Virus record (IMG/VR): IMGVR_UViG_3300017917_000809
Span: 1-31,901 of that record
Reading direction: 5' to 3' (one strand)
Origin: a virus
Length of the DNA stretch: 31,901 nt
Under the pieces are notes generated by a model. The model had not been told where the DNA came from, did no database searches, and saw nothing but the letters and a program-made list of their open reading frames with translations. Shown here piece by piece: positions 1 to 31,901 of the stretch (position 1 is the stretch's first letter; each line of letters opens with the position of its first letter). Both the position numbers and the translations under genes were made by a program.

Positions 1-831
1 AATATTTGCATTTCCAGAAAGAATTAAGTTTTTAGTAACTAAATTATATGTAAAACTTGAATCACCGTCTAATAAATTTGTATTATTAAATTGTATTTGT
101 GTGTTAGACCCACCTGCAGTGGCTACTGCTGTACCACCTGTAGCAGAAACAACCCTTCCACCACTTGTATAATTACTATATCCTGTACTATCTATTGCAG
201 TTGTTAATGCATAATCAGAATACAAGGCAAATGTGTTTGAAGTAAGTACATCTGCATAGTAACTATTACCATTTACTTGTGTCATTCCGACAACATTAGT
301 AATCGTAATATACGCTTTATCAGCAAAAAAGTTTTCTTCCGTTGTGGTTACAACTGCTGGATTGGCTTTGGTAATATTTGATATATTTGCAACAATAGCG
401 CCTTTTGGAGTCCAAGCTAAATTACCAGTACCGTCTGTTTGTAGTACATATCCTGTTGCGCCTCCACCAATATATACGTTATCAACATCACCTAAATGTA
501 TAGGTGTATTAGAATAGTAACTTGAATTACCTGGGTCAAGCGCATTACCACCTGTATTAATCCAAATATTACTTGCTTGATTATAAGTAAGTGTTTGTCC
601 AGTTACTGGCAGTGAAATGTCTAAATTACCGTTTCCACCAGCTATTTGACTAAAACTGATAGTTGAGTAAGAAGTTATAACCTCAACATTTTCATCTGGT
701 CCAGGATTAGTTTTACCTATAAAAAGTCTTTTTTGATCCTGTGCCCATCCTAACTCGGCATTATCAAGTTGAGGTAAATCTACTAGATTACCTGAACGGT
801 GTTGGATTTTGGAGATTTGAACTATAGCCAT
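1..831 (-). CDS. Tail-fibre-like structural protein, 3' end outside the window
   Basis: Only the first 277 codons are visible; the frame is open to the left edge. It starts with ATG and MAIVQISKIQHRSG, followed by a segment ending in ELGWAQDQKRLFIGK. This resembles the small N-terminal domain seen on many phage fibre and tropism-determinant proteins (Mtd_N type). Further on are a glycine-rich GGGATGYVLQTDGTGNLAW motif, typical of trimeric fibres, and a segment (VVGMTQVNGNSYYADVLTSN) that recalls the E1-FCCH-like repeat found in phage fibre proteins. The protein is Ser/Thr/Asn/Gly-rich with few charges, as expected for a beta-rich fibre. A late-type promoter lies just upstream (857-864), and no Shine-Dalgarno sequence is seen. 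Likely role is host attachment or a baseplate/fibre component. The family match is from pattern memory. Confidence 0.75.
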   Translation of the reverse strand, partial: MAIVQISKIQHRSGNLVDLPQLDNAELGWAQDQKRLFIGKTNPGPDENVEVITSYSTISFSQIAGGNGNLDISLPVTGQTLTYNQASNIWINTGGNALDPGNSSYYSNTPIHLGDVDNVYIGGGATGYVLQTDGTGNLAWTPKGAIVANISNITKANPAVVTTTEENFFADKAYITITNVVGMTQVNGNSYYADVLTSNTFALYSDYALTTAIDSTGYSNYTSGGRVVSATGGTAVATAGGSNTQIQFNNTNLLDGDSSFTYNLVTKNLILSGNANI

Positions 832-856
832 AAGTGTACTATTTTATTAATACACT

Positions 857-864
857 TATTTATC
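857..864 (-). promoter_or_regulatory. Late-type promoter GATAAATA before the fibre gene
   Basis: GATAAATA on the minus strand, 25 bases before the ATG at 831. It differs from the T4 late consensus TATAAATA only in the first base, and the same octamer recurs before other virion-type genes in this window. The predicted transcript start is near 851. Confidence 0.6.
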
Positions 865-882
865 AAAAACTATGACAAACGA

Positions 883-1569
883 TTATAGGAATTGTGTGTA
901 ATATTGCTCTACACGATTAAACCAACGATTTGTCCAATCATCAAATTCTTTACCTTCTACAATAAATTCTTGATATTGATTGTCTGCTGAACACATAAAA
1001 ATAACACCTTTACGAATATTTGTACCGTGTAATTCATTATGTGCTGCTGCATATGCAGCTAGTTGTAAAAAATAATCATCAATATATTCACGCTTCTTAG
1101 GCTTATTGGTTTGTTTATGATCCATAATTGCTTCTGAACCGTCGTGAATACCTACTAAATCAGTTGTGCCTGCGTATACTTTAGGATAATACAATGGTAC
1201 TTCAGTACCCCAAAACTCACTACATTTACTGAGACCTTGACTAATGATGGAGCTAGCCATATTATGACTTTGTATACTATATGGATTACTGCCCGGTTCT
1301 CCCATTACACCCGTCTTAATATAATTTTCTAACCACTTATGCATACGTGTCCCACGTCCTGCAGCCTCTGTAGTAATTTCTTGTGCTTTTTGATGTCCTA
1401 CGCGATTTCGCCATTCTTGCAATGCTTTTTTCTTTTCTTCAGGTTTAGTGTAATCTAGTATTGTAGTAACGCTAGGAAGTTTTTCACCATCAGATGTCGC
1501 ATATTTACGCTGACCATTAATTGTTTCACGCGCTATAGAAACATAGTTGTATTTGTTAGGGATGTACAT
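883..1569 (-). CDS. PD-(D/E)XK (RecB-like) exonuclease
   Basis: 228 aa. The RecB-type nuclease signature is readable in order: GRGTRMH (71-77, with the motif-I histidine), E123, GTTDLVG with D137, IMDHK with D150 and K152, and QLAAY (Q169, Y173). This set is that of Cas4/RecB-like nucleases (PDDEXK_1 clan), which are common in T4-like phages of aquatic bacteria. Expected activity is metal-dependent DNA exonuclease in recombination, host DNA degradation or end processing. I see no Fe-S cysteine cluster of the Cas4 type. The ATG at 1569 is preceded by no Shine-Dalgarno sequence, but a TTGACA-17-TACACT promoter ends six bases before it. This nuclease is downstream of the IscA-like gene; the two are separated by 43 bases that contain that promoter. 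Confidence 0.85.
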   Translation of the reverse strand: MYIPNKYNYVSIARETINGQRKYATSDGEKLPSVTTILDYTKPEEKKKALQEWRNRVGHQKAQEITTEAAGRGTRMHKWLENYIKTGVMGEPGSNPYSIQSHNMASSIISQGLSKCSEFWGTEVPLYYPKVYAGTTDLVGIHDGSEAIMDHKQTNKPKKREYIDDYFLQLAAYAAAHNELHGTNIRKGVIFMCSADNQYQEFIVEGKEFDDWTNRWFNRVEQYYTQFL

Positions 1570-1575
1570 TTAATG

Positions 1576-1604
1576 AGTGTAACAAAATTTGTTACTGTTG
1601 TCAA
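1576..1604 (-). promoter_or_regulatory. Sigma70-type promoter with palindromic spacer, before the nuclease
   Basis: The -35 box TTGACA (1599-1604) and -10 box TACACT (1576-1581) are 17 bp apart on the minus strand. A perfect 17-bp inverted repeat GTAACAAAATTTGTTAC (1579-1595) fills most of the spacer and overlaps the -10, as an operator would. The expected transcript start coincides with the ATG at 1569, so the mRNA could be leaderless. Confidence 0.55.
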
Positions 1605-1612
1605 GTTTTTGG

Positions 1613-1933
1613 TTAGATTCTAAAACTTTCCCCGCAACCACAACGATCACGTTCGTTAGGATTACTAAATTCAAATCCTTCATTAAGTCCTTTGCGAACG
1701 TAATCAATGGTAGTGCCTTGAATATATGGACAACTTTTGGGGTCAATATAAAGATTGCATCCATTGCAATCTATCTTTATATCTGCTTCATTGGGAGTAT
1801 CAACATATTCTAATACATAGGCAAGACCACTACAACCTGTAGTTTTTACACCTACACGTATTCCTAATCCTTTGCCTCTTTTGTTTATTGTTTGTTGAAC
1901 TTTTTTAGCTGCTACTTCTGTTATACTAATCAT
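1613..1933 (-). CDS. A-type Fe-S cluster carrier (IscA/ErpA/HesB family)
   Basis: 106 aa, the normal length for the family. It carries the three ligand cysteines in the expected places: C34 in TTGCSGLAY, and C98 and C100 in the C-terminal CGCGESF. These correspond to the C-x60+-CxC pattern of IscA and ErpA. The protein should dimerise and hand Fe-S clusters to apo-proteins in the host cytoplasm. Two extra cysteines (C56, C59) and C68 lie in the middle. The start is ATG, with the stop of the upstream gene two bases before it. It is an auxiliary metabolic gene; relatives (hesB/iscA type) are known in some aquatic phages. Likely clients in an infected cell would be host or phage Fe-S enzymes. 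I saw no clear Fe-S client in this window. Confidence 0.9.
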   Translation of the reverse strand: MISITEVAAKKVQQTINKRGKGLGIRVGVKTTGCSGLAYVLEYVDTPNEADIKIDCNGCNLYIDPKSCPYIQGTTIDYVRKGLNEGFEFSNPNERDRCGCGESFRI

Positions 1934-1934
1934 G

Positions 1935-2258
1935 TTACTTCATAGCATTTTGAGCCATTTGCTGTACGATTTTTTCATCTTCGCTAGGCTCATTTGGTTT
2001 AGGCGGCTCTTTTCCAACAAATATGACATCATTTCCTTGAATATTAGCAATTGTTTTATTTAACGGAGGATTTTTAATCATATCGTATAAATCATCACGA
2101 CTTAAAACCAATCCATTATCATTGTAATATCTTAATAGCTCATCAACCGTCCAATTTGGTTTTACTTCTCCGTTGTCAATATCACTTTTTAGCTGGCTGG
2201 TTGTCGCAACCAACTTGACCACTATTGGATCAGGTTCTGTGATTTCAAACAACAACAT
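1935..2258 (-). CDS. Conserved phage protein of unknown function
   Basis: 107 aa. It has a mostly hydrophilic N-terminal half, then VDELLRYYNDNGLVLSRDDL and a short beta-like IANIQGNDVIFVGK, and ends in an acidic, Pro-rich tail (KPNEPSEDEK). From memory, small proteins with the same 'NG..L...DLYDMIK..PL...IANI...V.F.G' arrangement accompany structural genes in many T4-like aquatic phages, but no function is known to me. The start at 2258 is two bases after the stop of the 238-aa gene, so the two are probably co-translated. No recognisable Shine-Dalgarno sequence. Confidence 0.65.
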   Translation of the reverse strand: MLLFEITEPDPIVVKLVATTSQLKSDIDNGEVKPNWTVDELLRYYNDNGLVLSRDDLYDMIKNPPLNKTIANIQGNDVIFVGKEPPKPNEPSEDEKIVQQMAQNAMK

Positions 2259-2260
2259 GA

Positions 2261-2977
2261 TTAGCGTTTGGCTCTGCCAGCGCCGGGTACGGGTAGTTCT
2301 TCAGGAGCTTCTGGTTCTGTAATTTCTGCTCCAATTTCTTCTTCTCCACCACCAGGTAATGGTTCTTCCATTCCCATAACTGCTGTTTCCTCACCTGGAA
2401 CAGGGGCTTCTGTACCTGCATCAAAGGCTTCAGCGCCGCCTTGACCAGTAATGCCATTCAATGCTCCCTGCAAACCTGTTTTAGATTGAGTTAAAGCACT
2501 TTGCAATGAAGTTAATGCTTCAGTGGCCTGTTGATTAAATGTTTCACTTTCATTTACACCAATCTCAGATTGTACGCTATTAACCAATGCCGGAAGTTCT
2601 TTAACAAGCATATCACTGACTTCTTCAAGCATTTTTTGTACACTATCAACTAAGTCCTGAGCAGCAAGAACTACTTGTGACTTTTCTACTTCTTCGTTTT
2701 CAATAACGATTCTAGGAATAGGTTTACGCTTTAACTCAACATAGTGTTGTGTTAACGCTTGTTCCATAAATACCAACTTCATATAGGTTGGCTCTGTCTG
2801 TTTAGAATAAAAGTCAGGGCTAGACTTTGCCTCTCCAATTAAACCACGCACTTTTTTTAGCATGGTTTGTGTTTTAGGCATATCCATTTTGCTAGCATCA
2901 AATGCGAAATTATAATTTTCTTTTAATGCTTTGCTAGCAACAGAGGTTTTTTTATTATCGAGGTCAGTTAATTTCAT
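2261..2977 (-). CDS. Probable virion or prohead-associated protein
   Basis: 238 aa, not recognised as a named family. The N-terminus (MKLTDL) resembles that of the 508-aa protein further right (MKLNEF). Residues about 95-165 look helical and heptad-like. The C-terminal 60 residues are Gly/Pro/Glu-rich and very acidic until a basic end (GRAKR). LIGEAK (46-51) fits the (I/L)-x-E cleavage preference of T4 prohead protease gp21. A late-type GATAAATA (3004-3011) with a leader of about 20 bases shows it is probably expressed late. Head-core or internal virion protein is an inference from promoter, composition and motif. Confidence 0.6.
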   Translation of the reverse strand: MKLTDLDNKKTSVASKALKENYNFAFDASKMDMPKTQTMLKKVRGLIGEAKSSPDFYSKQTEPTYMKLVFMEQALTQHYVELKRKPIPRIVIENEEVEKSQVVLAAQDLVDSVQKMLEEVSDMLVKELPALVNSVQSEIGVNESETFNQQATEALTSLQSALTQSKTGLQGALNGITGQGGAEAFDAGTEAPVPGEETAVMGMEEPLPGGGEEEIGAEITEPEAPEELPVPGAGRAKR

Positions 2978-3003
2978 AGTTAAAATCCATAAAGATTATA
3001 TTG

Positions 3004-3011
3004 TATTTATC
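3004..3011 (-). promoter_or_regulatory. Late-type promoter GATAAATA before the 238-aa gene
   Basis: GATAAATA on the minus strand, 26 bases before the ATG at 2977 and in the spacer between two genes. It has the position expected for a T4-style late promoter with a leader of about 20 bases. Confidence 0.6.
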
Positions 3012-3024
3012 TTTTATCGTATTA

Positions 3025-3495
3025 TTATTGGAATTGATGGTCGAATCTTTTTTGTTGCCAATTGTTAGATTCGTTTATATACTCAGTCAATTCTTTAACA
3101 ATTTCATATTTCTTAACTTTTTCATCACTTAATTTGCTATAATAGATGAGTCGTCCATCATCATCCTTACTTTTTCTTAATAAGTGTTTATGTAAATCAA
3201 TAGCAGAATCAATACTCTGCAATTTGTTATCTAATTCTAATATTCTTTTTGCACACAATATTTTATTTCTTTTATCATTTATACACCAAGCAACTGCATT
3301 TTTAATAGAATAAAATGATAATTGTGTAAAGCTATATTTTAGGGTGACAAGATAAGTTTTATCGTATTGTTTTACTATAGTATAGTTACCATACAAATCA
3401 TATATTCCGTCTTGTGTGCGAAAAATAACTACATCCTGTAGTTCTTCAGAAAACAGTTTGTCTAGTTTGTTTATAATTACATCTGATTTAATCAT
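3025..3495 (-). CDS. Hypothetical phage protein
   Basis: 156 aa, not recognised. The N-terminal half alternates short beta-like segments (DGIYDLYGNYTIVK, TYLVTLKYSF). The C-terminal half is helical and charged (ILELDNKLQSIDSAIDLHK, VKKYEIVKELTEYI). There is no signal peptide, membrane segment or metal motif. The ATG at 3495 overlaps the last bases of the upstream gene, and the purine run AGTAGGA just before it may serve as a closely spaced ribosome binding site. The pair is probably translated together. Confidence 0.6.
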   Translation of the reverse strand: MIKSDVIINKLDKLFSEELQDVVIFRTQDGIYDLYGNYTIVKQYDKTYLVTLKYSFTQLSFYSIKNAVAWCINDKRNKILCAKRILELDNKLQSIDSAIDLHKHLLRKSKDDDGRLIYYSKLSDEKVKKYEIVKELTEYINESNNWQQKRFDHQFQ

Positions 3496-3937
3496 TTCCT
3501 ACTATCTTAAAATGAATGTTTTTTAGTTCTGGGGATACGTTCAAAAATTCAGGAAGTTTATCATATTCAGTTCCACACTTAATCATGGGAACGTTATGGC
3601 AATCATCATATAGACTTCCCAACTCACTTATACCATCGTTGAACACTGTAGTACTCATTACATTAAATGTGAAGTACCAACAGTTTTGGGGCGTTTCTTC
3701 TTCAAATAAAAAACCAAAATCTGTAAATTCACTAAACTTTATTTCTATTTTTTTAGGCTTTTGTTGAATTTCAGGTAATGAGCGTAAAGATACTGCTTGT
3801 AATATTGTATCAAAATTACATTGTGTATTTCTTTTGTATGACCAATCATTATAATCCATGTCAACGACAGGTTTACTTCTATTAAGCACTCCTGTATTAG
3901 TAATATCAAACAATGTATAGCAAGCAATAGTTTGCAT
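3488..3937 (-). CDS. Conserved T4-like phage protein of unknown function
   Basis: 149 aa from the ATG at 3937 (MQTIACYTLFDITNTGVLNR). The frame is open further upstream to 3997, but those 20 codons read through the terminator at 3957-3986 and encode no sensible sequence, so the internal start is chosen. The N-terminal CYTLFDIT.T.V..R..P pattern and the later LYDDCHNVPMIKCGTEYDKL are, from memory, conserved in hypothetical proteins of many aquatic T4-like phages. The function is unknown. It overlaps the next gene (3025-3495) by 8 bases. No clear Shine-Dalgarno sequence. Confidence 0.65.
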   Translation of the reverse strand: MQTIACYTLFDITNTGVLNRSKPVVDMDYNDWSYKRNTQCNFDTILQAVSLRSLPEIQQKPKKIEIKFSEFTDFGFLFEEETPQNCWYFTFNVMSTTVFNDGISELGSLYDDCHNVPMIKCGTEYDKLPEFLNVSPELKNIHFKIVGND

Positions 3938-3956
3938 ATTAGTATTTAATATCCAT

Positions 3957-3986
3957 AAAAAAACCCGAGAATTTCTCGGGCTTTTT
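3957..3986 (-). terminator. Rho-independent terminator after the 135-aa gene
   Basis: CCCGAGA/TCTCGGG stem (3964-3980) with a three-base loop, followed on the minus strand by seven T. It sits 14 bases after the stop of the 4001-4408 gene. On the plus strand the stem is followed by C and five T, so it could act in both directions. A strong terminator after a single small gene suggests a heavily transcribed unit. Confidence 0.85.
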
Positions 3987-4000
3987 ATAAAAATCACAAA

Positions 4001-4408
4001 TTAGTTTGTGAATGTTGCTGTTGCAGCAATAGTAACCGCTTGTGGTGCACCAATCGCTGTCATTGCATCTGTAATAGCCTGGTCTAGAGTACCAGCACCT
4101 GTTGCTGTAACTGTACCCCATGCACCAACTGGATACATAGCAATTGCTAATGTAGAACTAGCTGCACTTGTATATTCGTAAATATAAACTGTGGCTAATT
4201 GCTGAATAGTTTGAATTGTTGCATTCATCTGAGCGCCTGTGATAGAAGCAGCACTAGTATATGTAACTGTGAAGTATTCTAACTTTGGACCTTGTGGTTG
4301 AACAGTAGCAGCAGAAGTAACTGCGTTAACTGCACCGACTGTGTATGCATCGGTATCTAAGTGAAATACTGGCTGATAGTCGCCATGTGTTCTTGTAAAT
4401 TGTGCCAT
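4001..4408 (-). CDS. Small Ala/Thr-rich probable virion protein
   Basis: 135 aa starting MAQFTRTHGDYQPVFHLDTD. The remainder is rich in Ala, Thr, Val and Gly with very few charges and no Cys, a composition typical of beta-rich capsid decoration or tail proteins. The gene is a self-contained unit. It has a late-type CATAAATA (4451-4458), a leader with AAGGAA nine bases before the ATG, and a strong terminator 14 bases after the stop. That layout implies high late expression. Head decoration protein is one possibility; I do not recognise the family. Confidence 0.65.
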   Translation of the reverse strand: MAQFTRTHGDYQPVFHLDTDAYTVGAVNAVTSAATVQPQGPKLEYFTVTYTSAASITGAQMNATIQTIQQLATVYIYEYTSAASSTLAIAMYPVGAWGTVTATGAGTLDQAITDAMTAIGAPQAVTIAATATFTN

Positions 4409-4450
4409 TTTAAAATTCCTTTATGTTAAATGAGCATATAGCTCTACACT

Positions 4451-4458
4451 TATTTATG
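4451..4458 (-). promoter_or_regulatory. Late-type promoter CATAAATA before the 135-aa gene
   Basis: CATAAATA on the minus strand, 42 bases before the ATG at 4408. It lies in the 77-base spacer between two genes, and AAGGAA follows in the leader. Confidence 0.6.
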
Positions 4459-4485
4459 CCTGGCACTAAAAAATGCTGGTTTTGG

Positions 4486-5616
4486 TTAGGTTCTACCTGC
4501 CAAATTTTGACGGCTGAAGCCCATTCTATCTACAAATTTAAGACCTTGACTGACGAATCCTTCTTGTGTACGTGTTCCGTCTTGCAGATACCCTTGCACT
4601 GGACTATTGTCCGCAGCTTTATTCAATTGGTCTACAATACTCATTTTAAGATTGTACAACGAAATCCATATAGCAAAAGCACCTAGTAATCCCTCTTTAT
4701 TATTCTCTAAATGTTGTGTTAGTTTTGCTCTCATCGAATCTGTCATTGGACGACTATTAAAATAATCCATAAAGCCTTTTAATAAATTAGAAAGGTTGCC
4801 ACTTACAATTTTTTTATTGATATATGTTGTAAATAACTGCTGGAACGCACTGCTAGATTGCGGGCTATCTTTCATGAGACTATCTACACTTGGACCATAC
4901 TTTGTTATATTATTTTTTACAGCTTGAACTAATTTACTATCTATTTTAAGTTTTGGCGCAATAGGCATTTTTGCAGGAACTATTGCTACATTGCTATTAT
5001 TTTTTAGTTTTCCAATCGTCCCATTTAATGGAGTAGCTTCATCGGTCGTCATCGCATTAGCCGGGATAAACTGATGTACTACGATTCCAGCAACTTTATT
5101 AGCTAAAAATTTTCCCATTTCACTATTAGCAGTAACAGTGTATGTTATACCATTTGGATTAGCTCTAAAAGTATATACACCATTTTTTTCTTGTAGAGGA
5201 TTACTAAACAACAAATCCCCCCAATAATATCCTTTAGAATTATCAGATTTTTCTAATCCCTGCCAAATATTCTGTATTATTGTATGTAATTCTGTACGGT
5301 CTACCCCTCGATTTTTATCGTATTGCATGAACTGCTCAGGACTATAGACGGCGCGGCCTGTTCCATCTTTTTTATTGAACATATGTTTGTCCATAATAGC
5401 AAACTTTCCGTCTGGTCCTCGTCCAAATATCAAAGCAGGATATCCATCCCATTTAATTGTTACTAAATTTGGATTTTTTACAGTAGCCAAAGTAGCTGCT
5501 AATGCATTGTTTGCTCCATTTGAACCATCTAAAAACACTAGGTCTTCTGGATGATCCAAATGGCCTTTAGCCTCTACAATTGCTATTTTAGATAATTTGT
5601 CTAAATAATCTCTCAT
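4486..5616 (-). CDS. KxDG-motif protein, possible nucleotidyltransferase or ligase fold
   Basis: 376 aa from the ATG at 5616 (MRDYLDKLSKIAIVEAK), four bases after the preceding stop. A longer start at 5664 would overlap the upstream gene by 44 bases and has no better ribosome binding site. VTIKWDGYPALIFGR contains K55-W-D-G58, the motif-I signature of covalent nucleotidyltransferases (DNA/RNA ligases, capping enzymes). GYYWGDLLF (129-137) resembles motif III (hydrophobic-DGE-hydrophobic) with D for E, and VAGIVVHQF could be motif IV-like. Similar proteins with HPEDLVFLDG and KWDG are, from memory, widespread hypothetical proteins in T4-like aquatic phages. IVEA (13-16) matches a gp21-type cleavage site. 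Enzyme activity is inferred, and a virion role is equally possible given the neighbours. Confidence 0.7.
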   Translation of the reverse strand: MRDYLDKLSKIAIVEAKGHLDHPEDLVFLDGSNGANNALAATLATVKNPNLVTIKWDGYPALIFGRGPDGKFAIMDKHMFNKKDGTGRAVYSPEQFMQYDKNRGVDRTELHTIIQNIWQGLEKSDNSKGYYWGDLLFSNPLQEKNGVYTFRANPNGITYTVTANSEMGKFLANKVAGIVVHQFIPANAMTTDEATPLNGTIGKLKNNSNVAIVPAKMPIAPKLKIDSKLVQAVKNNITKYGPSVDSLMKDSPQSSSAFQQLFTTYINKKIVSGNLSNLLKGFMDYFNSRPMTDSMRAKLTQHLENNKEGLLGAFAIWISLYNLKMSIVDQLNKAADNSPVQGYLQDGTRTQEGFVSQGLKFVDRMGFSRQNLAGRT

Positions 5617-5620
5617 TTTA

Positions 5621-7147
5621 TTAGACTTTAGTTGTGGATTGACTTTTCTTTGCTGCTCTTGCATTTCGTTTACGAATAGCGTCAGGTGTCTGACTTAATT
5701 CTTGTCCCTTTTGTCTACCTCCTGTACGAGGCTTTTTAGCAGGGGCTGGTGCTGATGGTGCTGCTGGTGGGGCAGGAGATGCTGGTGCCGGAGCAGGTGT
5801 GCTAGCCACTGCCCCTAATTTTGTCATTAATTTTTGTTTTTGTGTTTTGTTAAGTAGCGGGATCAGTTTTTCAACTTCAGCCATTGCCTCAGTGCTTTTT
5901 TTACTTGAACTACTTGTTGCACTTCCAGTTTGTGAGCCGGTTTGACCAAACATTCTACTTTGAGAACTTGTGGCTCCTGTTGATGGCTGTGATCCTGGAC
6001 TTCCGTAACCTTTATATTCTTTTTCTGTGCCTTCTATAGAGTACAATAAACCGCCTAATTTACTTAATGGTGCTTTAATTGCTCTATCACCACCAAATCC
6101 CCCCTTTCCATATGCTGCTTCAGCATCCTTAGCAAGTTTTTCGATTTGCGGCATATATTTTGAAACATCTAGACCCTGTAAATATTGTGTAACCTTATTC
6201 ATAATAAAGCCACTTACAGTTAAACCCTGTCCTCCGGCAGCCTGAGGTTGTTGAGGTTGTGATGTAGCTCCTTGATTAGCTGTCTGACTCTGTTGCATAG
6301 ATGCTTGTGCAGGTGCTTGTTGTGCTGCTCTAGCTGTTCCTGCAGTATGCACTCTACCTGTAGGAGTTTGAGTTGTTGTACCACCAGCAGAAGAAGCTGA
6401 TTTATTTGCACCTGATAATTGACCCGCCATTTGTCCGAACGCATTTGAACCCGCTTTTGCTTCTAAAATACTTTCAAAAATTGCATTTAATCTATCGTAA
6501 TGGTCTTCACGCTGAATTTTCTTAAATGTTGGTGCTCCGGATTGGTCTACACCAGTCATTCTTTTACCGCTACCTCCTACATAATTTTTAAATCCACTTG
6601 GAGCACTTGTCGCTGCCGCACCGCCCTTAAGTCTGCCCTTTAGTTCCGCTGCCTTTTTCGGGTCTAATTTTTGTTGCTGAGATTGTGCAGCCTGTGGTTG
6701 TGGTGTTGCAGGTGCAGTTTGTGCAGATTGAGGTTGTTGGGGCTGCTGTTGGCTCTGGCCTGCAGCAGTTGTTTGTTGATATCCTTGTTTTGCTGCACTC
6801 GCTATATTTTTAATGCCGCCTGCAACTTGACCTGCCATTTTACTTAAACCTGTTGCTGCTTTACTTAATAATCCTTGTTTAGGTTGTGCAGCAGCACCTG
6901 ACAATTGAATGGCACCTGATTGTACTTCTCTGTTAATTTCTCCTGCTGTTTTGCCTACGAAATCTTTAACATACTTGTCGTATGCCATTCTTGTAGCAAC
7001 ATCCATTTCTCCACTGGCTCTGCCTGCTAGTGATGATAGTCCACTTCTAACCCCTGCTGCCCCATAATCACCTATAAATGAACTTAAATCTAATTCATTT
7101 ATTTGTTTTTGACTTGTATTAGGTTTTTTAAATTCATTCAGTTTCAC
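5621..7147 (-). CDS. Low-complexity Gln/Ala/Pro-rich protein, probable virion component
   Basis: 508 aa, beginning with GTG at 7147, preceded by GAGGA about seven bases upstream, and overlapping the upstream gene by 14 bases. The order is: N-terminal MKLNEF with INEL; a helical section (22-120); a Q/P/A-rich linker (about 125-165); a central block with HYDRLNAIFESILEAKAG (216-233); a second S/Q/T-rich linker; a conserved-looking block around LTVSGFIMNKVTQYLQGLDV; and a basic tail (KPRTGGRQKGQ, then RKRNARAAKK) suited to binding nucleic acid. ILEA (227-230) and INE (16-18) fit the prohead protease preference. It is not recognised as a named family. An internal or head-core protein is an inference. 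Confidence 0.6.
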   Translation of the reverse strand: MKLNEFKKPNTSQKQINELDLSSFIGDYGAAGVRSGLSSLAGRASGEMDVATRMAYDKYVKDFVGKTAGEINREVQSGAIQLSGAAAQPKQGLLSKAATGLSKMAGQVAGGIKNIASAAKQGYQQTTAAGQSQQQPQQPQSAQTAPATPQPQAAQSQQQKLDPKKAAELKGRLKGGAAATSAPSGFKNYVGGSGKRMTGVDQSGAPTFKKIQREDHYDRLNAIFESILEAKAGSNAFGQMAGQLSGANKSASSAGGTTTQTPTGRVHTAGTARAAQQAPAQASMQQSQTANQGATSQPQQPQAAGGQGLTVSGFIMNKVTQYLQGLDVSKYMPQIEKLAKDAEAAYGKGGFGGDRAIKAPLSKLGGLLYSIEGTEKEYKGYGSPGSQPSTGATSSQSRMFGQTGSQTGSATSSSSKKSTEAMAEVEKLIPLLNKTQKQKLMTKLGAVASTPAPAPASPAPPAAPSAPAPAKKPRTGGRQKGQELSQTPDAIRKRNARAAKKSQSTTKV

Positions 7148-7382
7148 GGTTTTTCCTCAAAGATTTAGAAAATTTATTCTGATCGCGGGCTTTTATCGCA
7201 CTCAGTAAACGCTTTTCTAAAATTAAGGCTTTTTCCGGAGAATAATGACGATTAATCATTTCTAACAAATTAATCGCGCTGGTAATAATATTATGTCCGC
7301 GACTTTCAATAATATGATTAGTATCGCGGTTATTACCTATTGCCTCTAATTCTTCTAATAATGAGCGAGTTTTTCGTTGCAT
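7134..7382 (-). CDS. Small conserved T4-like phage protein
   Basis: 82 aa, mainly helical, charged at both ends. The opening MQRKTRSLLEELEAI and the middle SRGHNIITSAINLLEMI are, from memory, conserved in a small unnamed family of T4-like phages. Its function is unknown. A late-type CATAAATA (7400-7407) lies 17 bases before its ATG, and its 3' end overlaps the GTG start of the 508-aa gene by 14 bases, so the two are probably coupled. Confidence 0.65.
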   Translation of the reverse strand: MQRKTRSLLEELEAIGNNRDTNHIIESRGHNIITSAINLLEMINRHYSPEKALILEKRLLSAIKARDQNKFSKSLRKNRETE

Positions 7383-7399
7383 ATAGAAACCCTATATAA

Positions 7400-7407
7400 T
7401 ATTTATG
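7400..7407 (-). promoter_or_regulatory. Late-type promoter CATAAATA before the 82-aa gene
   Basis: CATAAATA on the minus strand in the 39-base gap after the helicase gene, 17 bases before the ATG at 7382. It would start a late transcript after the replication genes. Confidence 0.55.
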
Positions 7408-7421
7408 CTAGGGCCCAATTA

Positions 7422-8858
7422 TTATTTCTTAAGAGAATTAAGAAGTGATTTAAGTTTAGCACCTTGAACATCAGCTACTACACGCTTATTTTCAGGTTCT
7501 AATATCTCACCTGTAGTCTGGTCAATAATAGGTTCTGTTGACACTATTGTAGACTGTGCTTTTAACTTGTTCATTATATTATTAGGACTAGGTTGTGGAT
7601 TATTTTGTCTTTGTTGTTCTCCGTATCCATCTGGATCACTATCCGTAATCCTAAGAGTTTCTACATTGAATTCCAATTCAATTTTCTGCCCCACACCAGA
7701 ACTACTACGGGTTTTCATTAATTGAAGCTGATATTGTCCTCGTTCACGCATACTGCGACTTGTAAAAATGCCGAACACATTATCTGCTGTATTAATTTTA
7801 CTGATGCCACCCGAAATATGACTATGGTCAAATTCAATTTCTTCAACAGCACTACGGTTCAACTGACTTGCAGTTACGAATAGTACGTTCAATTCTTTAG
7901 CCAGATTACGTAATTCTTCACTTACATATTTGTCTTTAACAAATAGGTCACTTGGGCTGACTTTTGCGCTTACTGGCATTAACAAATCCAGATAATCTAC
8001 ACATAAAAAGTCTATTTTTACTCCGGTTTGTACCTGTAGTTCTTTGCAGTACGCTCTTAAATCATTGACTGTACTTTGTGCGGGCATGTATTTTACGCGC
8101 AGTTTACCTGCTTTTTTAGCCATCATTTTAATTTTCATTTCAATATCATCTATAGATTTGAAAATCTCACGACTACTAGTGTCCGTCATCATACTATCAA
8201 TACGCATACTACACAAGCCTTCACTTAATTCAAGTGTAATATAAACACCATTTAATCCTGCTTGAGACCAGTTGACTGCTAAATTTTGCATAAACAAACT
8301 TTTACCAGATCCACTACCACCAGCAAAAATTTGTAGTTCCCCGCGATTAAATCCACCATACAGTTTACGATCCATACTAGGCCAACCTGTGCTTAGTTGT
8401 CCATTGCTTGACTTTAATGCTAACAATCTTGCTCTAGGGTCTGCAAAATAATCTGTACCCATATCGCGTTGTAAACTTATTTGTACAGCATCTTTTACTA
8501 ATTTTTCAACTGGATCATATTCGCCCTTTTCAAGCAAGTCTGCTGATTTAAGTATTGCACGTTCTAGTTCTTGTCGTTTAGTAAATTGCTCAAATTCATC
8601 CAAAAACCATTCATAATGCCCTTCATCTAAATCTTCCAACACATCAATTGCCAACCCTGTAGTTGCTTGTATTTGTGCAGAGTCAGGCAATACATTGTAT
8701 TTTCTGCTATGTTCTTTCAACATTTCTGCGACTGGACGCAACGACTTGTCAAAATTGTTTGGGTTCATGATGTTATTAACTCTTGTGAATAACTCAGCGT
8801 TGGTAATCATCATACGCAGAAAGAGTTTTTGAACATCAATATTATAATCCTTTAGCAA
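7422..8858 (-). CDS. 41: Replicative DNA helicase, DnaB family (T4 gp41 type)
   Basis: 478 aa. After an N-terminal helical domain comes the RecA-like core, with Walker A GGSGSGKS (about 180-187), ITLELSEG (motif 1a) and Walker B FLCVDYLDLL. TASQLNRSA and the later HISGGISKINTAD are typical of DnaB/gp41 helicases. It should form the hexameric 5'-3' helicase of the primosome with the adjacent primase. The start appears to be TTG, preceded by AGAGG with normal spacing inside the end of the primase gene, and the two genes overlap by 17 bases, indicating translational coupling. The next ATG would remove the conserved EQKLFLR-like beginning (here VQKLFLRMMITN), so the TTG is preferred. Confidence 0.95.
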   Translation of the reverse strand: MLKDYNIDVQKLFLRMMITNAELFTRVNNIMNPNNFDKSLRPVAEMLKEHSRKYNVLPDSAQIQATTGLAIDVLEDLDEGHYEWFLDEFEQFTKRQELERAILKSADLLEKGEYDPVEKLVKDAVQISLQRDMGTDYFADPRARLLALKSSNGQLSTGWPSMDRKLYGGFNRGELQIFAGGSGSGKSLFMQNLAVNWSQAGLNGVYITLELSEGLCSMRIDSMMTDTSSREIFKSIDDIEMKIKMMAKKAGKLRVKYMPAQSTVNDLRAYCKELQVQTGVKIDFLCVDYLDLLMPVSAKVSPSDLFVKDKYVSEELRNLAKELNVLFVTASQLNRSAVEEIEFDHSHISGGISKINTADNVFGIFTSRSMRERGQYQLQLMKTRSSSGVGQKIELEFNVETLRITDSDPDGYGEQQRQNNPQPSPNNIMNKLKAQSTIVSTEPIIDQTTGEILEPENKRVVADVQGAKLKSLLNSLKK

Positions 8859-9813
8859 GTTTCTTCCTCTTCATTTCTATTTTAATTTTACTATTTGTGG
8901 CGTTTTGCAAAATACTTAGCAGTGTAGGGAGCTTACCATATTTTACCACAGCATCATTTACATCTTTAACATCACTATGCCAATTTGGTATACTTACACT
9001 ATATCCTAAATCTAAAGCACGTGAACATAATTCTAATCCTGCTTTATCACGATCTGGTACTAGTATTATTTTTCTGTTTAAGTTTGCTAACAATTTTACT
9101 TGTAAATCACTTATTTCGTTATGCATTAATGCACATCCATCTATACTTAATGCATCAAATATTCCTTCCACCAATATACATACTTGCCATTCTGGTTTTT
9201 GAAAATCATATCCAAACACATAACCAGGCTGTTGTTCGTTAATATATTTTGGTATTTTGTTGTCTAAAAATCTACTAGTATGCCCTACAATTTTATTTTT
9301 ATATGTATACGGTATAATTATGCGATTACCCATACGACCTTTTTCATTAGGAGTAACCATAAACGGATAATCGTAACTACTTATTCCCCTTGCTTGCAAA
9401 TAGTCTACATATACTTTGTGTGCTGGATTATTTGTATCAATAACTTCTGCATCAGGTAACGTATGTTCTTTAAAATTTATTTTGTAGTCAGTTTTAGGTT
9501 TAGTGAAATCAAGAAAATCTTTCTGCTGTAGACTTTCTAAATTCCATCTTCCTATTTGAGTTTCATCTATACCTGACCATAACAATAATTGTTTGGTCTT
9601 AAAAGAAATAGAACGTCCAAGCACAAAATTACACTTATATCCACAATTGAAACAGTGAAAGCTCCAATTATTCTGTCCGTCAAACTTTATACCACCTCGC
9701 TGCCGTTTATCAGGTCTATGCCCGCGATGGCTACAACATATAGCATTAAAGCTATACCAACCACTATGTGTTAGTTTTTTCTTTCCGGGAATTATGGATA
9801 GAATGTCAAACAT
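8842..9813 (-). CDS. 61: DNA primase, DnaG/gp61 type
   Basis: 323 aa. The N-terminal zinc-binding domain shows CCSHRGH (26-32) and CFNCGYKC (54-61). The TOPRIM catalytic domain has CILVEGIFDALSI (E216, D220) and ILVPDRDKAG (D254, D256), the acidic residues that bind metal. It should make RNA primers for lagging-strand synthesis and work with the helicase encoded immediately downstream. The ATG at 9813 has no Shine-Dalgarno sequence; TAAAAT lies exactly six bases before it and may be a -10 box giving a leaderless mRNA. A poor -35 match (TTGTAT) lies 17 bp further up. Confidence 0.93.
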   Translation of the reverse strand: MFDILSIIPGKKKLTHSGWYSFNAICCSHRGHRPDKRQRGGIKFDGQNNWSFHCFNCGYKCNFVLGRSISFKTKQLLLWSGIDETQIGRWNLESLQQKDFLDFTKPKTDYKINFKEHTLPDAEVIDTNNPAHKVYVDYLQARGISSYDYPFMVTPNEKGRMGNRIIIPYTYKNKIVGHTSRFLDNKIPKYINEQQPGYVFGYDFQKPEWQVCILVEGIFDALSIDGCALMHNEISDLQVKLLANLNRKIILVPDRDKAGLELCSRALDLGYSVSIPNWHSDVKDVNDAVVKYGKLPTLLSILQNATNSKIKIEMKRKKLAKGL

Positions 9814-9851
9814 TGTGACATTTTAACATATTTGTCTAACGAATACAAGAG

Positions 9852-10532
9852 TTACCTTGCCAATATATTCATAGCAGCACCTGCGTTGCTATAAAACTCA
9901 AATCGAATGTAGGGATGATATCCTCGAACCGTATATCCTAGTGTATCAGTGGTATTGGCGTATTGATGTAACTCAATAGGATACCAATCACCGTCAACTA
10001 TAGTTGAACCTAATATGGTAACATTTCCATAGAATTGTTCATACTGAACTTGGAAAGTTGTTATAGGATTATCTTCTGTAGTAACTGTGCTGCTATAATA
10101 TGTAACTGTATTACTTGTATTACCAATGTTAGGGAAAGGTTGACCTGAAGGGATATCAACTGGCATACTTGGAACAAAGCTAGGTAACACACTGTTTACA
10201 ATATTCATTTCACCACGTGCACCTGCATTTTGGTCTACGAATACCGGGAAATCAAATGTATTCACAGGAATTTCTAATGAATAATATGCCTTTTGTGTAT
10301 CTATATCTTCAATTTCTGCCGGACTTACAAATAGTGAGGCTATTCCAGTAGCACCTAATTGTATAGTTAGTGCTTTTTTTAATAGAGTTTTAGTACCCTG
10401 ATAATTTATAATTCTACAGGTTATTTCTTTACCAGTAATATCTACAGGCTTTTGCTCTTGATTTAAAAATTGAAACTGTAATTGATTGTCTACACCTTTG
10501 TGTAGAGTAAGTGGTTTGGCATATTGAGGCAT
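9852..10532 (-). CDS. Baseplate or fibre structural protein (BppU-N-like)
   Basis: 226 aa from the ATG at 10532, which has a perfect AAGGAG five bases upstream. The frame stays open to 10610, but the late promoter at 10616-10623 would start transcription inside that extension. The beginning (KPLTLHKGVDNQLQFQFLNQ, then PVDITGKEITCRI and LLKKALTI) follows the pattern of the Ig-like N-terminal domain of baseplate upper proteins (BppU_N) and similar phage structural proteins. The C-terminal half is beta-rich with Tyr, Thr and Asn (DGDWYPIELHQY, YHPYIRFEFYSN). No catalytic motif is seen. Baseplate, tail or fibre attachment is the likely place. Confidence 0.65.
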   Translation of the reverse strand: MPQYAKPLTLHKGVDNQLQFQFLNQEQKPVDITGKEITCRIINYQGTKTLLKKALTIQLGATGIASLFVSPAEIEDIDTQKAYYSLEIPVNTFDFPVFVDQNAGARGEMNIVNSVLPSFVPSMPVDIPSGQPFPNIGNTSNTVTYYSSTVTTEDNPITTFQVQYEQFYGNVTILGSTIVDGDWYPIELHQYANTTDTLGYTVRGYHPYIRFEFYSNAGAAMNILAR

Positions 10533-10615
10533 ATAACTCCTTGGACTAAAGCCGGTCAATAATATAACAATTTGACGCTGGGTATAAATGAATACTTGTG
10601 TAGAATACATTTAGA

Positions 10616-10623
10616 TATTTATC
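10616..10623 (-). promoter_or_regulatory. Late-type promoter GATAAATA, minus strand
   Basis: GATAAATA reading leftwards, 83 bases before the ATG at 10532. The expected transcript start (about 10610) supports the internal, Shine-Dalgarno-preceded start of the baseplate-like gene with a leader of about 75 bases. It is back to back with the plus-strand copy at 10649. Confidence 0.55.
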
Positions 10624-10648
10624 AAAATATATTTTAGGATTGCCCAAA

Positions 10649-10656
10649 GATAAATA
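10649..10656 (+). promoter_or_regulatory. Late-type promoter GATAAATA, plus strand
   Basis: GATAAATA on the plus strand, 21 bases before the ATG at 10678. Together with the minus-strand copy 25 bases away it forms a divergent late promoter pair, the only one in the window. Confidence 0.55.
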
Positions 10657-10677
10657 ATTCCGTGATATAAAATAATA

Positions 10678-11058
10678 ATGATCCAAAACGAATTTTTTAA
10701 GAAGTTAAGTGAAAATCACCCGTTCATAACAATTTGTTCCTATGCTAGTCAAGATTATGTTGGAATTGTTCAAAATAGGGACGATATAGTTACCACTATA
10801 TATGATTACGGATCAATAATTGATCCAATAATAAAAGAAAAGTTTCTTGAACTCGGCGATGTTTGGTGGTGGGAAAGTAATAGATTAATTCCAATCAATT
10901 TATTTTTAAAAGATGATTGGGCTATTTTTAAACCCTATCTAAGAACATTCAGTAATAAAAGTCTTGTTATTTTACATGGGCCTGCATGTAGTATAGGAGA
11001 ACTCAACAAACGCAGGACTAAGCGCAGAAGTATTACTCTTGTAAAACGCCTTCCGTAA
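10678..11058 (+). CDS. Conserved phage protein of unknown function, only plus-strand gene
   Basis: 126 aa. It opens MIQNEFFKKLSENHPFITIC and has a striking conserved-looking centre (SYASQDYVGIVQNRDD, GDVWWWESNRLIPINLF) and a strongly basic end (NKRRTKRRSITLVKRLP). From memory, close relatives occur as unnamed proteins in other aquatic myoviruses. The WWWESNR patch and the basic tail suggest nucleic acid or capsid contact, but no function is known to me. It has its own late-type promoter (10649-10656), no good Shine-Dalgarno sequence, and its tail overlaps the convergent DnaE-like gene by 26 bases. Base use does not differ obviously from its neighbours. Confidence 0.75.
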   Translation: MIQNEFFKKLSENHPFITICSYASQDYVGIVQNRDDIVTTIYDYGSIIDPIIKEKFLELGDVWWWESNRLIPINLFLKDDWAIFKPYLRTFSNKSLVILHGPACSIGELNKRRTKRRSITLVKRLP

Positions 11059-11614
11059 TCAGATTCATATGCACAACAACTAGGTGTGCGTAAGCAACAC
11101 TATGCGAACGCTTGAAATGATACCCATCAACATCTTTATCCCATACTGTTTTTGCAACTTCTTCCCACTTTTTACCAATCAAGTGTTTTTTACTAGGTCT
11201 AATTACAGATAAAAACATAGCTAGTCTAGGTATACTATTTACAGGTTCTGGCATTTTACGTAATGATTTATAATGGTTATTCAAATGCACTAATTTTTCG
11301 ACAAATTTAGGATCATCAAGTTTAGACCAGTCCGGTTCCCGCATTAATTCTTGTAAGTGTTTTTCATCACGAACGTAACTATAGACATAAACGTTTAGCA
11401 AATCTAATTTAAAATAACCACGTTTTTCTGCTTCAGCATAATCTAATGCCGCCATATTATTAATTGGATCATATGGAATATCTGTAACGTATACACCTGT
11501 AGCATGTTTACGTATAGGATTTACTTTACGCATAGCTGCAGGGATATGAGGTATAAGTGCTAAAAGTTTGTCTCTGTCAGCAAAATCAATATCAATATCA
11601 CCACTTATTTTCAT
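11033..11614 (-). CDS. Miniature DnaE-like protein (fragment of C-family polymerase palm)
   Basis: 193 aa from the ATG at 11614, in an ATGA overlap with the ROK kinase stop and preceded by GGAG. A GTG at 11626 is less likely. Three blocks match bacterial DNA polymerase III alpha (DnaE) in order. DIDIDF (6-11) matches PDxDxDF, with the first two catalytic Asp. KHATGVYVT (36-44) matches KHAGGVVI. GYFKLDLLNV (66-75, D71) matches GLVKFDFLGL, with the third catalytic Asp. FKRSHSVAYAHLV (167-179) matches FNKSHSAAYALV. DnaE is over 1,100 aa; the PHP, beta-clamp and OB domains are absent here, and the segments between motifs are very short. A repair polymerase, a decoy for host replication proteins, or an unrelated reuse of the fold are all possible. 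Function is unknown. Confidence 0.75.
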   Translation of the reverse strand: MKISGDIDIDFADRDKLLALIPHIPAAMRKVNPIRKHATGVYVTDIPYDPINNMAALDYAEAEKRGYFKLDLLNVYVYSYVRDEKHLQELMREPDWSKLDDPKFVEKLVHLNNHYKSLRKMPEPVNSIPRLAMFLSVIRPSKKHLIGKKWEEVAKTVWDKDVDGYHFKRSHSVAYAHLVVVHMNLITEGVLQE

Positions 11615-12462
11615 ACAACGCTCCACAATAAGGCAGCACCGATTACACCTGCACTATCACCCAATTTTGCTTTGTAAATTGGCGTAGAAAAATCGTCATT
11701 ATATAAAAATTTTTTCACAGACAATAAACCTTTAGTGTATAATATTTCATTATTACTAATTCCTCCCCCTATTACAATACAATCTGGATCGATTGTTTGT
11801 ATTAAATTTGCTACTGCCAGTCCAAATCTATTGAGATAGATACTTTCTACTGTTGGTGATTTCAAATATTGTTGTGCTGAAAGATTTTCGTTGTACATAA
11901 CTTCTGCCCACTTACTAAGTCCTGAACCACTAAGCCAAGTTTCTACGCAACCAATTCTACCACATCTACATTGTATATTATTACTAGCATCTAAATTAGT
12001 ATGTCCCCATTCTGTACAAATACCATGCAATCCTTTATATAATCTACCACTTATAACTAATCCGCCACCAACACCGGTACCTAAAATCATACCAAAGACT
12101 GTTCTGTGTGATACTCCAGCACCCAATAATGCTTCTGCTAAAGCAAAGCATTGACTATCATTTGCTGTTTGTATCCTACAATTTAATTTACTTTCTAGTA
12201 TTCTAACAAAGTCAGTTCCATTTAGAAATTGTAGACTAGAGTTTTTTAGTAGACCGGTTGTTTTACTTATACTACCCGGCATACATACACCCACGGTGTG
12301 TTGCGTAGTTTTGGTTTCTATTAGTGCTTTATTATATAAAAATACTGTTTCTTCGTAAACGTTACCGGTCGGTATTCTTTCTCTAAACAATATTTTATTA
12401 GTAGGTGATAGTACACAGCATTCTATTTTTGTACCACCAATATCAATACCTATTTTATTCAT
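11611..12462 (-). CDS. ROK-family sugar kinase (Mak/NagK-like)
   Basis: 283 aa, close to the usual 290-310 of ROK kinases. The N-terminal phosphate-binding DIGGTK is at 7-12. FLNGTDFVRILESKL and TANDSQCFALAEA carry the sugar-binding Asn and catalytic Asp (N101, D102). ILGTGVGGG (126-134) is the second phosphate loop. The ROK signature EWGH (151-154), with its zinc-binding His, is followed by CRCGRIGCVE (165-174), giving the three zinc cysteines. The enzyme should phosphorylate a hexose (fructose, glucose, mannose or GlcNAc) with ATP. The pattern is nearest E. coli Mak and NagK, but the substrate cannot be set from sequence. All key residues are intact, so it looks active. It ends in an ATGA overlap with the DnaE-like gene. 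Confidence 0.9.
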   Translation of the reverse strand: MNKIGIDIGGTKIECCVLSPTNKILFRERIPTGNVYEETVFLYNKALIETKTTQHTVGVCMPGSISKTTGLLKNSSLQFLNGTDFVRILESKLNCRIQTANDSQCFALAEALLGAGVSHRTVFGMILGTGVGGGLVISGRLYKGLHGICTEWGHTNLDASNNIQCRCGRIGCVETWLSGSGLSKWAEVMYNENLSAQQYLKSPTVESIYLNRFGLAVANLIQTIDPDCIVIGGGISNNEILYTKGLLSVKKFLYNDDFSTPIYKAKLGDSAGVIGAALLWSVV

Positions 12463-12674
12463 TTATATTTTATAAGAAACCAACTTGATAGTTCTTCTTT
12501 GTGAAAATAAAAAATTATTCTTCTAGGAAATTCTTCTTCCCAATGCATATCTGTAACAGGACGTTTATATTCAAAATCAAAATCAATACCTACTTTATAT
12601 CCTGATTGTTTAAGTTCACGTATAATGCTTAAGCCATGCTCAACACTGTTTATAGATAAACTTACAGTTATCAT
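12459..12674 (-). CDS. Small hypothetical protein
   Basis: 71 aa from the ATG at 12674, chosen because it forms an ATGA overlap with the preceding stop; a TTG two codons earlier is less likely. The sequence MITVSLSINSVEHGLSIIRE reads as beta-alpha, followed by GYKVGIDFDFEYKRP. It is compact and may be a small alpha/beta protein. It is not recognised. Its stop overlaps the ATG of the ROK kinase, so four genes in a row here are translationally coupled. Confidence 0.6.
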   Translation of the reverse strand: MITVSLSINSVEHGLSIIRELKQSGYKVGIDFDFEYKRPVTDMHWEEEFPRRIIFYFHKEELSSWFLIKYK

Positions 12675-12874
12675 GACCAACGTAACATAGTATGTATAGC
12701 ATCACGCTCATCAAAAAAATGAAATTCCATATAATCTTCAGTAGGATGCCATGTAAATTTTTGTCCAGGACAACCAAATTGTTGTACTACCCATGCACAT
12801 ATTTCATTCCATGACTCCATACTGTCACGCCCTCTAGTCCATTCAAGTCTTACAACTTTAGTATCCTGCTGCAT
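12671..12874 (-). CDS. Small conserved phage protein
   Basis: 67 aa. The centre, TRGRDSMESWNEICAWVVQQ followed by FGCPGQKFTWHPTEDYMEF and FFDERDAI, is, from memory, seen in small unnamed proteins of several T4-like phages. It is rich in Trp and acidic residues, with no metal motif apart from two Cys. It overlaps the zinc-finger-like gene by 17 bases at its start and the next small gene by 4 at its end. Function unknown. Confidence 0.6.
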   Translation of the reverse strand: MQQDTKVVRLEWTRGRDSMESWNEICAWVVQQFGCPGQKFTWHPTEDYMEFHFFDERDAIHTMLRWS

Positions 12875-13577
12875 TTAATAAATCCTTAACCTCTTTTACT
12901 TTATCAGACTGACGATGAAACTTCAATGCCCACTTTTCAGGGTCAATATAATCAATAATCATTTTTACTTGTGTAGGATCTAATTTGTCCATAAGCTCTA
13001 CACCGCTTTTACTCTGAAATAATATCCATGGACTTATTTTACCTGTTGTGATAGCGTGACATATTCTATTAGGATTTCCATATCGTAAATAATCTTTACT
13101 AAGTGTACCTTCTTTCTCTGCTAATTCCATAGTTGTTTCAATGCTCCTATGAATGGCATCTAACGGATCTTCTACTCGCAAGTATTCTATCAAATACTTC
13201 GTATAATTACTATCAGTATTCCAACTATCAATCCGTACTTGATTTTTTAACAACCAATCAACATACCGACTTACATTCAATGCACCTATATTTACGCAGT
13301 GATTACCGAATTTCACAAATGCAGTATAATAGGCTGATTTGATAAATTCATCATACGTTTTTTGTTTTTTAGTTGCACTATTTTTCTTATAAAATTGAAG
13401 CCAAGCCTGAAAACCAATTCTATTACCTTGTAAATCTTTTTGCAAATAACGTTGTTTATATTCACATATGTGGTTCAGAATGGTTGATTCTCGCAAAAAA
13501 GTGCGATTACAAAATTCACATCCGTATGTAGTTTTAGATGTTTCCTCTATCTTTTTCGTATTTTTCAATTGTTTCAT
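12858..13577 (-). CDS. Zinc-finger-like conserved phage protein
   Basis: 239 aa. Near the N-terminus CEFCNRTFLRESTILNHIC (20-38) has the spacing of a C2H2/C2HC finger (C20, C23, H36, C38), so one zinc ion and nucleic acid or protein contact are plausible. The rest is helical and charged, with no enzyme motif I can see. The start overlaps the upstream gene by 44 bases, but no later ATG precedes the finger. From memory, similar finger-plus-helical proteins stand next to replication genes in aquatic T4-like phages. A role in transcription or replication is a guess. Confidence 0.65.
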   Translation of the reverse strand: MKQLKNTKKIEETSKTTYGCEFCNRTFLRESTILNHICEYKQRYLQKDLQGNRIGFQAWLQFYKKNSATKKQKTYDEFIKSAYYTAFVKFGNHCVNIGALNVSRYVDWLLKNQVRIDSWNTDSNYTKYLIEYLRVEDPLDAIHRSIETTMELAEKEGTLSKDYLRYGNPNRICHAITTGKISPWILFQSKSGVELMDKLDPTQVKMIIDYIDPEKWALKFHRQSDKVKEVKDLLNAAGY

Positions 13578-14127
13578 CTGTCGTTATTTGGCTTAAGATA
13601 TCAATATCTTCATATTTCATTTCTGGAAATATGCTTGCAAAATACATTTTTCTTTTATGTTCTTGCACAAATACTTTGGCAATTTCTGTTATCTCGGCTT
13701 CACTAGCTTTAGGATATACCTTTTTGTAATAATCTACTGTATCTTTCTGTTTAGCACTATCACGCAATTTACTGACACTCTCTTTGATTTGAGGCATCCA
13801 TGGATGATATTGTTTTCCAATGCCTGGACTTGCTGCACATAGCATTAGCCATTGAAGTTTAGGATGTTTTTGCACATTCTCATTAAAGAAATATTTGTTA
13901 GCGTGATAATTTGTACTTAATGTATAATAACCCGATACTTCTCTTGAACCTTTAACATAGCTCAAATACTTAATCAGCATGAAAGGTATAAATTTTCTCT
14001 GTTGTTCTTCTGTAAGCCTATCATAAAAATAATAATCTTTTTTATCCAATGCTTCGATAGCCTCGAACAAAGGAAAATCTTGTTTCTCAAGTTTATCTTC
14101 AACAGGAATATTTTTCTTAGTTGCCAT
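13534..14127 (-). CDS. Possible clamp-loader small subunit (gp62-like)
   Basis: 197 aa, close to T4 gp62 (187 aa). After a charged N-terminus the segment EQQRKFIPFMLIKYLSYV, then YYTLSTNYHANKYFF, QKHPKLQWLMLCAAS and GKQYHPWM follows the layout I remember for gp62-type clamp-loader proteins in aquatic phages (PFMI.R.LSY, N-rich helix, RFSKW). Gp62 pairs with the AAA+ subunit gp44 to load the sliding clamp gp45. Neither gp44 nor gp45 is in this window, so context gives only mild support. The start overlaps the preceding stop (TAATG). The function is tentative; the gene itself is secure. Confidence 0.5.
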   Translation of the reverse strand: MATKKNIPVEDKLEKQDFPLFEAIEALDKKDYYFYDRLTEEQQRKFIPFMLIKYLSYVKGSREVSGYYTLSTNYHANKYFFNENVQKHPKLQWLMLCAASPGIGKQYHPWMPQIKESVSKLRDSAKQKDTVDYYKKVYPKASEAEITEIAKVFVQEHKRKMYFASIFPEMKYEDIDILSQITTDETIEKYEKDRGNI

Positions 14128-14627
14128 TAGAATGCCTGACTGTAATCTACAATTTCACAGTTTCTACTAATCTCTTTAACAAAGTAAACACATCTGGGCT
14201 TTTCTCCTTCACCTAAAGGGATACAAAGAAATTGACCGTTCTTTAATCGTGGTGCATACCACGTTACATCATGATATATATCTACAATCTCAATTGGTAG
14301 AAAGCTCGGGCTGAAACTGCTTAGTGGATTAAATTCAAATGCATTAAACCCACGATCATTTATACTTGTTAAAGGTAATGTTTCTAGGTCTCCATGATCT
14401 TGTTCACCAATTAATATTTGCCAATCTAGTGGCATTTTAATGGTATGCTCGCCTATTTTTAAAACAAGTGCAGGGCTGTTAAAACTTTCTATGAATATTA
14501 GAGGGATATAATGATAATCTACATTGCTAGGATTACTATTGTCAAGTATAGCAAAGCGCAGGTCATCAATTTCTTCCGGTAATTCTTCTAAGTTATAAGG
14601 TGTATTGTCTAATGTTAATATCCGCAT
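14127..14627 (-). CDS. Conserved phage protein of unknown function
   Basis: 166 aa, compact and beta-rich. Its blocks are MRILTLDNTPYNLEELPEEI, DDLRFAILDNS, YHYIPLIFIESFNSPALVL, TIKMPLDWQILIGE and PLTSINDRGFNAFEFNPL. From memory this arrangement is well conserved in unnamed proteins of aquatic T4-like phages. There is no catalytic pattern. It lies 12 bases downstream of uvsW and overlaps the gp62-like gene by one base (TAATG), so it probably belongs to a replication/recombination operon. Confidence 0.65.
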   Translation of the reverse strand: MRILTLDNTPYNLEELPEEIDDLRFAILDNSNPSNVDYHYIPLIFIESFNSPALVLKIGEHTIKMPLDWQILIGEQDHGDLETLPLTSINDRGFNAFEFNPLSSFSPSFLPIEIVDIYHDVTWYAPRLKNGQFLCIPLGEGEKPRCVYFVKEISRNCEIVDYSQAF

Positions 14628-14639
14628 ATTATTATTCTA

Positions 14640-16097
14640 TCACTTGTAACTTAATTTTTCAATACTAAATGGATAATTGGCTTCATTATAATAATTTTTT
14701 CTTTGCGTCAAATGTCTTTTGGCGAACTTACAAGTACTGGTTATGTCCCAGATTTGTACGAAGTCTTTGTCCTCTGCTTTGCGTATGCCTCTACCGATTG
14801 ATTGTATGACTCTAACGAAACTCTTGCCAGGTTCAATGAGTACCAAATTAAAAATCCTGGGTATGTTAATGCCCACAGCGGCAACACCATAGGTTGCGAC
14901 AATGATTTTATCGTTGCTTATTGCGACTTCATCATATTCTTCCTTACGTTCAGTTAGTTTTGTTTCACCCGAAACAAATACGGCATTGGGTAGTCTATCT
15001 ATCAATTCTTTTCCTGCATTGACACGATCAACCAATATAAGTGTATTGCCACTATCTTTAATCTTTAAGATTAATTCGGCGATTGTATCTAGCCTGGTCT
15101 TGTCTTCTAGTAAATGCTTTAATTCACTTTGATAATTAGAAAATTCTACATCGTCTTTTAACTGTACAATGTTTACGTGACATTGTGCCAAAACCCCTTT
15201 TTCTTGTAGTTCACTAGCACTTAATTTACCAATTACAGGACCTATGCTTACAAACAATGCTTGACTTTCGAATTTAGCCTTAGGTATAGTTCCAGTTAGT
15301 CCCCAACGAATGGGAACGTGACTAAACACACTAGTCATTAATGTCTTTAATGCATCAGCCTTTGCTTGATGAACCTCATCAACAATAATGCAAACAACAT
15401 CTTCAATGAACTCACCAATTGGAATTTCTGCTTCCCCCGATTTTGTTTTCTTTAGCATGTTGTTTAGACTTTGCCAAGTACATATAGTATGTGTTTTACC
15501 TACCTCTTTTCTGTCCCCGAAATACACACCAACATCAAGTCCCACATTACGATAATCTTCTTCTGTTTGTGTAACCAATGACTTGTTAGGTACAATGACA
15601 ATACTACGGCCATAATTTTGTATGCTATAACTAAGTGCTGCCGTAGTAATTGTTTTACCTGCTCCAGTAGCGACCTCTTGTATGCATTGTGGGTTCTCTA
15701 AAAAGCGATTAATTACCTCGACCTGATAATCACGCAACTCAATTGGTTGTCCTTCTAATGGGTGCTTTTTAGGCCATGCATGGTCGGAAAATAAGTCCTT
15801 GGACACTTGTGCGAAATCAAATGTTGTTGCGTAATTTCTAAGGTCATCTAACTCAATGTCATATCCAGCTTGGTCAAGTAGTGGTAGAATGTCTGGCAAT
15901 AGATTAATATATGTGCTGCCGCCCAAACTAAAATAACTTACCTTACCGTTCCACCGACCTAACCTTACTGCAGGAAGATACCTAGCACCCGGAATCTCGT
16001 ACTCAAACATTTTCATCAACGTTTTTCTGTCGCCTAATTCTAGACCCTCTAGTTTTACATTGACTTCATCTTTAACTATAACTTTACACTGTTTCAT
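14640..16097 (-). CDS. uvsW: UvsW-type superfamily 2 helicase
   Basis: 485 aa. The N-terminal double-psi-like domain (FEYEIPGARYLPAVRLGRWN) is that of T4 UvsW. The helicase motifs follow: Q-region LRDYQ (121-125), Walker A ATGAGKT (143-149), DEVH (240-243), GLTGT (motif III), and motif VI QSIGRGIRKA. UvsW is a 3'-5' helicase that rewinds or branch-migrates DNA, resolves R-loops and switches T4 from origin- to recombination-driven replication. It overlaps the upstream unknown by one base (TAATG). Confidence 0.93.
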   Translation of the reverse strand: MKQCKVIVKDEVNVKLEGLELGDRKTLMKMFEYEIPGARYLPAVRLGRWNGKVSYFSLGGSTYINLLPDILPLLDQAGYDIELDDLRNYATTFDFAQVSKDLFSDHAWPKKHPLEGQPIELRDYQVEVINRFLENPQCIQEVATGAGKTITTAALSYSIQNYGRSIVIVPNKSLVTQTEEDYRNVGLDVGVYFGDRKEVGKTHTICTWQSLNNMLKKTKSGEAEIPIGEFIEDVVCIIVDEVHQAKADALKTLMTSVFSHVPIRWGLTGTIPKAKFESQALFVSIGPVIGKLSASELQEKGVLAQCHVNIVQLKDDVEFSNYQSELKHLLEDKTRLDTIAELILKIKDSGNTLILVDRVNAGKELIDRLPNAVFVSGETKLTERKEEYDEVAISNDKIIVATYGVAAVGINIPRIFNLVLIEPGKSFVRVIQSIGRGIRKAEDKDFVQIWDITSTCKFAKRHLTQRKNYYNEANYPFSIEKLSYK

Positions 16098-17134
16098 TAT
16101 AATATATTAACTGGTTGTGAATTTACGAATTTAATTATTTTAAATAACTTGTTAGGTCTGTTCATACCGAATCCAAGAGTTGTGTATGAAAAACTGACAG
16201 GTCTTTTATATGATTTATTTTGGTCTGCTTCGGCATTTTTAATAATGGGAATACTATATTTCTTAAAAGTCTCGTAATAGTTACTATTAAATTTTTCACC
16301 GAACCTATACATTTTATTTACCTCGTATACAACATCACACCCAATCATACTCAACCATTCTATAATCAATTCTATTTTTTGTGCTTCTATAATTGGTTCA
16401 GGGTCAGAGATAAAATTTACAAACTCGGTTGGATATTTTTCCCTCAATATGTTCAATACTGAATCGCTAATACGTATCCCATGAAAAACTAAATCCGCAA
16501 TTGTCTGCGGTTCTATATTTAATTCAATGTGGTTAATACTTTCCATTAGGCTTTCATTTGCTGCACAAATAAAAAACCTATTGTTTTTATATACCAAATT
16601 AGGATTCCAATACAATACATCATTATACTTTTCTACATAATCTAGTAACCGTTTGGACACTACGCAGTAATTTACCTCTGAAAAATGTTCCTTAACTTTG
16701 TGATATAATTCTTTAAATGCATATGTTCCATAATTAATAGTGTACAGCCTTTCGACCTTGTCCCATTTCATCGAGGGTATAGGTTCTTTTCTTGTTGCAA
16801 CAATAAAATTTTTATTATAGGGCGCCTTTAATTTAATTAGATTGTCAACTATGCTTATATATGCTTCCGTGAATTCAGGGCTGCTCGGTATGACCTTACA
16901 GTGCCATGGTAGTTCAATAATATCTATTACGGAAAATTTTAGCTTTTCTAATTGCTTTCTATATTTGTAAACTATCTTTTTAAATAGCTCAACCTGATTT
17001 GTTGTTATTGAATTTTGTCTTACTCCCGTCTTACTAACGCTATCTAAAAATTTAAAATCAACCCGACTTAGCCTCAGGTGTTGTAGCATGTATGATATTG
17101 CCTGTTCACAATTCTGAAAAAGAATATTTCCCAT
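16097..17134 (-). CDS. Hypothetical protein upstream of uvsW
   Basis: 345 aa from the ATG at 17134 (a GTG one codon earlier is possible). The opening DFKFLDSVSKTG, then TTNQVELFKKIV and YKYRKQLEKLKF, resembles the short helical N-terminal region that I recall in front of some phage SF2 helicases. The rest, with IRISDSVLNILREKYP and CDVVYEVNKMYRFGEKF, is unknown and shows no Walker or DExH motif. Because it is coupled to uvsW, a helicase accessory role is possible. TATACT lies six bases before the ATG, with a weak -35 (TTGCTT) at 17 bp. Confidence 0.6.
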   Translation of the reverse strand: MGNILFQNCEQAISYMLQHLRLSRVDFKFLDSVSKTGVRQNSITTNQVELFKKIVYKYRKQLEKLKFSVIDIIELPWHCKVIPSSPEFTEAYISIVDNLIKLKAPYNKNFIVATRKEPIPSMKWDKVERLYTINYGTYAFKELYHKVKEHFSEVNYCVVSKRLLDYVEKYNDVLYWNPNLVYKNNRFFICAANESLMESINHIELNIEPQTIADLVFHGIRISDSVLNILREKYPTEFVNFISDPEPIIEAQKIELIIEWLSMIGCDVVYEVNKMYRFGEKFNSNYYETFKKYSIPIIKNAEADQNKSYKRPVSFSYTTLGFGMNRPNKLFKIIKFVNSQPVNIL

Positions 17135-17140
17135 CACCTT

Positions 17141-17169
17141 AGTATACGATATTCTTTGTTACAAAGCAA
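17141..17169 (-). promoter_or_regulatory. Putative promoter with palindrome before the 345-aa gene
   Basis: -10 TATACT (17141-17146) and weak -35 TTGCTT (17164-17169), 17 bp apart on the minus strand. CTTTGTAACAAAG (17154-17166, a near-perfect inverted repeat) covers part of the spacer and shares GTAACAAA with the palindrome in the nuclease promoter at 1576-1604. The predicted start is at the ATG. Confidence 0.4.
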
Positions 17170-17179
17170 TAGTAGTGGC

Positions 17180-17202
17180 AAAAAAAGGGGACCGAAGTCC
17201 CC
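17180..17202 (-). terminator. Rho-independent terminator with UUCG loop
   Basis: On the minus strand GGGGAC-UUCG-GUCCCC is followed by seven T. It lies 18 bases after the stop of the AAA+ gene and ends the five-promoter block to its right. Confidence 0.9.
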
Positions 17203-17220
17203 TAACTCTCTGCGAAAGTA

Positions 17221-18243
17221 TTAACCTTTCATACACGTTGCTTTAGCAAGATTCATCCAGTTAGTAGGACTAATCTTTACCAGATCCGCAATCTTCAACG
17301 ACATACGCAAGGACACTTCACGCAGTTTGTCGTGATTGGTCCACATGAAATTCAGAATTTCCTCTTCCGTTTCCTTAGTGAAACCATAGTCAACAAACAG
17401 ACCCGGGTCAGCATCACGATAGACCTGCTTGATACGTAGCATCTTGTCACGCTCGGTGTTGATAGTCAGATCCAAGAAGTGACTACGCGACTGCAATGCA
17501 TCCAAGTGCGGCTGAATCTTGCTAGCACGTTTGTTGTCGAAGGTCTTGTTCGTAATGAAGATGATAGAACCGTTAAAGTTAAACGTGTTCGGGACACCTT
17601 CTTCACGCAGCAGACGCGAATCCTTGTTGTAAGAGATTCGACGGGTCTTGCCAGAATCAAGCGCACCTTTCAGAATGTTGATAGCATCCTGGTCTTCCCA
17701 GATATCGCAGTCATCGAACACCAATACGTTTTTGCTGTCAGAATACTTGTACAACAGTGCGAACAATCCGATAGCACTCATAGTACCTTTGACAATCTCA
17801 AAGCGCACACGTTTACCAGCCAGTTTGTCAAACATACTAGCCTTTTCCATTTGCGTAGTGACACCGAAACTCTTGCCGACACCGGGAGGGCCAGTCACAA
17901 TCATAGCACGGATATCACCTGCGATACATGCCTTACTCATTTCATCGAGGACCGCGAAGCGGCCTGCGATACGGTCCATTGCCTGATCATCAGTCTCTGT
18001 GATCACCTCGGCAACTGCCTCGGACACTTTAGCAACAATAGAACTACCATTCAAAAATTCAATTGCATTCATACTTTCAACTTTAACCTTAACCTCGTCA
18101 CCGTAACCAGGAAACTGGCCGTCATTCTTGACAGTGACATAGTTGCCTTTTTTACCTGTCTGAAAACCTTTGACAAGTGTAAACACCTCGTTACGCACGG
18201 GTTGATTGCGATACGAACCAGAGAGAATGCGAACCGTAGACAT
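17221..18243 (-). CDS. AAA+ ATPase
   Basis: 340 aa. Residues 1-80 form a separate N-terminal part (SGSYRNQPVRNEVFTLVKGF) with beta character. The ATPase core has Walker A GPPGVGKS (118-125), Walker B VLVFDD (173-178) and sensor I TNK (231-233). The order recalls MoxR/Bcs1-like phage ATPases rather than the clamp-loader subunit gp44, whose motifs differ. The substrate is unknown. The ATG has AGGAG upstream and a consensus promoter (18276-18304). A terminator follows. GC content and codon choice are visibly higher than in the flanking genes. A long antisense frame on the other strand (17479-18357) is a composition effect. Confidence 0.85.
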   Translation of the reverse strand: MSTVRILSGSYRNQPVRNEVFTLVKGFQTGKKGNYVTVKNDGQFPGYGDEVKVKVESMNAIEFLNGSSIVAKVSEAVAEVITETDDQAMDRIAGRFAVLDEMSKACIAGDIRAMIVTGPPGVGKSFGVTTQMEKASMFDKLAGKRVRFEIVKGTMSAIGLFALLYKYSDSKNVLVFDDCDIWEDQDAINILKGALDSGKTRRISYNKDSRLLREEGVPNTFNFNGSIIFITNKTFDNKRASKIQPHLDALQSRSHFLDLTINTERDKMLRIKQVYRDADPGLFVDYGFTKETEEEILNFMWTNHDKLREVSLRMSLKIADLVKISPTNWMNLAKATCMKG

Positions 18244-18275
18244 TTAAGCTCCTGTAATCAACTGTCTAAGTATAT

Positions 18276-18304
18276 ATTATATACTAAAGCCCATTTATTG
18301 TCAA
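18276..18304 (-). promoter_or_regulatory. Consensus sigma70 promoter (cassette 1, AAA+ gene)
   Basis: TTGACA (18299-18304), 17-bp spacer, TATAAT (18276-18281) on the minus strand, both boxes perfect. The -35 is extended as TTGACAATAAAT, shared by all five cassettes. The leader contains CAGTTGATTACAGGAG. Confidence 0.9.
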
Positions 18305-18313
18305 CCTCAGGCC

Positions 18314-18781
18314 TCAAGCGGCCTTCGCCAAATATTCGGACACTTCCTGACCAGTAACCATGTCACCGTTACGCATCATATACACAACACGATAGTTACC
18401 ACGCTCACCATTCATGAGCATATCATACTCCTCGGTCTTACGCAAGACTTCTTGGCGCATATAACCATACTCACCGTTTTCTACAGTGCGATTAGCAACC
18501 CAACGACCACCAATCCAACGCAATTCGAACGGGGTCTCCCACGGATCACACACCTTAACATCATTGTCAAGGATTTGGTAGTCAATGACATACTCCTCGA
18601 ACATGTCCGAGCGGGTCTCAATTAGAGCCTTAAGTGTAGGGATACCACGTTCCTGGACCTTAAGTGTCTGTTCGACGGTCAGATCGGGGACAATATAGAC
18701 CTCGCCACCTTTCATCTTCCAGTAGGGCTTGTTGGCAGAACCGTAGTTTTCGCGGATTTGAGTAGCAATGACGATTTTCAT
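18314..18781 (-). CDS. Conserved small protein (MKIVIATQ family), probable early gene
   Basis: 155 aa from the ATG at 18781, preceded by GGAG; a start six codons earlier would lie in the leader. The opening MKIVIATQIRENYG followed by PYWKMKGGEVYIV is one I remember from unnamed proteins of phages and plasmids of proteobacteria. It is alpha/beta, acidic, with DPWETPFELRWIGGRWV in the middle. There is no catalytic motif. It has its own perfect promoter (18814-18842) and shares the higher GC of the block. Likely an early host-directed protein by position and promoter; the function is unknown. Confidence 0.7.
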   Translation of the reverse strand: MKIVIATQIRENYGSANKPYWKMKGGEVYIVPDLTVEQTLKVQERGIPTLKALIETRSDMFEEYVIDYQILDNDVKVCDPWETPFELRWIGGRWVANRTVENGEYGYMRQEVLRKTEEYDMLMNGERGNYRVVYMMRNGDMVTGQEVSEYLAKAA

Positions 18782-18813
18782 ATTTGCTCCGTTAATCAAC
18801 TTTCAATACAAGT

Positions 18814-18842
18814 ATTATATCGGAAATCCGATTTATTGTCAA
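18814..18842 (-). promoter_or_regulatory. Consensus sigma70 promoter (cassette 2)
   Basis: TTGACA (18837-18842), 17-bp spacer, TATAAT (18814-18819) on the minus strand. Same TTGACAATAAAT start. The leader has AGTTGATTAACGGAG before the ATG at 18781. Confidence 0.9.
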
Positions 18843-18850
18843 ATTCTGGG

Positions 18851-19018
18851 TTAGATTTTACCAAGCACAAAAGAGCGTAGACGACCATCAGGACCAAGGA
18901 GTTCATAGTAACCCCAGCGGTGATTGGTCATCCAACGAACACATTCTTCGTTAGTACCTGTAAAACGGACTCGTTTTATACCAACATCAATAAATTTTTT
19001 CACAACAACTTGGTACAT
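18851..19018 (-). CDS. Very small early protein
   Basis: 55 aa from the ATG at 19018 (MYQVVVKKFIDVGIKRVRF), with GAGG seven bases upstream; the frame is open six codons further but that part is leader sequence. It is basic in the first half and has RWMTNHRWGYYELLGPDGR in the second. Not recognised. Its own consensus promoter (19051-19079), leader and ribosome binding site make it credible despite its size. Small basic proteins in such cassettes commonly target host machinery in T4-like phages; here that is only inference. Confidence 0.65.
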   Translation of the reverse strand: MYQVVVKKFIDVGIKRVRFTGTNEECVRWMTNHRWGYYELLGPDGRLRSFVLGKI

Positions 19019-19050
19019 ACGAACCTCGTTAATCAACTGAATAAGACTCT

Positions 19051-19079
19051 ATTATAGAGCCAAATCCATTTATTGTCAA
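19051..19079 (-). promoter_or_regulatory. Consensus sigma70 promoter (cassette 3)
   Basis: TTGACA (19074-19079), 17-bp spacer, TATAAT (19051-19056) on the minus strand. The -35 box overlaps the stop codon of the gene to its right. The leader has CAGTTGATTAACGAGG. Confidence 0.9.
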
Positions 19080-19330
19080 ATAACTACTACTTTAGCGTAG
19101 TTGTTGCTTTTACGCAACGACTCAATGTTTGCTTTGATAATCGACTCTTCGGTATTCAGGGGTAACTCTCTGTAACAACTTGCTTTACCTAGTGACAACT
19201 TTCCGTTAAAAATTGTTTTACAATAGTCACTACCTGTTACAAGTAGACAGATTTTTTCATTGCTGTAGGGCCGTTTCTTGACAGAAACTTTTACATACAA
19301 AGTGCTAACAGAAACTGTATTGAACTTCAT
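19076..19330 (-). CDS. Small early protein of unknown function
   Basis: 84 aa from the ATG at 19330 (MKFNTVSVSTLYVKVSVKKR). An ATG three codons earlier (19339) falls where the other cassettes carry their ribosome binding site, so the later one is preferred although its site (GGTG) is weak. The protein is beta-rich and basic, with KICLLVTGSDYCKTIFNGKL and KSNNYAKVVVI. Not recognised. It is controlled by the promoter at 19358-19386. Confidence 0.6.
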   Translation of the reverse strand: MKFNTVSVSTLYVKVSVKKRPYSNEKICLLVTGSDYCKTIFNGKLSLGKASCYRELPLNTEESIIKANIESLRKSNNYAKVVVI

Positions 19331-19357
19331 AGACACCATTCAATTGAATAAGTATCT

Positions 19358-19386
19358 ATTGTAAGCCCAAATTGATTTATTGTCAA
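19358..19386 (-). promoter_or_regulatory. Near-consensus sigma70 promoter (cassette 4)
   Basis: TTGACA (19381-19386), 17-bp spacer, TACAAT (19358-19363) on the minus strand. Same TTGACAATAAAT start. The leader has the variant CAATTGAATGGTG. Confidence 0.85.
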
Positions 19387-19390
19387 CCTT

Positions 19391-19603
19391 TTAGCGTGAC
19401 AGGAATCTGGCAAGTTCCATGTTAAGAATGTCCATTTCGGACTGTTCAACATAGAAGTCCGTAGTCGGATCGTAATACTGACCTTCTTTCGGATCGTAAT
19501 ACAAGATACGACCGTTTACAAATACGAAGGGCCCTTCAAGGCCTTTGCGGGGACCGTAACCCTTCAACACATCCTCAGTACGACCCAAAACACGATATCC
19601 CAC
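19391..19603 (-). CDS. Small early protein with GTG start
   Basis: 70 aa beginning with GTG at 19603, preceded by AGGAG at seven bases. It is Tyr/Gly-rich and probably beta in the middle (GPFVFVNGRILYYDPKEGQY), with a helical acidic end (EQSEMDILNMELARFLSR). Not recognised. Cassette promoter 19633-19661 lies upstream. GC content is higher than in genes outside the block. Confidence 0.65.
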   Translation of the reverse strand: MGYRVLGRTEDVLKGYGPRKGLEGPFVFVNGRILYYDPKEGQYYDPTTDFYVEQSEMDILNMELARFLSR

Positions 19604-19632
19604 TTGGGACTCCTTTCAACTGAACAAAGTCA

Positions 19633-19661
19633 ATTTTATGCCCGAATGGATTTATTGTCAA
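19633..19661 (-). promoter_or_regulatory. Near-consensus sigma70 promoter (cassette 5)
   Basis: TTGACA (19656-19661), 17-bp spacer, TAAAAT (19633-19638) on the minus strand. Same TTGACAATAAAT start. The leader has CAGTTGAAAGGAG before the GTG. It is the first promoter of the block. Confidence 0.85.
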
Positions 19662-19662
19662 A

Positions 19663-20469
19663 TTATACGAACCTAAATGCTCTTGCTTCGTAATAGTCCC
19701 TATTTTCCATAGTGTTCTTTACGTAGTTAGCCTGAATTTTAACATTAGTTGTAGTGTACACATCCAATAGGCTAAGTAATGGGTTATCTTGTTTCACGGA
19801 TAGTTTCACAAGGTTGTCGTTGTTATCGCTGAACCAGTATTCTTTTCGTTTACTCAACCTTCTGTTTACATTGAAAGTTTCTTGTAACATCAATGACTTT
19901 GTATTCAATGCTAACATTGGTTTTTCAATTTTAGTATTGTGTTTCATCATTAATGAATCCAAATCAATGTCATAATCATATAGATATGGAAGATAATAAA
20001 CCAAACCAAAGAATTTTTCAGTATTCTCAGTTCCGGTACTAGCAATAAATGTGTTAAGATCCTCACGAAATAGTGTCAAAGGTTTGCCTAACAATTTCCA
20101 CATAACAATCTTCTTACTGTAGTAGTTTCTGATGGTTGATGCTTTTTCTCGGTCATCAGTGGTAATTCTGATAAACAATATATCATCTAGCAATTTAGTA
20201 GGACGTTCAAACGAGAACCTATTATAATCCGGATCTTGTTTCAATCTTTGCCATACACAACTTAATACTAATAAATCTTCAGCCGTTTTAATCATAGAAA
20301 CTATTTCATAATTCTTTTTGCCGTTTTTGGTTAAATTTTTAAATAGGTCAGATATACTAGTATAATCATGTGAATCAAGTATAGATTGGCCGACGCTGCC
20401 TGCACCACTATTGCTAACTCCACCACCTATCCCACTTCCGTAGATTTTTCCATTACCTGTAATTGTCAT
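19663..20469 (-). CDS. Conserved phage protein of unknown function, after the uvsY-like gene
   Basis: 268 aa from the ATG at 20469, which forms an ATGA overlap with the stop of the UvsY-like gene. A start 19 codons earlier would overlap by 61 bases. A Gly/Ser-rich N-terminus (MTITGNGKIYGSGIGGG) precedes a helical body with DLLVLSCVWQRLKQDPDYNR, LTLFREDLNTFI and FFGLVYYLPYLYDYDIDLDS. I see no enzyme motif. It seems to be part of the uvsX operon by coupling, and the cassette block starts directly after it. Confidence 0.6.
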   Translation of the reverse strand: MTITGNGKIYGSGIGGGVSNSGAGSVGQSILDSHDYTSISDLFKNLTKNGKKNYEIVSMIKTAEDLLVLSCVWQRLKQDPDYNRFSFERPTKLLDDILFIRITTDDREKASTIRNYYSKKIVMWKLLGKPLTLFREDLNTFIASTGTENTEKFFGLVYYLPYLYDYDIDLDSLMMKHNTKIEKPMLALNTKSLMLQETFNVNRRLSKRKEYWFSDNNDNLVKLSVKQDNPLLSLLDVYTTTNVKIQANYVKNTMENRDYYEARAFRFV

Positions 20470-20921
20470 ATTGTAATATCTTCCATTCCAGCAGTGCGTA
20501 GACGAACAATATGGCCCATTTGCCACTGCTTTGCTTCAAGACCCTTCATAATGCCTAACCAGCGATTGCGTAATAGTGCTACTTCATTGATAATGGTTTC
20601 AAAGTCAATGACCTCTTCTTCACCATCAACATACTTTTCAGCGTCACGGCTAGTCAATGCTCTATTATACGCTTCTAAATATTTTTGAAAATGTTTTCGG
20701 CGAATTTTCCGTAATTGAATATTGAGGTAGTTTAACACTGCCTCAATCTCTTGTAATTGATTGAATCTATGCTCAGTAACGCCGGGTAAATTGGCAATGT
20801 TCTTTTCAACATTGCCATATATTTTTACCTCATTTTTTGCCTGAAGTAACTCAGATTCATAATGTGAAATAAAGTCTGGTATCACACCTAAGTTCTGTGT
20901 GATTCTTGTATACCAATTCAT
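20466..20921 (-). CDS. uvsY: UvsY-like recombination mediator
   Basis: 151 aa (T4 UvsY is 137). It is almost entirely helical and charged. The pattern LRKIRRKHFQKYLEAYNRAL, then DAEKYVDGEEEVIDF and KGLEAKQWQMGHIVRLRTAG parallels the UvsY order of a basic RxERYxxY segment, an acidic region and a C-terminal YQIKNxIxxxRxxxG helix. UvsY loads UvsX onto gp32-coated single strands. Position supports the call: it is two genes downstream of uvsX in the same operon. The match is by pattern, not alignment. It directly follows the acidic protein and overlaps the next gene by 4 bases. Confidence 0.6.
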   Translation of the reverse strand: MNWYTRITQNLGVIPDFISHYESELLQAKNEVKIYGNVEKNIANLPGVTEHRFNQLQEIEAVLNYLNIQLRKIRRKHFQKYLEAYNRALTSRDAEKYVDGEEEVIDFETIINEVALLRNRWLGIMKGLEAKQWQMGHIVRLRTAGMEDITI

Positions 20922-21173
20922 TTAATTCCATTCATCTTCTTCGTCATCGTATTCTTCATCTTCTTCGTATACTTCTTGTTCCGCAATATAATTTTTTAAT
21001 GCGTTGAGTATTTCCTTTTCACCACGAAATGCATCTTTGATTTCATCTGCTTCATAATTGTTATCAATTAATAGGTTGATTAAATCATCTGCTGCATCAT
21101 CACGGTCATTCATATCAATGTGGCTACGTAATATATCCCATACTTCTGCCACCATACCTAAACTACTAATCAT
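20922..21173 (-). CDS. Small acidic conserved phage protein
   Basis: 83 aa. The helical core (DDAADDLINLLIDNN, EADEIKDAFRGEKEILNALK) is followed by an extremely acidic tail (EEDEEYDDEEDEWN). From memory, the AADDLI...DEIKDAF.G..EI..ALK pattern is common in unnamed phage proteins. The tail may mimic DNA or the acidic end of an SSB protein. AGGAGG lies before the ATG, inside the end of uvsX. It stands between uvsX and the UvsY-like gene, suggesting a recombination-related role, but this is unproven. Confidence 0.65.
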   Translation of the reverse strand: MISSLGMVAEVWDILRSHIDMNDRDDAADDLINLLIDNNYEADEIKDAFRGEKEILNALKNYIAEQEVYEEDEEYDDEEDEWN

Positions 21174-22237
21174 TCTGTAACCTCCTCCAGGGTTGTTACA
21201 TTACTTATTTCTTTTTGTGATTTCTTAGAATACTCAGTCATAACCTTGTCAAGGCATCCGTCTTCGTTTGATTCCCAACCTTTACGGAAGAATTTAAGAA
21301 TCTCACCATCTTCAGTTGTGTAACTCAAACGATTGCCTTCTTTAATCAACATGCCACTTCCTTCAAATAAGTCAAGTAAGCCAGAGTGTGGATTCATTCC
21401 GGTAGTATATGGTATTTTAATTTGAACAGATTCAAAAGGCTTAGCATATCGTGTTTTCATTACTTTACATGCTGAACGAATGCCTCGTACTTCGCTTACC
21501 TTGTTACCATCTTCATCTTCTTTGAGTTTAAGTTTACGCATAGCAACAACAATACTTGAAGCATAGATAAAGCCTTGACCACCTGAAATTTTATCATCAG
21601 GATCAAACATGTCCTGACTTGCATATGTATGGTTAGTAGCGACTAAGCCTACATTGTGACTACCAAACATGTTAACACAGTTACGAACTAGTGCTGTCAG
21701 TGCTTTAGGTTTACGACCCATATCACCTTTCAAGTCACCGCCCTCAAACTGATTAACATCAGTGGGTGTCAACAACATACCAAGACTGTCAATGATAAAC
21801 AAGACTTTAGGTTTATCTTCTGCTGGTAATGCTTTGTATGATTTCATAAATTCTGAAATCGTTTTGGCAACATCATCAATCATTGCCATGTTGAGTTTAA
21901 GAAGTTTATCTTCTGCGGTATCAACACCAAGTGCTTTTAGCCAATCTTCATCCAACGCATTTTCTGAATCAACGAGGACCACAAAGATACCTTGTTGTTG
22001 TGCGTGTCTAACGAGGTTACCTGAACAGATGTATGATTTACCTGATCCACTCTCTCCGGCAAAGACAGTAACTTTACCAAGAGGCACCCCTTTATGAAAT
22101 GAGCCACTTATCAAGAAGTTTAATGCGTAATTCCCGGTGCTTACCCAATCAGTAGGATCATTAAATCCTATACTAAGGCCATCAATAGATTTTGTTAGAT
22201 CCTTCCGGAACTTTGATATATCAAACGGTTTGTTCAT
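21170..22237 (-). CDS. uvsX: UvsX-type RecA-like recombinase
   Basis: 355 aa. It has a RecA core with Walker A GESGSGKS (61-68), the ENALDEDW segment carrying the catalytic Glu region, Walker B VLFIIDSLGMLL, and the L2-like loop near HTYASQDMFDPDDKISGGQG. Overall length and the early GNYALNFLISGSFHKGVPLG are those of phage UvsX. It forms filaments on single-stranded DNA for strand exchange and recombination-dependent replication with UvsY, gp32 and UvsW, all of which have candidates here. The ATG is in an ATGA overlap with the homing endonuclease, and its AGGA ribosome binding site lies inside that gene's end. Confidence 0.95.
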   Translation of the reverse strand: MNKPFDISKFRKDLTKSIDGLSIGFNDPTDWVSTGNYALNFLISGSFHKGVPLGKVTVFAGESGSGKSYICSGNLVRHAQQQGIFVVLVDSENALDEDWLKALGVDTAEDKLLKLNMAMIDDVAKTISEFMKSYKALPAEDKPKVLFIIDSLGMLLTPTDVNQFEGGDLKGDMGRKPKALTALVRNCVNMFGSHNVGLVATNHTYASQDMFDPDDKISGGQGFIYASSIVVAMRKLKLKEDEDGNKVSEVRGIRSACKVMKTRYAKPFESVQIKIPYTTGMNPHSGLLDLFEGSGMLIKEGNRLSYTTEDGEILKFFRKGWESNEDGCLDKVMTEYSKKSQKEISNVTTLEEVTE

Positions 22238-22902
22238 TTATTATTTCCTTTTAATTTACAATTATTGTTGTGCCATCTTTTCAAATTACCGCCAGTAGTA
22301 GATATGCCACAATGTTTACATGAATATGTTTTAAGTTTTTTACCTTTATTAAGTGCTACACGACCTTTTAATGCCTTAGAAACTAAGGGGTTCTCCTTGC
22401 CTTTTTTAGCCTTTGAAATATTTTCGCTATGCTCTTTTGTTCGTATTTTGCCAGTAAGCGCGTTTGAGATATTAGCACTGTGCTTTTCTGTATGTTTTCG
22501 CCCGGACATTATTTTAGAATGCTCCGGTCGCTTTTTTCCTTTTAGTGCTTTACTAACATGCGGTTGCGGTATTCCTTTCAATGGACTGGGAATACCTTTA
22601 TTTTGACCCCCCAATAAACCATTTTCTGGAACTTCATTCGCCCATACTTTTTTACCATTAATCGTATGTGTAACAATTTCAAAAAAATCACTAAAAAACT
22701 CAGCAAATTCAACTAGGGTATTCTCATCCTCAAATAATTCACACCACACTGTAGAAATATCATTTCCATGAATTTTTCTATGCGATGACCAATATGATCC
22801 AGATCCCTTATATTTCAAGGGATCACTCACAGTTTTACCAAAATACATTAACCCAGTTTGATTATGTTTTTTAATATATAACCATGTGCCACCTGAGGAC
22901 AT
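22234..22902 (-). CDS. Free-standing homing endonuclease, GIY-YIG-like with NUMOD3 repeats
   Basis: 222 aa. The N-terminal module (TWLYIKKHNQTGLMYFGKT, then KYKGSGSYWSSHRK, residues 6-43) is the divergent GIY-YIG type found in phage homing enzymes. Residues about 117-180 hold NUMOD3-like repeats (KALKGKKRPEHSKIMSGRKH, then TEKHSANISNALTGK, TKEHSENISKAKKGK) that wrap DNA. The end has a C2HC-like finger (C195, C198, H211, C215). It probably cuts an allele lacking the insertion near uvsX. GGAG lies before the ATG, just after the stop of the preceding gene. Confidence 0.85.
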   Translation of the reverse strand: MSSGGTWLYIKKHNQTGLMYFGKTVSDPLKYKGSGSYWSSHRKIHGNDISTVWCELFEDENTLVEFAEFFSDFFEIVTHTINGKKVWANEVPENGLLGGQNKGIPSPLKGIPQPHVSKALKGKKRPEHSKIMSGRKHTEKHSANISNALTGKIRTKEHSENISKAKKGKENPLVSKALKGRVALNKGKKLKTYSCKHCGISTTGGNLKRWHNNNCKLKGNNK

Positions 22903-22912
22903 TGATTCTCCA

Positions 22913-23149
22913 TTATTTTGTTACACCATTAGTATACAGTTTATCAGCAAATGATAATTTGTCAAGGTACTCTGGACATGTATCGGCAATACGTTCTAAT
23001 TCATAGTCACTAGGAAAATGTCGTAGAACTCCTCTTGCTCTGTCACGTACAATGCTAGGCACCCGTGGTGTACGACCCGGGTCACATAATTCTTCCAGTA
23101 ATTTTTTTCCTTGCTTAATGGCTCTAAACCTCTCATCGGGCAGTGTCAT
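22913..23149 (-). CDS. BPSL0761-like small conserved protein
   Basis: 78 aa. MTLPDERFRAIKQGKKLLEE, then DPGRTPRVPSIVRDRARGVL and LRHFPSDYELERIA match the pattern I remember as the BPSL0761 family, small proteins common in beta- and gammaproteobacteria and their phages. Function is unknown. AAGGAG lies nine bases before the ATG. The residues suggest an all-helical protein. This family supports a proteobacterial host. Confidence 0.7.
   Translation of the reverse strand: MTLPDERFRAIKQGKKLLEELCDPGRTPRVPSIVRDRARGVLRHFPSDYELERIADTCPEYLDKLSFADKLYTNGVTK
22938..22965 (-). promoter_or_regulatory. Possible early promoter for the homing endonuclease and uvsX
   Basis: TTGACA (22960-22965), 16-bp spacer, TAAACT (22938-22943) on the minus strand, within the end of the preceding gene. 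The transcript would start about 29 bases before the endonuclease ATG. TAAACT is also the -10 of the gp32 early promoter. Being inside a coding region lowers confidence. Confidence 0.4.
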
Positions 23150-23344
23150 TTGTAGTACTCCTTAAAAGTTTCACTTTTGCTTTTTATTCGGCGCCTAATA
23201 TACAACTATTCTTGATTTATCTTTGGGCGGTCTTATTTCTCCCCTACATTTAGAAAAGGCTCTTTTTCCTGAACCTTTTCCAATGTAGTAAGGTGAATAA
23301 TCTGACCTAAGATAGGCATAGATATAAAACACGACATTTACCAA
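23150..23344. other. 195-bp spacer after gp32 with an imperfect long hairpin
   Basis: No credible gene. It contains an inverted repeat at 23244-23288: CTACATT pairs with AATGTAG, and AAAAGG with CCTTTT across a small bulge. It is not followed by a T-run, so it is not a simple terminator. A short AAAAGT-TTC-ACTTTT hairpin lies close to the next gene's ribosome binding site, and the imperfect late-like octamer GATAAATC is on the minus strand. It may be an RNA leader, a processing site or a replication-related site. Confidence 0.35.
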
Positions 23345-24346
23345 TCAAGACTTATTTTGGCGTGCTCTAATCATTGCCAAAATATCTTGTGCTTTATCAC
23401 TTGACGGAGCACTTGGTACCTTTACAGGCTCAGTAGTAGTTGCTGGTTGTTCCTCATCCCAAGGGGCATTTAAACTGTCCGCTACGGGTGCAGTTGCGGG
23501 TGCGCTATTTCCAGTAGACGCAGTTTGTTTATCCGCGGTAGCACCTGCAGGCATGTCAACGCCAAAAGGGCGATAGTACGCACCCCAGCGTTCGGGATCG
23601 TATGCTTGACCATCAACACTTGCTTCAAACATTTCTTTGATAACACGCAACTCAGCCTCGTTAGGCTTCTTGGGCAAGAAATCACGTAGGTTAAACAATC
23701 CGTGACTTTCAATAGCGGCTTGCTCACTTTCAGTTAGTGCTGATTCTTTACGTGCCCAGTTACTGGTACTGTAATCGGCATAACCACCTTTACTAGTTTT
23801 CTTAACGTTGAAGTCAAGACCACGTAGATAATCAGTAGGCAGTTCTTCCATTTCAGGATCCATCAAACTAGATTTGATAATCGTGAAAATTTGTGGACTA
23901 ATAACAAACCTACGAATAGGATTAGCAGGAGCTTTATCGTCGCCGATTGGATTCTGACGAACAAAACCTTGGAACAAATAACTACGCTTCTTCCAGTACT
24001 TATTTGCCATTTCTTTCAGTGATTCATCTTTGTACCAAGGACGAACTTCTACCAAAATAGGACAACTGTCACCATACATTTCCATACAGGGAACTTGTAC
24101 AACAGTTTGTTTGATATTCGGGTCACCCTTTACTCCATTAAATGGGAGTTTGATGATTTGACGTTCTACCCAAAAGAATTCATTTTTACTATCGCCATCA
24201 GGAAGAAAACGAATAGTAGCAGTAGTACCTTCGTCCATGTTCCAATGAGGATAAATTGAATTATCAGATTGGGTTCCAGAACCCTTGTTGTTTGATTTGT
24301 TTTCTTGTGCTGCGAGGCGAGCACGGATGTCTGCTAAACTTGCCAT
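23345..24346 (-). CDS. 32: Single-stranded DNA binding protein, gp32 type
   Basis: 333 aa (T4 gp32 is 301). It starts MASLADIRARLAAQ, a basic helical N-terminus as used for cooperative binding. The DNA-binding core has IYPHWNMDEGTTATIRFLPD, FFWVERQIIKLPFNG and PCMEMYGDSCPI, with Cys87 and Cys95 in the region of the T4 zinc ribbon. LFQGFVRQNP and NPIRRFVISPQIF are further typical gp32 blocks. The C-terminal part is a Thr/Ala/Pro-rich linker with an acidic patch (APWDEEQ) and ends DILAMIRARQNKS, for protein contacts. The ATG has AAGGAA. Both an early-type and a late-type promoter lie upstream, with leaders of about 70 and 105 bases. Confidence 0.93.
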   Translation of the reverse strand: MASLADIRARLAAQENKSNNKGSGTQSDNSIYPHWNMDEGTTATIRFLPDGDSKNEFFWVERQIIKLPFNGVKGDPNIKQTVVQVPCMEMYGDSCPILVEVRPWYKDESLKEMANKYWKKRSYLFQGFVRQNPIGDDKAPANPIRRFVISPQIFTIIKSSLMDPEMEELPTDYLRGLDFNVKKTSKGGYADYSTSNWARKESALTESEQAAIESHGLFNLRDFLPKKPNEAELRVIKEMFEASVDGQAYDPERWGAYYRPFGVDMPAGATADKQTASTGNSAPATAPVADSLNAPWDEEQPATTTEPVKVPSAPSSDKAQDILAMIRARQNKS

Positions 24347-24424
24347 AATAATATTTCCTTATAAAATTGAGATGGTCTCTGTTTTAATTGTCGCCACTAC
24401 CCATTAGTGACTAACACACGTGAT

Positions 24425-24453
24425 AGTTTAGCAATTCTATCAGCATGTGTCAA
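24425..24453 (-). promoter_or_regulatory. Early-type promoter of gp32
   Basis: TTGACA (24448-24453), 17-bp spacer, TAAACT (24425-24430) on the minus strand. It lies next to the late-type octamer at 24457-24464. The predicted leader of about 70 bases is long for this genome. Confidence 0.6.
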
Positions 24454-24456
24454 TAG

Positions 24457-24464
24457 TATTTATG
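24457..24464 (-). promoter_or_regulatory. Late-type promoter CATAAATA of gp32
   Basis: CATAAATA on the minus strand, 110 bases before the gp32 ATG. With the early promoter beside it, gp32 could be made throughout infection, as in T4. Confidence 0.55.
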
Positions 24465-24488
24465 CCGTTTGGTGAAATTTGTATTTTT

Positions 24489-26027
24489 TTATTTAGAATA
24501 CATAACCGTTTCAACTAAACGATCAAGTATCTTTTCGTAGGCTTTGGCTAAACCTTCTTTAAATTCTATATCCTGCTGTTCCCAATCAACTGGTTGTTTA
24601 AATAATTTTTCTTTTACCGCTGTATAGTATTTTTTGTAAATTTCTTGGGGTATTACACCATCATGGTCTTCAGCGTAATCTAATAAAAAATCAATATATA
24701 CTTCTAATAAGTATGCTATCTGTTTATCTCCATATGTTGGACTTTTTCTTTTTAAATCATTACTATAATAATTTTTGAATCCTTTTAGAATTGTAGGTAA
24801 ATATTCTACTACCCATTGTTTAACCATAGGTCTATCACTATAATCAAATGCAGGTTGAATAAAAGCGTATGAATTTTTAGCCTCTGCAACCTTAGACTTA
24901 CCTAAATATTCGTATCCTTTTTTTGTCATTTCTCTATCTAATTCTGCTTGTTGTCCTAACTCTTGTGCATAAGATGCAACTGAACCACCTGCTCTACGAA
25001 GCCAATCTTTATATTCCTTTTCTGCTTCAGGGCTTACTTTAGAATCATCTGTACCAAATAATCCAGGTTGCTCGTCACCTACTTTAGCTGTTTTAACAGG
25101 CTCACTAGTTGTTTCTGGTTTTGCCTGTCCTGCCTTTGCTGCAACTCTATTGTATAAATCAACAAAATCAGCAGTAACCTTATCCTCTAATTCTTTATAC
25201 TTAGCTACTATTTCACCACGTAATGTTGCCAATTCTTTATTGGCATTTGCGGTATCTGTTTCAATTTTATTTTTATATGCTGTAACAATGTCAGAATACT
25301 TTTTCATTTCTTCTGCTGAGGTTTTGGCTGCTTGTTCTGATTCTGCACCTTTTTTAGCAATATATTTTTTAAATCTTTCCTCTTTAGAATCTAATGACTG
25401 TTTTGTTTTTTCTAGCTCGCCCATTACCGTATCAAACATATTATCATTTACAGTGTTTTGTCCAGATAAGTTAGATAATGCTGCTTGTATTTTTTCTAAT
25501 TCTTTGTTATCAAAACTAGGGCTATCCCTTAATTGCTTAACTTGATTAGCTAATTCACTAAATTTAGTATTATCCATACCAGGTTTAGTTTTTAGTTGGG
25601 ATAACTCAGCTTCTAATTTTTGTAAATCATCAGCAGCAACTTTAGCAATTTGTTGTGTGATTTCGCCAGCTGGTTTCAATTTAGCACTTAATTGTTTTAG
25701 TCTTTCTACCTCAGCATCAGTTTGTGCTGCCTGTCTTTCATGGTCTTCTAATTCACGACCTAAATTAACTAAAGCACTTTTTAATTTTTCGTTCTCTGAC
25801 CTTTGTGAGTCAATTTGTTTTTTCTGAAAAGTTATTTGATTACTTTGTGCGTTATCAAGTTTTTCTTGGTCATCCGTCTGTGATGCCAAATACATTAATA
25901 ATGCCTGTTGGTCATCATAACCCGGAAATTGTTTTTGAGCTTTATATAAAACATCTTTTGATAAAGGTACATAACCTTTACCTGAAGGTTTTTTATCATT
26001 GGCTTCTAAAAATTGAGTTGATAACAT
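24489..26027 (-). CDS. Long coiled-coil protein, probable virion or scaffold component
   Basis: 512 aa. Residues about 55-300 are rich in Glu, Lys, Gln and Leu with heptad spacing (IDSQRSENEKLKSALVNLGR, LQKLEAELSQLKTK), a long coiled coil without Cys. Then comes a flexible acidic linker (about 305-340), followed by a globular helical end with YSDRPMVKQWVVEYLPTILK and DFLLDYAEDHDGVIPQE. FLEA near the start and VAEA before the C-terminal domain are the loosest of the protease-like sites in the window. Position between terminase and gp32 and the fold suggest a head scaffold or internal protein. It is not recognised as a named family, and an unrelated role is possible. Confidence 0.55.
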   Translation of the reverse strand: MLSTQFLEANDKKPSGKGYVPLSKDVLYKAQKQFPGYDDQQALLMYLASQTDDQEKLDNAQSNQITFQKKQIDSQRSENEKLKSALVNLGRELEDHERQAAQTDAEVERLKQLSAKLKPAGEITQQIAKVAADDLQKLEAELSQLKTKPGMDNTKFSELANQVKQLRDSPSFDNKELEKIQAALSNLSGQNTVNDNMFDTVMGELEKTKQSLDSKEERFKKYIAKKGAESEQAAKTSAEEMKKYSDIVTAYKNKIETDTANANKELATLRGEIVAKYKELEDKVTADFVDLYNRVAAKAGQAKPETTSEPVKTAKVGDEQPGLFGTDDSKVSPEAEKEYKDWLRRAGGSVASYAQELGQQAELDREMTKKGYEYLGKSKVAEAKNSYAFIQPAFDYSDRPMVKQWVVEYLPTILKGFKNYYSNDLKRKSPTYGDKQIAYLLEVYIDFLLDYAEDHDGVIPQEIYKKYYTAVKEKLFKQPVDWEQQDIEFKEGLAKAYEKILDRLVETVMYSK

Positions 26028-26028
26028 T

Positions 26029-28221
26029 TTATTTTTTAATTAGTCTTAGTATCGCTTCTAAATCTTCTTGACCTTCTTTTACCTGATGGTGTGATACCTT
26101 TTTGTCAGTATCTTGTTTTGCCTTATTAGCTTTGTCTACATTCTTTTGTAAAATCTTCGCAAAGTCTTTCTTGGCTTTGTCCGCTTTGATTGGAGTAGCC
26201 TTACTACCCTTAGCGTGTGGATCACCGGAACTTTCACCACCTCTATCACTTGATGGTTGTGATTTATCCATTTCGGCAACTACCGCTTGATCAACTTGAT
26301 TAATAAAGTTTTCATTAGCACCAACTAACTTACCACGTAGGTTCTTTTCATTTTTACCTACTGGTTCTGTTGGGCCTAATTGTCCTACACGCTTTTGGTT
26401 GGCATCAAGGTCTTCCGCCACACCTTGCTGACTTTGCTGTTCACGCTTCTGTAATTCTTTACGAATTAATGCTTTGAATCTTGCTTCATTGCGGTGTAAG
26501 ATACCTGGTCTCAACAGCATTTTCAAATGGTCAGTATCATATTTGCTATAATCTGCACCTTGAGTGGGCAGTTGTTTCACTCCTGCTTCCGCCATATCTT
26601 CTTCATCTAACTTGTCGTACTTGGCACGAATCTTTGCCATTTTTTCTTTACTAGCATGTTCGCGACCTGCTTTGCGTAGTGCATCCATACCTTCTTTGCC
26701 ATACTTCTTATTACCAAGGTATGCCTGTAGGCCACTTTCTTCTACTTCTTCTTGATCGGACATTTTATCTTGTATGGCACTACCAACTTGTGCACCAGTC
26801 ATTGCTCCTTGAGGCGATTTTGTTAACGCTGCTCCGGCTACTCCACCTAATGCTGCACCTGCAAGACCTTCATCCATATCATCTAATTGTAATAACCCTT
26901 CATTTGGTTCTTCTTCTAGTCTACCAATGTCTTGCAAACGCTTAGTTAAAGCTCTAAGACCTTCTGGGCCACTTATGCTACGCTCTTTTTCTTTTTCTAA
27001 ATCTTGGGTACTAACTTTCCAATCTGGCTTACCGGATTGTTTACGTTGTGCAGCTGGAGTTTGTATTTTTAAATGTGCCTTTTCTGCGTCGTCCATTTCT
27101 GTTACCTCTATTTCTGGAATAGATTTTAAATCTGTTGCCTCATCTAAATCAAATGAATCTAAGTTTTCTTTTTCTGTTTTCTCGTTATGAGCTAATGTTT
27201 CAGCACCTGGTGCTTCTGTAAGACTATCTGCCCATTCTGCTAATTCACTAACTTCAGACATTTCACTGATTTGTTTGTGTAATCGACTTAATATAGGCAT
27301 TACACTTTCAATTCTTGGATCTAGTGTTTCTTGTACAAACAACTCATTAAGGTTTGATTCCTCACCCTCTGTTTCCATTAATGCTGGTGTATAACTTTCA
27401 AAATAAGCATTATAACCACGATGACCAGTCATCTTGCTTAATGTTTCACGTAACTTTTGATAATGGTTAATACCTTCATTAACAAGTTTCTGTGCTGACT
27501 CATTAAACTGTCCATTGCGTGTGGCACGAACAAATCCAGCCATTTTACTATATTCTTCAACTAAACTATTAATATGCTGTCCGCGTTCATCGTATGGCGT
27601 TCCACCTTCAGCAATATGTCTAGCATAAACACGGGCAAGACCAGGCTTTGTAGTAGGAACTAAGAAACGCTCGCCGTTCATATTTTCAACAAAGATTCTA
27701 GCGATATTACGATAACGCTGCTCACCTTCTTCGATTTGGCGAGTGTGTTGAATAATCATTTTTACAGTAGGAATATTGTCACTGTAACTAGCTTTCTTAC
27801 CCATTGGGTAATAGCCTTCACTGAGGTTTTCTTCTTTCTTTTTCATATGATCCCTTTTTGCCATGTCGTACTTTAAATTGTCAACATTTTTAATTTCAAA
27901 ACTTAATTGATGGTTTTTACTGAAATGCTTTAATTGATTTAATAATTGATACCAACTAACATCATCATTACCATGACTATGTTCTTTTTCGCTATTTGCG
28001 ACTTCATCACCAAAATAAATTACAAGTTTGTGTAATCCATCAATACTGACAGTGACAGTGCCATATTCTACACCATCTTTTTCAAACTTAAACTGGAATA
28101 CTTCTGCTTCTTCAGGGATAGGTATTTCTTTTCCTGAAGTATCAAGCATTGTAGGGTGATACCCTTTACTTCGTAAAAGGTCAAATAATGAACGATTTAA
28201 ACTTTCTTGATTTTTAGCCAT
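26029..28221 (-). CDS. 730-aa modular protein with a glycine zipper
   Basis: Not recognised as a named protein, but several modules are familiar from aquatic phages. Residues 135-220 (GYYPMGKKASYSDNIP, RYRNIARIFVENMNGERFLV, RHIAEGGTPYDERGQHI) look well conserved. The middle is acidic linker. Residues 452-484 (GLAGAALGGVAGAALTKSPQ, then GAMTGAQVGSAIQ) form a glycine zipper able to insert into or span a membrane. Residues 495-540 (LQAYLGNKKYGKEGMDALRK) and 550-595 (DYSKYDTDHLKMLLRPGILH) are shuffled modules. The end is Lys-rich. It may be an internal virion or DNA-ejection protein. GATAAATA lies four bases before the ATG, with no Shine-Dalgarno sequence. Confidence 0.6.
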   Translation of the reverse strand: MAKNQESLNRSLFDLLRSKGYHPTMLDTSGKEIPIPEEAEVFQFKFEKDGVEYGTVTVSIDGLHKLVIYFGDEVANSEKEHSHGNDDVSWYQLLNQLKHFSKNHQLSFEIKNVDNLKYDMAKRDHMKKKEENLSEGYYPMGKKASYSDNIPTVKMIIQHTRQIEEGEQRYRNIARIFVENMNGERFLVPTTKPGLARVYARHIAEGGTPYDERGQHINSLVEEYSKMAGFVRATRNGQFNESAQKLVNEGINHYQKLRETLSKMTGHRGYNAYFESYTPALMETEGEESNLNELFVQETLDPRIESVMPILSRLHKQISEMSEVSELAEWADSLTEAPGAETLAHNEKTEKENLDSFDLDEATDLKSIPEIEVTEMDDAEKAHLKIQTPAAQRKQSGKPDWKVSTQDLEKEKERSISGPEGLRALTKRLQDIGRLEEEPNEGLLQLDDMDEGLAGAALGGVAGAALTKSPQGAMTGAQVGSAIQDKMSDQEEVEESGLQAYLGNKKYGKEGMDALRKAGREHASKEKMAKIRAKYDKLDEEDMAEAGVKQLPTQGADYSKYDTDHLKMLLRPGILHRNEARFKALIRKELQKREQQSQQGVAEDLDANQKRVGQLGPTEPVGKNEKNLRGKLVGANENFINQVDQAVVAEMDKSQPSSDRGGESSGDPHAKGSKATPIKADKAKKDFAKILQKNVDKANKAKQDTDKKVSHHQVKEGQEDLEAILRLIKK

Positions 28222-28225
28222 ATTG

Positions 28226-28233
28226 TATTTATC
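28226..28233 (-). promoter_or_regulatory. Late-type promoter GATAAATA before the 730-aa gene
   Basis: GATAAATA on the minus strand, followed by CAAT and the ATG at 28221. The expected start would fall on the start codon, so the transcript may be leaderless. Confidence 0.5.
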
Positions 28234-28240
28234 TAGATTT

Positions 28241-29788
28241 TCAACTTATAACGGCATAGAAGGGCAGTGGAGCTACCATTTCATCATGGTCACGTATGTA
28301 ATTATCTACTTCAAAGTGATAGTCACCTATTTCTTGAATTATACGTATTGTCAACAAACTGGCCATTACTAAATCGTCAGTTTCTCCAATTTTAGCAGCA
28401 TAACTGCCACCGTGAGCAACAAAAGCCTTTAATTCACTAACTAATGCCTTGCTATTTACAGTTAATTTCTTGTTTTCAATCAGTGTTTTAAACTTAGCAC
28501 ATGCAGCTAGTTTTGACTTAGGACCAGTATTAAAACCTTTACGCTTTTTTCCAGGTTCGCTTATAAATATACCTGAAATATTACTTTCACCATATTCATT
28601 TAATGAAATAAGTGCTGCTTCCCCAATACTATTATTTTCTATACTATAGTAAAGATTATCAGGTTCGTTGGTACATTCAACAATATATTTGTTGATTTGA
28701 CTAATAAGTTTAATTTGACTTGGAATATCAGTTTTATTATGTTTCCATTCACCTACCTGAGTCATAGTGTTTGCTTCATATATTTGTATAGCAGCAGGAT
28801 CACCACCTGTTCCAATACTAGGATCTAGTGCTACTGTATAAATATTACCCTTTTGCGGTGATTTATACCAGCGAATTTGACCCATACGATTAATAGGTTC
28901 AGTACCCTCTAAATCAACTAGTGTAGTAGGTGCTATTAATGTTTCATCAGCAATAATGAATTCACAACCAATTTCTCGTCTAAATCTATCTTCTCCTAGT
29001 TGTGCTTTCATCTGATCAGCCCAGGCTTCATCACGCCCTGGTTGTTCGTTCCAATGTGCCCTATATGCTTTGAATCCATTTATACCCAACTCAGTATCAT
29101 TTCCGTATTCGTCCTGAGTTTTATTAGCCATTTTCCAAATCAGTGCAAATTGATCCTCATCACTGTTTGGGGTACTTGTAATAATTGCTTTACCACCTGT
29201 TGCTAGTGTTGGTGTAATAGATGTCCAGAATTCTTGTGCTATTGTGGGTCTAACGAATGCGAATTCGTCCAAGTATAGTAATGAGATAGACATACCACGA
29301 CCTGTGTTTTCAGTTGTTGTAGCACTTACGATACGAGATCCGTTCTCAAAGTCTAACGAACCTTTATTGTATGTTGTTACACCTGCTTTAATATGATCAG
29401 GGCAGTTTTCATATGCATATCGTATGCGTTGCATAATTTCCTGTGCGCCTGTATACTTATGTGCTGCAATAAGAATTGTGCTATCGGGATTAAACATAGC
29501 ATACCAAAGCAAGTATCCTGCTGCACTTGTAGACTTACCTGACTGACGAGGCATTAAACTGATACTATAACGATAATTGTGATATGTTTCTATTAAACGT
29601 TTCTGATAGGGATATGGATGATATACCAAACTACCTTTTGTAGGATGTTGTATATAGAAAAAGTTATCCATGAAATATAGATAACCTGTGTCAGGGTCAC
29701 AGCACTTTATAAAATCTTGCAGGTCTTTATCAGTTTTAAAAACTGTTTTCTTATACGGTGTTTTGACTAAGGCAGGAGTTCCACTCAT
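28241..29788 (-). CDS. terL: Terminase large subunit, gp17 type
   Basis: 515 aa. The ATPase half has Walker [10 protein letters not shown] (79-87), Walker B SLLYLDEF (169-176) and the coupling motif TSTP ([13 protein letters not shown]). The RNase-H-like nuclease half has [19 protein letters not shown] with the first catalytic Asp, [14 protein letters not shown] and the late [10 protein letters not shown] with the third acidic residues. It pumps DNA into proheads and cuts it at the end of packaging. The ATG lies in an ATGA overlap with the glycosyltransferase. No small terminase (gp16) is visible next to it. Confidence 0.95.
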
Positions 29789-30924
29789 AATACATATTTA
29801 GCGGGTAGTTGTTTCATTAACCAATCTAAATTATTTCTATCATGTCTTTCATACCAACCTTTTCCCTGATATACGTCTAAAACATTCTGAAAATATTCTT
29901 CGTACATTGGAGCAACACGTTCTAATGTAAAGTTCTCTGCCCAGGTTCTACAGTTTTTAGGATCAATTCGGTTTATGTTTTCTGCTGCCCAAACAAACTG
30001 GTCAAAGGTTCTACATCTGTATCCGGTATAACCATGTATGTTGTTTTCTGTGAAACTGCCCCAATCGGTTGTGATAGTGGGTGTGCCGCTGAACAGCATT
30101 TCCATCTGCACTCCACCAAATGGTTCTACATACATGCTGGCCACAAAAGCACCTTTGGCATTGCTCATTAACTCTCGACGTTTTTGAACATCAGCATATC
30201 CTACAAACTCTACATGATCAGGGAATGTCATGTCATCAGGCTTTTGGCCTGCAATTACTAATTTTTGTTTTGCAGCTTCTGTGGCCTGTATGGCTATGTG
30301 TATGCCTTTGCCTTCGTATACACGACCCAAGAATAAGAAATAATCTTGTTTTTGGTCGTTGTATGTGAAATCCTCTGTGTCAAAGTAGTTTGGTATTACA
30401 GCATCATACCAATCTTGCTTACAACTTCCCACAGCAGGTAGCCCATAGTATGCGTGATAGATAGCATAACTTTCAAATATTTTCCATCGTGCCCAATGTC
30501 CACCTGCGTAGCCGATGCCTGGCTCGACTACAATCATGTCATTATGTGCGTCACAAACAGGTCTTACCCCACTACCCCAGAAGGGCAGTATGAAGTCGTG
30601 TTTTTGTTTTCTTTTACCTACTTCAACAATAGCATTCTTATAGAATGTTTGATAAGCATGGTCGCCTGTATCAAATTTGAAAAAGTTCTTACGCCAGTCA
30701 TAACTGCCATATGCTTTTTGTAAGTCACTATTGCCTATAACAGTAACATGTTCATCACACACTAAGTCACTATCTTCGTGACCATAATGTATGATTTCGT
30801 GTCCTCTTGCCTTCATCATTTTGCCAAACTTGACAACCTTTTGAGTGTAGGCACAAGCGTTATATTCTTTGCTAGTAACTGTGTGTGGTAGACCTAAGAT
30901 ATGAAACCTAAATTTATTGCTCAT
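29785..30924 (-). CDS. GT-B fold glycosyltransferase (GT4/family 1-like)
   Basis: 379 aa. The N-terminal domain starts [20 protein letters not shown] and [16 protein letters not shown], a GT-B opening. The C-terminal domain shows [29 protein letters not shown] and the [20 protein letters not shown] motif (E-x7-E of retaining glycosyltransferases), which binds the sugar nucleotide. It could modify phage DNA, a virion protein or the host surface; the neighbouring fibre gene makes a virion glycoprotein attractive, but this is inference. The start ATG has TCTAAATA five bases upstream and no Shine-Dalgarno sequence. It ends in an ATGA overlap with terminase. Confidence 0.85.
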
Positions 30925-30929
30925 ACTAT

Positions 30930-30937
30930 TATTTAGA
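30930..30937 (-). promoter_or_regulatory. Weak late-type promoter TCTAAATA before the glycosyltransferase
   Basis: TCTAAATA on the minus strand, five bases before the ATG at 30924. It differs from (G/C)ATAAATA at the first two bases. The predicted start is on the A of the ATG. Confidence 0.35.
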
Positions 30938-30959
30938 TAGCATTGCCTAAGCTAAAGAA

Positions 30960-31901
30960 TTATGCGATTTGATTGACTGTAAAGATTACGCCAGGTGCTT
31001 GTGGGATGCCTGTCAATACAAAACTTGGTGGGTAACTTGTTATAACGCTAGTGCCACCAACAGTGGTCCATTTCATTCCCATAGTATCGCCTGCAAGCAT
31101 TGGGTAAAAGATATTGACTGTGACAATACCAGAACCAGGAATGCCACCATGAATAGCAGGGATAGTCACATAACTGGCTGATGCTGGTACGGCAGTGCCA
31201 TTATACACAAACCATATAGCAATATCGTCTGGAGCGTTTCCTGAACATGAAACTTGAATACTGTATTGGAAGTTGTAAGTTCCAGCATTTGCTATAGTTA
31301 CCACACCGTTAGCACTGTTTAGAGTCATGCCAACTGCCAAATCTGTGATATCCATTTTTACAGGGGCTGATACACCTGCGGCTGTCACCTGTGCTGCACC
31401 AACTGGTGTGCCTGCGGCATGGTTGGCACCGTTACTGCCTGCTACACCGCGTGTGATACCTGTAAACGATGTTGGTGTTACACCAGTATAGGCTATGACT
31501 TCATTATTGATAATCAAATATCCTGAAGTATAATACCCACTAGTACTGGCTACTACTATTGGTGCTGTTGAGTTACTATTTATAGCATTTGTAAGTGTAG
31601 TGACCTGGTCGCTGTGGAACGCGCCATAATAAGCCAATGCGTTTAGTCCTTGCGGACCTGTGGCCCCAGTTGCTCCCGCGCCAGTGGCACCAGTAGATCC
31701 AACTGCGCCTGTAGCACCTACACCGCCTATTGATCCCGTAGCGCCTGTAGTGCCAGTTAGTCCTGTTGCGCCTACGGCACCCGTTGCTCCAGTGGCACCA
31801 ATCAAGCCTGTAGCACCAGTTGGTCCAACTAAACCTGTAGCACCCTGTGGTCCTGTTGAACCAGTAGCACCATCTGCTCCTACTGCTCCGGTTGCCCCTG
31901 T
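30960..31901 (-). CDS. Collagen-like fibre/adhesin, 5' end outside the window
   Basis: The visible 313 aa are open to the right edge, so the start is not in the window; a TTG at 31805 is inside the collagen repeat and is not a start. The first part is a long Gly-x-y repeat dominated by GAT and GPT/GLT triplets, as in phage collagen-like fibres. A linker ([14 protein letters not shown]) leads to a segment with [20 protein letters not shown], a motif of phage fibre repeats. The end, about 130 residues ([46 protein letters not shown]), has the beta pattern of C1q/TNF-like trimer heads. Host binding is the probable role. Confidence 0.85.

Follow-up and report, generated by a model that had tools for sequence, protein, structure and literature searches.

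The balance of evidence tips slightly toward DUF6267, a phage protein family annotated without function, being a divergent covalent nucleotidyltransferase, probably a ligase, and the member that we examined begins with a probable capsid-targeting leader. Its gene lies on the minus strand at positions 4486-5616 of a 31,901-nucleotide stretch of viral DNA (hereafter, the window) and encodes 376 amino acids in the open reading frame list. An alternative in-frame ATG at 5664 would give 392 amino acids; this start is unlikely because the frame runs into the upstream gene and because the leaders of homologs are usually 10 to 30 residues long. The protein matches Pfam DUF6267 (PF19782; E = 1.2e-40, 140.5 bits versus a curated cut-off of 27) and is assigned to phrog_455, neither of which carries a functional annotation. 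NCBIfam has no model for it, and a literature search found no mention of the name DUF6267. With a cyanophage member as the query, at least 468 phage-collection records were found to encode the protein, which bears out a reading made from the sequence alone (the sequence-only reading) that this is a widespread unnamed phage protein. The carriers are nearly all marine T4-like cyanophages, along with pelagiphages, Methylophilales phages, and a few others, and the S-PM2 and S-SM1 proteins are labeled "T4-LIKE GC: 71." Identity between the window clade and the marine members of PF19782, phrog_455, and T4-GC 71 is low, at about 25-30%, and the leader of the window clade is longer.

Two further aspects of the distribution deserve mention. 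Thirty-seven DUF6267 loci (L245-L281) are in contigs filed as bacterial or archaeal genomes (Euryarchaeota, Planctomycetota, and others); several of these genomes also hold a gp21-type protease, so the contigs are probably phage contigs binned with their hosts. In S-PM2 (NC_006820, L082:5983-7762), DUF6267 is split: p141 is the N-terminal half, and p142 is the C-terminal half joined to a HIGH-type nucleotidyltransferase. The 591-amino-acid S-PM2 model in BFVD is compatible with one single fusion protein.

We aligned 169 nonredundant full-length homologs, drawn from about 350 loci. The window protein, IKWDGYPALIFGR, contains K55-W-D-G58 (KWDG, residues 55-58; 5443-5454, minus strand, as are all features of this gene given below). 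K55, W56, D57, G58, P60, K77, D134, Y159, and H181 are conserved in 100% of the 169 homologs, as are H22, N267, K324, E352, G353, and K360, and V355 and R364 are conserved in 99% each. Proteins of one subfamily (S-SM1, Syn9, S-CAM7, and S-CREM2) are about 300 residues long and are missing most of a helical insertion, residues 227-335 (4612-4938); they retain the invariant motif residues except W56 and P60. Their version of the first motif reads KWDG, KYDG, KMDG, or KIDG. KxDG as such is therefore what is conserved, since its second position differs among these divergent members. The sequence-only reading had identified this KxDG as motif I of the covalent nucleotidyltransferases, and conservation of K55 had been set beforehand as a check; K, D, and G are all invariant in the 169 homologs and in the divergent members. 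Of 505 nonredundant background (unrelated) ORFs, one contains the ordered pattern K.DG...EG[hydrophobic]2...K, which also arises in 0.18% of shuffled versions of the window protein. The weight of this sequence pattern comes from its invariance among proteins that are merely 25-30% identical.

If KxDG is motif I, the remaining conserved residues can be assigned, in the expected order, to the other motifs of a covalent nucleotidyltransferase. Downstream of the conserved HLDHPED (residues 19-25; 5542-5562) and of motif I, two short strands in the AlphaFold2 model lead to K77 (5386-5388), an invariant basic residue in a position like that of motif Ia. The candidate motif III is YWGDLLF (residues 131-137; 5206-5226), in a predicted strand and with D134 invariant. 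PNGITY (residues 154-159; 5140-5157), with Y159, is a candidate for IIIa, of which GIVVH (residues 177-181; 5074-5088), with H181, is likelier to be a part as well. E352-G-F-V355 (4552-4563) would be motif IV and K360-F-V-D-R364 (4525-4539) motif V, each in a short C-terminal strand of the model; the motif V lysine sits 8-12 residues past the motif IV glutamate.

This assignment departs in places from the sequence-only reading. That reading had likened GYYWGDLLF (residues 129-137, beginning 74 residues past K55) to motif III. The acidic residue of motif III is Glu in known covalent nucleotidyltransferases; the strand does contain an invariant acidic residue, D134, but it is Asp, and Glu is absent. 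The suggestion that VAGIVVHQF (residues 175-183) could be motif IV was probably a misassignment: the segment is conserved, but the invariant E352-G-F-V355 together with K360/R364 fits motifs IV and V better, and the histidine of VVHQ may instead belong to motif IIIa, by analogy with His195 of RLIG1. As for the proposed "ligase or capping-like" enzyme, the motif residues are present in order, but nothing that we found favors a capping enzyme over a ligase.

How do these motifs compare with those of known ligases? In common with DUF6267, the T4 Rnl1/Trl1 ligase domain (PF09511) has a KxDG, a hairpin followed by a basic residue, an acidic residue in motif III, and EG[FY]V with the motif V lysine about 12 residues on. 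In T4 Rnl1, KEDG is followed by a DGDEILFKSKG stretch comparable to the K77 region, and the cyanophage form of DUF6267, EGFVAIKDGTAVKLVDRLEF, looks by eye like Rnl1 in motifs IV and V. However, the motif V consensus of DUF6267, K360-[LFI]-V-[DN]-R364, is without the second lysine of K-x-K (KIK in T4 Rnl1), the helical domain precedes motif IV instead of following motif V as in Rnl1 and Trl1, and there is neither a PF09511 match nor statistical homology. Another precedent is RLIG1 (C12orf29), a KxDG protein that had no known function until it was shown to be an RNA ligase; it has His195 in motif IIIa, a Glu in motif IV, and a single Lys in motif V (PMC11494293). These are the same kinds of residues as in DUF6267, although no sequence similarity between the two was detected and DUF6267 has Asp in motif III where Glu is expected.

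Structure prediction, which had been proposed as a check, gave a mixed answer: a confident model with ligases among its weak matches, but no significant PDB match to a nucleotidyltransferase fold. The AlphaFold2 model of the full window protein (61 sequences) has a pLDDT of 86.7 and a pTM of 0.81, and a Foldseek search with it against the PDB yielded no match at E ≤ 0.001. Below that threshold, the leading matches were CorA helix bundles and the adenylyltransferase/ligase domains of fungal tRNA ligase (Trl1; 9qw7, 8rbj, and 6n67; E = 0.04-0.84, with low TM-scores). Against viral models, true homologs ranked first, several of them 591-601 amino acids long and two named cytidyltransferase-like. 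An RNA ligase domain and three DNA ligases followed at ranks 18-21 (E = 0.1-0.2), and two further ligases at ranks 35 and 37 bring the count to six viral ligases within ranks 18-37. A model of the truncated core (residues 19-226, without the motif IV/V hairpin) has a pLDDT of 92 and gave no significant Foldseek match, with Trl1 at rank 9 (E = 0.93). Together, the ligase matches lend weak support to a nucleotidyltransferase fold.

Profile searches gave no match to ligases. With hhalign, DUF6267 matched none of the T4 Rnl1, Rnl2, and gp30 families, a null result that is uninformative because these three known ligase families failed to find each other in the same comparison. Searches of PDB sequences with phmmer and hmmsearch returned nothing for DUF6267. 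PF09511 did not match six divergent members at up to E = 10, nor the window protein in the Pfam search; a PF09511 search of genomes, which matched nowhere, controls included, is a weak negative.

The lack of a significant fold or profile match, the presence of Asp instead of Glu in motif III, and the single motif V lysine are what one would expect if DUF6267 were an enzyme of another or a new fold, in which KxDG and EGxV mean something else. We consider this unlikely, given the order and invariance of the motif residues and the several ligases among the weak fold matches. The same observations count against a ligase, although the profile test lacked power. On the other side, KxDG, D134, EGxV, and K360 are invariant, stand in the right order for a ligase, and survive loss of the helical insertion; the x of KxDG varies as in known ligases; and the literature leads one to expect an unrecognized ligase in these phages (PMC2984593). 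From these sequence features we infer a covalent nucleotidyltransferase fold, chemistry with ATP, and a nucleic acid substrate.

That expectation stems from a 2010 review, according to which cyanomyoviruses either lack T4 gene 30 (DNA ligase) or have distant homologs that are still to be identified (PMC2984593). In agreement with this statement, we found no PF01068 ligase in HTVC008M, P-TIM40, S-SM1, Syn9, or S-WAM1, and the T4 positive control was matched. PF01653 and PF09414 were likewise not found in HTVC008M, P-TIM40, S-SM1, and Syn9, so that these four complete cyano- and pelagiphage genomes have no detectable conventional ligase. It is tempting to see DUF6267, which itself has no match to PF01068, as filling the gap left by gene 30 in cyanomyoviruses. 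However, DLP_6 and two large contigs (G002 and G005) carry both DUF6267 and a PF01068 ligase. This rules out, as a general explanation, that DUF6267 is solely the missing cyanophage DNA ligase, and its role is therefore not simply that of gp30 everywhere.

The coexistence of the two in some phages tells against a ligase, and it would also suit a covalent nucleotidyltransferase that modifies a protein or small molecule rather than sealing nucleic acid, for instance in NAD+ metabolism or in host takeover like T4 Alt. Its partner would be the HIGH-type (NMNAT-like) nucleotidyltransferase, or cytidyltransferase-like enzyme, that adjoins DUF6267 and in some phages is apparently fused to it. We regard this as rather improbable, since the ligase-type residues are complete except for the second motif V lysine and we know of no KxDG enzyme acting on a protein or small molecule in such a context. 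In cyanophages, DUF6267 comes shortly after gp41 and mazG and adjoins the cytidyltransferase. Not every genome showed this companion: a PF01467 match turned up in 8 of 12 records, and the four without one are window-clade contigs, possibly fragmentary.

The probable capsid-targeting leader was overlooked by the sequence-only reading. Residues 1-15, MRDYLDKLSKIAIVE (5572-5616), form a probable propeptide that ends in an I-x-E site, with the predicted cut (slash) at IVE/AKGHLDH. The T4 prohead protease gp21 cuts after L/I-X-E (PMC9026906), and propeptides of 10-19 residues direct T4 internal proteins into the head. The internal proteins IPII and IPIII start with MKTYQEFIAEA; DUF6267 homologs start with MKSYKQFLIEASGKNLHMEH (L275), MHTFKQFLAENKNTHMEH (L260), and MLSFKNYLAEAKNTHMEH (L257), and the one in pelagiphage HTVC008M with LLVEDKNTHLEH. 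The predicted cut falls at LLVE/DKNT in HTVC008M and at FLAE/SK in the Stenotrophomonas phage DLP_6, both of which encode a leader-bearing DUF6267. Several homologs (MKSYKQFLIE, MHTFKQFLAE, and MLSFKNYLAE) resemble the IPIII start MKTYQEFIAE; the window leader shares with IPII and IPIII only the IxE end. Leaders of 8 or more residues are present in 123 homologs, and 95 of these carry [LI]xE no more than 8 residues from the conserved HLxH (permutation mean, 24; maximum, 35). The strict IPIII-like start M..[FY]..[FY][LI]xE, which the window's own leader does not match, occurs in 16 of the 169 nonredundant homologs. Of the other ORFs on the forward strand of the homologs' loci, 30 of 1091 have it, and of the reverse-strand ORFs, 1 of 448. 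A gp21-type protease (PF03420) is encoded in 12 of 13 related records, the window itself being a 31.9-kb fragment. From the leader and the protease gene in relatives, we infer that DUF6267 is processed and packaged in this lineage, for which we would put the chances at about even.

Packaging does not extend to every DUF6267. Many marine members start with MAKNTHLEH, without a leader, and published virion proteomes offer a comparison between such forms and their leader-bearing neighbors. The T4-GC 190 cytidyltransferase, beside DUF6267, was detected in S-SM1 virions (PMC3037559); cytidylyltransferases were also found in virions of S-SZBM1 (protein 140; PMC9146016) and S-CREM2 (gp154; PMC10665884). 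The N termini of these three proteins, MKKFSAFLNEAE (S-SM1), MRFRQFIIEAVA (S-SZBM1), and MKNFSSFLTEAD (S-CREM2), are all capsid-targeting-like. The leaderless S-SZBM1 DUF6267, protein 141, is encoded by the gene after that for protein 140 and is not in the virion list (PMC9146016); nor are the coordinates of the leaderless S-CREM2 DUF6267 in the list for that phage (PMC10665884), whose authors note that carry-over during purification is possible. These absences count against packaging of DUF6267. Since the leader-bearing cytidyltransferases are in virions and the leaderless DUF6267 proteins are unlisted, they also suggest that the presence of a leader agrees with virion content, in a small set of cases in which the published DUF6267 proteins are all leaderless.

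The sequence-only reading placed the gene in a virion-type cluster, and the neighborhood agrees. The DUF6267 gene lies between genes that match virion structural PHROGs (2261-2977 and 7134-7382), near a replicative helicase and a primase. Among 80 close relatives, 58-75 have detectable counterparts of its neighbors 2261-2977, 3488-3997, 4001-4408, and 7134-7382 in their loci. Such conserved company, together with a leader like those cut by the prohead protease, would also fit a noncatalytic structural or scaffold protein of the virion. We think this very improbable in view of the invariant polar, catalytic-type residues and of the virion lists of S-SZBM1 and S-CREM2, where DUF6267 and its coordinates, respectively, do not appear.

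Several neighbors of DUF6267 in other loci have capsid-targeting-like leaders themselves (L350:1231-1857, L355:7233-8537, L247:2515-4986, L274:4960-6024, and L278:8866-10053). They are P-loop kinases, CTP_transf_like proteins, and a DUF5824 protein; one CTP_transf_like neighbor is fused to an AAA_33/zeta-type kinase domain, and one has a weak Pol-beta NTase match. These neighbors may be a packaged enzyme set. Upstream of DUF6267 in the window, 5621-7147 encodes a 508-amino-acid Gln/Ala-rich protein with a leader ending in QINE/LDL and a stretch, SAAKQGYQQTTAAGQS, that resembles P-TIM40_184, SAAKDGYKSTQKGQSS; S-SZBM1 protein 139 (457 amino acids), encoded in the same place, was found in virions (PMC9146016). 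Elsewhere, the window encodes an Fe-S cluster biosynthesis (HesB/IscA-type) protein in a phage (1613-1933; PF01521, E = 8e-21) and, by eye, a ROK-family sugar kinase-like protein, unusual for a phage (11611-12462; MNKIGIDIGGTKIE), a GIY-YIG homing endonuclease-like protein directly upstream of a RecA/UvsX-like gene (22234-22902), and a collagen-like protein with GATGATG repeats at the window end (30960-31805).

If DUF6267 is a ligase, lysyl-AMP would form when K55 of KxDG attacks the alpha-phosphate of ATP, and the roles of motifs Ia, III, IIIa, IV, and V would fall to K77, D134, Y159/H181, E352-G-x-V, and K360/R364, respectively. K55 would then hand the AMP on to a 5'-phosphate end, which is sealed, and the helical domain that separates IIIa from IV would determine specificity. 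Here, as in many other lineages, the N-terminal propeptide would carry the protein into the prohead, where a T4-type prohead protease would remove it, and the enzyme would enter the cell with the DNA. Taken to its full extent, this would be a new ligase family packed in T4-like capsids by a T4-type targeting peptide and injected with the genome beside packaged kinases and NMNAT-like nucleotidyltransferases, repairing phage DNA or host tRNA that the cell's defenses cleave in the first minutes of infection, and in cyanophages also serving as the missing ligase. We offer this complete scenario as speculation that is probably wrong in at least some part. Nevertheless, DUF6267 is a concrete candidate for the ligase that cyanomyoviruses seemed to lack (PMC2984593). 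If the leader prediction is true, it would add one more enzyme to the few proteins delivered inside the capsid, and it would provide a simple sequence rule for finding other capsid-delivered proteins.
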